The translations under genes and the position numbers were made by a program. From positions 1-43,172 of the forward strand of contig PFBL01000024.1 in assembly GCA_002773355.1 (NCBI GenBank): 43,172 bases of DNA, given 5' to 3'. Below the pieces are notes generated by a model that saw nothing but the letters and a program-made list of their open reading frames with translations, was not told the origin of the DNA and searched no databases. How positions within the stretch are numbered: the first letter of the stretch is position 1; each line of letters opens with the position of its first letter. Source of the DNA: Candidatus Kaiserbacteria bacterium CG10_big_fil_rev_8_21_14_0_10_56_12. GTDB lineage: Bacteria > Patescibacteriota > Minisyncoccia > Phycocordibacterales > Phycocordibacteraceae. Of this stretch, positions 1 to 43,172 are shown piece after piece.

Positions 1-11
1 TTTTGCCCACT

Positions 12-30
12 CCCGCGCCTTCGGCGCGGG
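12..30 (+). terminator. GC-rich hairpin, possible terminator of an upstream gene
   Basis: An 8-bp perfect stem (12-19 with 23-30) closes a TTC loop and is followed by a pyrimidine tract (CTTCTTCCCCCC). There is no long T-run, so this is at best a weak intrinsic terminator for a plus-strand gene to the left of the window. Confidence 0.4.
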
Positions 31-67
31 CTTCTTCCCCCCTTTCGGATTCGGAAGTTTCTTTCTG

Positions 68-156
68 CGGAGGGGGAGGGATTCGAACCCTCGATACGGT
101 TTTACCCGTATAGCGATTTAGCAAACCGCCGCACTAGGCCACTATGCGACCCCTCC
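68..156 (-). tRNA. tRNA-Ser(GCU)
   Basis: Read on the minus strand, this folds as a class II tRNA. The acceptor GGAGGGG pairs with CCCCTCC. The anticodon stem GCGGT/ATCGC closes the loop TTGCTAA with anticodon GCT (serine AGC/AGU codons). A long variable arm (ATACGG/CCGTAT) is present, as expected for tRNA-Ser. The T arm GAGGG-TTCGAAT-CCCTC is followed by discriminator G. CCA is not encoded. A GATACT box on the minus strand at 175-170, in the 3' flank of comF, is a possible -10 element. Confidence 0.95.
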
Positions 157-179
157 GATACTTGGCCAGAGTATCAAAT

Positions 180-800
180 TTAATGAGCGATTGCGAGGGG
201 AATGATGTTTTGCGCACCTGCGGTGCGCAGGGCGTCAACGGCGGCTTGTAGGGTCGCGCCCGTAGTGATGACGTCGTCTACTACGATATACGTACGCGCA
301 GGGTCAGCCGATCCTGTCGCAACGAAGGCATTGTGCATGTTCTCCTCGCGTTTCTCACGCGCGAGCGAGACTTGCGAGGCGGTTTCGCGCGTACGGACCA
401 AGAGGCCGTTCTCGAGAACGAATGTCTCCCGGTCGCTCATCGATTGCAGTGCGCGGAGCACGATCTGGTGCACCTGGTTACCTCCGCGCTCCTTCTCGCG
501 CTCTGTACCGAGCGGGATCGGCACGACCGTTATCCTGCGAGAAAGCTGATCGTGATCCTGCAGGTATTCTGCGAGCACTGCGCCGAGCAATGAAAAGGCG
601 CTCGCGTTACCGTGATACTTTGCCTCGTGCACCGCGGCGCGTACGACCGGATGGTGGAATGAGAGCAGTGCGACCGTGCCTGGTCGCGTGCAGTCGACCA
701 AGCGTGGGGAGACGAGAGCTAAGAAGTCGTCGGTAGACATCGCACGCAGTCTTTGTTCGTCGGTGCGCGGAGGGAATACCAAATCAAAAAGCCACTGCAT
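180..800 (-). CDS. comF: ComF-family phosphoribosyltransferase-like protein
   Basis: This 206-residue protein has a type I phosphoribosyltransferase fold signature near its C terminus. The PRPP-binding loop VVDDVITTGAT (about residues 172-182) carries the two conserved acidic residues and the Thr-Gly-Thr-like loop. A VVPIPL segment in the middle is also typical of ComF/GntX proteins. The N-terminal zinc-ribbon cysteines of many ComF proteins are absent. ComF proteins are needed for DNA uptake in naturally competent bacteria; the exact reaction is not settled. Here the gene lies back to back with the pilus locus, with only 14 bp between the two start codons, which fits a link between pili and DNA uptake. 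That functional link is inferred. Confidence 0.85.
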   Translation of the reverse strand: MQWLFDLVFPPRTDEQRLRAMSTDDFLALVSPRLVDCTRPGTVALLSFHHPVVRAAVHEAKYHGNASAFSLLGAVLAEYLQDHDQLSRRITVVPIPLGTEREKERGGNQVHQIVLRALQSMSDRETFVLENGLLVRTRETASQVSLAREKREENMHNAFVATGSADPARTYIVVDDVITTGATLQAAVDALRTAGAQNIIPLAIAH

Positions 801-802
801 GA

Positions 803-808
803 TATTAT
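803..808 (+). promoter_or_regulatory. -10 box (TATTAT) for pilM
   Basis: TATTAT ends 6 nt before the pilM ATG, so transcription would start at or next to the start codon. No convincing -35 box is visible. Confidence 0.5.
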
Positions 809-814
809 TGTCGC

Positions 815-1882
815 ATGTCTTTCTTGAGTTCGATCTTTAAACCGAAGGAACGAGATGTTCTCGGGGTTGATATCGGGTCATCGTCGCTCAAGGTGGTGCA
901 ATTGCGCAAGGAGCATGGCAAGGCAGTGCTCGTCACCTACGGCGAGTTAGCACTCGGCCCGTATGGTGGGGCCGAGGTTGGGCAGGCGACCAACCTCTCC
1001 GCAGAACAAATCACCGAGACGCTTAAAGACCTCTTGCGTGAGGCCAAGGTCACGACGAAAAATTGCGCGCTCTCCATACCCTACGCCCGATCTTTGCTCA
1101 CGCTCGTGGAGCTCCCGTATCGTGAGGACCCCAAGGAGCAGAAAACAGTGATACAGCTCGAGGCACGCAAATACATCCCCGTACCCGAGAGCGAAGTCCA
1201 GCTCGATTGGTTCATCGTCCCTGACGCCGAGCAAGGCGAGCAGAAAAAGAAGAAAGAGCATGTGCAAGTGCTCTTTGTGGCGGTACACAACGACGAGCTC
1301 AAGTTGCTCCAGGCGATCGTTGCTGGGGCCGGACTCTCGTCAAGCTTCTTCGAGATAGAAATATTTAGCACTATTCGTGCGGTGGTACGAGAGCCGATCA
1401 AGGTGGTCATGGTTCTTGATGTCGGCGCTTCCTCGACCAAGGCCTATATCGTCGAGCGCGGCGTGGTTGCGCTGTCGCACGCCATCAGCGCCGGCAGTCA
1501 GGACATTACGCGGTCTATTTCTGTGTCAAAAAACGTATCATTTGCGAGCGCCGAGACGATGAAGAAGAAGGAGGGGCTTGCGGCCGGCGATAATGCACCC
1601 GAGCTGGTGTTCTCGCGCATTTTTTCTGAGGCTCACCGCATGCTGATTCAATATGAGACCGCGCACAAGAAGCCCGTTACTTCGATTATCCTCACCGGTG
1701 GCGGCGGAGTAGCCCAGGGCCTCTGGGTGTATGCACGCAAACTTTTCTCGATTGATGTACAAGTCGCCGATCCTTTTGCAAAAACGGAGGCGCCCGCATA
1801 CATGCGATCGATACTGCAAGAGATTGGTCCAGAATTTGCGGTAGCCGTTGGTCTCGCGCTCCGCAAGCTCGACGAGACCTAA
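815..1882 (+). CDS. pilM: Type IV pilus assembly protein PilM (actin-like ATPase)
   Basis: A 355-residue FtsA/actin-like protein, the normal size for PilM. The first phosphate loop is DVLGVDIGSSSLKVVQL (about residues 14-30), the second is LDVGASSTKAYIV (about 201-213), and the adenosine motif LTGGGG is near residue 294. PilM sits on the inner face of the cytoplasmic membrane and binds the short N-terminal tail of PilN, connecting the membrane alignment proteins to the motor. It is the first gene of the pilus locus and is followed by pilN, pilO and a pilP-like gene in the usual order. The start is supported by the -10 box just upstream; there is no ribosome binding site. Confidence 0.93.
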   Translation: MSFLSSIFKPKERDVLGVDIGSSSLKVVQLRKEHGKAVLVTYGELALGPYGGAEVGQATNLSAEQITETLKDLLREAKVTTKNCALSIPYARSLLTLVELPYREDPKEQKTVIQLEARKYIPVPESEVQLDWFIVPDAEQGEQKKKKEHVQVLFVAVHNDELKLLQAIVAGAGLSSSFFEIEIFSTIRAVVREPIKVVMVLDVGASSTKAYIVERGVVALSHAISAGSQDITRSISVSKNVSFASAETMKKKEGLAAGDNAPELVFSRIFSEAHRMLIQYETAHKKPVTSIILTGGGGVAQGLWVYARKLFSIDVQVADPFAKTEAPAYMRSILQEIGPEFAVAVGLALRKLDET

Positions 1883-1922
1883 TGTTTTGCACAGAGTTGC
1901 ACGCGCGAGCACCGCGATAGCG

Positions 1923-1928
1923 TATACT
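1923..1928 (+). promoter_or_regulatory. -10 box (TATACT) for pilN
   Basis: TATACT ends 8 nt before the pilN ATG, predicting a leaderless or nearly leaderless transcript. A TTGCAC at 1897-1902 could be a -35 element but is spaced 20 bp away. Confidence 0.55.
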
Positions 1929-1936
1929 TAAACAAA

Positions 1937-2599
1937 ATGGCGCTCCCTCCAAACATTCCTACTTCATTTACACCGCGCCCACCGGCGTCTGCCAAGCAGG
2001 GGTTCCGGCTCGACTTCGTGGGCGCGTTCGCGTTTCTCTCATATCTCGTCCTGTTTGTAGCGGTGGTGGTTGCCATCGGTGTCTTCATCTACGCGCAAGT
2101 GCTCTCGAGCCAACAAGCCGCCAAGAACGACGAGCTCGTGGCGGCAGAGCAGGGGATCGATGCGGCCACGGCGGCCAACTTCGTTCGCCTCGACAATCGC
2201 CTGTCCTATGGCAAGTCACTGCTGGCCAATCACGTTCTTTTTTCTCAGTTTTTTGGCACCTTTAGCAAACTTTTGCCACAAACAGTCCGCTTCTCGGCTA
2301 TGCACGTCGTCTTGACGAGCGGCGACAAGGTGACGCTCGAGGCGACGGGGCAGGCAAAGGATTTCAACTCCCTTGCGGTCGCGTCGGAGAGCCTGACGCG
2401 TGACAGCACTATCAAGAACGCCATATTTTCCCACCTGACCGTCAACAAAGATAACTCGGTTACGTTCGCATTGTCGGCCGACATCGATCGCACACTCATC
2501 TCGTATGCTCACCAGCCACTTACCATCCCCGAGGTGCTACAGGACAATGCGCCGGCTACAAGTGCCACGACGACGGCGTCAACGACCCCAACGCTATGA
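1937..2599 (+). CDS. pilN: PilN-like type IV pilus alignment protein
   Basis: A 220-residue protein with a short Pro-rich cytoplasmic N terminus, one transmembrane helix (about residues 34-56), a helical stretch and a small periplasm-facing domain. The C terminus is rich in Thr, Ala and Ser. Primary-sequence similarity to classical PilN is weak; the call rests on topology and on its position between pilM and pilO. PilN pairs with PilO through coiled-coil and ferredoxin-like domains, and its N-terminal tail binds PilM. The stop codon overlaps the next start as ATGA, implying translational coupling. Confidence 0.75.
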   Translation: MALPPNIPTSFTPRPPASAKQGFRLDFVGAFAFLSYLVLFVAVVVAIGVFIYAQVLSSQQAAKNDELVAAEQGIDAATAANFVRLDNRLSYGKSLLANHVLFSQFFGTFSKLLPQTVRFSAMHVVLTSGDKVTLEATGQAKDFNSLAVASESLTRDSTIKNAIFSHLTVNKDNSVTFALSADIDRTLISYAHQPLTIPEVLQDNAPATSATTTASTTPTL

Positions 2600-3144
2600 A
2601 CAATCGCCTGACGCCCATTCTTGCTCTTGTTATTGCCGGTGCACTCTACTTCGCATACGTGAGCCCAACGTGGAGTGGCCGTATCGCCGACACAAAGACC
2701 GCTATCGCGAGCTCAGACGCCGCCCTGGTTGCCGCACACGATTATAAAGATAAGCAAAACAAGCTTGCAGAGGAGCGCGACGCGCTTGATCCGGCCGATC
2801 TGGCGCGCTTGAACGCACTCTTGCCTGACTCGGTCGACAACGTCGGCCTCATTCTCTCTCTCAACGCATTGGCCGATCGATCGGGGCTCACCCTCTCCAA
2901 CATCGACGTCTCGTCGAACGCCAACTCCGCTCAAGAAAACTCGGGCGGCCTCTTAAACGCGAGCCCGACTAACTCGATTGGGTTGTCTGTGTCGGCCGCG
3001 GGTCAGTATGGCGCGTTCCTTACCTTCCTCTCTGGCATAGAGAGCAGTCAGCGACTCCTGGATGTAAGCGACATCACCATTACCGGTTCTAACACCAGCA
3101 CGTACACCTATCACCTCACGATACGGATTTACTGGTTGCGATAA
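2596..3144 (+). CDS. pilO: PilO-like type IV pilus alignment protein
   Basis: A 182-residue bitopic protein: one N-terminal transmembrane helix (about residues 6-24), a charged helical segment with ALVAAHDYKDKQNKLAEERD, then a small alpha/beta domain with FLSGIESSQRLLDVSDITIT. This layout, the length and the position after pilN fit PilO. The ILSLNALADRSGLTLSNIDV segment resembles the PilO core, where short-range spacing between the helix and strand is conserved. The gene overlaps pilN by four bases and is 9 bp from the next gene, so the three are co-transcribed and probably co-translated. Confidence 0.8.
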   Translation: MNNRLTPILALVIAGALYFAYVSPTWSGRIADTKTAIASSDAALVAAHDYKDKQNKLAEERDALDPADLARLNALLPDSVDNVGLILSLNALADRSGLTLSNIDVSSNANSAQENSGGLLNASPTNSIGLSVSAAGQYGAFLTFLSGIESSQRLLDVSDITITGSNTSTYTYHLTIRIYWLR

Positions 3145-3153
3145 CTTATTCTT

Positions 3154-3453
3154 ATGAAACCTTCTGCAAGCACCATTCTCATCATCCTCACCGCCTGTGT
3201 CGTTGTCGGTGGCGTCCTGTGGTATGTCAATGCGCAGAATACCGCGCAAGCACCGCTCACCGCATCGACCAACAACGCGAGTCAGGCCGAATTTCAGGTC
3301 CTCGTCACACAGCTCCAGCCCATCACGTTTGACACGAGCATCTTTAGCGACCCGCACTTCCTCGCGCTGAAAGATATCACAACGCAAGTTGCCCCGGTGC
3401 CGCTTGGACGACTCGATCCGTTTGCCTCGGTTGGTGGCGTGCGTGCCCCATAA
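3154..3453 (+). CDS. Small pilus-locus membrane protein, PilP-like
   Basis: A 99-residue protein with one N-terminal transmembrane helix (about residues 7-26) and a C-terminal GRLDPFA segment. The Arg-x-Asp-Pro-Phe pattern recalls the motif in PilP lipoproteins, but there is no lipobox cysteine and the protein is much shorter than PilP. It lies between pilO and pilB, where pilP or a functional replacement would be expected. A role in bridging the inner-membrane alignment complex is an inference from position and this short motif. It ends 6 bp before pilB. Confidence 0.5.
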   Translation: MKPSASTILIILTACVVVGGVLWYVNAQNTAQAPLTASTNNASQAEFQVLVTQLQPITFDTSIFSDPHFLALKDITTQVAPVPLGRLDPFASVGGVRAP

Positions 3454-3459
3454 TGGCAA

Positions 3460-5247
3460 ATGAATTTTCTCGGACTACTCGTCGATAAGGGGCTCCTTTC
3501 ACAAAACGATCGAGCCGCCGTTGAGTCTGAGCTCGCAAAGAAGCGTTCGCTCAAGGACGCCCTCTCGGCGCACAATCTTACGCTCGAAGACGCCCTCGCC
3601 GCAGTAGGGAAGGAGTATGGGCTACCCACGCGAGTGCTTGGCGAGCAGCCCGCAGAAGAGAGCGCGCTCAGCTATATCCCCGTGACCTCTGCACGCCACT
3701 ACGGTTTTGTCCCGCTGGCGCTCGTTGACGGAGCCCTCGAGGTTGGTATTACAGACCCAGACAATATCGAAGCGCTCGATGCACTGCAGTTCATCTCCGG
3801 CCAAATCGGCTTGCCGTACAAAGTCTTCATCATCACAAAAGAAGACTTTGAACGCGTGCTCGCGTCCTATCAGAACTTCTCGGGCGAGGTCGGCAAGGCC
3901 CTGTCGGAGTACGAGACCACCGCACTCCCTGACACGGCGGCGTCTGCGACACCGTTGAATCCGCGCAAAGAAGCCCTCGAGTCAGGGTCTGACACGCTGA
4001 GCCTCAGTCAGACGGCTGGCAATATCAAGGAGGACGCGCCGGTGACCAAGATCGTCTCGACGATTCTGCGGTACGCGATCGATGGGCACTCGTCTGATAT
4101 TCATATCGAGCCATCACCGAAGAAGACGCGCGTGCGCTTCCGCATGGACGGTGAACTGCACACCTCGCTCGAGCTACCGTCGAAGGTTCACGAGGCCGTC
4201 GTGGCGCGCATCAAAATTCTCGCGAAACTGCGCCTTGATGAAAAGCGCAAGCCGCAGGACGGGCGCTTCTCTGCGACTGTCGATAAGCGACGGATCGACT
4301 TCCGCGTCTCGACCTTTCCGACAGAATACGGCGAAAAGATGGAAATGCGTATTCTCGACCAGTCTGCCGCGACCGCCACTCTTGAGTCAGTCGGACTTGG
4401 CGGGGACCAGCTCGCGACGGTTCGAGAGATGCTCAAGGCGCCGTACGGCATTATCCTCATTGCCGGCCCTACCGGGTCGGGTAAGTCGACCACCCTCTTC
4501 GCGATGCTTTCAGAGACCGATCGCGAGAAGCAGAACGTCGTCTCGCTCGAAGATCCTGTCGAGTACGAAATACCGGGCGTGTCGCAGAGCCAGGTGCGGC
4601 CAGAGATCGACTATACGTTCGCAAATGGTCTCCGCTCCATTTTGCGTCAGGACCCGGACATCATCATGGTGGGTGAGATCCGCGATAAGGAGACGGCCGC
4701 TCTGGCGGTACAGGCGGCACTGACCGGGCACCTCGTGCTCTCGACCATTCACACCAACAGCGCCGCCGGCGCTATCCCGCGGCTCATCGATATGGGCGTC
4801 GATCCGTTCTTGATCGCACCGACTCTGATCGGCACCATAGGCCAGCGCCTCGTAAAAAAACTCTGTCAGGGGGGCGGGAAGCCGTTCCCGGTCTCAGACA
4901 GTATCAAGGGTCTCCTCGAGCGGCAGTTTGCTGATCTGCCCGAGCAATACCGAAGCAAGTTCCCGCAATTTACCCAGTTTTATCATGCGGCCGCCACCAA
5001 CGAGTGTCCGAGTGGCACACGCGGTAGAGACGGTGTGTTCGAGATTCTTAAAATGGACAAAACTATCGAGCAGGTGCTTCTTAAGGAACCGGTCGAAGAG
5101 AAAGTCTACGCGGCCGCACGTGCGGGCGGGATGCTCACGATGCGGGAGCATGCGATTCTCAAGGCCCTGGCGGGCGAGATCTCCTTTGAGGAGATCAACA
5201 CGCTTGGCGGGGGCGAGCTTTTCCCCGACCTCGACACCACGGCATAA
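3460..5247 (+). CDS. pilB: Type IV pilus extension ATPase PilB (GspE family)
   Basis: A 595-residue secretion ATPase with an N-terminal MshE-N-type domain (about 1-150), the N2 domain and a RecA-like motor. Walker A is GPTGSGKSTT at about residue 336. The Asp box (SLEDPVEY), Walker B (DPDIIMVGEIRD) and His box (LVLSTIHTNSA) follow in order. PilB is the cytoplasmic hexamer that powers pilus extension. The C-terminal zinc module is degraded: the usual two CxxC pairs are reduced to single cysteines at about residues 469 (CQGG) and 516 (ECPSG). The start at 3460 gives a natural N terminus; an ATG at 3453 is in another frame. Confidence 0.95.
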   Translation: MNFLGLLVDKGLLSQNDRAAVESELAKKRSLKDALSAHNLTLEDALAAVGKEYGLPTRVLGEQPAEESALSYIPVTSARHYGFVPLALVDGALEVGITDPDNIEALDALQFISGQIGLPYKVFIITKEDFERVLASYQNFSGEVGKALSEYETTALPDTAASATPLNPRKEALESGSDTLSLSQTAGNIKEDAPVTKIVSTILRYAIDGHSSDIHIEPSPKKTRVRFRMDGELHTSLELPSKVHEAVVARIKILAKLRLDEKRKPQDGRFSATVDKRRIDFRVSTFPTEYGEKMEMRILDQSAATATLESVGLGGDQLATVREMLKAPYGIILIAGPTGSGKSTTLFAMLSETDREKQNVVSLEDPVEYEIPGVSQSQVRPEIDYTFANGLRSILRQDPDIIMVGEIRDKETAALAVQAALTGHLVLSTIHTNSAAGAIPRLIDMGVDPFLIAPTLIGTIGQRLVKKLCQGGGKPFPVSDSIKGLLERQFADLPEQYRSKFPQFTQFYHAAATNECPSGTRGRDGVFEILKMDKTIEQVLLKEPVEEKVYAAARAGGMLTMREHAILKALAGEISFEEINTLGGGELFPDLDTTA

Positions 5248-5257
5248 GGGGATGGGG

Positions 5258-5263
5258 TATACT
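5258..5263 (+). promoter_or_regulatory. -10 box (TATACT) for the receiver gene
   Basis: TATACT ends 7 nt before the ATG of the response regulator, giving the pilT-pilC half of the locus its own promoter. No -35 box is clear. Confidence 0.55.
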
Positions 5264-5270
5264 AACGACA

Positions 5271-5666
5271 ATGGCATACAGAATATATTTGGTTGATGAC
5301 GACAAGTTTCTTCTCGATCTCTACATGGTCAAGTTCAAGAACGCTGGGCATGAGGTCACGGCGTTTAATAGCGGGCAAGAATTCTTGACCGCCGTACGCA
5401 AAGAGGGCGCCGTAGCCCCCGATGCCGTATTACTCGACATTATTATGCCGGGCGTCGGTGGGTTTGAAGTGCTTGAGGCGCTCCGCAAGGAGAATCTCAT
5501 CCCGAAGTCGAAAATTATCATTCTTTCTAATCAGGGGCTTGATGCCGACATAGAGAAGGCAAAGCAATTCAACATCGATGGATATATCGTGAAGGCTTCT
5601 GCAATCCCGTCAGAGGTCTTGACCGAGACGCTTCGCATCATCGGCACTGCAGCGCCTACGACCTAA
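5271..5666 (+). CDS. Single-domain response regulator (CheY/PilG-like receiver)
   Basis: A 131-residue receiver domain with no output domain. The acidic pocket is D9-D11 (LVDDDK), the phosphorylation site is D56 (VLLDIIMP), the switch residue is S86 (IILSNQ) and the conserved lysine is K108 (YIVKAS), so all catalytic positions are intact. It sits between pilB and pilT, 2 bp before pilT. Lone receivers control the pilus motors in Pseudomonas-type systems (PilG/PilH), and a similar role in setting extension against retraction is likely here. No histidine kinase gene is present in the window, so its partner is unknown. Confidence 0.9.
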   Translation: MAYRIYLVDDDKFLLDLYMVKFKNAGHEVTAFNSGQEFLTAVRKEGAVAPDAVLLDIIMPGVGGFEVLEALRKENLIPKSKIIILSNQGLDADIEKAKQFNIDGYIVKASAIPSEVLTETLRIIGTAAPTT

Positions 5667-5667
5667 C

Positions 5668-6729
5668 ATGCTTGCGGACAAGCGTCTCGAGGAGCTGCTA
5701 GAGATCGTTATTACCCAGGGGGGATCAGATCTCCACATTTTCGCGGGAGGGGTGCCGGTTATCCGTGTGTCGGGTTCTCTGGTCCCGCTTACGCGCTTTG
5801 CGCCGATTACCAACGAGGAGGCAGAGGTGATGTTGAAGTCGATCGTCCCAGAGGGGCGTTGGCATGTCTTCGAAGAGAAGCAAAGCATCGATCTCTCCTA
5901 CGCCTACAAGGCCGAATCGCGATTTCGGATCAATGGCTATCGGGTTCAAGGGTCAACGGCCCTTGCGCTCCGTCTCATCCCGCACGCGATACGCACCTTC
6001 GCCGAACTCAACCTCCCACCGATCCTGGACGTATTCACTCAGCGACCACAGGGCTTCTTTATCGCGGTTGGCCCCGTCGGGCATGGTAAGTCGACGACAC
6101 TTGCGGCCATGATTAACCGGATCAACGAGACATCCGCGCGGCACATCATCACGATTGAGGACCCCGTCGAATACCTCTTTACACCCAAGAAGTCCCTCAT
6201 TCATCAACGCGATGTGTATATCGACACGCCGAGCTTCGGCGACGCGCTCCAGAGCACCTTTCGCGAAGACGCAGACGTTATCATGGTAGGTGAGATGCGT
6301 GATTACGAGACGATCTCGTCGGCGGTCACGGCCGCCGAAACTGGCCACCTTGTCTTGTCGACACTGCACACCAACAATGCGGCGCAAACCATCGACCGCA
6401 TCATTGATATGTTCCCAGCAGAACAGCAGGGGCAAGTGCGGGTACAGCTCGCGGGTTCTCTCGCCGGTATCTTCTCGCAGAGGCTCATCCCGCGCGTGAA
6501 AGGCGGCCTCATCCCGGTCTACGAGCTCCTGATTAACAACAACGCCATCAGCACCCTTATTCGCGACGCGCAAACCCACGAGATAAGCTCTGTCATACAA
6601 ACCTCGTCGCAAGAAGGGATGATCGACATGGATCGCATGCTCGCCGACCTGGTGCGGCGTGGTGAAGTGACCGTTGAACACGCCTATGAGCACGCGATGG
6701 ACCCGAAGACCTTTGAGCACTATCTATAA
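5668..6729 (+). CDS. pilT: Type IV pilus retraction ATPase PilT
   Basis: A 353-residue PilT, the usual length. The N-terminal PAS-like domain has GGSDLHIFAGGVPVIRVSG. The motor has Walker A GPVGHGKSTT (from residue 135), Asp box TIEDPVEY, Walker B ADVIMVGEMRD and His box LVLSTLHTN. The AIRTFAELNLP signature just before Walker A is typical of PilT. Walker A differs from the usual GPTGSGKST at two positions (V and H), but the catalytic Lys and Ser/Thr remain. PilT depolymerises the pilus and gives twitching or DNA pulling. It is followed by pilC with a 2-bp gap. Confidence 0.94.
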   Translation: MLADKRLEELLEIVITQGGSDLHIFAGGVPVIRVSGSLVPLTRFAPITNEEAEVMLKSIVPEGRWHVFEEKQSIDLSYAYKAESRFRINGYRVQGSTALALRLIPHAIRTFAELNLPPILDVFTQRPQGFFIAVGPVGHGKSTTLAAMINRINETSARHIITIEDPVEYLFTPKKSLIHQRDVYIDTPSFGDALQSTFREDADVIMVGEMRDYETISSAVTAAETGHLVLSTLHTNNAAQTIDRIIDMFPAEQQGQVRVQLAGSLAGIFSQRLIPRVKGGLIPVYELLINNNAISTLIRDAQTHEISSVIQTSSQEGMIDMDRMLADLVRRGEVTVEHAYEHAMDPKTFEHYL

Positions 6730-6731
6730 TC

Positions 6732-7940
6732 ATGCTCTTCACCTATAAAGCTATCGATCAAGACGGACACGAGCGCGAGGGTACCATCGAAGCGCCGGCA
6801 CAAGAGCTCGCGGTCTCGGCCCTCCAGCTGCGCAACCTCATAATCTCAGCGATAGATTCGGCCGACAAAACCTCGTTTCTCACGCAAGAGCTATCCTTCT
6901 TTTCGCGCATATCAAATAAAGATGTCGTCATCTTGTCCCGACAGATCGCGACTCTGTTTGAGGCACAAGTCTCGGCCCTGCGTGTATTTCGACTCCTGGC
7001 CTCCGAGGTCGACAACCAGGCACTCGCCAAGGTGCTCACTACGGTTGCAGACGATATTCAGGGAGGTAGCCCGATGAGCCGGGCGCTCGCGCGTCACCCT
7101 AAGGTGTTTACCGAATACTATGTGAACATGGTGAAAGCGGGGGAGGAGTCAGGCAAGCTCTCGATGACCTTTACCTATCTCGCCGACTATCTCGACCGCA
7201 CCTACGAAGTGATGAGCAAGGCGCAAAACGCGCTCATATACCCAGCCTTCGTTATTGCTGTGTTTTTCGGCGTGATGGGTCTTATGCTCACGATGGTGAT
7301 CCCAAGTATTAGTGCGGTGCTTCTCGACTCTGGCCAAGACATACCATTCTATACCAAGATCGTACTCGGGCTCTCGAACTTCTTCGTTCATTTTGGTGCA
7401 CTCATACTCCTCGCGCTCGTGGCTGGCGTGATCTACCTCTGGCAGTTCGGCAAGACCGAGAAGGGCAAACTCGTGCTCGATAGCCTCAAGATCTCGGTGC
7501 CGTACGTTGGCGACCTGTTCCAGAGGCTGTACCTCGCGCGCATTACCGACTCCTTTTCCACCATGATCCTCTCGGGGGTCTCGATCGTCGAGGCCTTCGA
7601 GATTGCCTCCTCGGTCGTGGGTAACGCCGCCTATGCGAGCGTACTCCGCAGTGTCGAGCAAGACGTCAAGGGTGGCTCGTCGATCTCGGACGCCTTCGCG
7701 CGACATCCAGAGATACCGGGTATCATGGTCGCGATGACGCGCGTGGGCGAGGAGACAGGCGAGCTGGGGAAGATACTCACGACACTGACCAAGTTTTACG
7801 ACCGTGAAGTGACAAATGCGGTCGACACGCTCGTGGGCCTCATCGAGCCGATTATGATCGTGGTACTCGGTCTTGGGGTAGGGATTCTCATGGCGGCGGT
7901 GCTGATGCCTATCTACAACCTGGCGGGCGCAATCGCCTAG
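6732..7940 (+). CDS. pilC: Type IV pilus inner-membrane platform protein PilC (GspF family)
   Basis: A 402-residue polytopic protein made of two homologous GspF halves. The first half has FEAQVSALRVFRLLA and VKAGEESGKLS, the second has STMILSGVSIVEAFEIA and TRVGEETGELG; these GEE-(S/T)-G motifs are hallmarks of the family. Transmembrane helices lie at about residues 168-195, 213-238 and 373-395. PilC is the platform that couples the PilB/PilT motors to pilin insertion and extraction. The gene closes the motor block; a new promoter and the pilin genes follow. Confidence 0.94.
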   Translation: MLFTYKAIDQDGHEREGTIEAPAQELAVSALQLRNLIISAIDSADKTSFLTQELSFFSRISNKDVVILSRQIATLFEAQVSALRVFRLLASEVDNQALAKVLTTVADDIQGGSPMSRALARHPKVFTEYYVNMVKAGEESGKLSMTFTYLADYLDRTYEVMSKAQNALIYPAFVIAVFFGVMGLMLTMVIPSISAVLLDSGQDIPFYTKIVLGLSNFFVHFGALILLALVAGVIYLWQFGKTEKGKLVLDSLKISVPYVGDLFQRLYLARITDSFSTMILSGVSIVEAFEIASSVVGNAAYASVLRSVEQDVKGGSSISDAFARHPEIPGIMVAMTRVGEETGELGKILTTLTKFYDREVTNAVDTLVGLIEPIMIVVLGLGVGILMAAVLMPIYNLAGAIA

Positions 7941-7984
7941 GGCGGTTATGCACAGGCGAGGAGGCGGCGCCTTGTCAAGAAGGG

Positions 7985-7990
7985 TATAAT
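7985..7990 (+). promoter_or_regulatory. -10 box (TATAAT) for the first pilin
   Basis: A perfect TATAAT preceded by GGG. It overlaps an upstream ATG (7989) that would otherwise be the longest start, so translation should begin at the ATG at 8019, with a leader of about 20 nt. Confidence 0.6.
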
Positions 7991-8018
7991 GAGGTCGTTA
8001 GTCAAAATAATAAATATT

Positions 8019-8519
8019 ATGTACAAAATTCGTTCACAAGGTTTTACGCTCATCGAACTGCTCGTCGTGATCGCTATTATCGGTATCCTCTCGGCCGTTG
8101 TCCTCGCATCTCTCAACACCGCACGCACCAAGGGGACAGACGCGGCAATTGCATCTGATCTCTCAACGGTACAGGTGCAGGCTGAGATATACTACGGGGA
8201 CACTGGCGGCAACAAATATAATAGTAACGGCACATCTGGACTTGCTGCTGGTACATGTACAGCGCTTACGAACACTCTTTTTGCCGATACGACGATTTGG
8301 AACGCCATAAATGGTGCCATTAAAGCGAATGGCGGGACGGCCGCTACCGTGTCGAAATGTGCCGTAGCAAATGACGGCTCCTCATATGCGGTTTCGATCC
8401 AGTCTAAGGTGACGACGAGTAATTACTACTGCGTCGATAGCACTGGTTATGCGTCGCCAACGGGAGGGAGTACGAAGGTGGCGACAGGAGGCGCTACTGC
8501 GGCTGCCGTTTGCAATTAA
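8019..8519 (+). CDS. pilA: Type IV prepilin (probable major pilin)
   Basis: A class III signal peptide opens the protein: MYKIRSQG is cut after Gly, and the mature protein starts FTLIELLVVIAIIGILSAVV with Glu at position 5. The hydrophobic helix forms the fibre core. The rest is a Ser/Thr/Gly-rich globular domain of about 135 residues with cysteines at C72, C108, C137 and C165 in the longer reading. I chose the start at 8019 because the alternative ATG lies inside the -10 box and because an 8-residue leader is normal. A strong terminator follows the gene, so this pilin is its own transcription unit, consistent with high expression. Confidence 0.88.
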   Translation: MYKIRSQGFTLIELLVVIAIIGILSAVVLASLNTARTKGTDAAIASDLSTVQVQAEIYYGDTGGNKYNSNGTSGLAAGTCTALTNTLFADTTIWNAINGAIKANGGTAATVSKCAVANDGSSYAVSIQSKVTTSNYYCVDSTGYASPTGGSTKVATGGATAAAVCN

Positions 8520-8531
8520 CTGGGCGTATGT

Positions 8532-8570
8532 AAAAAAGAATCCCCAGCGATGGCTCGGGGATTCTTTTTT
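8532..8570 (+). terminator. Strong intrinsic terminator after the first pilin
   Basis: A 14-bp stem (8532-8545 with 8557-8570) includes GAATCCCC/GGGGATTC flanked by an A-run and a run of six Ts. It can work in both directions and separates the two pilin genes. Confidence 0.9.
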
Positions 8571-8575
8571 ATTGG

Positions 8576-8581
8576 TACACT
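8576..8581 (+). promoter_or_regulatory. -10 box (TACACT) for the second pilin
   Basis: TACACT ends 10 nt before the ATG at 8592 and lies directly after the terminator, giving the second pilin gene and the genes behind it a separate promoter. Confidence 0.45.
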
Positions 8582-8591
8582 CTGATTAAAT

Positions 8592-9128
8592 ATGCGGTCA
8601 CGCATCATGCACGGTTTTACCCTCATAGAACTCCTGATGGTCATTGCGATTATCGGCATCCTCTCGGCTGTCGTGCTTGCCTCACTTAATTCCGCGAGAA
8701 GTCGCGGCGGCGACGCGGCTATCAAGGCGAATTTGGTGAACCTTAAGAAGCAGGCCGATATAGATTTCTACTCTGCTGAGGGCACGTGTTATACATATCC
8801 AAAGAGTGGTTCGTGCACTCCGTATCCATCATTAGGGTATGCTGATGCATGTCAGACCGTAGCGGGCGGAGGAAGAAACCAAAGTGGAGCCGTCATTTTT
8901 GATGATCCTGTGATACTTAAGCAGATTGCTGCAGCTAAGAGTGCTGGTGGTGGCACCGCAGTGTGTCATGCTGGAGGCAATCGGTGGGCTGTTGCGGTGC
9001 AGATGAGAGAGGATAAAACAAAAGTGTGGTGTGTCGACAGCTCAGGCAATTTTGGTGAGTATGTTGGAATTTCAGTGGGCGTTTTCGGGGCGGGTAATAT
9101 AACGGGTCAGGTCTGCCACTATCCATAG
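8592..9128 (+). CDS. Type IV prepilin, second pilin
   Basis: A 178-residue prepilin with leader MRSRIMHG and mature start FTLIELLMVIAIIGILSAVV, Glu at position 5. Its N-terminal helix is nearly identical to the first pilin, including the ASLN(T/S)AR end, so the two are paralogues. The globular domains differ but share a cysteine-bearing CVDS(T/S)G segment near the C terminus. Several cysteines (CYTYPKSGSC, ADAC, VCHAGG, WCVD, VCHYP) suggest disulfide bonds. It is the first gene of an operon with the prepilin peptidase and minor pilins. Confidence 0.88.
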   Translation: MRSRIMHGFTLIELLMVIAIIGILSAVVLASLNSARSRGGDAAIKANLVNLKKQADIDFYSAEGTCYTYPKSGSCTPYPSLGYADACQTVAGGGRNQSGAVIFDDPVILKQIAAAKSAGGGTAVCHAGGNRWAVAVQMREDKTKVWCVDSSGNFGEYVGISVGVFGAGNITGQVCHYP

Positions 9129-9136
9129 AAACGTTG

Positions 9137-9892
9137 ATGGTCATTCTTTTCTTCGCGCTAGGTGCAATTGTCGCTAGCTTTGTTGGCGTGGTTGTCGCGC
9201 GTCTCAATACGTGGAGCAGTTTTGTGACGGGGCGCTCGAGATGCGACGCATGCAATGCGGCGCTCAGCGATAGCGCTCTTGTACCTATCGTTGCCTACGT
9301 GGTGTCTCGGGGCCGCGCACGTTGTTGTGGCGCCAAGATCTCGGTGGCGGCGCCGCTCACCGAGCTCCTCCTCGCAGTGCTCTTCGCCGCGTCATACCTG
9401 AAGCTTGGTCTCACCACTTCGCTCCCGCTACTCCTGGTCGAGCTCTCTCTCTTGCTCGCGCTTGTGCTCTATGACCTCTCGCACCAGATACTCCCGCCCG
9501 TGATGTTGTACCCCTTTGTCGCAGTTGCAGTCACGTTCCGCTCTGTGGTCGCCGAGAGCGCCACCGAGGTGACCAACGCGCTCATAGCGGCTGGGGTGGT
9601 GGGGCTCGTGTTCCTCGCGATGCATCTCTTCTCGCGCGGGCGAGCTATGGGGTTTGCCGACACGCCTCTGGCGTTCGGCCTCTCGCTTCTCGTGGGTCCT
9701 GCACTCTCGTTCGCAGGGGTCTGTTTCTCGTTCTGGATCGGGGCCGCCATAGGGATAACCATATTGTTACGAAGGCCGCGCGGCTCTAGAATGGGTATAG
9801 AGGTGCCGTTTGCGCCGTTTCTTGCCGCCGGCTTCCTTCTCGCATACTACGTTATCCCATGGAATCCCCTCTATCTCCTCATCACGTCATGA
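9137..9892 (+). CDS. pilD: Prepilin peptidase / N-methyltransferase (A24 family)
   Basis: A membrane protease of about 251 residues that cleaves prepilin leaders after Gly and methylates the new N terminus. The N-terminal domain has a CDAC pair and an ARCCGAKIS segment; the usual second CxxC is compressed to CC. The two catalytic aspartates are in LYDLSHQILP and in GFADTP, where the usual GxGD reads GFAD. About six to seven hydrophobic helices follow. An in-frame TTG lies one codon upstream, but the ATG at 9137 is the better start. It acts on every pilin and minor pilin encoded around it. Confidence 0.88.
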   Translation: MVILFFALGAIVASFVGVVVARLNTWSSFVTGRSRCDACNAALSDSALVPIVAYVVSRGRARCCGAKISVAAPLTELLLAVLFAASYLKLGLTTSLPLLLVELSLLLALVLYDLSHQILPPVMLYPFVAVAVTFRSVVAESATEVTNALIAAGVVGLVFLAMHLFSRGRAMGFADTPLAFGLSLLVGPALSFAGVCFSFWIGAAIGITILLRRPRGSRMGIEVPFAPFLAAGFLLAYYVIPWNPLYLLITS

Positions 9893-10551
9893 AAAGGTCG
9901 CGTCACGCGGGCGTGACGCTCCTCGAGCTCCTGGTGGTCATGGCCATCATCGGGATCCTCTCGACAGTTATCATCGTGAGTCAGAGCACGTTTAATAAGA
10001 CGGTACTGCTCTCGAGCGCGGCCTATGACGTCGCTCTGGCGATACGATCAACCGAGACGTTCGGGCTCGGGAGTCGCGTGACCGAGAGCGACACCTATAC
10101 CAACTCTGGCTACGGGATACACTTTGTCGCAGACGCGCCCACGTTCCTCATTTTTGTCGATAATGATCCGCCCGCAAATGGTTGTCACACCCTTCCTGTC
10201 ACGGGGGCAAGCTCGCCAGCGGCTATCCCGGGGAACTGCATGTATATTCCCGCGTCATCACCCCCCACCGATCCAACGGTGCAGACCTATACCCTCGGCA
10301 ACAGAGTGAACATCACGAACCTCTGTATCTATTCCAACTCGTCAAAATGGCAGTGCAATAAGTCTAGTCTCAACATCGTCTCCTCTCGGCCGAACACGAC
10401 CACCTATCTGAGTGTCGGTGGCGAGGCGTACAACCAGTCTTATACCAAGGCCTACCTCACGCTCGCCTCAACCCAGGGAGGGGAGGCTTCTGTCTGCATC
10501 TACACTACCGGCATCGTGAGCCTGGTCAGTGACCCCCAGCTACAATGTTAA
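9889..10551 (+). CDS. Minor pilin, FimT/GspH-like
   Basis: A type IV prepilin-like protein with leader MKRSRHAG and mature start VTLLELLVVMAIIGILSTVI, Glu at position 5. The length is about 220 residues. The body has DVALAIRSTETFGLGSRV, resembling the early region of FimT/GspH pseudopilins. I place the start at 9889 because ATGA overlaps the stop of the peptidase gene, as between the other genes here; an upstream in-frame ATG would add an unneeded extension. Minor pilins initiate or prime pilus assembly and may help bind DNA. Confidence 0.8.
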   Translation: MKRSRHAGVTLLELLVVMAIIGILSTVIIVSQSTFNKTVLLSSAAYDVALAIRSTETFGLGSRVTESDTYTNSGYGIHFVADAPTFLIFVDNDPPANGCHTLPVTGASSPAAIPGNCMYIPASSPPTDPTVQTYTLGNRVNITNLCIYSNSSKWQCNKSSLNIVSSRPNTTTYLSVGGEAYNQSYTKAYLTLASTQGGEASVCIYTTGIVSLVSDPQLQC

Positions 10552-11090
10552 AGAGATCCACCAAAGGCTTCACCCTTATCGAACTCATGGTCGCGATGGG
10601 ATTGTTCGCAACGGTCATGACGATAGCTTCTGGTGCGTATCTGATTATGATCAGTGTCAACCGAGAGGCGCAGAGCATTACCAGGGGTATCAACAGTGTT
10701 TCGTATGCGCTCGAGATCATGACGCGCAACATCCGCACCGGAACGGGATATCCGAGCGGCCCGAGTAGCTGCGGCGATGTTCACGGTGCTGGTGCCGACA
10801 GCATGACCTTTACTGATGTGGCGGGTGACCAGGTGACCTACTCGCTTGCACCAAGCGTGGGCACCGCGCACAAGATCGTGCAGGCGGTGAACGGCGTTCT
10901 CACCGATCTTACGGACCCATCAGTTGATATCAGTACGCTCACCTTCTACTGCACAGGCGCGCTCCCTTCTGATGCATATCAGGCGAATGTCATACTGGTG
11001 GTGTCGGGTAAGGTGCTCTCGGCCAAGGCCACCAAGGACAAGGAGTTTATCGTCCAGACCACCGCGACCATGCGAGCACTCGACCTATGA
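10545..11090 (+). CDS. Minor pilin, PilW/GspJ-like
   Basis: A 181-residue prepilin-like protein with leader MLKRSTKG and mature start FTLIELMVAMGLFATVMTIA (Glu at position 5). It has an ALEIMTRNIRTGTGY segment of the type seen after the helix in PilW/GspJ proteins. It overlaps the previous gene by 7 bases and the next by 4, so these genes are translated as a coupled set. The order H-like, J-like, I-like, X/K-like matches the minor pilin complex that caps pili and type II pseudopili. Confidence 0.8.
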   Translation: MLKRSTKGFTLIELMVAMGLFATVMTIASGAYLIMISVNREAQSITRGINSVSYALEIMTRNIRTGTGYPSGPSSCGDVHGAGADSMTFTDVAGDQVTYSLAPSVGTAHKIVQAVNGVLTDLTDPSVDISTLTFYCTGALPSDAYQANVILVVSGKVLSAKATKDKEFIVQTTATMRALDL

Positions 11091-11653
11091 AAACGCGCGG
11101 CTTCACTCTCATCGAATCTCTGGTTGCGGTCGCGATTGTCGCGCTCGCTGTTGGAGGGCCACTCTATGCCGCAAACCGCGCGCTCGTCGCCGCAGAGATA
11201 TCTCGTGATAGGCTGACCGCGATTTATCTCGCGCAGGAGGCGATTGAGCAAGCGCGCCATGTACGCGACACCGCCTACTTGAACGACTACAAGAACAATG
11301 GGCAGGATACGTCAGGCTCGTGGCAAAAGTTTCGTGATTTGATTCTCACAGGGCCAGTCAATTGTAGAACACCTAGTATCTGCACCGTCGAGCCTACGTC
11401 CCACCAGTTCGCGGCCTATACGCCACCAGCGGTGCCGCCGCCACTCTATAATGACTCTGCCGGTACGCGCCAGTATACGCAAAACAAGCCAGGCGCAACC
11501 TCCAAGCCCACCATATTTACTCGAACCATACAGGTCGTGAGCGAGTCGACCACTGATCCGGTCGGCATGGAGCTCGCGGCGACCACCTCATGGACATTCC
11601 ACGGGACGTCCTACTCGGTCACGATCACCGATCACCTCACCGCATGGCAATGA
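11087..11653 (+). CDS. Minor pilin, PilV/GspI-like
   Basis: A 188-residue prepilin-like protein with a very short leader (MKTRG) and mature start FTLIESLVAVAIVALAVGGP. The Glu-Ser-Leu version of the pilin motif and the segment YLAQEAIEQARHVRD are typical of PilV/GspI, where the helix after the membrane segment carries AxEGxE-type residues. It overlaps both neighbours as ATGA. Two cysteines (CRTPSIC) form a likely disulfide. Confidence 0.82.
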   Translation: MKTRGFTLIESLVAVAIVALAVGGPLYAANRALVAAEISRDRLTAIYLAQEAIEQARHVRDTAYLNDYKNNGQDTSGSWQKFRDLILTGPVNCRTPSICTVEPTSHQFAAYTPPAVPPPLYNDSAGTRQYTQNKPGATSKPTIFTRTIQVVSESTTDPVGMELAATTSWTFHGTSYSVTITDHLTAWQ

Positions 11654-12180
11654 CACACACCAACAAAGGGTTCGCACTGCTTATCGCCGTCATATTCATG
11701 TCGGTCATGCTCGCGTTCGCGCTCTCGATCAGCGCCCTCGCGCTCAAGCAGGTGACACTCTCCTCCTCGGCAGTCGAGTCTCAGTATGCGTTCTACGCGG
11801 CAGATGCGGCGCTCGAGTGTGTACTCTACTTTGACCAGAAGTCAGACATCTCACTCTTCAACTATGACGCTAACCAAGGCAAGCAGACGCCGCCTAGTCT
11901 ACCCTGTGGGGACAGTAACACGTCGCCCAGTATCCAGACGTTGGCCAACCCAGACGTGGTGATCTTTTCGTATCCGCGCGTGGAGTTCAATACCTCACCG
12001 AATCCTCGCTACTGCGCGGATATAAAGATCTATAAATACCGATCACCGCAGGCACCCACCAAGTACAGTACGTTCCTCTTCGCGCAAGGGTACAACGTCC
12101 CCTGTGACACCGTAGACAAGGTGACGAGCGGCGCGAGCGCGGCACGCTTCGCCGCGCGCGGTCTCCAGGCCTCATACTGA
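11650..12180 (+). CDS. Minor pilin, PilX-like
   Basis: A protein of about 176 residues with MTHTNKG followed by FALLIAVIFMSVMLAFALSI and the segment FYAADAALECVLYF, which is typical of PilX-type proteins. The mature helix lacks the Glu at position 5 (Ile instead), as in GspK-like tip subunits that enter the pilus first. The start at 11650 is chosen because it forms the same ATGA overlap seen upstream; in-frame starts at 11590 and 11644 are possible. It is the last gene of the minor pilin operon. Confidence 0.78.
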   Translation: MTHTNKGFALLIAVIFMSVMLAFALSISALALKQVTLSSSAVESQYAFYAADAALECVLYFDQKSDISLFNYDANQGKQTPPSLPCGDSNTSPSIQTLANPDVVIFSYPRVEFNTSPNPRYCADIKIYKYRSPQAPTKYSTFLFAQGYNVPCDTVDKVTSGASAARFAARGLQASY

Positions 12181-12185
12181 TTTAA

Positions 12186-14210
<2,025 letters not shown>

Positions 14211-14222
14211 TAGAGTTGGCAC

Positions 14223-14513
14223 ATGGCATCAGTTCACGACGTCAAAAAGCTCGCGGCTCTGGCGCGCATCAGCGTAGCGGAGGAGCTACCCAGCTTTGTA
14301 AAAGAGTTTGACGCCATTCTCGCGTATATGAGCCAGCTAGAGATCCTCGACCTCCCGAGTGATAGTGCGGCAGAGACGCCGCGATTGCGCAACGTGATGC
14401 GCGAAGACGGGGAGCCGCACGAGCCGGGAGCCTATACGGAGAAGATCGCGGCACAGTTCCCAGCGTGCGAGGGTGACGCGCTTGTGGTGAAGCAGGTCAT
14501 CTCACATGAATAA
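14223..14513 (+). CDS. gatC: Glutamyl/aspartyl-tRNA amidotransferase subunit C
   Basis: A 96-residue GatC with the family core VKKLAALARISVAEEL, a helical segment around EFDAILAYMSQLEILD, and the C-terminal region LRNVMREDGEP. GatC wraps around GatA and stabilises its complex with GatB. The start at 14223 is 12 bp after the ligA stop; a weak TAGAGT box lies 6 nt upstream. The end overlaps gatA by 8 bases. Charging Gln-tRNA or Asn-tRNA by this route implies that the organism uses indirect aminoacylation for at least one of these. Confidence 0.9.
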   Translation: MASVHDVKKLAALARISVAEELPSFVKEFDAILAYMSQLEILDLPSDSAAETPRLRNVMREDGEPHEPGAYTEKIAAQFPACEGDALVVKQVISHE

Positions 14514-15942
14514 ATTTAACGAGTTCACGCTACGAGAGGCCGCGCGCGCACTGCGCGCGCACGAGTGTAGTGTGCGTGACCTGTGGGACGCCTGCCACGC
14601 GGCGGCAGAGAGGGAGAACCCGGCCCTCCACGCCTACCTCGAGATATTTGATGCGGACGATACCGCGATAGAGCGTGCCCAAACACGTATCGATACCGAG
14701 GGAGACAACGCGCCGCTCCTCACGGGCATACCGCTCGCGCTTAAGGACAACATTTTGATAGAGGGCAAGGTCGCGAGCGCCGCGTCGAAGATGCTCGAGA
14801 ACTATCGTGCGACCTACGACGCGACGGTGGTTACAAAACTGCGCGACGCGGGAGCGCTTTTTCTCGGGCGCACCAACATGGATGAGTTTGCACTCGGCGG
14901 GTCAACCGAGAACTCGGCCTTCGGCGTGACCCACAACCCTCACGACACGACCCGTGTCGCGGGTGGGACCTCGGGCGGCTCGGCTGCGGCGGTCGCCGCA
15001 CACCTCTGTATCGCCGCACTTGGCACCGACACGGGCGGTTCGGTGCGCAACCCGGCGAGCTATTGTGGCGTCGCGGGACTGAAGCCCACCTACGGCGGCG
15101 TCTCCCGCTCGGGTGTGATAGCCGCGGCATCATCCTTCGACCAGGTGGGGCCACTCGCCAAGACGGTCGAAGATCTCGAGATCCTCTACGAAGCGATTCG
15201 TGGCAGGGACCCGCTCGACTCGACCACGATACCCGACGACCTGTACCCAAAGAAGGCTGTGCCACAGCGGCTTCGTGTGGGTGTGCCACAACAGATGATG
15301 AGCCGCGAGGGGATCGATGCAGAGGTGCGCGCGGCGTTTGATGCCACGCTTGCGACGTGGCGCGACGCGGGCCACGAGATCGTGGACATCGAGCTCTCGC
15401 TCGCAGAGCCTGCGCTCGCGGCGTATTACATCATCAACTTTGCCGAGGTGTCGACCAACCTTGCACGGTATGACGGCATTCGCTATGGCGCGGCCAAGCG
15501 GGGCGAGACGCTCCTCGACGACTATCTCGAGTCGCGTACGGCAGGGTTCGGGCCCGAGACGCGCCGGCGCATTCTGCTCGGGACCTACGTGCTCTCCGCA
15601 GGCTATATTGATGCCTACTATCGCAAGGCGGTGGCGGCACGGAACGCACTCACGCGAGAGTTCGACGAAGCGTTTACGAAAGTGGACGTTATTGCTACAC
15701 CCACGATGCCAACGCCGGCGTTCAAGGTGGGTGAGAAGTCAGATCCGCTCTCGCTCTATCTCGAAGATGCGTTCACGATACTCGCGAACCTCACCGGCAT
15801 GCCCGGGCTCTCAGTGCCGATGGGCACGGTCGCTCGGGAGGGCAATGCACTGCCGATGGGACTGCACATTACGGCGCCGCACCAAGCAGAGGCGACCCTC
15901 TTTGCCGCGGCGCGTATGGTGGAGAAGGGCCAGAGAAGCTAG
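14506..15942 (+). CDS. gatA: Glutamyl/aspartyl-tRNA amidotransferase subunit A
   Basis: A 478-residue amidase-signature enzyme that releases ammonia from glutamine for GatB. The catalytic lysine is K80 (LALKDN) and the nucleophile is S179 (TDTGGSVR). The middle member of the Ser-cisSer-Lys triad appears as threonine: the motif reads GGTSGGSAA (T155) where GGSSGGS is usual. Spacing from T155 to S179 is 24 residues, as in related amidases. gatB is not in the window, so the operon is split as in many bacteria. Codon use matches the neighbours. Confidence 0.94.
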   Translation: MNKFNEFTLREAARALRAHECSVRDLWDACHAAAERENPALHAYLEIFDADDTAIERAQTRIDTEGDNAPLLTGIPLALKDNILIEGKVASAASKMLENYRATYDATVVTKLRDAGALFLGRTNMDEFALGGSTENSAFGVTHNPHDTTRVAGGTSGGSAAAVAAHLCIAALGTDTGGSVRNPASYCGVAGLKPTYGGVSRSGVIAAASSFDQVGPLAKTVEDLEILYEAIRGRDPLDSTTIPDDLYPKKAVPQRLRVGVPQQMMSREGIDAEVRAAFDATLATWRDAGHEIVDIELSLAEPALAAYYIINFAEVSTNLARYDGIRYGAAKRGETLLDDYLESRTAGFGPETRRRILLGTYVLSAGYIDAYYRKAVAARNALTREFDEAFTKVDVIATPTMPTPAFKVGEKSDPLSLYLEDAFTILANLTGMPGLSVPMGTVAREGNALPMGLHITAPHQAEATLFAAARMVEKGQRS

Positions 15943-15953
15943 CTCTTTTCGTT

Positions 15954-15959
15954 TATACT
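15954..15959 (+). promoter_or_regulatory. -10 box (TATACT) for the RNxxAH membrane protein gene
   Basis: TATACT ends 7 nt before the ATG at 15967, again predicting a leaderless mRNA. Confidence 0.55.
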
Positions 15960-15966
15960 AGAGCTA

Positions 15967-16530
15967 ATGCAGACCGAGCAGGCCAACGTCGAATATTTTT
16001 TTCGTTTACTGTACGACCTCATCTTTGGTGCTCATGGCGCGGGTGGCGATTTTTACGCGGTTTTCTTTCAACACCTCTGGCTCTGGATCATTGGTGTTGG
16101 GTATACGCTCTCGGCCATCGGGTTCTTCCTCATCATCTTTGAGACCGTACAGCTCTTTGAGCTACGCCAGCGCGAAGAAGAGTACTACAGCACGCTCCTC
16201 GTGCCGCCGCCCGCGGTGCCCGCAGGCAATACGCGCTGGCTACACATACAATCACTCATGGGGCAGACGAGTCCGAGCGCGTGGCGCGAGGCGATCACCG
16301 AGGCGGACATCATGCTCGACGACATCCTCACCGATCGGGGGATCGAGGGTGCCAATCTGGGGGAGAAGTTGAAGGCCGCAGACTTCCTCACGCTCGATGA
16401 TGCGTGGGAGGCACACAAGGTGCGCAATCAGATTGCGCACCAGGGGTCCGCGTTCGATCTGACCGAGACACTCGCCCAACGGACGATCCAGCGCTATCAG
16501 AACGTCTTTCGCGAGTTCCGAGCGATTTGA
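15967..16530 (+). CDS. Membrane-anchored protein with HEPN-like RNxxAH motif
   Basis: A 187-residue protein of unknown function. One strong transmembrane helix lies at about residues 35-60 (WLWIIGVGYTLSAIGFFLII). It is followed by a charged linker, a Pro-rich patch (LVPPPAVPAG) and a helical C-terminal domain. That domain contains ADIMLDDILTDRGIEG and WEAHKVRNQIAHQG. The R-N-x-x-A-H element matches the active-site pattern of HEPN-type RNases, though the fold assignment is an inference from motif and helical content. It stands alone with its own promoter between gatA and the intron-bearing tRNA-fMet. No nucleotidyltransferase (MNT) partner, as in HEPN-MNT pairs, is adjacent. Confidence 0.7.
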   Translation: MQTEQANVEYFFRLLYDLIFGAHGAGGDFYAVFFQHLWLWIIGVGYTLSAIGFFLIIFETVQLFELRQREEEYYSTLLVPPPAVPAGNTRWLHIQSLMGQTSPSAWREAITEADIMLDDILTDRGIEGANLGEKLKAADFLTLDDAWEAHKVRNQIAHQGSAFDLTETLAQRTIQRYQNVFREFRAI

Positions 16531-16562
16531 GCGTTCTGGTTGCGTAATCACGAAAAATTTCC

Positions 16563-16568
16563 TATACT
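16563..16568 (+). promoter_or_regulatory. -10 box (TATACT) for tRNA-fMet
   Basis: TATACT ends 6 nt before the first nucleotide of the tRNA, so transcription would start at or within a base of the mature 5' end. Confidence 0.6.
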
Positions 16569-16574
16569 TTTCGT

Positions 16575-16891
16575 AGCGGGGTAGAGGAGAGGTACCTCGG
16601 GAGGCTCATGTGAAGAATGTGACCCTATCCGGCAACGGGTAGCGGAAAAACTCTCTAACGTGCTGGAACACCGTGAGAGCTTCTTGTGCTACAGCGTGAT
16701 CCGAAAGGATGGGCGCGAATGCTTGAAAAACAAGAAGATTCGGCAATCAGCAGCCAAGTCTCGGTATGCCCGGGAAAGGTTCAGAGACTATAATGGGAGA
16801 GTCCCTAAGGGATTGTGGTATAGTCCATTCCTGCTAGAAACAGTAGGTGTAAAAGAACCTCCAGACGCCGGTTCGATTCCGGCCCCCGCAA
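16575..16891 (+). tRNA. Initiator tRNA-fMet(CAU), interrupted by a group I intron
   Basis: The exons (16575-16609 and 16856-16891) join to a normal initiator tRNA. The acceptor AGCGGGG faces CCCCGCA, leaving the first pair (A1, A72) unpaired, an initiator feature. The D arm is GAGG-AGAGGTA-CCTC. The anticodon stem GGAGG/CCTCC closes the loop CTCATAA with anticodon CAT. The T arm is GCCGG-TTCGATT-CCGGC and the discriminator is A. CCA is not encoded. The intron sits directly after the anticodon, between U36 and A37. Confidence 0.9.
16610..16855 (+). ncRNA. Group I self-splicing intron (246 nt) in tRNA-fMet
   Basis: The 5' exon ends in U and the intron ends in G (omega-G), as group I splicing requires. 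The P7 strands GACTA (16786-16790) and TAGTC (16821-16825) lie within near-consensus R and S elements (TTCAGAGACTAT and TATAGTCC). P1 can form between exon TCAT and intron GTGA (within 16610-16625), giving the conserved U-G pair at the splice site. A GAAA-capped hairpin near 16830-16847 fits P9. No homing endonuclease is encoded inside. Confidence 0.9.
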
Positions 16892-16901
16892 CAAGCAAAG
16901 G

Positions 16902-16933
16902 AAAAGGCTCGTCACACACGAGCCTTTTCTTTT
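16902..16933 (+). terminator. Intrinsic terminator after tRNA-fMet
   Basis: An 11-bp stem (16902-16912 with 16918-16928, AAAAGGCTCGT/ACGAGCCTTTT) is followed by CTTTT. It lies 10 bp after the tRNA. Confidence 0.9.
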
Positions 16934-16961
16934 GCTCAACGGGTGTCACGTGGCAAGCGAC

Positions 16962-16990
16962 ATGAGGAAGGTGTCACCTTCGCACAGCGG
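16962..16990 (+). repeat. 29-bp promoter repeat, copy 1 (upstream of the P2A ATPase gene)
   Basis: Identical over 29 bases to 19826-19854. It contains the perfect palindrome GAAGGTGTCACCTTC (16967-16981). A TATAGA box starts at 16992, two bases after the repeat, so the palindrome covers the expected -35 position. A partial match, GGTGTCAC, lies at 16942-16949. See findings. Confidence 0.85.
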
Positions 16991-17109
16991 ATATAGATAA
17001 TAAGTGGGGCTATTGTCTGCAAAAGCTACTGACTTGTCTAAGCATACAGTACGTGCGCTACTTTCGCCCGAAAGCAGCGAGAGGCATCGATGGTATCCTT
17101 ATATAGATT

Positions 17110-19812
17110 ATGGCGCTCACTTGGTACGCAGAGAAGTTGGAGACGGTGTTTGGCACGCTCCACACCAACGAGAATGGGCTTGGTGCCCTTGAAGCCGCGC
17201 GGCGTCTGAAGGAAGACGGGTCAAACGTTCTGCCCGAGACCAAGCCAGACGGGTATCCGAGGATCTTCGTTCGGCAGTTCCAAAGCCCACTCATATACCT
17301 CTTGCTCGCGGCGAGCGGGGCGGTATTTCTCTTGGGGGAGATAGCTGATGGCGCAATTATTCTCGCGGTGCTTCTGTTCAATGCGGTAGTGGGCACCATT
17401 CAAGAGGGTAAGGCACAAAACACGCTTCGCGCACTCAGGCAATATGTAGAAACAACCGCAACAGTCGTGCGTGATGGGATCGAGCTCACGATCCCCGATT
17501 ACGAGGTTGTGCGCGGCGATGTGCTGGTGTTGCGCGAAGGAGAAAAGGTCCCTTCTGATGCTCGCATAATTGTTGCCAATGGGTTAAAGCTCGATGAGGC
17601 GTCACTCATGGGAGAGTCTGAACCGGTCGGCAAGACGGCCAAGGCCATCTTCGGGGAGGCACTTCCCGCCGCTGAACAAAAGAACATGGTGTTCAAAGGG
17701 ACCAACGTCGTTATCGGCAATGGTCGGGCAGTGGTGGTGGCTGTCGGCGCGCACACTGTCATTGGTGCCATCGCCAAAGAAATCTCTGCTATCGATACCG
17801 AGATACCCCTCAAAGCAAACATCCGTTATCTGTCTCATGCGATTATCGCTGTGGTCGGCGCGATTAGCGCAGCAATTTTCATACTCGGGCTCGTCAGGGG
17901 CGAAGAAATCATCACCATCTTTGCCACGGTAGTATCGCTCGTAGTGTCGGTTATCCCTGAAGGGTTACCCATTGTAATCACGCTCGTACTCGCTACTGGC
18001 GTATGGCGCATGTCAAAACGCAACGCCCTCGTGAAGAAGCTCCAGGCGGTTGAGGCTCTCGGACAAGCGCAGGTTATCGCGGTCGATAAGACTGGCACCA
18101 TCACCAAGAATGAGCTCGTTGTGCGCGAGGTCTGGACAGAGCAGAAAACCTTTGCAATAAGCGGCATCGGCTACGAGCTAGAAGGATCCGTGTCTCTTGA
18201 GGGCTCAGTGGTAGATGCGGCCAATCATCCAGAACTGCTTCTCGTGGGCAAGATGGTCGCCCTTAGCGCAAGTGCGCGCGTTTCTTACTCTGAGGCCGAG
18301 AAGCGTTGGCGCGTGACGGGTGACCCGACCGAAGCGGCCATGCGGGTCTTTGGAGAAAAAGTCGGCTTCAAGCAAACTGATTTAGTACGAGAATCGCCCC
18401 TCGTCGCTGAAATCCCATTTGATTATCGGCTTAAATATCATGCGGCGCTGTCGAGTGGAGAAGGGAGCAACACACTCATTGTGAGCGGCGCTCCCGAGAA
18501 GGTGCTCGCGCTTAGTACACAGGTGCGGCGAGATGGGCGTAACCATACGATGCAACAAACAGACCGAAAAGAGATAGAGGACACCCTTGCAGAAATGTCT
18601 GGTCGTGGGTTGCGAATAGTCGCGCTGGCGGTGCAAGAGCAATCTCTCGCAACTCTTACTTCAGAATCAATTCATGACTTGGTGTTCGTGGGCTTTTTTG
18701 GTATGCAAGACATCCTACGTCCGGAGGTTGCCGATGCGATGTCTCGAGCGGCTTCTGCCGGCATCAAGGTGGTGATGATTACTGGCGACTATATGCTAAC
18801 CGCATGCGCAATCGCGCAAGAAGCGGGTATCTGGCAGGAGGGCGACGAGCTGTTGACCGGTGCGGCAATAGACGACATGTCAGATGATGAGCTCAAAGTG
18901 CGGGTCGCCAAGGTTTCTGTGTTTGCGCGTGTGACACCAGAGCACAAGCTACGAATCATTACTGCGTATAAGAATCGTGGAGAGATTGTTGCCATGACGG
19001 GTGATGGGGTGAATGACGCTCCTTCTCTGGTAGCCGCTGACCTTGGTGTCGCCATGGGCAAGATCGGTACCGAAGTTGCCAAGGAGGCAGCCGATATCGT
19101 GCTCCTCGACGATAATTTTGGCAGTATCATTTCTGCGGTAGAAGAAGGCAGGAGTATCTACAAGACGATTAAGAAAGTCATTTTGTATCTTTTCTCGACG
19201 AGTATGGGCGAAGTGCTCACTATCACGGGCGCACTCGTGCTCGGCTACCCGCTCCCGCTTCTTGCAGCACAGATTATCTGGCTCAACTTTGTCACCGACG
19301 GGTTCCTTGATGTGGCGCTCGCGATGGAGCCAAAAGAGAGAGGGCTACTCACGGGTACCTTTTTGCGCCCAAACAAATATATTGTTGACGGCCTTATGGC
19401 GCGACGCATGATCCTCATGGCGCTGCCCATGATGCTCGGCACCCTCTTCTTGTTCCAGAGATACTTTGAGACCGATATGGCGAAAGCGGGGACGATCTCG
19501 CTCACCGCGCTCGCGGTGTTTCAATATTTTAATGCGTGGAACTGTCGCTCAGAGAGCGTGTCGTTCTTCCATCAGGATTTCTTTTCAAACAAATATTTGC
19601 TTGGCGCTACGGCAATTATCATATCGCTCCAAGTGCTCGCTGTGTACAACCCCCTTTTCCAGAGTTTCCTGCACACGACGCCTCTCACCATCTCCGAATG
19701 GTTGATGATTATAGTGGTGGCAACATCTATAATCTGGGTAGAGGAGATTCGCAAGTTTTTCTATCGCAGGCGAAAAGACCATATATTGCGCGTTTCTCCC
19801 GCTTCAAACTAA
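17110..19812 (+). CDS. P2A-type cation-transporting P-type ATPase (calcium-pump like)
   Basis: A complete 900-residue P-type ATPase. The TGE loop appears as LMGESEP, the phosphorylation motif is DKTGTITKNE and the hinge is TGDGVNDAPSL. Membrane helix 4 has IPEGLP, helix 5 has TSMGEVL and helix 6 has LNFVTDG; together these supply the acidic and amide side chains that bind Ca2+ in SERCA/PMR1-type pumps. The N terminus WYAEKLETVFGT...ENGLGALEAARRL is the usual cation-ATPase N domain. It probably exports Ca2+ (or Mn2+). A promoter repeat lies about 120 bp upstream, and a TATATA box precedes the ATG directly. Confidence 0.92.
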   Translation: MALTWYAEKLETVFGTLHTNENGLGALEAARRLKEDGSNVLPETKPDGYPRIFVRQFQSPLIYLLLAASGAVFLLGEIADGAIILAVLLFNAVVGTIQEGKAQNTLRALRQYVETTATVVRDGIELTIPDYEVVRGDVLVLREGEKVPSDARIIVANGLKLDEASLMGESEPVGKTAKAIFGEALPAAEQKNMVFKGTNVVIGNGRAVVVAVGAHTVIGAIAKEISAIDTEIPLKANIRYLSHAIIAVVGAISAAIFILGLVRGEEIITIFATVVSLVVSVIPEGLPIVITLVLATGVWRMSKRNALVKKLQAVEALGQAQVIAVDKTGTITKNELVVREVWTEQKTFAISGIGYELEGSVSLEGSVVDAANHPELLLVGKMVALSASARVSYSEAEKRWRVTGDPTEAAMRVFGEKVGFKQTDLVRESPLVAEIPFDYRLKYHAALSSGEGSNTLIVSGAPEKVLALSTQVRRDGRNHTMQQTDRKEIEDTLAEMSGRGLRIVALAVQEQSLATLTSESIHDLVFVGFFGMQDILRPEVADAMSRAASAGIKVVMITGDYMLTACAIAQEAGIWQEGDELLTGAAIDDMSDDELKVRVAKVSVFARVTPEHKLRIITAYKNRGEIVAMTGDGVNDAPSLVAADLGVAMGKIGTEVAKEAADIVLLDDNFGSIISAVEEGRSIYKTIKKVILYLFSTSMGEVLTITGALVLGYPLPLLAAQIIWLNFVTDGFLDVALAMEPKERGLLTGTFLRPNKYIVDGLMARRMILMALPMMLGTLFLFQRYFETDMAKAGTISLTALAVFQYFNAWNCRSESVSFFHQDFFSNKYLLGATAIIISLQVLAVYNPLFQSFLHTTPLTISEWLMIIVVATSIIWVEEIRKFFYRRRKDHILRVSPASN

Positions 19813-19825
19813 GTGTATTGCTTAA

Positions 19826-19854
19826 ATGAGGAAGGTGTCACCTTCGCACAGCGG
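19826..19854 (+). repeat. 29-bp promoter repeat, copy 2 (upstream of the RdgB-like gene)
   Basis: Exact copy of 16962-16990 with palindrome GAAGGTGTCACCTTC at 19831-19845. The -10 box TATACT begins two bases after the repeat, at the same offset as TATAGA in copy 1. Confidence 0.85.
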
Positions 19855-19855
19855 G

Positions 19856-19861
19856 TATACT
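19856..19861 (+). promoter_or_regulatory. -10 box (TATACT) for the RdgB-like gene
   Basis: TATACT ends 6 nt before the ATG at 19868. The -35 position falls inside the palindrome of repeat copy 2. Confidence 0.6.
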
Positions 19862-19867
19862 TAGACC

Positions 19868-20413
19868 ATGACTATCCGCTTCATCACGGAGAGCAAGAAC
19901 AAGCTCGCAGAAATGCAGGCGATTTTGGGTGATGTTGAACAGCTCGATATCGACTTGCCCGAGATCCAAGAGATCGATGCCCACAAGATTGTACGAGCGA
20001 AGCCCGAAGAGGCGTTGAAGCATAAGAAAGTGGCGTTCATCGTGGAAGACACCTCTCTCTACCTGGACGCCCTCAACGGTCTGCCAGGCCCGCTCATTAA
20101 GTGGTTCATGAAGACTATTGGCAATGCAGGTATCGCCAAGATCGCTGAGGCCTTCGCCAACTCTGGAGCGGAGGCGAAGACCATCATCGGCTACGCCGAT
20201 GGATCAGGGAACATCGAGTTCTTTGAAGGTTCGATTCGGGGCTCGATTGTCTCGCCGCGCGGCGAGACCACCTTCGGCTGGGACCCCATCTTTCAACCCG
20301 AAGGGAGCGATAAGACGTTTGCAGAACTATCAGCAGACGAGAAGAATGCGCTCAGTATGCGGCGCCGCGCCGCAGAAAAATTGAGAGACTATCTAAACCT
20401 CGCAACGCCTTAG
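19868..20413 (+). CDS. rdgB: RdgB/HAM1-family non-canonical purine NTP pyrophosphatase
   Basis: A 181-residue HAM1-family enzyme that hydrolyses ITP/XTP (and deoxy forms) to monophosphates, keeping damaged purines out of DNA and RNA. Motifs in order: FITESKNKLAEM (substrate-binding start), VEDTSLYLDAL (general base region), PGPLIKWFM, and FGWDPIFQPEGSDKTFAEL. The final His-Arg motif is changed to SMRRRAAEKL. The length is slightly below the typical 190-200. Its promoter carries the same palindromic repeat as the ATPase gene upstream, which suggests shared control. Confidence 0.92.
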   Translation: MTIRFITESKNKLAEMQAILGDVEQLDIDLPEIQEIDAHKIVRAKPEEALKHKKVAFIVEDTSLYLDALNGLPGPLIKWFMKTIGNAGIAKIAEAFANSGAEAKTIIGYADGSGNIEFFEGSIRGSIVSPRGETTFGWDPIFQPEGSDKTFAELSADEKNALSMRRRAAEKLRDYLNLATP

Positions 20414-20526
20414 TCCTTCACCATACGACAAGCTGTGAGGCGGAGCACATGGCAGAAGGCAACTTTGTAGCCGCAATGGCGGTAGTCCTATGTAAGGCAG
20501 TCCGGTATAAAGCGAAATAAGGCGGG

Positions 20527-20557
20527 TTGACTTCTTACGACAGGAGTTTGCTATGAT
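20527..20557 (+). promoter_or_regulatory. Promoter of the methyltransferase gene
   Basis: TTGACT (20527-20532) and TATGAT (20552-20557) are separated by 19 bp. The -10 box ends 6 nt before the GTG start. Confidence 0.6.
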
Positions 20558-20563
20558 GACACC

Positions 20564-21298
20564 GTGATAAATTTTCAGAAATTGTGGGACAAGAGCGGGA
20601 CAAAAGATGACGAATATGCCCGACAGTATCCTCAATACATTAAGACCAACGAGAAGCTCGTCTCTCTGGTTGACGTCAGGCCAGGCCAAGTCATTGTCGA
20701 CCTCGCGTGTGGGACCTGGATGACTACCGAAGCGGTCTTGAAGACATGCCCAAACGTTAGGAAAGTGTACGCCGTCGACTTTTCGGAGGATATGCTTCGT
20801 GTGGCGAAAACACGAATTAAGGCAGAGAATGTTGCGTTTATCCACGCGGATGCGACAGATCTTGTCGGACATTTTCCGGAGAAAGTCGATCTCGCGCTTT
20901 GCAACTCGTCGTTCTGGCAATTCGATGACCGCTCGGCCATTATCCGCGCGATACGTACAGTGCTTAAAGATGGAGGAATCTTTGTGTTTAATCTCAACCA
21001 GCAGTTCTATGATTTTGGCGCTCCCGAAGCGAATCAGAAAGTTATCATCGACGCGATTTATGAAGAGATGAGGAAGCGAGGCTTCGAAGTCACTGGTGGT
21101 TTGAAGGAGAAGATGACCAAGGAGGAAATTGAAGAACTATTCGCGAGCGCAGGGTTCACGTTAGCAAAGACCGCACGCTATGATGTCGGCCCGCGGAGCC
21201 TAGACGACTTCTTAAACTTCTTCACCATTCCCGCTACGGCAACTTTTTTTGAAAAGGTACCAGAGAGAGCGGCACGAAATCCTGAACATAGTCCGTAA
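20564..21298 (+). CDS. Class I SAM-dependent methyltransferase
   Basis: A 244-residue methyltransferase with a Rossmann-type SAM site: motif I VIVDLACGTWMTTEA (the third Gly of the usual GxGxG is Trp), the acidic motif VYAVDFSEDML, ADATDL for the adenine-binding Asp, and the post-motif LALCNSSFWQF. It resembles UbiE/Methyltransf_11-type small-molecule methyltransferases, but the substrate cannot be told. The GTG start is supported by a good promoter whose -10 box lies 6 nt upstream. It stands alone upstream of the copper operon; a functional link to it is not shown. Confidence 0.85.
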   Translation: MINFQKLWDKSGTKDDEYARQYPQYIKTNEKLVSLVDVRPGQVIVDLACGTWMTTEAVLKTCPNVRKVYAVDFSEDMLRVAKTRIKAENVAFIHADATDLVGHFPEKVDLALCNSSFWQFDDRSAIIRAIRTVLKDGGIFVFNLNQQFYDFGAPEANQKVIIDAIYEEMRKRGFEVTGGLKEKMTKEEIEELFASAGFTLAKTARYDVGPRSLDDFLNFFTIPATATFFEKVPERAARNPEHSP

Positions 21299-21363
21299 CG
21301 GACTCAGCGGACGCATAAAGGAAATCGAGCACAACAAATTGATATATTTTACTCTCGCGAGGC

Positions 21364-21390
21364 TTGACTAATACCCCATGGGGGTATAGG
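21364..21390 (+). promoter_or_regulatory. csoR promoter with CsoR-type operator
   Basis: TTGACT (21364-21369) and TATAGG (21385-21390) bracket an inverted repeat, ATACCCC (21371-21377) and GGGGTAT (21381-21387). This matches the TACCC(n)GGGTA operators known for CsoR-family repressors. Its place between the -35 and -10 boxes means that bound CsoR would block RNA polymerase, so the operon should be induced by copper. Confidence 0.85.
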
Positions 21391-21399
21391 ATGGTGGGT

Positions 21400-21675
21400 A
21401 TGACACAACTACCCGCAAAACATAAGGAAAAGATTATCAGACGCTTGAAGATTATCGAGGGGCAGGTGCGTGGGCTCCAGGAGATGGTGGAGAAGGGCAC
21501 GTACTGCATCGATATCATCACTCAGAGTTCTGCGGTGAAGAGCGCGCTCTCGACGGTCGAGGACGTGCTCATGGAGAACCATCTCAATACCTGCGTACAC
21601 GAGCAAATGACCACTGGGCAGACGAAGAAGGCGGTGAGTGAGGTGATCAAGGTGTATACACTCAAGCGCAAGTAA
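21400..21675 (+). CDS. csoR: CsoR-family copper-sensing repressor
   Basis: A small all-helical DNA-binding protein of about 91 residues from the start at 21400. The metal ligands of CsoR are in place: Cys in TYCIDIITQ, and His plus Cys in ENHLNTCV, the C-H-C set that binds Cu(I). The core KIIRRLKIIEGQVRGLQEMV is the family hallmark. The ATG at 21400 is preferred to those further upstream because these overlap or abut the promoter elements. It is followed 2 bp later by copA and should repress its own operon. Confidence 0.93.
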   Translation: MTQLPAKHKEKIIRRLKIIEGQVRGLQEMVEKGTYCIDIITQSSAVKSALSTVEDVLMENHLNTCVHEQMTTGQTKKAVSEVIKVYTLKRK

Positions 21676-21677
21676 TC

Positions 21678-23963
21678 ATGAACACGCACACCTACCCGGT
21701 GCGCGGCATGCATTGTGCCTCATGCGCGAGCATCATCGAGAAGACCCTGCAGAAGGTGGATGGCGTCCACCACATAGAGGTGAACCCTGGTACTGAGGCG
21801 GCCAAGATCTCGTTCGACCATGCGCGGACGAGCCTCGAGGCCCTCTCGCGCGAGATCGAGCCGCTTGGCTACACACTCGTTACCGAGCACGCACACGAGG
21901 AGGCCGCGTCACACAGCGGTCACGGGGCGCACACGGGCATGAATCAAACAAAGGAGGAGAAGATCCGCGAGATCGCCCACCTGCGCGGCCTCCTGTGGAG
22001 TGCCGCGCCTCTCGCCCTCATCAGTCTGGGTGTCATGGGGTGGCACCTCACGTCATCGCTGGGACTCGTCCCGCAGATGTCAGCGGCTCTGCGCGCGCTT
22101 GTCGCGTGGCTCCTGCCGCTCATGGCGACGTATGTGCTCTTCGTCGTTGGCCAACCATACCTACGCGGCCTGTACCGCTTCCTACGTCATGGTGCGGCCA
22201 ACATGGACACGCTCGTGGGTCTCGGCACCCTCACCGCATTTCTCTACAGTGTTGTGGTGACGGTGTTTGCCGAGCCCCTGCGCGCGTTTGTTGACGTGAG
22301 CGCGACCTATTACGACGTCACGATTATCGTCATCACCTTTATCACGTTAGGGAAGTATCTCGAAGCACGTGCGAAGGTGAAGACAGGGGACGCGATTGAA
22401 AAACTTCTGAACCTACAAGTCAAGACGGCTCTCGTTGTGCGTGATGGCAGGGAGAGAGAAATTGCTATTGATCAGGTGGTGCACGGCGACCAGATTGTGG
22501 TTAAGCCGGCGAGCAGGATACCGGTCGACGGCATCGTGAGCGAGGGAGAATCGTATGTAGACGAGTCTATGATTACCGGTGAGCCCATGCCGGTGAAAAA
22601 GGGCGTGAGTGACGCCGTGGTCGCGGGCACGATGAACACGAGCGGCACGTTCGTCTTCACTGCGACCAAGGTGGGATCGGAGACGATGCTTGCCCGTATC
22701 GTCGAGATGGTTGAAGAGGCACAAGGCAGTCGTGCGCCTATACAAACGCTCGCCGATCAGATCTCGACCGTCTTTGTGCCGGTCGTGCTGGTCATCGCTT
22801 TCGTCACTCTTGGTGTATGGCTCTTGGTGGGCACCCACTATTTGGGATTCTCGCTCGCCCTCGCCTATGGCCTCACGTCTTTTGTGGGCGTGCTCGTGAT
22901 CGCGTGCCCGTGTGCGCTCGGGCTCGCGACACCCACAGCGATCATTGTTGGTGTTGGTAAAGGGGCACACGAGGGCATCCTAGTTAAAGATGCGGCGACC
23001 CTCGAGATGCTCCACAAGGCTGATGTGGTCGTGGTTGATAAGACCGGCACGCTCACGCGCGGCAAGCCAGAGCTCGTCTCTCTCGAGAACGATTCCGACA
23101 AGAGCGATGAAGAAATTGTACGAATCCTTGTTTCGCTCGAGAGCAAGTCTGAGCACCCGATCGCAGGTGCCATCGTCGCGCACGAAGATGAGAAGAAGAT
23201 TGTGCGCGCATCAGTAGACGCCTTCACTATGCTGAAGGGCAAGGGCATCGCGGGCCGTGTTGGCGGCGTGACGTATCATGTAGGCGGTGCGACGCTTGCG
23301 CGCGAGCTTGGAGCAGCGTTTGATTCGCTCGAGCAACACACTCGGGAGGGCAAGACCCCCGTGCTCCTACTCGAAGGGGCGCGCGTGCTTGCAGTCGCGA
23401 TGGTGGCAGACGCGATCAAGTCCGAGGCGATTACGGCCGTCAAGGATCTGCACGCGCTCGGCATACACGTAGTGATGCTCACCGGAGATGATGTGCACAC
23501 AGCGCGATATATCGCCAATCAAGTGGGTATCGACGAGGTCGTTGCCGAGGTGTTGCCTGAAGACAAGTTGAATAAAATTAAGGAGTTGCAGCAGCAGGGC
23601 AGGGTGGTCGCGATGGCTGGCGATGGCGTGAATGATGCGCCCGCGCTCGCGCAGGCAGATGTGGGCATCGCGATGGCTACCGGTACCGATGTGGCGATAG
23701 AGAGCGCCGGCATCACCCTCCTACACGGCGACATTTCAAAGCTCGTTAAGGCGGTGCGTCTCTCCAAGCTTACGATGCGTGGCATCAAACAAAACCTCTT
23801 TTGGGCCTTTATCTACAACATCGTCGGTATCCCGCTCGCGGGCGGTCTATTCTATCCGGTCTTTGGTTGGCTCATATCGCCAATATTTGCTGGGCTCGCC
23901 ATGGCCCTCTCGAGCGTGTCAGTGGTGAGTAACTCACTCCGCATTAAACTAAAAGCAGTATGA
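21678..23963 (+). CDS. copA: Copper-exporting P1B-type ATPase CopA
   Basis: A 761-residue P1B-1 ATPase. An N-terminal heavy-metal-associated domain has GMHCASC (about residues 10-16). The membrane metal site has VIACPCALGLATP, and helices 7-8 have FIYNIVGIPLAGG and AMALSSVSVVSNSLR, the pattern of Cu(I) pumps. The TGE loop is SMITGEPMPV, phosphorylation DKTGTLTRGK, the His-Pro motif SEHPIAG, and the hinge GDGVNDAPAL. It exports Cu+ across the cytoplasmic membrane. It overlaps the next gene by ATGA and lies in one operon with csoR. Confidence 0.96.
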   Translation: MNTHTYPVRGMHCASCASIIEKTLQKVDGVHHIEVNPGTEAAKISFDHARTSLEALSREIEPLGYTLVTEHAHEEAASHSGHGAHTGMNQTKEEKIREIAHLRGLLWSAAPLALISLGVMGWHLTSSLGLVPQMSAALRALVAWLLPLMATYVLFVVGQPYLRGLYRFLRHGAANMDTLVGLGTLTAFLYSVVVTVFAEPLRAFVDVSATYYDVTIIVITFITLGKYLEARAKVKTGDAIEKLLNLQVKTALVVRDGREREIAIDQVVHGDQIVVKPASRIPVDGIVSEGESYVDESMITGEPMPVKKGVSDAVVAGTMNTSGTFVFTATKVGSETMLARIVEMVEEAQGSRAPIQTLADQISTVFVPVVLVIAFVTLGVWLLVGTHYLGFSLALAYGLTSFVGVLVIACPCALGLATPTAIIVGVGKGAHEGILVKDAATLEMLHKADVVVVDKTGTLTRGKPELVSLENDSDKSDEEIVRILVSLESKSEHPIAGAIVAHEDEKKIVRASVDAFTMLKGKGIAGRVGGVTYHVGGATLARELGAAFDSLEQHTREGKTPVLLLEGARVLAVAMVADAIKSEAITAVKDLHALGIHVVMLTGDDVHTARYIANQVGIDEVVAEVLPEDKLNKIKELQQQGRVVAMAGDGVNDAPALAQADVGIAMATGTDVAIESAGITLLHGDISKLVKAVRLSKLTMRGIKQNLFWAFIYNIVGIPLAGGLFYPVFGWLISPIFAGLAMALSSVSVVSNSLRIKLKAV

Positions 23964-24985
23964 GCAACCTATCGACCCACACCTTTCATGTGCAGGGCAT
24001 GCACTGTAAAGCATGCACCGTACTTATCGAAAACATCTTTGTTGAGCGGCCGCATATCGAGAGCGCACACGTGTCACTTGCAGACGCCAGTGTGACTGTG
24101 ACCGGCGAGTTTGTCGGCACGCCAGAAGTGATTGCCGCAGAGCTCACCACGCTTGTGCGTGATCACGGCTACACACTCTCTCCCGAGAAGGTGGTGCCTC
24201 GTGCAGGATGGAGAGAGTTTGCATATGCGCTCCCCATTTCTGCGGCTCTTGTCGCTGGCTTCGTGCTATTGCAAGAGGCCGGCCTCACCAATCTCATCAC
24301 CTCGTCAGAGGTCAGCTATCCGACCGCGTTTGTGATCGGCCTTATCGCCTCAGTGTCTTCATGTCTAGCCATTGTTGGCGGGCTGGTGCTCTCGCTTTCG
24401 GCAAGCTCGGTGCGTGAGGGTGGCACATGGCGCACTCAAACACTCTTTCACGTAGGCAGAATCGGGGGGTTCTTCATCCTTGGCGGGTTGGTGGGCATGC
24501 TCGGCAACGCGTTTCATCTCGGACTCACCGCAAGTATCACTCTCGGAGTGGCGGTTGCACTCGTGATGTTGGTGCTGGGTATCAATCTGCTCGACGTGTT
24601 TCATTTCACTAAGCGACTGCAAATCACTATGCCCTCGCGCTTCTCGCGACACATCGTGAATGGCAGTAGAAACGATCACTACCTTGCACCGCTTCTCGTG
24701 GGTATCGCGACGTTTTTCTTGCCGTGTGGATTCACACAGTCGATGCAGTTATACGCGCTCTCCACCGGTAGCTTCACGCAAGGAGCATTGACCATGTTTA
24801 TATTCGCATTCGGTACCTTCCCGATGTTGGCGCTCTTGTCATTTGGCTCGCTCAACATAGCTCATAAGCCATGGAAGGGTATCTTCTTCAAGACCGCAGG
24901 AATTATTGTAATCCTACTAGCACTACTCGACCTTACAAACGCGCTTGTGACCGCGGGAATTATTAGCCCGATTCTAAACCTCTAA
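23960..24985 (+). CDS. HMA domain fused to a DsbD/TauE-like membrane protein
   Basis: A 341-residue two-part protein. Residues 1-75 form a heavy-metal-associated domain (VQGMHCKACTVLIE) that should bind Cu(I). The rest has about six transmembrane helices of the DsbD_2/UreH-like type, with paired cysteine sites in VSSCLAIVGG and FFLPCGFTQS at equivalent places of the two halves. Proteins of this design occur with copper resistance genes; they may move copper or electrons across the membrane. The transport direction is unknown. It is co-transcribed with csoR-copA and precedes the cupredoxin-like gene. Confidence 0.85.
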   Translation: MSNLSTHTFHVQGMHCKACTVLIENIFVERPHIESAHVSLADASVTVTGEFVGTPEVIAAELTTLVRDHGYTLSPEKVVPRAGWREFAYALPISAALVAGFVLLQEAGLTNLITSSEVSYPTAFVIGLIASVSSCLAIVGGLVLSLSASSVREGGTWRTQTLFHVGRIGGFFILGGLVGMLGNAFHLGLTASITLGVAVALVMLVLGINLLDVFHFTKRLQITMPSRFSRHIVNGSRNDHYLAPLLVGIATFFLPCGFTQSMQLYALSTGSFTQGALTMFIFAFGTFPMLALLSFGSLNIAHKPWKGIFFKTAGIIVILLALLDLTNALVTAGIISPILNL

Positions 24986-24990
24986 GACCC

Positions 24991-25383
24991 ATGAAGCCAC
25001 AAATCATAATCCTCGTAGTGCTTGGGCTCGTCATTGCAGGTTGGGCTCTCTGGCTCGTGTCTGGCAGGTCACTCTCGATAGGCGAGGTCGCGCCGCCGGT
25101 TACTGCGGTAATCACTGACGGCGTACAATTTATTGATATCGCCGCAAAGGGTGGCTACTCACCTCGCGTGATTGTGGCGAAAGCAGGCGTGCAATCGGTC
25201 ATACGAGTGGCTACGAACGGCACCTTCGACTGTTCATCGAGTGTCGTGATACCGGCGCTTGGGTATCAAAAATTTCTCTCGCCCACGGGCACCGAAGACA
25301 TCGTGCTATCTCCAGAACAAGCTCATGGAACGCTTCAAGGCACGTGCACTATGGGCATGTATTCGTTTCGCGTTGAATTTTAG
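24991..25383 (+). CDS. Membrane-anchored cupredoxin-like protein
   Basis: A 130-residue protein with an N-terminal transmembrane anchor (about residues 5-24) and an outward-facing beta-rich domain. The segment GGYSPRVIVAKAGV, the FDCSSSVVIP strand with a Cys, and the closing GTCTMGMYSFRVEF fit a small cupredoxin, with Cys and Met residues as likely copper ligands. It ends the copper operon and probably receives or buffers copper outside the membrane. A 7-bp inverted repeat (25419-25434) follows but has no T-run. Confidence 0.8.
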   Translation: MKPQIIILVVLGLVIAGWALWLVSGRSLSIGEVAPPVTAVITDGVQFIDIAAKGGYSPRVIVAKAGVQSVIRVATNGTFDCSSSVVIPALGYQKFLSPTGTEDIVLSPEQAHGTLQGTCTMGMYSFRVEF

Positions 25384-25497
25384 AATTAATATAACCACTC
25401 AGGAAAGAGCTTCTTGCGAGCTCAGTGCTGAGCTATCTGAGCAAAACATTCGAAAGCTACTTTGCACCAAACAGTGACAGTAGTGAGTCTTTTGGGA

Positions 25498-25503
25498 TAT
25501 ACT
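25498..25503 (+). promoter_or_regulatory. -10 box (TATACT) upstream of the HD-domain gene
   Basis: TATACT ends 9 nt before an ATG at 25513 that is in frame with the HD-domain protein but is followed at once by TAA. See findings. Confidence 0.5.
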
Positions 25504-25611
25504 CTTCAAACTATGTAAAAGCCATTTATACAGCACGAACGTATTGAACTGCCCCCGCTCCCTAAGACGCTCGTCGAGGCGATCGAGAAGCAGAAGAGAG
25601 GCGAGGCGGCG

Positions 25612-26373
25612 GTGATAGACAAAGAAGCGCCACTGAGCGACGAACAGTACGCTGAGTTACGAGAGCGTATCCTCGCACTCATAGAAAATGAGTGCGGGAA
25701 GAACCCTTATCATAATCGTCCTCACACCGAGGTGGTGGAGAGGCGCTTTCTGCGACTTGCAGAAGAGGCGCGGCTCTCACTGGGAGAGACGCAACTCGGC
25801 GGAGTGATGGCACTCTTCCATGACTTTGGGCATGTGGGGCGAACGATTCGTCAGGAGACGCCGAACATTACGGAGTGGAAAGAGCTCAGTAATGAAGAAT
25901 ACGCGGCCGTGAAGATCGACGAGATCCTCCAGCACTACCTCTCGCACAACAATGTGGTGGCGACACAGATGGGTGTCTTGGGTACTGCGTTCGGACAAAC
26001 GACGGGGAAGTATGAGCGCCCCTATCGACCACTTTCTGCGGTGGACGCCCTGCTCGCCTTTGCCGATATTGCGGGGTTCGTCGAAGGCTTTGATGCATGG
26101 ATAAAGGAGAGTCTCAACGTCTATAGAGAGATGCCACTCGCCGATCTCCCCGAAACGTTCGACGGCTACCGCGAGGCCACCAAAGGCTTCGTTGGCTATG
26201 TACGTACAAAACTCTCCGCCATTGAGCCACTGATTGGCGAAGAGGCGGCGAGTCGATACCGCGCACAGCTCGAGCAGGTACAGACGCAGCTCATGTCCGC
26301 CGAGACGAAGGCACGCTACGAATCAGAATACGACGCATTGCGTCGCGAAGCCGAGCAAAAGGCAGGCGATTAG
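25612..26373 (+). CDS. HD-domain phosphohydrolase-like protein
   Basis: At least 253 residues from the GTG at 25612. Metal-binding HD-superfamily motifs are visible: NPYHNRPHTEVV supplies an early His, LFHDFGH the HD pair, and AFADIAG the final Asp. This set is typical of phosphohydrolases acting on nucleotides or cyclic dinucleotides; the substrate is not known. The frame stays open upstream to codon 3 of an ATG at 25513 and encodes a protein-like stretch there (KPFIQHERIELPPLPKTL), so the true N terminus probably lies about 33 codons earlier, with codon 2 mutated to TAA. The C terminus is a charged helix (AETKARYESEYDALRREAEQ). Confidence 0.75.
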   Translation: MIDKEAPLSDEQYAELRERILALIENECGKNPYHNRPHTEVVERRFLRLAEEARLSLGETQLGGVMALFHDFGHVGRTIRQETPNITEWKELSNEEYAAVKIDEILQHYLSHNNVVATQMGVLGTAFGQTTGKYERPYRPLSAVDALLAFADIAGFVEGFDAWIKESLNVYREMPLADLPETFDGYREATKGFVGYVRTKLSAIEPLIGEEAASRYRAQLEQVQTQLMSAETKARYESEYDALRREAEQKAGD

Positions 26374-26467
26374 CACGTCTGTGTGCGGAAGGCAGCAACG
26401 GTACGCACTGATGCGGTACTAGCAGTAGCGGTTTGTCCGCGTCTCGTTAGCAGTAGAACAACCCTCT

Positions 26468-28839
26468 ATGCCTCACGGCCTTTCCTCAGCAGAGGCCAAA
26501 CGACTGCTCGCGCAGTATGGCCCGAATGAAATAGCAGAGAAGAAACAAAGCGTCATTGTGCGCTTCGTCCGCGCGTTTGCCTCGCCCGCGTCAGTGATGT
26601 TGATTGCGGCGTCGGCTATCTCGTATGACATCGGCCGGCAATTCGATGGATCATTCATCCCCGCTCTGCTCCTCTTGAACGTAGGGATGAGTCTGTGGCA
26701 CGGACACAAGGCAGAGAGTGCCTTGCGCGCGCTCCGTGCACAGCTCTCGGTGACAGCACGTGCGTTGCGTGATGGCGTGTGGGCGACGGTGCCGGCGCGC
26801 GAGCTCGTGGTCGGCGACGTGATTCGCTGTGGGGTTGGAGTGCTCGTACCAGCGGACGTGCGGATCGACACGGCGGTGAACCTCAGCCTGAACGAGGCGG
26901 TACTCACCGGAGAGTCTCTCCACAAAGCAAAAAAGGAGGGGGACACGGCCTACTCTGGATCGGCCGTCGCGACCGGAGAGTGCACTGGGACGGTCACTGC
27001 GACCGGTAACCAAGCATTCTTTGGCAAGATCGCAAGTGCTGGCGCAGGGAAGAAGCGCACATCCTCGATGGAGAAGGACATTCTCTCGATTTCGCGGTTT
27101 CTTATTATCGCCAGTCTGGTCGCGGTGGCGCTACTCAGTGCAGTATTTCTTTCGAGCGGGCAACCACTCGCGGACGTCGCGATTCTTGACCTCTCGCTAC
27201 TTATTGCCGGGATTCCCGTGTCGCTTCCGACAGTCATGACACTCATCGTGTCGATTGGCGCCCTCGCGGTCGCGGCGAAGAAGGCGCTCGTGCGGCGCCT
27301 CTCGGCACTTGAAGACTTTGCCAACGTGACGCTCCTTCTTACCGACAAGACGGGCACCCTGACCGAGAACAAGATCTCGGTCGAACGGGGGCGCATGCGT
27401 ACGTGCCGTATACAGAGCAAGAGCTACGACGCTATGCGGCGACGGCGGCGAGCGCAAACGACGGGAGCGCCATCGATCGAGCCATCACCTCCGCGGCCGG
27501 CGATGCTCCTCTACAGCCGGAGATCATACGAGACACCATCCCCGCCGATTCGGTGCGCAAACACGGATCAACGCTTCTCTCAGAGGGAGACGATACATTG
27601 CTCGTCTCGTTTGGTACGCCGCCAGTGATCATGTCGTTTTGTCACGGCCTCGATGCTATCGAGGCCGCCGTACATCGTGACATCGACAGGGCTGCACAAG
27701 ACTGTTCGCGCGTGATTGCTGTTGCAGTAAAGCGGGGCGCGACCGCCGTCTCTGATGAAACCGAGATGACCTTCGCCGGACTGTTAGTACTCGCAGATCC
27801 CCTGCGAAGCGATGCAAAAGAAACACTGCAGTACCTTGAGCGCGAAGGAGTACACCCGGTGATGGTAACCGGAGACACGAAGGAGACGGCGGCACACGTA
27901 TCGAAGACGCTCGGGCTCGAGGGATCAGTGGTGTGCCCCAAGGATGTCGCCGTGGCGTCGCTCCCGAGCGACGCGTTCGCTCAGACCGCGGCCTTCGCCG
28001 AGGTGTTACCAGAGGACAAGCTCGCGCTCGTGACGCGAGCAGAGGCGCAGTACGTTGTCGCGGTTACGGGCGATGGCGTGAACGATCTCCCAGCGGTCCG
28101 TAAGGCCGATGTAGGGATTGCGGTTGCCAATGCGGTCGATGCGCTCAAGGACGTTGCGGACATTGTTCTGCTTGATAGCGGCATCGGGGTGATGCAAACA
28201 GCGCTCGTCGAGGCGCGCAAAATTTTCTTTCGTCTCTACAACTACTCGGTCTACCGAATCTCCGAGAGCTTCCGTCTCATTGTAACGGCGCTCGTGCTCG
28301 GCATTGTTATCAAAGGATTCCCGCTTACGCCGGTGGAAATCATTTTGCTCGCGTTCTTGAATGATATCCCTATTATTACGCTCGCGTTCGATAAGGTGAA
28401 GCGGGTCGATCGGCCCGCAGACCTGCGCCCACGCACACGCTTTGAGCTCGGGACACTCTTTGGCCTCGTGGGCGTCGCGAACAGCTTGGGGCTCTACTTC
28501 CTTCTTGCGAACGGTCTCCATCTGACTCTCCCGCTGATTCAAACGGCTTTCTTCCTTAAGCTTACGGTCTCTGGGCACATGCTTATCTACGTCGCCCACA
28601 CGCAGGAGCGCTGGTGGCGCTATCTGCCCGCACGGAGCGTCATCATCGCCACGACCGTCACCCAACTTATCGCGACCGGCCTCGCGGTGGGTGGCGTGTT
28701 CGTCTCGGCAATCCCGCTCTCTTTGGCCGCATTTGTCTGGGTGTGGGCATTCCTCTGGATGCAGGTTACTGAAGCCGGGAAGGGTGCGCATCGACAGATA
28801 TTCGAGCGTGGGCAAGCGCTGGCGTCCCACGCAATGTAA
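26468..28839 (+). pseudogene. P3A-type proton-pump P-type ATPase, frameshifted
   Basis: Two overlapping frames encode one P-type ATPase of about 790 residues. The first half (26468 to about 27390) has LLAQYGPNEIAEKK, TGESLHK, the helix-4 motif IAGIPVSLPTVMTL and the phosphorylation site DKTGTLTENK. The second half continues as AHAYVPYTEQELRRYA, then TGDGVNDLPAVRKADVG and helix 6 LNDIPIITLAFD. These are traits of plasma-membrane H+-ATPases (P3A). The frames join at a run of five Gs (27387-27391); one more G would restore the frame. It may be a sequencing error, a real mutation, or slippage. Confidence 0.85.
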
Positions 28840-28855
28840 AATCGACCAGACATGC

Positions 28856-28861
28856 TATACT
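28856..28861 (+). promoter_or_regulatory. -10 box (TATACT) for the XRE regulator gene
   Basis: TATACT ends 9 nt before an in-frame GTG at 28871 and 24 nt before the ATG at 28886. It overlaps the gap after the P3A ATPase gene. Confidence 0.5.
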
Positions 28862-28885
28862 GGCAGGCACGTGCCACCGCAGTAT

Positions 28886-29098
28886 ATGTCGCCCCGTACG
28901 CCCGTTGTCGTAAACAATCTTGAAACGCATCGGCATGCGGCGGCCTTTACACAGGAGGAGTTGGCGAGTAGGGCGGGCGTGAGTCGACAGACGATTATTG
29001 CGATCGAGAAGGGTAACTACACGCCCTCGGTGCTACTTGCATTGAAGCTTGCTAAGATATTTAAAACCCCGGTTGAACGCTTATTTCGCATCACATGA
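28886..29098 (+). CDS. Small XRE-family HTH regulator
   Basis: A 70-residue DNA-binding protein consisting of one helix-turn-helix domain: FTQEELASRAGVSRQTIIAIEKG, then YTPSVLLALKLAKIFKTPVERLF. This is the compact YgzD/Cro-like type that usually controls its own small operon. A GTG start at 28871 would add VPPQY and would fit the promoter spacing better. It overlaps the next gene as ATGA; such regulators are commonly paired with a small membrane protein, as here. Its signal is unknown. Confidence 0.88.
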   Translation: MSPRTPVVVNNLETHRHAAAFTQEELASRAGVSRQTIIAIEKGNYTPSVLLALKLAKIFKTPVERLFRIT

Positions 29099-29448
29099 TT
29101 TTTGAATACCTCGTTGCGTCCCTCTTAGTCATGCTTCTCGTCCTGCTTGGGAACCCGTTTATGTTCTGGATGCCGTCAATGATGACGACCCTTGTCCTGG
29201 TGGTTGTTGCGGTGCTGGTGGTTATCTACGCTGGTCTTATCCTGAGGGAGCGTCGTGGCGATGAGCGTGAATTACTGCACCGCATGCTGGCAAGTCGTGC
29301 CGCCTACCTCGCGGGCATCGTCGTGCTGACGATCGCGCTCTTACTCCAGGGCATTCGCGGCGAGGCCGATCCGTGGATCGCCGCAACCTTGGCGACCATG
29401 GTCCTCGCCAAGGTTGTCGCACGTGCGTGGGCGAATCGGGCGCGTTAA
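29095..29448 (+). CDS. Small membrane protein paired with the XRE regulator
   Basis: A 117-residue protein with about four transmembrane helices (roughly 3-20, 26-48, 67-86 and 92-110) and a short cytoplasmic loop with RERRGDERELLHRMLASRAAY. This loop resembles the one in small integral membrane proteins encoded next to XRE regulators in many bacteria (DUF2178-like). It is translationally coupled to the regulator gene. No enzymatic motif is visible and the function is unknown. Confidence 0.75.
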   Translation: MIFEYLVASLLVMLLVLLGNPFMFWMPSMMTTLVLVVVAVLVVIYAGLILRERRGDERELLHRMLASRAAYLAGIVVLTIALLLQGIRGEADPWIAATLATMVLAKVVARAWANRAR

Positions 29449-29472
29449 GATTGAGTGGTGTGTAAAACAGAC

Positions 29473-29501
29473 TTTACATTTTCTCGAGGACCCGCTATCC
29501 T
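29473..29501 (+). promoter_or_regulatory. Promoter of the dipZ-msrA-msrB operon
   Basis: TTTACA (29473-29478) and TATCCT (29496-29501) have ideal 17-bp spacing. The -10 box ends 6 nt before the ATG at 29508. Confidence 0.65.
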
Positions 29502-29507
29502 ACGGGC

Positions 29508-31313
29508 ATGATACTATTCCTTATTTCGTTTTTTGCCGGAGTGCTGACGGTCCTTTCGCCGTGTGTGCTACCACTCTTGCCCGTCATTGTGGGAGGGTCG
29601 CTTGCCGGCAGTCGAAGCTATCGTCGAGCACTCACGGTCACGCTCTCGTTGGGGATCTCGGTGTTTCTCTTCACGTTCCTACTCAAGGTCTCGAGCGTTT
29701 TTGTGACGGTACCGCCAGCAGTGTGGAACTGGATCTCGGGCGGGATACTCCTCCTTGTCGGACTCTTTTTTCTCTTTCCCCAGCTGTGGGATCTCATACC
29801 GGGTACGGCGAGAGTCAACCGAGATTCAAACAGGCTCGTGAGCAAGGGGTATCTGCAACAGAGCTTCTGGGGCGACGTGCTCGTGGGCGCAGCACTCGGA
29901 CCCGTGTTTTCTACCTGTAGCCCAACGTACTTCATCGTACTGGCTACAGTGCTCCCGATTAGCCTTGCTCTCGGGGTTGTCGATATCCTGGCCTACGTAC
30001 TTGGCCTTTGTCTCGCGCTCTTGGCCATAGCGGTGCTGGGACAGCGTATACTCGATCGTCTTAACATCGTGGCCTATGGGCGCGGGTGGTTTAAGAGAGC
30101 GATTGGGGTCCTCTTTCTCTTGATTGGCCTATTGGTGATTACTGACTCGCTCGCGGCGGTCGAGCGCCCACTTTACAGCATCTTCGACGAGACCAAGATC
30201 GAGCAATATTTCCTACAACGCCAGGCCCCTACACCAGCCGCGGGGTCTACCATCGCTACGGATACCCCTCAGAGTCTCGCGGATGAGCAGGACGTGGGGA
30301 ACACCGCGGCACCAGCCGCCGCCGCGGCGCCTGCACTCAGTCTCGCGCAGAAAGAAGCGCGCTATACGCGCGCCCCAGAGCTGGTCTCGCCCGACGCATA
30401 CTTGAACACGGGTGGGGAGCCGATATCGCTCGCGCAGTATCGCGGCAAGAAGGTAGTGCTCGTCGATTTCTGGACCTATTCGTGTATCAACTGCCAGAGA
30501 ACGTTGCCGTATCTCACGAGCTGGTACAAGAAATATAAGGATCAGGGCCTTGTGATTGTTGGTGTACACACGCCAGAATTCTCATTTGAGAAGCTTGTCG
30601 GCAACGTGCGCAGCGCGTTAGCGACGTTTGGCATCACGTACCCTGTCGTGCTTGATAATGAGTACAAGACGTGGAATGCCTTCGGTAATCAGTATTGGCC
30701 ACACAAATATCTGATCGATATTGATGGATTCGTTGTGCACGATCACATAGGGGAGGGAGCCTATGATGAAACAGAGAAAGCCATCCAACAAGCTCTGAAT
30801 GAGCGTGCAGATCGAATGCAAGAGTCCGTCGTAATCCCGAGTGATGTGGTGCCGGTCGCTGCTCCTCTGCCCACGCGCGGAACGAGCCCCGAGACATACT
30901 TTGGCGCTAATCGTAACGAGTATCTAGGCAACGGTGCGACGGGCACTGTAGGGATACAGAACTTTGAGCTGCCCACAACACCCGCGAAAAACACGCTCTA
31001 TCTCGGTGGGCGCTGGAACATTGCGCCAGAATATGCCGTTGCTAGCGTGACCAACGCAAGCATCGAATACACCTACACCGCGCGCAATGTCTATGTTGTC
31101 GCAAGTGCGCCCAAGGGCACGTCGGTTAAGGTGCTCCAAGACGGTGTGCCACTTACACCAGCACAGGCGGGCGGTGACGTCACCGGTGCCGTCATGCGTA
31201 TAGAAGCAAGCCGGCTCTACCATGTAGTGAGTAACCCAGGAGTCGAGACGCACACGTTGCAGATTATTATCAGCGATCCGGGGTTGGAGGCATACACCTT
31301 CACCTTCGGATGA
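29508..31313 (+). CDS. dipZ: DipZ-type fusion: CcdA/DsbD membrane domain plus thioredoxin-like domain
   Basis: A 601-residue three-part protein. Residues 1-225 are a CcdA/DsbD-type electron carrier with about six helices and cysteines in TVLSPCVLPLLP and FSTCSPTYF. A linker rich in Ala and Pro leads to a TlpA/AhpC-like thioredoxin domain (about 275-440) with active site CINC in WTYSCINCQRTLPYL. The C-terminal 160 residues, with LYLGGRWNIAPEYA, form a beta-rich domain found in DipZ proteins. It takes electrons from the cytoplasm to thiol targets outside. It is followed by msrA and msrB, which points to a protein-oxidation repair operon. Confidence 0.92.
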   Translation: MILFLISFFAGVLTVLSPCVLPLLPVIVGGSLAGSRSYRRALTVTLSLGISVFLFTFLLKVSSVFVTVPPAVWNWISGGILLLVGLFFLFPQLWDLIPGTARVNRDSNRLVSKGYLQQSFWGDVLVGAALGPVFSTCSPTYFIVLATVLPISLALGVVDILAYVLGLCLALLAIAVLGQRILDRLNIVAYGRGWFKRAIGVLFLLIGLLVITDSLAAVERPLYSIFDETKIEQYFLQRQAPTPAAGSTIATDTPQSLADEQDVGNTAAPAAAAAPALSLAQKEARYTRAPELVSPDAYLNTGGEPISLAQYRGKKVVLVDFWTYSCINCQRTLPYLTSWYKKYKDQGLVIVGVHTPEFSFEKLVGNVRSALATFGITYPVVLDNEYKTWNAFGNQYWPHKYLIDIDGFVVHDHIGEGAYDETEKAIQQALNERADRMQESVVIPSDVVPVAAPLPTRGTSPETYFGANRNEYLGNGATGTVGIQNFELPTTPAKNTLYLGGRWNIAPEYAVASVTNASIEYTYTARNVYVVASAPKGTSVKVLQDGVPLTPAQAGGDVTGAVMRIEASRLYHVVSNPGVETHTLQIIISDPGLEAYTFTFG

Positions 31314-31325
31314 TTTGTACCACAT

Positions 31326-31865
31326 ATGCATGACATCGCAGTATTTGGAGGGGGTTGTTTCTGGTGTACCGAGGCAGTGTTCAAAATGTTGAACGGTGTC
31401 GTTGCTGTAACGCCCGGCTATGCAGGTGGATCGACGCAACAGCCGACATACGAGCAGGTGTGCAGTGGACGTACTGGTCACGCCGAGGTGATATGCATTG
31501 AGTATGATTCGGCGCTAGTGTCCTATCGCACACTCATGACCGTGTTCTTCGCGACGCATGACCCTACCACGCTCAATCGACAGGGCAACGACGTGGGGAC
31601 GCAGTACCGTTCTATTATCTTGTATACAACGCCCGAACAGAAGCGCGAGGCGGAGGCGTTCATCCAAGAGATTGAGCACTCAACAGCTCGTGGAGGGCAT
31701 GTCGTGACTGAAATCGCACCCCTCGATACCTTCTACGAGGCCGAAAACTACCATAAAGACTATTTCGCTCGGAACCCGAGTCAGGCGTATTGCGATCTCG
31801 TCATCAGTCCAAAAGTGGAGAAGGTGCAAAAAGAGTTCGCAACATTACTCGCACGTAAGCAGTAA
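31326..31865 (+). CDS. msrA: Peptide methionine-S-sulfoxide reductase MsrA
   Basis: A 179-residue MsrA that reduces the S-epimer of methionine sulfoxide. The catalytic cysteine is in GGGCFWCTEAVF. The GYAGG, YEQVCSGRTGHAEV and YRSIILY motifs complete the active site, and FYEAENYHKDYF is the usual C-terminal signature. There is no signal peptide, so it should work in the cytoplasm. It starts 12 bp after dipZ and ends 3 bp before msrB. The start at 31326 gives the normal short N terminus before the catalytic motif. Confidence 0.96.
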   Translation: MHDIAVFGGGCFWCTEAVFKMLNGVVAVTPGYAGGSTQQPTYEQVCSGRTGHAEVICIEYDSALVSYRTLMTVFFATHDPTTLNRQGNDVGTQYRSIILYTTPEQKREAEAFIQEIEHSTARGGHVVTEIAPLDTFYEAENYHKDYFARNPSQAYCDLVISPKVEKVQKEFATLLARKQ

Positions 31866-31868
31866 TCT

Positions 31869-32255
31869 ATGGATATAAAAAAAGACGAGGAGTTATCTCA
31901 GGAGCTGAAAAAGGTGGCACGACAGAAGGGGACAGAGGCACCCTTTTCAGGCAAGTATGTGCACGAAAAGGCTGCCGGAACGTACAAATGCTCGGTCTGT
32001 GGCAACCCGCTCTTCTCGTCGGAGAAGAAATTTGATGCAACCGTTCCGGGGTTGCAGGGCTGGCCGAGCTTCGACGATGCCATTCCCTGGAGCGTGGAGT
32101 TCCGCCCGGACGACAGTGAGGGTATGCAGCGCACTGAAGTAGTCTGCATGCAGTGTAAAGCTCACTTGGGGCACGTGTTTGAGGGGGCAGCCGATGCGCC
32201 TAGTGGCAAACACTACTGCATAAACTCAGTGTGTCTTGATCTCGAGCGAAAATAA
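31869..32255 (+). CDS. msrB: Peptide methionine-R-sulfoxide reductase MsrB
   Basis: A 128-residue MsrB for the R-epimer of methionine sulfoxide. The zinc site has two CxxC pairs (KCSVCGNPL and CMQCKAHLGHVF). GWPSFDDAI forms the substrate pocket. The catalytic cysteine is in HYCINSVCLDL; a second cysteine three residues after the usual INS could act as a resolving thiol. With msrA it repairs both epimers. It has no signal peptide. It ends the dipZ-msrA-msrB operon. Confidence 0.96.
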   Translation: MDIKKDEELSQELKKVARQKGTEAPFSGKYVHEKAAGTYKCSVCGNPLFSSEKKFDATVPGLQGWPSFDDAIPWSVEFRPDDSEGMQRTEVVCMQCKAHLGHVFEGAADAPSGKHYCINSVCLDLERK

Positions 32256-32294
32256 GACTATTTCGTTGGCCCACAGCGGTGTTGGTTTGCCCGA

Positions 32295-32323
32295 TTGCGC
32301 TCTGGGCGAGAGCCTGCTACGAT
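32295..32323 (+). promoter_or_regulatory. Promoter of the small Pro/Ala-rich gene
   Basis: TTGCGC (32295-32300) and TACGAT (32318-32323) have a 17-bp spacer. The leader to the ATG at 32371 would be about 40 nt. Confidence 0.45.
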
Positions 32324-32370
32324 TTTATGCGTAGGTCGAACATTTTCCGCCCATTCAATCAATTCGTATT

Positions 32371-32499
32371 ATGGATGACATGACAAATGACCAGTCAGTA
32401 CCTGCAGCAGCTCCTATGGAGCCAGCTGCACCGGCCACAGAGCCTACTGACATGCCTGCAGCGCCAGAAGCGCCTGCTACTGATGCTCCTGCAGCGTAA
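32371..32499 (+). CDS. Small Pro/Ala-rich acidic protein (42 residues)
   Basis: A short reading frame, ATG to TAA, coding for a protein made almost only of Ala, Pro, Thr, Glu, Asp and Met with loose repeats of the form PxAPA-T-(E/D). It has no membrane segment and no fold is expected. Support comes from its promoter upstream, a strong terminator just downstream and the skewed but regular composition. Similar low-complexity small proteins are common in Patescibacteria. The function is unknown, and chance is not excluded. Confidence 0.55.
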   Translation: MDDMTNDQSVPAAAPMEPAAPATEPTDMPAAPEAPATDAPAA

Positions 32500-32520
32500 G
32501 GAGCGGAACCTATGTTTCAA

Positions 32521-32555
32521 CGAAAACAGCCGCGGCTTTGCCGCGGCTGTTTTCG
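32521..32555. terminator. Strong bidirectional terminator
   Basis: A perfect 16-bp stem (32521-32536 with 32540-32555) including AAAACAGCCGCGGC and its complement, with a TTT loop. It lies between the small plus-strand gene and a convergent minus-strand gene and can end both. Confidence 0.92.
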
Positions 32556-32575
32556 CGTCTGTGATGAGCTCGATG

Positions 32576-32800
32576 CTAGTAGCGCACGTTCATCATACCA
32601 GCAGGACCGTAGCTGCCACCGTAAGAAGAGTAACCTCCGTGTAGTGCTCCTTTTAACTCTCCAAATTGCACCCCGCACCAGAAGATAAAGATTGCGATGA
32701 GCACCTTAACGGCGACGTGGCCCCAATGTCCGTGCCCACACGCATCGCACATGACTCCGTTGTGGTGTCCGTGTCCGTCCTCTGATCTATTCGTATCCAT
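32576..32800 (-). CDS. Small His/Cys-rich single-helix membrane protein
   Basis: A 74-residue protein. The N terminus is rich in His and has two Cys in CDACGHGHWGH, a plausible metal-binding patch. One transmembrane helix follows (about residues 28-47, KVLIAIFIFWCGVQFGEL). The C terminus is Gly/Tyr/Ser-rich. The FIFWCGVQFGELKG core is, to my knowledge, recurrent in Parcubacteria proteins of unknown function. It is divergent from the MacA-like gene and has its own -10 box. With the copper and redox genes around it, a metal-related role is possible but not shown. Confidence 0.75.
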   Translation of the reverse strand: MDTNRSEDGHGHHNGVMCDACGHGHWGHVAVKVLIAIFIFWCGVQFGELKGALHGGYSSYGGSYGPAGMMNVRY

Positions 32801-32829
32801 AGTTTATGCATTACATTCGTAATAGCGTA

Positions 32830-32835
32830 AGTATA
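32830..32835 (-). promoter_or_regulatory. -10 box (TATACT, minus strand) for the His/Cys-rich small protein
   Basis: Read on the minus strand this is TATACT, followed by about 29 nt to the ATG, so this gene would have a short leader. Confidence 0.45.
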
Positions 32836-32846
32836 CACCGAAATGC

Positions 32847-32852
32847 TATAGT
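32847..32852 (+). promoter_or_regulatory. -10 box (TATAGT) for the MacA-like gene
   Basis: TATAGT ends 9 nt before the ATG at 32862. It lies only 11 bp from the divergent minus-strand -10 box. Confidence 0.5.
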
Positions 32853-32861
32853 AGGGCGCGT

Positions 32862-34310
32862 ATGATACCCACGAAAATAGCCGGCGTCTGTAGCTCGGTG
32901 TGGCAGATGGTAAAGGCCCATTGGGTGACCGCGCTCGTCCTCACAATCGTCATTATTGGCGGCCTTTGGTGGTATGCGGCCGCGCACCAGAAGCAGTCGT
33001 ACCAACTGGTCACCGTGACGACGGGCCCCATTGTGCAGACCGTCTCGCTGACGGGGAACACCGAGCCTGCACAGAGTGTCTCGCTCGGCTTTCGGGTATC
33101 GGGCACGATTGCGCATGTGTATCACGGCCTCGGAGACGCGGTAGTTGCGGGCGAGACCGTGGCGGTGCTCGATACAGCGGGCCTACGTGCGGCGCTTCAG
33201 CAGGCCGAGGCGGCCTACGCCTCGGCGATCGCCTCGCGCTCCTCGACGTCGCTCTCGGAGGCAGAGATCGACGCGCGCAATACTTATGTGTCTGCCTATA
33301 CCACCCTCGATATTGCTTTGCATAGCAATGCTGATCTCTTTTTTGGCAACCCGACCGCGTATGGGCCAGAGTTGTTGATCAACGCGCCGACCTATAACTT
33401 CGGCGAGTTCTCTCGGGAGCGTAGGAAATTAACGCTAGAAATGGACGCTTATCACCAGGAGATGGCGAGCGCATCGACGGTTAATCCACTCATGTTGCTC
33501 GACAAATCGGGCACCCTCGCACAAGACGTGTCGGTGTTCCTCAACAAGTTGGCCGTCGCCGCCCAGATGCAAAACTCCGATGCAACGTCGGCACAGCTCG
33601 CGGGGCTCGCGACAGCTCGGTCATCTGTTGACACGCTTCTGGCGAAGATCTCAGCGGCGCGCGACGCATATCGTAGTAGCAGTGTCGGCGCGACGTCACT
33701 CGCCGACGCCAGTGTACAACAAGCGGCAGCCGGTGTTGCCGTCGCCGAGGCCAACTTGCAAGGTACTTCGATCGTAGCGCCCATTAGCGGTGTTATCAAT
33801 CAGCAGGACGCAAAGGTGGGCCAGCTCGCGACCGCGGCAACTCCTCTCGTCTCGATCATTAGCAACACCGGGTTTGAGGTCGATGCTGGTGCATCAGAAA
33901 CAGACATCGGTATGCTCTCGATTGGCGACTCTGCCACTCTGACGCTCGATGCATTTCCCAATGAAGTATTCCATGGCAAGGTGTTTTATATAGCTCCTGC
34001 AGAAACCAATACGCAGGGAGTGGTGAGTTATCTCGTCAAAATCTCACTCGATACGACGGACCCGCGAATAAAAAGTGGTCTGACGGCTAACCTAGAGGTT
34101 GAGACAGATCATAAAGATGCGGTACTTATCTTGCCGCAATATGCAATCGTGCAAGAGGACGCGGGGACGTTTGTGGAGAAGCTGGTAAACGGAGTCGCAT
34201 CAACAAGCCCGGTCATTTTAGGGATACAGGATCAGAAAGGTAATGTAGAAATTCTCTCCGGCGTCGTTGCCGGAGAGCACGTGATTAATATCGGCTTACG
34301 AAAGCAATGA
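32862..34310 (+). CDS. MacA/HlyD-type membrane fusion protein of an ABC exporter
   Basis: A 482-residue adaptor protein. One N-terminal transmembrane helix (about residues 20-42) anchors it. A biotinyl-lipoyl-like half-motif (GFRVSGTIAHVYHGLGDAVVAGE) and its partner (IVAPISGVINQQDAKVGQLA) flank a long helical hairpin. A beta-barrel and membrane-proximal domain follow. It should link the MacB-like transporter to export across the envelope. The organism class lacks a classical outer membrane, so no TolC partner is expected. It overlaps the ATPase gene as ATGA. Confidence 0.88.
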   Translation: MIPTKIAGVCSSVWQMVKAHWVTALVLTIVIIGGLWWYAAAHQKQSYQLVTVTTGPIVQTVSLTGNTEPAQSVSLGFRVSGTIAHVYHGLGDAVVAGETVAVLDTAGLRAALQQAEAAYASAIASRSSTSLSEAEIDARNTYVSAYTTLDIALHSNADLFFGNPTAYGPELLINAPTYNFGEFSRERRKLTLEMDAYHQEMASASTVNPLMLLDKSGTLAQDVSVFLNKLAVAAQMQNSDATSAQLAGLATARSSVDTLLAKISAARDAYRSSSVGATSLADASVQQAAAGVAVAEANLQGTSIVAPISGVINQQDAKVGQLATAATPLVSIISNTGFEVDAGASETDIGMLSIGDSATLTLDAFPNEVFHGKVFYIAPAETNTQGVVSYLVKISLDTTDPRIKSGLTANLEVETDHKDAVLILPQYAIVQEDAGTFVEKLVNGVASTSPVILGIQDQKGNVEILSGVVAGEHVINIGLRKQ

Positions 34311-35017
34311 TCGAGGTTCACAACCTGGAGAAGGAGTACGTTGATGAAGAGATGCCCACGCGCGCGCTCCGCGGTGTTACGTTCTCGATAGCGAAGGGCG
34401 AGTTTGTGTCGATTATGGGGCCGTCGGGGTCGGGGAAGTCTACCTTGCTACAAATATTGAGTTTCCTTGATCGCCCAACGGGAGGCGCCTACACCTTCCA
34501 GAACAAGAGTATCGACGATATGAGCGATCAAGAGCTTGCACACGTGCGCAATAAGGACATGGGGTTTGTCTTCCAGTCGTTCAATTTGCTCTCGCGCATG
34601 AGTGTATATGATAATGTTGAAATCCCTCTACTCTACTCGACTATTCCACCGCAAAAGCGGCAGTCGCTTGTCGGAGAGGCGGTGAGGTCGGTCGGTCTTG
34701 AGGAGAAGCTGTACGTTGAGGCGGGCAAGCTCTCTGGCGGACAGAAACAGCGGGTGGCAATAGCGCGTGCGCTCGTCGCCGACCCGAACGTCCTCTTTGC
34801 TGATGAACCGACCGGAAATCTCGACTCCGCGTCGGGCCTCCAGATCATGGAGATTTTGGAGAAATTGCACGAAAAAGGACGCACGATTATTCTCGTTACG
34901 CACGAGACGCAAACTGCGGAGTTTGCCAACCGCATCATTCGAGTGAGAGACGGTATGATCGAAAGCGATGTGTTGGTCACCCGAACGGCGCACACACGCC
35001 CGGTGGTGTTGAAGTAA
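34307..35017 (+). CDS. MacB/LolD-type ABC transporter ATPase
   Basis: A 236-residue ABC ATPase. Walker A is [12 protein letters not shown], the Q-loop is in FVFQSFNLL, the signature is [16 protein letters not shown], Walker B is [13 protein letters not shown] and the H-loop is LVTHE. The GNLD and SGGQ details place it in the LolD/MacB/FtsE group. In Proteobacteria MacB fuses this domain to the permease; here they are separate genes. It powers export of a lipoprotein, peptide or toxin-like substrate; which one cannot be told. Confidence 0.94.
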
Positions 35018-35018
35018 T

Positions 35019-36248
35019 ATGTTGTTACGCGACGCATTTTGTACCGCCACACGCAGCTTGATGCAACGAAAGATGCGCTCTGTTCTCACGATGCTCGGCA
35101 TCGTCATTGGAATTGCATCAGTCATTACCATCATGTCACTCGGCAATTCGGCACAAGACTATATTCTCGGGCAAGTGCAATCTTTTGGCACCGATATAAT
35201 ATCTATAAATCCAGGGGCCCCGACGAGCGGTCCGCCCGCGGCAGTACAAGGCATTATCATCACGACCCTGAACGCGCGTGATGTGGCATCGCTCAAACAA
35301 GAGCCGTCAATCGTAAGCGTGGCAGCGCGAGTCAGCGGGCAAGCGACCGCCTCCTATGGCACGGTTGAGCGATCGATCATTTGGCACGCGTTTTCTCCGG
35401 TCGGGTTCCATATGTTTAATATGGAACTCTCGCAGGGGGCTCCGTTCACAGATGCTGATGCGGGAGCCTATCGGAAAGTCATTATTCTAGGATCGCAGGT
35501 CGCCAAGGATCTGTTCGGTTCGGTAAATCCGGTAGGGAAACAGGTACGACTCGATGACGCGACGTTTAGAGTCGTCGGTGTGTTTGCACCGAAGGGAGCG
35601 GGGGTGTTTAGTTTCGACAATTATATAGTCATGCCGCTTTCCGTCGGACAGAAACAGATGCTCGGTATTGATTACTATCATGAACTCAGTGTGCAGTTTG
35701 ACTCGCGGTACGATTCAACCTTTGTAAAAAATCGCATCGCCTCGATTTTGCGGCAGAATCACCACATCAGGAGTGCGGACAAAGAAGATTTTATGATTAC
35801 CTCTATGGAAGAGGCGCTCAATATTGTCACGAGTATCACGTCAGCACTCACCTGGTTCCTCGCGGCCATTGCCACGATTTCACTCATTGTGGGTGGAATA
35901 GGTATTATGAACATTATGCTCGTCTCGGTGACTGAACGGACGCGTGAAATTGGGTTGCGTAAGGCCGTCGGCGCCACTGAGTGGGACATTCTCCAGCAAT
36001 TTCTTATCGAATCCATTTTTCTAACACTCGTTGGTGGTCTGATCGGGATCATTTTCGGCGGAACGCTCGTTGGGCTTGCCTACGTTCTAGTGACACGTTT
36101 TGCGGCTGTCGACTGGGTCTTTACGTTCCCACCAGCGGCCGTAGCTCTCGCGCTCATTGTCTCGACTGCATCAGGTCTTATCTTCGGACTGTATCCAGCG
36201 CGTCAGGCGTCGCGCAAGAACCCCATTGACGCCCTCCGCTACGAATAG
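35019..36248 (+). CDS. MacB/FtsX-type ABC transporter permease
   Basis: A 409-residue permease of the MacB type. One N-terminal transmembrane helix ([23 protein letters not shown], about 21-42, written here over two segments of the helix) precedes a large extracytoplasmic MacB-PCD domain. Three C-terminal helices follow (about 275-300, 325-355 and 370-395), with [17 protein letters not shown] as the coupling helix and [18 protein letters not shown] at the end, all typical. It starts 1 bp after the ATPase gene. Together with the adaptor it forms a complete tripartite-style exporter. Confidence 0.93.
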
Positions 36249-36280
36249 TGCCTCTCGTCCCCACTGCCCATATTTGCCGC

Positions 36281-36308
36281 TTGTAAATAGGGGTTAATTT
36301 GCTAGTAT
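36281..36308 (+). promoter_or_regulatory. Promoter of the dockerin protein gene
   Basis: TTGTAA (36281-36286) and TAGTAT (36303-36308) with a 16-bp spacer. The leader to the ATG is about 22-29 nt. Confidence 0.45.
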
Positions 36309-36337
36309 TGATGTATTAGCCACTGAAAAACCTTTCT

Positions 36338-37204
36338 ATGTCAAAAATGATCCGTGTGCTTACCAGCTCCGTAATGGTAATTGGACTTTTTCTCGCCGCA
36401 GGAGCTCTACCAGCTCAGACACACGCCGCGCGGCAGACCTGCGCCCCCGGCGATCTTTTTAACGTTAATACAGGGAGGCCGTGTAGCGGTAATGTGTCAA
36501 AAGGGTCTGGAGTCTGTGGACCGGGCGCAAAATTCGACACGCAGACCGGTCTCCGTTGTAATGCTTCGGTGCCACCACCTCAATACACACATGAATATAT
36601 GGCCCACGACTACAACAACGATGGCAGTGTCGACGCAACCGACGCCAACTACCTCCTCGCGGTTGCGGTCGGCAGTGCCTCCTGTCCCTCAGGCAAGGCC
36701 TGTGACATCAACAACGATGGTCGCGTGACCGCGAGTGACGCTCTTGTCCTAGTCAAAAGCGTCTTCGATTACACTCGCGACGGCTCGGTGACCAGCGCCG
36801 ACACAAGCGAGCTCTTGCGCGTCGCAACTGGCGTCATCAGCTGTCCCACCGGCACCCTCTGTGACATCAACCGAGACGGGAAGGTGAACACGAGTGATGT
36901 GCTCGCTCTTCAGCGTATGATCAGTGGTACTGTCTTGGGCGCATCGTGTCACACCTTTACACGCAATCTTGCGCTACACATGTCGGGAGATGACGTGGCC
37001 GCCTTGCAAGACGCACTCACGCAAGATGGTGAAGCGGTGGAGAACACGGGCTACTTCGGCCCCATCACCAGTGCAGCCGCCAAAGCGTTCCAAGAGAAAT
37101 ATGCAAGCGAGGTTCTTACGCCAAACAATCTTACTCACGGTACCGGTTATGTGGGAGTGTCGACGCGCAATAAACTGAATCAGCTTTACGGCTGCTCAGT
37201 CTAG
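36338..37204 (+). CDS. Secreted dockerin-type and peptidoglycan-binding protein
   Basis: A 288-residue exported protein. A signal peptide spans about 1-31 (cleavage near AQTHA-A). Two Cys-bracketed CxPGxxFNxxTGxxC-like repeats follow (35-49 and 60-74). Four EF-hand-like calcium loops come next, at 91-102 (DYNNDGSVDATD), 123-134 (DINNDGRVTASD), 144-155 and 176-187, equal to two type I dockerin repeats. The C terminus (about 205-286) is a peptidoglycan-binding domain closed by C204 and C286. It probably attaches to the cell wall and uses Ca2+-dependent contacts. No cohesin is in the window. Confidence 0.88.
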   Translation: MSKMIRVLTSSVMVIGLFLAAGALPAQTHAARQTCAPGDLFNVNTGRPCSGNVSKGSGVCGPGAKFDTQTGLRCNASVPPPQYTHEYMAHDYNNDGSVDATDANYLLAVAVGSASCPSGKACDINNDGRVTASDALVLVKSVFDYTRDGSVTSADTSELLRVATGVISCPTGTLCDINRDGKVNTSDVLALQRMISGTVLGASCHTFTRNLALHMSGDDVAALQDALTQDGEAVENTGYFGPITSAAAKAFQEKYASEVLTPNNLTHGTGYVGVSTRNKLNQLYGCSV

Positions 37205-37241
37205 GGGCACGTAACTATATTCTGGGCGCGTCTGTTGCGGG

Positions 37242-37808
37242 TTAATGCCGCGGCTTGACTGCGGTGCGGGTACGCCGGAGGAAGGGCATCGCATAGTGAT
37301 CTAGGCCCCAGTACCCAGCTGGTCGGCGTGCAAGGAGGATGCCCAGGCCGAGGACAAGCAGCATTGGGTTCGTGCTCACCGTGCCCGCGAGTAGGAAGTT
37401 AAGATTCATAAACACGCCGAAGAAGGCTGCCGCTTCGGTACAGAGACCAACGATGAGCCCAAGGCCCACCAGGATCTCGCCAACTGTGACGAGATTGGAC
37501 CACACCATCACGTGTGGAAGCACCGTGCTCTGTAGAAATGAGGCATACCATGTCTGTACGTCGAGATGGCATACTGCTCCGGCGAGGTCTGTGGGGCAGG
37601 TCGATTTGGCAATCGCACCCCTCGCAAAGCCGGTGAGAGCGGCGCCAGCGCTTGAGCCGAACCATGCAGGGCTCACAACCTTCTCGTAGCCCGCCACGAG
37701 CCACTCATAGCCGACATAGAGTCGCACGAGGAACCAGAACGGGGCCGTCTTTTTACTAATAAATAACGAATAAGTGAAAGAAGATACGTCAACGGTGTGT
37801 GTGGACAT
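37242..37808 (-). CDS. DoxX-family membrane protein
   Basis: A 188-residue protein with about four transmembrane helices. Typical DoxX motifs are visible: FLVRLYVGYEWLVAGYEKV near the N terminus, TVGEILVGLGLIVGL in the middle and LLVLGLGILLARRPAG near the end. DoxX/DoxD proteins are quinone- or thiol-linked redox membrane subunits. A Cys pair in KSTCPTDLAGAVCHLD on the outer loop may be redox-active. The gene is divergent from the FMN-binding protein and ApbE genes, which suggests that all three serve one electron-transfer system. That link is inferred. Confidence 0.85.
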   Translation of the reverse strand: MSTHTVDVSSFTYSLFISKKTAPFWFLVRLYVGYEWLVAGYEKVVSPAWFGSSAGAALTGFARGAIAKSTCPTDLAGAVCHLDVQTWYASFLQSTVLPHVMVWSNLVTVGEILVGLGLIVGLCTEAAAFFGVFMNLNFLLAGTVSTNPMLLVLGLGILLARRPAGYWGLDHYAMPFLRRTRTAVKPRH

Positions 37809-37814
37809 ATCTTT

Positions 37815-37820
37815 AGTATA
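37815..37820 (-). promoter_or_regulatory. -10 box (TATACT, minus strand) for the DoxX gene
   Basis: On the minus strand TATACT ends 6 nt before the ATG, as in the leaderless plus-strand genes. Confidence 0.6.
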
Positions 37821-37876
37821 AGTCGTCCGTTGAAAGAAAAGGGTGTACGTGGGAGTATTAGGTGCATAAACGCGAC

Positions 37877-38335
37877 ATGAAGAAAATTCTTGTATCCACT
37901 GTGCTCGTGGGGGCGATAGGGTTGTACGTGGCTTTTCAATCGTCGTCGACCTCGGTGACCGTCAATCCCGATACCACGGTGGTGCATCCAGGCTGGTCGG
38001 CAACCGCCCCCGCTTCGGGCTCGGCACCACCGACCAAGGCTCTCGCGACACGCTACAAAGACGGTACGTATACTGGCGACACCGTCGATGCCTACTATGG
38101 CTTTGTCCAGGTGCAGGCAACGGTGCAGAACGGAGCGCTTATCAAGGTTGCCTTTCTCTCATACACTAAGGATCGCGAACACTCGCTTGAACTCAGCAAC
38201 TACGCGACACCAATCCTTGTGCAGGAGGCGATCAAGGCACAGAGCGCCAGGGTTGATATCGTCTCGGGTGCTACACAGACCAGCGAGGCATTCATCCAGT
38301 CTCTTGCCTCAGCGCTCGTCAAAGCGAAAAGTTAG
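37877..38335 (+). CDS. Exported FMN-binding domain protein (flavinylation target)
   Basis: A protein of about 152 residues with an N-terminal membrane anchor or signal (MKKILVSTVLVGAIGLYVAF). A Thr/Ser/Pro linker is followed by an FMN_bind domain, with YKDGTYTGD at its start and VSGATQTSEAF near the end. The Thr in SGATxTS is the residue to which ApbE attaches FMN in RnfG/NqrC-type proteins. The next gene encodes ApbE, so covalent flavinylation outside the membrane is expected. A GTG at 37862 is a possible earlier start, but the ATG at 37877 gives a better signal peptide. Confidence 0.88.
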   Translation: MKKILVSTVLVGAIGLYVAFQSSSTSVTVNPDTTVVHPGWSATAPASGSAPPTKALATRYKDGTYTGDTVDAYYGFVQVQATVQNGALIKVAFLSYTKDREHSLELSNYATPILVQEAIKAQSARVDIVSGATQTSEAFIQSLASALVKAKS

Positions 38336-38345
38336 TCACTCTGCT

Positions 38346-39086
38346 ATGCATGAGACGCGTCTCATCATGGGAATGCCCATTGAGGTGCAGGTGGTTAATG
38401 GGCCGCCCGACGCGCACGAGGCCGTCTTTGCCCACCTCACGCGCGTTGACGAACGCTTCAGCACCTACAAGGACGACAGCGAGATATCAGCGCTTAATCG
38501 TGCCGACATTACTCACGACGGCACGAGTGATGAGATGAAGGAGATCTTTGAGATAGGAGCGCAGACCAAGCGAGAGACCGATGGCTATTTTGACATGCGG
38601 CGGCACGATGGGCTCATCGACCCCTCCGGGGTGGTGAAGGGGTGGGCTATACACAACGCGGCCGCGCTTCTCGCGTAACGAGGTTGCGAGGACTACTTCA
38701 TTAATGCCGGGGGTGACATTGCGATGTGCGGGAGGAACGCCGGCGGCACAGAGTGGTCGGTGGGCATCCGGAACCCCTTTAACCCCGAGGAAATCGTGAA
38801 GGTTATACATCCTCGTGGCAAGGGAGTCGCGACCTCGGGGCCGTATCTTCGTGGCGACCATATATATAATCCGCACGATTCAGGCCGCGCGATCGAGGAC
38901 ATTGTGAGCCTTACGGTCATTGGCCCCAACGCCCTCGAGGCGGACCGGTTCGCCACGGCGGCGTTTGCGATGGGGAAGGAGGGGATATGGTTCATCGAGA
39001 AGCTGACAGGCTTCGAAGGGTACACGATCGACAAGGACGGCATGGCTACCATGACAAGCGAGTTTGCGGCGTATACACGGGCGTAG
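38346..39086 (+). pseudogene. apbE: ApbE-family FAD:protein FMN transferase, interrupted by in-frame TAA
   Basis: The frame encodes about 245 residues of ApbE in two parts split by one TAA (38676-38678), with no change of frame. Part one has HETRLIMGMPIEVQV, ERFSTYKDDSEISALN and the DPSGVVKGWAI motif. Part two continues RGCEDYFINAGGDIA, where the FAD- and metal-binding GGD lies, then TSGPYLRGDHIYNP and the C-terminal region. ApbE moves FMN from FAD onto a Thr of FMN-binding proteins, here the gene just upstream. The stop replaces a helix residue between LLA and RGC, where other ApbE proteins have a polar residue. Confidence 0.85.
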
Positions 39087-39090
39087 GCTG

Positions 39091-39119
39091 TTGTCGGCGG
39101 GACCAGTGTTTGCTAGGCT
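39091..39119 (+). promoter_or_regulatory. Promoter of tRNA-Met
   Basis: TTGTCG (39091-39096) and TAGGCT (39114-39119) with a 17-bp spacer, ending 9 nt before the tRNA. Confidence 0.45.
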
Positions 39120-39128
39120 CTATCTATT

Positions 39129-39202
39129 GCCGGCGTAGCTCAGTTAGTTAGAGCGTGGGATTCATAAACCCAAGGTCCCAGGTGCAACTCCTGGCGTCGG
39201 CA
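39129..39202 (+). tRNA. tRNA-Met(CAU), elongator type
   Basis: The acceptor GCCGGCG pairs with CGTCGGC (one G-U), the anticodon loop is TTCATAA with anticodon CAT, and the discriminator is A; no CCA is encoded. Two oddities: the anticodon stem has an A31-A39 mismatch, and the T loop reads TGCAACT, with G where the almost invariant U55 should be. A CAU tRNA could also be tRNA-Ile read by lysidine, but the overall sequence favours elongator Met. Confidence 0.85.
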
Positions 39203-39258
39203 CAAACACGGAGTGCGAGACAGTGTGGACATTACGGGGTTATAGTAATGTCCTGTCA

Positions 39259-39264
39259 TATACT
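39259..39264 (+). promoter_or_regulatory. -10 box (TATACT) for the homing endonuclease gene
   Basis: TATACT ends 6 nt before the ATG at 39271, which marks this ATG as the start in preference to an upstream in-frame GTG/ATG at 39223. Confidence 0.6.
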
Positions 39265-39270
39265 GTAAGG

Positions 39271-39960
39271 ATGCCGGTCCCCAAGCGACTCAATCAGCAA
39301 TTCTTCAGCACGTGGTCACCGTCGATGGTATATGTACTTGGGTACTTCGCCGCGGACGGTTCTATGATTTTAAATAAGCGCGTGGCGCGTTTTATTGAAT
39401 TTACGAGTATTGACCGCGACTTGCTAGAACGTGTCAGTCACGTGGTTGGCTCAAACCACAAAATCCAGATACGAAAAAAACGGCGAGAAGCATGGAATAC
39501 GCAATATCGACTCCAAATCGGCAGCAAAGCTTGGTTTGAAGATCTGTCGCGCCTTGGGTTTACGCAAGGCAAAAGCACATCGCTCATGTTACCTAATATT
39601 CCGAAGAAACACATCCCAGACTTCGTCCGGGGATACTTTGATGGTGATGGTTGCGTGTATTTCAACAAAGAGCTTCATTTCGCTAGCCGTAAGAAACCCA
39701 GGGCTATACTGTCGACGCTTTTCACAAGCGGATCAAAACCTTTCCTCGAGTCTCTGTGGAAGCAGCTTAAGGACCATGATGTTTTGGGAGGTTCGCTGCA
39801 GAAAAAGCAGCGTGGTTTTGAGCCTCGCTTCAGTCATAAAGACAGTGTTGCACTTCATCGCATGATGTATCATACTGACCAAGCCTCGGAATTGTCCTTG
39901 CCACGGAAACGACTGAAGCTCACGATGGCAATCCGAGATTTAGAAAAGATGCGGGAGTAA
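39271..39960 (+). CDS. LAGLIDADG homing endonuclease, free-standing between two tRNA genes
   Basis: A protein of about 229 residues with both LAGLIDADG helices: VYVLGYFAADGSM (catalytic Asp near residue 30 of the 39271 start) and DFVRGYFDGDGCV (about 126-138). It is therefore a single-chain, double-motif enzyme that should cut a 14-22 bp DNA target. It is basic (many Lys/Arg) and has more A+T than its neighbours, which fits recent arrival. It is not inside an intron: tRNA-Met ends 68 bp upstream and the intron-bearing tRNA-Asp starts 8 bp downstream. It has its own -10 box. Confidence 0.93.
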   Translation: MPVPKRLNQQFFSTWSPSMVYVLGYFAADGSMILNKRVARFIEFTSIDRDLLERVSHVVGSNHKIQIRKKRREAWNTQYRLQIGSKAWFEDLSRLGFTQGKSTSLMLPNIPKKHIPDFVRGYFDGDGCVYFNKELHFASRKKPRAILSTLFTSGSKPFLESLWKQLKDHDVLGGSLQKKQRGFEPRFSHKDSVALHRMMYHTDQASELSLPRKRLKLTMAIRDLEKMRE

Positions 39961-39968
39961 GTAATCTA

Positions 39969-40255
39969 GCGGGAGTAGCTCAATTTGGTTAGAGCGCCGC
40001 CCTGTAGACGTGCAGCTTTCTCGAGAAATTGGGATTGAAACTTCCTGGGATATCGGTGAAGGCTAAGTTCGCATGATGTGAATACGCGAACACCGAGGGA
40101 ACCCCTCAGGAGATTGCTTGAGGGGGCACCGTAGAGACTAGATACCGGGACCCTAAGGGTTCTCAAACCTATGGTGAAGATATAGTCCACGCCTCTATGA
40201 AAATAGTGGATCAAGTGCACGGCGGAGGTTGCGGGTTCAAGTCCCGTCTCTCGCG
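39969..40255 (+). tRNA. tRNA-Asp(GUC), anticodon interrupted by a group I intron
   Basis: Exons 39969-40005 and 40218-40255 join to GCGGGAG...CTCTCGC with discriminator G, a tRNA-Asp identity element. The anticodon stem CCGCC/GGCGG closes the loop CTGT+CAC, so the anticodon GTC appears only after splicing: G34 and U35 are in the 5' exon and C36 is in the 3' exon. The variable loop is short, which rules out Tyr, Ser and Leu. The T arm is GCGGG-TTCAAGT-CCCGT. CCA is not encoded. Confidence 0.88.
40006..40217 (+). ncRNA. Group I self-splicing intron (212 nt) in tRNA-Asp
   Basis: The 5' exon ends in U and the intron ends in G. P1 forms between exon CTGT and intron GCAG (within 40010-40016), giving the conserved U-G pair at the splice site. 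P7 strands are GACTA (40136-40140) and TAGTC (40183-40187), inside near-consensus R (GTAGAGACTAGA) and S (AAGATATAGTCC) elements. A GAAA-capped hairpin near 40192-40209 fits P9. It has no inner ORF of its own; the endonuclease gene is just upstream of the tRNA. Confidence 0.92.
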
Positions 40256-40264
40256 CAACTGGAG

Positions 40265-40283
40265 AAGCCCTTCGGGGCTTTTT
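40265..40283 (+). terminator. Intrinsic terminator after tRNA-Asp
   Basis: AAGCCC-TTCG-GGGCTT followed by a short T-run (40279-40283), 9 bp after the tRNA end. Confidence 0.85.
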
Positions 40284-40299
40284 CCATTTGTGCGGAGAA

Positions 40300-40442
40300 G
40301 CAAGCGGAGCTTGCGTCGGGACTTGAATGCCGTCTGCCTGCCGGTAGGCAGGGAGCTGTATCGAGCCAGCAGGCGAGATAGCGAGCGAGGGTTCGTGAAA
40401 ATCTGTGAGTGACGACGAGCAGATTATTCCTGACCAAGTCCC
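40300..40442. repeat. Intergenic element with nested inverted repeats
   Basis: Outer arms GGGACTTG (40318-40325) and CAAGTCCC (40435-40442) enclose a perfect-stem hairpin CTGCCTGCCGGTAGGCAG (40334-40351, one G-U type mismatch) and AATCTG/CAGATT (40400-40405 with 40420-40425). A further hairpin, GCAAGC-GGA-GCTTGC (40300-40314), lies just outside. No gene is visible. CGGGACTTGAA at 40317-40327 is the exact complement of the tRNA-Asp T loop at 40236-40246. Confidence 0.55.
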
Positions 40443-40505
40443 ACCTCCAATTTACGGTTTTCTTTTGCCAGGTTGCGCACAGAGTTAAAAGAAGCTGGAG
40501 TCAGG

Positions 40506-40511
40506 TACAAT
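40506..40511 (+). promoter_or_regulatory. -10 box (TACAAT) for aroB
   Basis: TACAAT ends 7 nt before the ATG at 40519. Confidence 0.55.
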
Positions 40512-40518
40512 ACCTTAG

Positions 40519-41514
40519 ATGTCTCAGGTATTCTACGACCTCTCTTCGCTCCGGCCGCTAGTGCGCAGCCTACAGCCGTCTCAGACATGTCTCGTAACTT
40601 CGCAGACACTTAACACAACACTTGCAGGAGAGATAAAGAAGATCCCTCACATCTCTCTCGTTGTCGTGCCTGATGGAGAGAGGGCCAAGGAGTGGGGTCA
40701 GATCGAGAAACTGCTCCAGCAGTTTATCAAAGTTAAGTTAGATAAGGGGAGTGTGGTTATTGCGCTTGGGGGAGGAACGGTCGGTGACCCGGTGGGGTTC
40801 GCGGCATCCATGTATTTGCGAGGTGTTCGCTACATCCACATACCCACAACGCTTCTCGCGTAGGCTGATAGCGCACACGGGGGCAAGACGGGGATCAACT
40901 TCGGAGGGTATAAGAATCAAGTGTGGACCACTTATCCTGCTGTGGCCACTATCATAGAGCCGCGCTTTTTGGCATCTCTCTCCAGAGAGCAGATCATTGA
41001 TGGTCTAGGAGAAATCATCAAGTTGGGTCTGGTAAAAGACCGCTCTATTCTCACGCTTTTGAAAAAAGTGCACGTGGACACCCTGGTCGCGAGCACACAG
41101 TTGTTGCCCCTACTAAAGAAAGCCATTGCCGCTAAAGCATTTTATGTAAAGGCCGATCCAAGTGAGGTCGGTCTTCGCAAGATACTGAACGCTGGGCATA
41201 CGATTGGCCACGCGCTCGAGCTCAAATACAAAATCCCGCATGGGCGAGCGGTGCTCATCGGGCTTCGCAAGGAGCTATCAGTGTGCGAGGAACTTGGCCT
41301 CACGCCCCCGGCCGTACGAGCGCAGTATGAGGCACTTCTGCACAGTCTCGGCATCCACCTCGAAGACAATCTCGCTATAGACTGGCAGAGCGTCTTGCAC
41401 GACAAAAAAGTCGCTGGGGACCACATCGTACTCCCTGTCATTAAAAAACCAGGGGAGGCAAAACTCGTCTCGATCAAGCTGGCGAGCCTTAAGCACCACC
41501 TCGTTACGTCCTAA
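40519..41514 (+). pseudogene. aroB: 3-dehydroquinate synthase family protein, interrupted by in-frame TAG
   Basis: One frame of 332 codons encodes an AroB-family protein with a single TAG at 40861-40863. Before it: [35 protein letters not shown] (NAD site) and HIPTTLLA. After it: ADSAHGGKTGIN, GLGEIIKLG (metal-binding Glu), NAGHTIGHALE and PHGRAVLIGL (metal-binding His). The stop stands exactly where AroB has Gln in the TTLLAQ-D motif, so one C-to-T change (CAG to TAG) explains it. AroB makes dehydroquinate in the shikimate pathway; no other shikimate gene is in the window. A GTG at 40921 could restart only a C-terminal fragment. Confidence 0.85.
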
Positions 41515-41577
41515 CATCCTCCACCAATGACGCGGTATCCATTGCGGTAAAAGTGAAAAGTATCCTCATGTGTCTGT

Positions 41578-41583
41578 TACAAT
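41578..41583 (+). promoter_or_regulatory. -10 box (TACAAT) for the PsbP-like gene
   Basis: TACAAT ends 6 nt before the ATG at 41590. Confidence 0.55.
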
Positions 41584-41589
41584 TCAAGC

Positions 41590-42216
41590 ATGAGAAATCG
41601 ACAGGGACTGGTGCTTCTTGTTCTACTTGTTATCGCTGTGATGTTGATTGGTGGATATGTATACACGCAAACGATGGCGGGAACGACCGGATGGAAGACG
41701 TACACCAACACAGAATATGGCTTTAGTTTCAAATACCCACCGAATTGGTTCGCAGAGGCAGATAGCGTGGGGAATAGCGTGTCCTTCTCCGAATCTGAAC
41801 GTACCCCGATCTCAAAGATGGCGACGCAAAGACTCGCTGCCTTCTACGTTGGCCGAATGAGGAGCCTCAGGGGGCCTCAATTTGTGACGGCAGAAAAATA
41901 TTTCGATACATATTATGGCGTTACTTCTTTTCTCCCCGGTACGCAGGTCACAGCCCAGTGGATGACCATACAGGGGATCCCCGTTTTTTATCACTACGTC
42001 GTGCGATGATAAAGGTTTCCCCTCTGACAATCGTTTCGAACTATACACCAAGGATCTCAACCTCTCCTTTATTCTCTACGCGGGTACCGCTAGTCAACCG
42101 ACCAGCTATAAGCCCAGCGATATTGAATTAATGAAAAAGGTCATCGGCACACTGAAGTTCTCTGACCCCTCTGTCCGGTTTGTTGATACTGGTGCCGAAC
42201 AAAAGGCTGCACAGTA
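41590..42216 (+). pseudogene. Exported PsbP-like domain protein, frameshifted
   Basis: The N terminus has a membrane anchor or signal (about residues 6-25, LVLLVLLVIAVMLIGGYVY) and then TEYGFSFKYPPNWF, the start of a PsbP-like or related small extracytoplasmic domain. The frame ends at 42009 with TGA. The +1 frame goes on at once with CDDKGFPSDNRFELYTKDLNLSFILYAG to a stop at 42216 and looks like the true C terminus. Removing one base from the T6 run at 41983-41988 joins the two frames. No function is known. Confidence 0.7.
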
Positions 42217-42233
42217 ATCTCGCTCGCGTTTGC

Positions 42234-42239
42234 TACACT
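42234..42239 (+). promoter_or_regulatory. -10 box (TACACT) for the first SemiSWEET-like gene
   Basis: TACACT ends 7 nt before the ATG at 42247 (and 4 nt before another at 42244). Confidence 0.5.
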
Positions 42240-42246
42240 GCTAATG

Positions 42247-42567
42247 ATGCAAGAAGCACTCCACCATCACTATCGTCGCAAACGAGCAGACACACGCGCA
42301 TACCTTTGGTGGGCACGTGGCGTCGATTGGGTAGTGTACCCGATGGGGGTCCTCGGACTTCTTATGGCGATCCCGCAGACCGCGTCGATTTGGGTCTATC
42401 ACGAGACGGCGGGCGTGTCAGTGTTCTCTTGGACGGCGTGGACGCTCATCTCGGCGTTTTGGACACTGTTTGGAATCCTTCACAAGGAGAAACCCATCAT
42501 TTGGATCAACGGGGCGTGGGTAATTGCAAACGCACTCGTTGCCCTTGGAGCCGTCATCTATAGCTGA
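42247..42567 (+). CDS. SemiSWEET-like PQ-loop transporter, first copy
   Basis: A 106-residue protein with three transmembrane helices and the PQ-loop motif in the first: GVLGLLMAIPQTASIWV, followed by TAGVSVFSWTAWTLISAFWTLFGI and a third helix INGAWVIANALVALGAVIYS. This is one triple-helix bundle, as in bacterial SemiSWEET sugar uniporters, which work as dimers. The N terminus is longer and more basic and His-rich (HHHYRRKRADTR) than in typical SemiSWEETs. The substrate is unknown. A paralogue follows about 100 bp downstream. Confidence 0.85.
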   Translation: MQEALHHHYRRKRADTRAYLWWARGVDWVVYPMGVLGLLMAIPQTASIWVYHETAGVSVFSWTAWTLISAFWTLFGILHKEKPIIWINGAWVIANALVALGAVIYS

Positions 42568-42652
42568 GAACGTTTACCTTCTGTGCTTCACCTAGTGTCT
42601 GGCAGGGTTCATCCCCCGTGGGAACCTACTCCTTAGTGACGAGGCGGCGTGC

Positions 42653-42658
42653 TATAAC
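42653..42658 (+). promoter_or_regulatory. -10 box (TATAAC) for the second SemiSWEET-like gene
   Basis: TATAAC ends 9 nt before the ATG at 42668, so the second copy has its own promoter. Confidence 0.45.
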
Positions 42659-42667
42659 TAATTCATC

Positions 42668-43000
42668 ATGCACGGCTTTCATCATATGAGGGCGCGCGTA
42701 CGACAGACGAAGAGTCTGGAGAAGTTCCCCTCGGATAACCCATGGCGCAGGGCGCTCGATTATCTCATGTATGCGGTCGGGCTCCTGGCTCCTCTTGCGC
42801 TGGTCCCCCAAATCCTTCAACTCTACGGCTCGCAGAGCAGTGCGGGTCTCTCGTTTGCCACGTGGGGATTGCTCACCATCGTTACGGCGCTCTGGACCGT
42901 CTATGGCGCCGCGCACCGAGATAAGCAGATCTTTTTCGCTAACCTACTCCTCACTATCTTCAACGGGATCGTCGCAGTCGGTATTTTGCTGTATTCGTAA
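42668..43000 (+). CDS. SemiSWEET-like PQ-loop transporter, second copy
   Basis: A 110-residue triple-helix PQ-loop protein: YAVGLLAPLALVPQILQLY with the Pro-Gln, then SSAGLSFATWGLLTIVTALWTVYGA and a third helix FFANLLLTIFNGIVAVGILLYS. It is a diverged paralogue of the previous gene with the same layout, including a basic N-terminal extension. Two such genes side by side could make a heterodimer instead of two homodimers. It is followed by tRNA-Thr. Confidence 0.85.
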   Translation: MHGFHHMRARVRQTKSLEKFPSDNPWRRALDYLMYAVGLLAPLALVPQILQLYGSQSSAGLSFATWGLLTIVTALWTVYGAAHRDKQIFFANLLLTIFNGIVAVGILLYS

Positions 43001-43011
43001 TTGTTCGGTAG

Positions 43012-43017
43012 TATAGA
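43012..43017 (+). promoter_or_regulatory. -10 box (TATAGA) for tRNA-Thr
   Basis: TATAGA ends 5 nt before the first base of the tRNA, so the transcript would start at or next to the mature 5' end. Confidence 0.45.
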
Positions 43018-43022
43018 CGCAC

Positions 43023-43098
43023 GCCGAGATAGCTCAGTTGGTAGAGCACCACCATGGTAAGGTGGGGGTCGTCGGTTCAATCCCGACTCTCGGCTCCA
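43023..43098 (+). tRNA. tRNA-Thr(GGU)
   Basis: The acceptor GCCGAGA pairs with TCTCGGC. The anticodon stem CCACC/GGTGG closes the loop ATGGTAA with anticodon GGT (threonine ACC/ACU). The T arm is GTCGG-TTCAATC-CCGAC and the discriminator is T. Unlike the other four tRNAs in the window, the 3' CCA is encoded (43096-43098). Confidence 0.95.
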
Positions 43099-43138
43099 GT
43101 TTTGTAGAAAAAGATACTGTACTGACCCCCGTTCTTCA

Positions 43139-43153
43139 GTCCACTTAGTGGAC
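43139..43153 (+). other. Short perfect hairpin downstream of tRNA-Thr
   Basis: GTCCAC-TTA-GTGGAC is a perfect 6-bp stem with a 3-nt loop. There is no T-run after it, so its role as a terminator is doubtful. Confidence 0.35.
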
Positions 43154-43172
43154 AAGTGTGTGCATTGTATCA

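Follow-up and report, generated by a model that had tools for sequence, protein, structure and literature searches.

A free-standing LAGLIDADG gene abutting an intron-bearing tRNA-Asp gene in Patescibacteria: putative collaborative homing that recurs in cellular genomes

The locus described here lies in a 43,172-nt stretch of DNA (the window, by which we mean the whole of the stretch analysed) from a Candidatus Kaiserbacteria genome of 632 kb that is 97% complete. It comprises an elongator tRNA-Met gene, an intact open reading frame for a LAGLIDADG protein and a tRNA-Asp gene interrupted by a group I intron, all on the same strand (Table 1). The endonuclease gene is free-standing, placed between the two tRNA genes and outside the intron; a gap of 8 bp separates its stop codon from the tRNA-Asp gene, which as a whole occupies 39969-40255/6, and the intron starts 46 bp past the last base of that stop codon. 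The initial annotation had described an endonuclease gene outside the intron, ending 8 bp from the tRNA-Asp and preceded by a -10-like box, and all of this was confirmed in the sequence. The distance from the box to the ATG suggests a leaderless transcript, with the box overlapping the leader element, and an in-frame GTG at 39223 provides an alternative upstream start for the reading frame. The 9-bp repeat at the end of the gene was read directly from the sequence and is not listed by the direct-repeat tool.

Table 1. Features of the tRNA-Met/endonuclease/tRNA-Asp locus (window positions)
Feature	Position	Strand	Basis or remark
tRNA-Met (CAU), elongator type, upstream neighbour	39129..39203	+	ARAGORN, Rfam
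Leader element GGTTATAGTAATGTCCTGTCATA, proposed operator	39238..39260	+	matches the inferred target GGTTAG-N8-CCTGTCACG at 12/15 fixed positions
-10-like TATACT	39259..39264	+	read in the sequence, 6 bp 5' of the ATG
Two-motif LAGLIDADG (LAGLIDADG_3) predicted homing endonuclease gene, 229 aa from the ATG, TAA stop 39958-39960	39271..39960	+	Pfam, model, PDB matches
GCGGGAGTA, 9-bp copy of the tRNA-Asp 5' end, within the last codons of the endonuclease	39951..39959	+	identical string at 39951 and 39969
tRNA-Asp(GUC) 5' exon	39969..40005	+	ARAGORN in intron mode, direct reading
Inferred target, first 19 bp (GGTTAG-N8-CCTGT)	39987..40005	+	site inferred; interruption read directly
Group I intron, 212 nt, no ORF	40006..40217	+	Rfam RF00028; boundaries read directly
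Inferred target, last 4 bp (CACG), 3' of the intron	40218..40221	+	read directly
tRNA-Asp 3' exon	40218..40255	+	ARAGORN in intron mode, direct reading
Terminator-like hairpin after tRNA-Asp	40259..40285	+	consensus match only

The protein matches Pfam LAGLIDADG_3 in two stretches (E 6e-14), and its AlphaFold model (mean pLDDT 94) finds LAGLIDADG enzymes as its best PDB matches (I-Tsp061I, E 5e-10), with the bI3 maturase and I-AniI also among the fold matches. A phmmer search of the endonuclease against the PDB and a single-sequence scan of the collection gave no match. Residues D29, D124 and D126 (numbered from the ATG) show no variation in two alignments, one of 20 and one of 34 relatives, and both LAGLIDADG motifs of the two-helix arrangement carry invariant acidic residues. 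The gene very likely encodes a LAGLIDADG homing endonuclease, with a predicted cleavage activity.

The tRNA-Asp intron is matched by Rfam RF00028 with 52 bits and splits the anticodon between positions 35 and 36 (CUGU|intron|CAC). Its P1 helix pairs the exon CUGU with the intron GCAG, with a U.G at the 5' splice site, and its last nucleotide is G; the conserved core, the U.G and the terminal G of group I introns are thus all present. Homologous introns occur in the tRNA-Asp genes of relatives, and group I introns have been described in some tRNAs of CPR genomes (PMC8172020). No intronless tRNA-Asp was found when the genome was searched for one, so splicing is probably needed, and the interrupted gene appears to be the sole copy. 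The D-loop lies outside P1, so splicing would have no obvious need for D-loop sequence. In the same window a second group I intron (16580-16890) interrupts the initiator tRNA-fMet directly 3' of the anticodon (CAU|AA), and relatives share it without an adjacent LAGLIDADG gene of the tRNA-linked family; a third, weaker match (41.7 bits) lies elsewhere in the genome (L003, G000:C17:11435-11712). Two other Patescibacteria loci (L158, from Peregrinibacteria, and L164) carry in tRNA-Asp, at the same anticodon 35/36 site, an insertion unlike the common intron, with the 3' end ATAG|CAC.

The arrangement is shared widely. Among the named relatives of the endonuclease the closest comes from Candidatus Kaiserbacteria and the majority come from Patescibacteria, with the layout recurring across Paceibacteria and some other Patescibacteria. 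Annotation places a tRNA-Asp immediately 3' of the gene in 77 of the 80 named relatives; in one of the remaining three (L153) it was missed by ARAGORN and read directly, and the other two reach the contig end. The gene overlaps the tRNA in 61 of the 80, most often by 10 nt, in which case the tRNA's own U8-A9-G10 (TAG) serves as the stop codon of the endonuclease, and in 56 tRNA-Met lies next to the gene on its upstream side, in the same orientation. More distant relatives, belonging to sister clades, are placed likewise at the 5' end of tRNA-Leu, tRNA-Cys and tRNA-Phe genes. Within the family of the host, where most of the genomes compared, as elsewhere, are metagenome assemblies, 43 of 106 genomes encode a relative. 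The Asp-type gene is present in 19 of the 106, most of the genomes without it have a short Met-Asp spacer, and 14, some of them nearly complete, have no recognised tRNA-Asp. Presence is patchy even within one genus, and apparent decayed remnants of the endonuclease were seen at three loci (L196, L233 and L261). Such patchy presence at one site, with signs of both gain and loss, is the pattern of a free-standing homing endonuclease.

Is the intron linked to the gene? In a class-wide sample of 384 genomes, 12 have a tRNA-Asp intron, namely 10 of the 34 carriers of the gene vs 2 of the 350 other genomes (P 4e-10), and in the 106 genomes of the family all six with the intron are carriers. One of the two gene-free genomes with an intron in the class sample (G417, L261) keeps an apparent endonuclease remnant in its spacer. 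The co-presence that had been suggested as a check is thus found, though the gene without the intron is common: about two thirds of the carriers' tRNA-Asp genes are intronless. On a tree of 76 endonucleases the state of the intron needs 19 changes, at least 12 of them on well-supported branches. No such endonuclease neighbour accompanies the introns of tRNA-fMet, Thr, Asn, Ser and other tRNA genes. The initial annotation had also proposed that the layout might catch an early step in the formation of a mobile intron, or a case in which the intron is too short to hold an ORF. The former is rejected, since the layout is widespread and mostly intronless and the intron has been gained or lost at least 12-19 times, and the latter finds no support either, the same layout occurring mostly without any intron. 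The locus is not unique, nor does it catch an early step; it is one of a large Patescibacteria family.

The leaders of these genes contain a copy of part of the tRNA. In about 36 of 75 Asp-type relatives GGTTAG-N8-CCTGTCACG, or a sequence close to it, stands at a constant position 5' of the start codon, the match reaching 15 of the 15 fixed positions in some and only 12 in the window's own leader. With a T in front (TGGTTAG-N8-CCTGTCACG, or a close variant) it is the element seen upstream of the start codon in about half of the relatives, and a -10-like box follows it in 34 of the 36. The sequence is that of tRNA-Asp from the D-loop to the anticodon loop, with identical spacing and with the intron site inside it (CCTGT|CACG). 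These copies were found by spaced patterns, which replaced a 24-mer similarity scan of leader against tRNA that was too weak. The leader often stays canonical where the tRNA-Asp has an altered form (GGTTAA, CGGTAG or an extra base), and in four genomes (L142, L156, L161 and L169) it keeps canonical bases that the tRNA-Asp of the same genome has lost. Among Leu-type relatives, all 23 leaders found by pattern have the anticodon of the tRNA-Leu next to them (GAG 16, TAG 5, CAG 2; permutation P 2e-7), a count that leaves out one further loose match, L413, judged spurious. Cys-type leaders carry the tRNA-Cys site inverted, TTGCAG-N9-TTACCACTT, with the same N9 spacing, and this inversion is more in keeping with a binding site than with a leftover. 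Moranbacteria and some other subclades have no leader element, and their target may differ from the Asp consensus.

The same consensus, read partly from genomes later used for testing, was then followed in the tRNA-Asp genes themselves, where it is present in 25 of 33 intron-bearing vs 5 of 63 intronless genes among 96 carrier loci (Fisher 1.5e-11), a few of these loci being the same genome in two collections, which slightly inflates the count. Put otherwise, 58 of the 63 intronless carrier loci have an altered site, the exceptions with an intact consensus being L123, L137, L143, L159 and L165; eight intron-bearing carriers are without the consensus. On the endonuclease tree, in which each genome is used once, 12 phylogenetically independent pairs gave about 9 in agreement, none opposed and 3 tied (median P 0.004). 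Within the family the intact site occurs in 57 of 74 gene-free genomes vs none of 12 intronless carriers. In the class sample it occurs in none of 34 carriers vs 114 of 350 other genomes (P 6e-10 when stratified by family; restricted to the 24 intronless carriers, P 1.4e-6). A prediction for tRNA-Cys, fixed before the search, held as well, with the intact site in 0 of 18 Cys-type carriers vs 99 of 366 others (P 0.005), the pattern matches in four of these carriers being the leaders themselves; in L024, a Cys-type carrier that is not part of the class sample, the tRNA-Cys site is intact. Some members of the family without the gene (G008, G010 and G064) share the altered forms of tRNA-Asp, and part of the association between site and carrier may reflect shared ancestry, which is handled in part by the family-level stratification and one protein tree. 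The objection that tRNA-Asp cannot be the target because many carriers are intronless was dropped, as the tRNAs of these carriers are without the consensus. One point against such a target is that the intron sits off centre, with 4 bp of the inferred site to one side of it, whereas LAGLIDADG enzymes cut at the centre of their site.

We propose, with a probability of roughly 0.7, that the free-standing enzyme cuts consensus intronless tRNA-Asp genes, that the gene and a protected tRNA are copied together by repair, and that the leader copy limits expression. Its recognition site would be a stretch of about 23 bp that runs, in a tRNA-Asp gene without interruption, from D-loop to anticodon loop (GGTTAG-N8-CCTGTCACG), and the enzyme would cut such genes in chromosomes without the element. 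Repair from an element-bearing chromosome would then copy the endonuclease gene and the abutting tRNA-Asp, the intron site being only 37 bp into the latter. The incoming tRNA-Asp would no longer be a target, either because the group I intron splits the site, as in the window, or because its D-loop or anticodon loop has changed; the intron is very likely one of two alternative shields, sequence change in either loop being the other. By binding the copy of the target in its own promoter, which may act as an operator, the enzyme would limit its own expression. Collaborative homing, which the initial annotation had put forward, is supported in so far as the intron is nearly confined to gene-bearing loci, the inferred target spans the intron site and carriers are without an intact uninterrupted site. 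The layout and its recurrence, the intron, the leader copies and the lack of intact sites in carriers are read from sequence; we infer binding and cutting, and with them homing and autoregulation, from comparison of genomes. The enzyme very likely targets intronless tRNA-Asp, and the locus is a putative member of a refined, recurrent form of this process in cellular genomes.

Other explanations have to be considered. Plain homing of an intronless element, with the target at the junction of the spacer and the tRNA 5' end, destroyed by the insertion, and the intron, a few dozen bp away, hitchhiking by co-conversion, would agree with the constant position at the tRNA 5' end, with the intronless state of most carriers and with the identity of mature tRNA-Asp between certain carriers and relatives without the gene (G069 and G010; G086 and G027). 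However, it leaves unexplained the D-loop-to-anticodon copy in the leader, the matching Leu anticodons and the inverted Cys site, as well as the finding that carriers have a spoilt site precisely where an intron does not interrupt it. Moreover, the gene-free relatives examined have, in their upstream spacers, no visible common sequence that could serve as a conserved half-site; we consider plain homing unlikely. The leader copy could instead be the leftover 5' half of a tRNA from an old insertion that brought a replacement half, its conservation reflecting origin and not binding, and a few leaders do keep more of the 5' half (L400 and L419 for Leu, L160 for Asp). As the sole origin of the leaders this was dropped on the inverted Cys copies, and in the Asp type only a 23-bp segment is kept, with no copy of the acceptor or D-stem and with AT-rich sequence in place of the centre; a -10-like box follows in nearly every case. 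We consider this reading quite improbable.

Could the protein have lost its mobility? Some LAGLIDADG proteins are group I intron maturases, and a domesticated protein, a maturase or a tRNA-related regulator aiding the folding of the tRNA or the intron, would suit the stable neighbourhood, the intact reading frames over a broad range and the presence of the bI3 maturase and I-AniI among the fold matches. Yet most carriers have no intron to help, the gene is scattered within a genus and has left apparent remnants, and the acidic active-site residues are kept, which makes this the least credible of the alternatives. Hardly more credible is a link through shared ancestry without any causal relation, in which lineages with a variant tRNA-Asp happen to carry the gene: variant tRNAs do exist in some gene-free genomes, but the signal persists within families and on independent pairs, and the tRNA-Cys prediction had been made beforehand.

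In described cases of collaborative homing, all from phages, the site of a free-standing enzyme is also that of an intron without an ORF, as with F-CphI and the cyanophage psbA intron, or T4 MobE with the nrdB intron and the defunct I-TevIII (PMC3984707, PMC2988022). Similarly, the inferred site of the enzyme at the tRNA-Asp locus spans the intron insertion site. The phage cases concern protein genes and cleavage has been shown in them, whereas here the genomes are cellular, the genes code for tRNAs and cutting is read from comparison; further differences are the LAGLIDADG type of the enzyme, the many natural replicates, the altered sequence that can take the place of the intron, and the leader copies. 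Phage T4 encodes the free-standing endonuclease SegB within a cluster of tRNA genes (PMC2988022, Table 1). Like it, the window enzyme is encoded between tRNA genes and would target that region, although SegB is a GIY-YIG phage enzyme with an intergenic tRNA target and no intron. To our knowledge, no target copy is present in the promoter of SegB. A precedent for autorepression is I-TevI, which turns down its own transcription by binding to an operator (PMC2988022), although it is a GIY-YIG enzyme encoded inside an intron; at the tRNA-Asp locus autoregulation is a prediction. LAGLIDADG endonucleases of CPR rRNA introns, such as I-ShaI, include LAGLIDADG_3 members (PMC11270868). They share the bacterial radiation and the fold with the window enzyme; in contrast, they are encoded inside rRNA insertion sequences and are mostly single-domain, whereas the latter has two motifs, lies outside the intron and is associated with a tRNA. 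We found no description of the tRNA-linked LAGLIDADG family in the full text of open papers, most subscription journals lying outside the search.

What could be the use of an ORF-less intron at such a locus? Our proposal suggests an evolutionary one, the protection of a tRNA gene from a neighbouring selfish nuclease, and it offers a reason for the variation in otherwise conserved tRNA D-loops. Extended to the whole family, it would mean that endonucleases each devoted to one tRNA gene (Asp, Cys, Leu-GAG, Leu-UAG, Leu-CAG or Phe) drive the replacement of essential tRNAs by protected versions, the target copy in the promoter being a self-limiting switch and group I introns being useful as shields against self-cutting. 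To this wider reading we give even odds; if true, it would explain the spread and persistence of introns in the tRNA genes of these bacteria. Collaborative homing is a proposed route to mobile introns that rests on few phage examples. Cellular genomes now supply many natural replicates, and these, together with a predicted target that is short and explicit, make the idea directly testable. The family also offers a panel of natural LAGLIDADG enzymes with predicted targets that differ by tRNA and anticodon.

Other reading frames of the window deserve mention. Those of ApbE and AroB are each broken by an in-frame stop (38670-38678 and 40855-40863) in the common context CTTCTCGCGTA[AG], where glutamine (CAA/CAG) is expected, and CTCGCGCAG is intact five times elsewhere in the window; sequencing error at the motif, real decay or recoding are all possible. 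The gene for a P-type ATPase (26468-28839) is present as two overlapping frames, with an apparent frameshift.

What the first reader, a model, noticed from the sequence alone, without database searches (positions are those of the whole stretch)
39969..40255. tRNA-Asp anticodon itself is interrupted by a second, different group I intron
The 212-nt intron splits the anticodon between U35 and C36, so the GUC anticodon exists only after splicing. P1 (CUGU/GCAG), P7 (GACTA/TAGTC) and the terminal G are all present. The insertion site differs by one nucleotide position from that of the fMet intron, and the two introns share little sequence outside the core. Two tRNA introns in 43 kb suggests an intron-rich tRNA set.
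Basis: partly seen in the sequence, partly recalled or inferred. Interest (0 to 1): 0.78.

Follow-up and report, generated by a model that had tools for sequence, protein, structure and literature searches.

The report
Split tRNA-Asp beside homing-endonuclease gene
The only aspartate tRNA gene found in this tiny-genome bacterium is cut through its anticodon by a self-splicing RNA intron, and right beside it sits a separate DNA-cutting "homing" gene of a family that rides on the front edge of particular tRNA genes across these bacteria, which suggests that two genomic parasites help each other spread.

Summary
A 212-nt group I intron (40006-40217) splits tRNA-Asp(GUC) between U35 and C36, and only the joined exons read as a tRNA. 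No intact tRNA-Asp was found in the 97%-complete Kaiserbacteria-like (Patescibacteria) genome. Covariation across 24 homologues supports the ribozyme fold.

"Intron-rich tRNA set" is wrong: about 38 tRNA genes are intact; only Asp and fMet are split. Group I introns in Patescibacteria tRNA genes are already the subject of a 2025 preprint that I could not read.

Relatives occur in 122 of 397 genomes of the order. In 116 of 122 readable loci the gene abuts the 5' edge of a tRNA gene, with tRNA-specific clades (Asp, Cys, Leu). Most Asp copies take their stop codon from inside the tRNA.

Asp endonuclease and Asp intron co-occur (23/17 versus 36/318 genomes; OR 12, p=2e-11). Eight or nine of 15 intron loci without the gene keep its C-terminal remnant. 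Two intron types share the site.

Best reading: an ORF-less intron and a free-standing endonuclease spreading together ("collaborative homing", known from phages), here at a bacterial tRNA gene. Cleavage is untested.

The parts
39969..40005 (+). tRNA-Asp 5' exon (37 nt), ends C32 U33 G34 U35
   Evidence: ARAGORN call on locus and on joined exons; exon anticodon stem covaries in 24 homologues
40006..40217 (+). group I intron, 212 nt, no ORF; last base is the terminal (omega) G
   Evidence: RF00028 52 bits, E 1.8e-10; covariation; same site in 41 of 397 genomes of the order
40218..40255 (+). tRNA-Asp 3' exon, starts C36 A37 C38; no encoded CCA
   Evidence: ARAGORN on joined exons: tRNA-Asp(gtc)
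40002..40005 (+). P1 exon strand CUGU, pairs with GCAG at 40012-40015 (U.G at the 5' splice site)
   Evidence: invariant in 24 homologues
40136..40140 (+). P7 5' strand GACUA, pairs with UAGUC at 40183-40187
   Evidence: invariant in 24 homologues
40044..40048 (+). P3 5' strand, pairs with 40145-40149
   Evidence: 4 of 5 pairs covary
40189..40190 (+). P9.0 5' strand, pairs with 40215-40216
   Evidence: both pairs covary
39271..39960 (+). free-standing LAGLIDADG homing endonuclease gene (229 aa from ATG 39271; open from GTG 39223); stop TAA 8 bp before the tRNA
   Evidence: Pfam LAGLIDADG_3 6e-14; AF2 pLDDT 88, Foldseek top hits are LAGLIDADG endonucleases and maturases; family abuts tRNA genes in 116/122 loci
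39337..39360 (+). LAGLIDADG motif 1 (LGYFAADG)
   Evidence: sequence; acidic residue D in all rows with a letter there among 112 relatives
39622..39651 (+). LAGLIDADG motif 2 (FVRGYFDGDG)
   Evidence: acidic residue D in 111 of 112 relatives
39129..39203 (+). upstream tRNA-Met(CAU), intact; the usual neighbour of tRNA-Asp in relatives
39217..39246 (+). promoter-like site before the endonuclease gene (weak; about chance)
   Evidence: 2 found, 1.2 expected in shuffles
40259..40283 (+). terminator-like hairpin with T-run just after tRNA-Asp
   Evidence: sequence

Best explanation
The locus holds two co-operating selfish elements around one essential gene. [quoted passage not shown] (2) Directly upstream lies a free-standing LAGLIDADG endonuclease gene of a family that occupies the 5' edge of specific tRNA genes. 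The endonuclease most likely cuts tRNA-Asp genes that lack the element. Repair from the donor copies the endonuclease gene, and with it the intron 37 nt further on; the intron in turn blocks cutting of the donor's own anticodon site. This is collaborative homing, with the intron outliving the endonuclease gene, which decays afterwards. Shown here: intron structure, splice sites, the split anticodon, the endonuclease family and its isotype-specific positions, purifying selection, statistical association, remnants, and two intron types at one site. Inferred: DNA cleavage, the cut position, mobility, and in vivo splicing.
For: Group I intron with covarying helices. LAGLIDADG protein by sequence and fold; both motif acids kept in almost all 112 relatives and dN/dS about 0.07-0.14 in close pairs. 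116 of 122 readable loci lie just upstream of a same-strand tRNA gene, and the tree splits by tRNA isotype: 6 changes against 32.9 in shuffles. Asp endonuclease and Asp intron co-occur over 397 genomes: 23/17/36/318, OR 12, p=2.4e-11; by family 20/6/12/52, OR 14, p=3e-7; genomes with a positively read tRNA-Asp only: 23/17/35/221, OR 8.5, p=7e-9. Intron loci that lack the gene keep a C-terminal remnant abutting the tRNA in 8-9 of 15 cases, against about 1 of 44 intronless loci. Two diverged intron types occupy the same site beside this endonuclease. Three separate endonuclease lineages occur within the host's own family, which points to horizontal movement.
Against: 36 of 59 Asp loci with the endonuclease in the order have no intron, and their anticodon loop looks ordinary, so something else must stop self-cutting there, or the target is at the tRNA 5' edge rather than the anticodon. 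Intron and endonuclease distances hardly correlate (Mantel r 0.03, p 0.33; within type A r 0.19, p 0.06), and the intron needs at least 21 gains or losses on the endonuclease tree, so they are not one fixed unit. The intron model R1 was built from introns found next to the endonuclease and may under-count others; about a quarter of the genomes were not positively scored. No host tree was used beyond family collapsing. No cleavage or splicing experiment exists.
Confidence: 0.6

Rival explanations
1. The endonuclease homes on its own: its target spans the 5' edge of the tRNA gene, insertion there destroys the site, and the intron is an independent passenger that spreads by reverse splicing or other routes.
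For: The gene always sits at the tRNA 5' edge, not at varying distances; Cys and Leu subfamilies do it without introns; 36 Asp loci have the gene and no intron; intron and endonuclease trees do not track each other. Related introns also split tRNA-Asn at U35|U36 with no full endonuclease gene found in the loci fetched.
Against: Leaves the strong co-occurrence and the remnants at intron loci unexplained. The upstream flank of tRNA-Asp is not conserved, so half of such a target would vary.
Confidence: 0.25
2. The protein is a splicing maturase for the adjacent intron (as I-AniI and bI3 maturase are), kept because it helps tRNA-Asp splicing.
For: LAGLIDADG fold; Foldseek hits include I-AniI and bI3 maturase; adjacency to the intron.
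Against: Most family members stand beside intronless tRNA genes of several isotypes; 17 intron genomes lack the gene; catalytic acids are conserved, although bifunctional enzymes exist.
Confidence: 0.08
3. Domesticated host function: a tRNA-linked regulator or processing factor.
For: Strong purifying selection; the reading frame usually runs into the tRNA.
Against: Patchy (122 of 397 genomes in the order, 40 of 379 in the phylum sample), polyphyletic within one host family, decayed in several genomes.
Confidence: 0.04
4. Non-functional split gene or assembly artefact.
For: Metagenome-assembled genome.
Against: Same site and structure in 41 genomes with compensatory changes, including between the two exons; intron-bearing genomes lack an intact copy in 40 of 41 cases.
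Confidence: 0.02

Closest known systems
Collaborative homing of F-CphI and the psbA group I intron in cyanophage S-PM2 (described in PMC6083498)
   Same: ORF-less group I intron plus a free-standing homing endonuclease gene adjacent to the intron-bearing gene; in the phage case the intron blocks self-cutting
   Different: Phage protein-coding gene and an Endo VII-type enzyme there; a bacterial chromosomal tRNA gene and a LAGLIDADG enzyme here; cleavage shown there, only inferred here
Group I introns in Patescibacteria tRNA genes (Nakagawa et al. 2025, bioRxiv 10.1101/2025.07.03.662931; known here by title only)
   Same: Same phylum, same gene class, group I introns; its 'novel insertion site' may be this one
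   Different: Not readable here; whether it treats tRNA-Asp, the 35/36 site or the upstream endonuclease is unknown
rRNA insertion sequences with LAGLIDADG endonucleases in CPR bacteria (Tsurumaki et al. 2024, PMC11270868)
   Same: CPR bacteria, group I introns, LAGLIDADG endonucleases, one shown to cut its target (I-ShaI)
   Different: Endonucleases encoded inside the intron and mostly single-domain; here free-standing with two motifs, next to tRNA genes
[quoted passage not shown]
   Same: tRNA group I intron in the anticodon loop and an endonuclease aimed at that region
   Different: That endonuclease is intron-encoded

Membership tests
Group I self-splicing intron | Core helices P3, P4, P6, P7, P8, P9 with conserved P7 | tested here: met
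   RF00028 above gathering score; P3, P4, P6, P9, P9.0 covary and P7 invariant in 24 sequences; P8 only partly aligned (68% of cells paired)
Group I self-splicing intron | P1 with U.G at the 5' splice site and terminal G at the 3' end | tested here: met
   CUGU/GCAG in 24/24 and intron-final G in all 30 loci parsed
Group I self-splicing intron | Guanosine-dependent self-splicing | not testable with these tools
   needs an in vitro assay
LAGLIDADG homing endonuclease | LAGLIDADG motif(s) with acidic residue and alpha-beta fold | tested here: met
   PF14528 6e-14 and 12/12 members; AF2 pLDDT 88, Foldseek 2dch E 2.5e-9; motif acids conserved
LAGLIDADG homing endonuclease | Cuts a long specific DNA site | not testable with these tools
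   needs cleavage assay
[quoted passage not shown]
   window 39271-39960 and 40006-40217; same in 23 genomes of the order
Collaborative homing pair | Co-occurrence beyond chance | tested here: met
   OR 8.5-14, p 3e-7 to 2e-11; remnants
Collaborative homing pair | Endonuclease target is the intron insertion site and the intron blocks cutting | not testable with these tools
   only indirect support: two intron types at one site; the 36 intronless carriers argue caution
Patescibacteria tRNA group I introns (2025 preprint) | Insertion site reported there equals 35/36 of tRNA-Asp | not tested
   preprint not held; known from the reference list of PMC12641178

The most novel reading that the evidence does not exclude
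A family of isotype-specific, tRNA-riding homing endonucleases is widespread in Patescibacteria and reaches Omnitrophota. Each clade is fixed to the 5' edge of one kind of tRNA gene (Asp, Cys, Leu), usually reads into the tRNA and ends on its T8-A9-G10 stop, so that RNase P processing of the tRNA would strip the stop codon and limit expression. At tRNA-Asp it has repeatedly teamed up with unrelated group I introns: the first collaborative homing in a cellular chromosome and at a tRNA gene.
Probability: 0.35. Interest if true: 0.82.

Novelty: new variant of a known kind. Interest (0 to 1): 0.66.

Why it matters
Collaborative homing is known from phages; the papers read here give no cellular or tRNA case. 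Here dozens of independent bacterial loci show intron with endonuclease, endonuclease alone, intron with decayed endonuclease, and neither, so the cycle of invasion and loss can be compared directly. It would help explain how ORF-less introns spread through essential tRNA genes of tiny genomes, and it offers a new set of tRNA-gene-directed LAGLIDADG enzymes. Practically, tRNA-Asp and tRNA-Asn genes split this way are missed or miscalled by standard tRNA finders.

Tried and rejected
Promoter idea: that the 3' end of the endonuclease gene carries the tRNA promoter; no position-specific -10 box upstream of the tRNA, rejected as unsupported. T at -1 of the tRNA as an insertion mark: equally common at loci without the gene, rejected. 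Protective tRNA variants in intronless carriers: none evident by eye in the anticodon loop, not tested formally. Synteny of apbE or aroB to define an empty site: only one relative matched. Phage origin: only distant LAGLIDADG hits (25-31% identity) in phages, none in IMG/VR. ARAGORN's tRNA-Thr(tgt) introns turned out to be tRNA-Asn(GUU) split at U35|U36 and were removed from the Asp counts. Two further ARAGORN miscalls (Tyr, His) were Asp genes by their CUGU|CAC junction.

Full report
Observation. The tRNA-Asp gene at 39969-40255 is interrupted by 212 nt at 40006-40217. Rfam finds a group I intron (52.0 bits, E 1.8e-10). ARAGORN finds the gene only when introns are allowed, as tRNA-Asp(gtc) i(38,212), and finds a normal tRNA-Asp when the exons are joined. 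The break is after U35, so the anticodon GUC does not exist in the precursor.

Is the intron real and constrained? In 24 full-length homologues aligned with their exon ends (A3), 95.4% of cells of a hand-drawn structure pair, 26 of 50 pairs change on both sides, and no shuffle of 500 comes near; sliding the partners destroys the signal. P2, P3, P4, P5, P6, P9.0, P9 and the exon anticodon stem covary; P1 and P7 are invariant. P8 is only partly aligned. Self-splicing itself is inferred.

Genome context. The window is contig C16 of a 632-kb, 97%-complete genome. Its named relatives are Candidatus Kaiserbacteria and other Patescibacteria. The tRNA search found 38 tRNA genes with no intact Asp, and neither DNA nor pattern searches found one. 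The introns of the genome are Asp, fMet (16610-16855) and a weaker 23S rRNA match on C17. So the tRNA set is not intron-rich.

The neighbour. An ORF ending 8 bp upstream of the tRNA is a two-motif LAGLIDADG protein (PF14528, 6e-14; PDB relative 2dch 4e-8; AF2 pLDDT 88 with Foldseek hits to LAGLIDADG endonucleases and maturases). All ten relatives first found in named genomes lie beside a tRNA-Asp, with or without an intron, nine of them upstream, in Patescibacteria and Omnitrophota. A profile search found relatives in 122 of 397 genomes of the order and 40 of 379 sampled in the phylum. Of 122 distinct loci with readable flanks, 116 have a same-strand tRNA starting within 160 bp downstream, mostly within 25 bp: Asp 80 (two called Tyr or His by ARAGORN), Leu 19, Cys 14, Lys 2, Phe 1. 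The query came from Asp neighbours, but the Cys and Leu clades were found by sequence alone. On the tree the isotypes need 6 changes (5 is the minimum; shuffles 32.9), with Cys a single clade at 100/100.

ORF and tRNA overlap. In 70 of 80 Asp loci the endonuclease frame has no stop before the tRNA and ends inside it, 46 times at T8-A9-G10. The window copy is one of the minority with its own stop. That RNase P cleavage would remove the stop codon is an inference.

Association of intron and endonuclease. A covariance model of the intron 3' half plus Asp 3' exon (R1) was searched over the same 397 genomes. Matches in tRNA-Asn were recognised and removed, leaving 41 genomes with an Asp intron; one of these (G194) was left out of the test because contig ends hide the neighbour, as were G070 and G282. 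Counts: both 23, intron only 17, endonuclease only 36, neither 318; OR 12, p=2.4e-11; collapsed to 90 families OR 14, p=3e-7. An independent pattern search found intact tRNA-Asp in 257 genomes, one of which also has an intron copy; with those alone as the intronless class OR is 8.5, p=7e-9. Caveat: R1 was trained on introns next to the endonuclease, and about 100 genomes were not positively scored; among 40 of these a one-mismatch intact tRNA-Asp was seen in roughly a third.

Remnants. Of 15 testable intron loci without the gene, 8 to 9 keep 16-50 codons from the C-terminal part of the endonuclease directly before the tRNA (6-38 bits; shuffles at most 3.4), whereas only 1 of about 44 intronless loci does (Fisher p=2e-5). 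The intron thus tends to outlast the endonuclease gene.

Two intron types. L101 and L130 carry introns that are about 49% different from the others yet sit at the identical position beside the same endonuclease family. The intron changes at least 21 times on the Asp endonuclease tree and intron and endonuclease distances hardly correlate. They look like two elements that meet repeatedly rather than one unit. Both LAGLIDADG acids are kept and dN/dS in close pairs is about 0.07-0.14, with and without intron.

Mechanism. These facts fit collaborative homing as described for F-CphI and the psbA intron of a cyanophage (PMC6083498): the endonuclease opens intronless alleles, repair copies endonuclease and intron, the intron protects the donor. 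The weak point is the many intronless carriers with ordinary tRNA-Asp; their protection is unexplained, and a target at the tRNA 5' edge (solo homing) is the main rival.

Prior knowledge. rRNA introns with LAGLIDADG enzymes are common in CPR bacteria (PMC11270868). tRNA group I introns in CPR genomes are mentioned in PMC8172020. [quoted passage not shown] it may already report the 35/36 site. Within the open-access library searched I found no report of a free-standing endonuclease family at tRNA 5' edges or of collaborative homing at a tRNA gene.

Noticed in passing
L231-L235, L237-L239, L060, L063: tRNA-Asn(GUU) genes split at the same place (U35|U36) by related group I introns of 192-564 nt; ARAGORN miscalls them tRNA-Thr(tgt).
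   Followed up: partly
window 16575-16892: tRNA-fMet with a 246-nt group I intron (16610-16855) after U36.
   Followed up: partly
L003 1501-1778 (genome contig C17, 11435-11712, - strand): Group I intron match (41.7 bits, below Rfam's cut-off) within what looks like 23S rRNA sequence.
   Followed up: no
L046, L102, L107, L118, L123, L125, L128, L129 and others: Many tRNA-Asp genes of this order have an unusual T loop (GGGGTCAGCACCC instead of GGTTCAA), which hides them from ARAGORN when an intron is present.
   Followed up: no
L245 1046-3001 (G654:C46): A family member lies in one long open frame (1035 aa) with what looks like a DNA topoisomerase I, in place of a tRNA neighbour.
   Followed up: no
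L153, L154, L242, L243: Family members placed directly after tRNA-Leu(TAA); in L153 and L154 the next gene is tRNA-Lys(CTT).
   Followed up: no
L074-L076, L079: Omnitrophota and Gribaldobacteria members carry an N-terminal extension that looks like a helix-turn-helix.
   Followed up: no
G000:C13:1322-1394: A tRNA-like gene with a four-base anticodon call (ttag) by ARAGORN.
   Followed up: no
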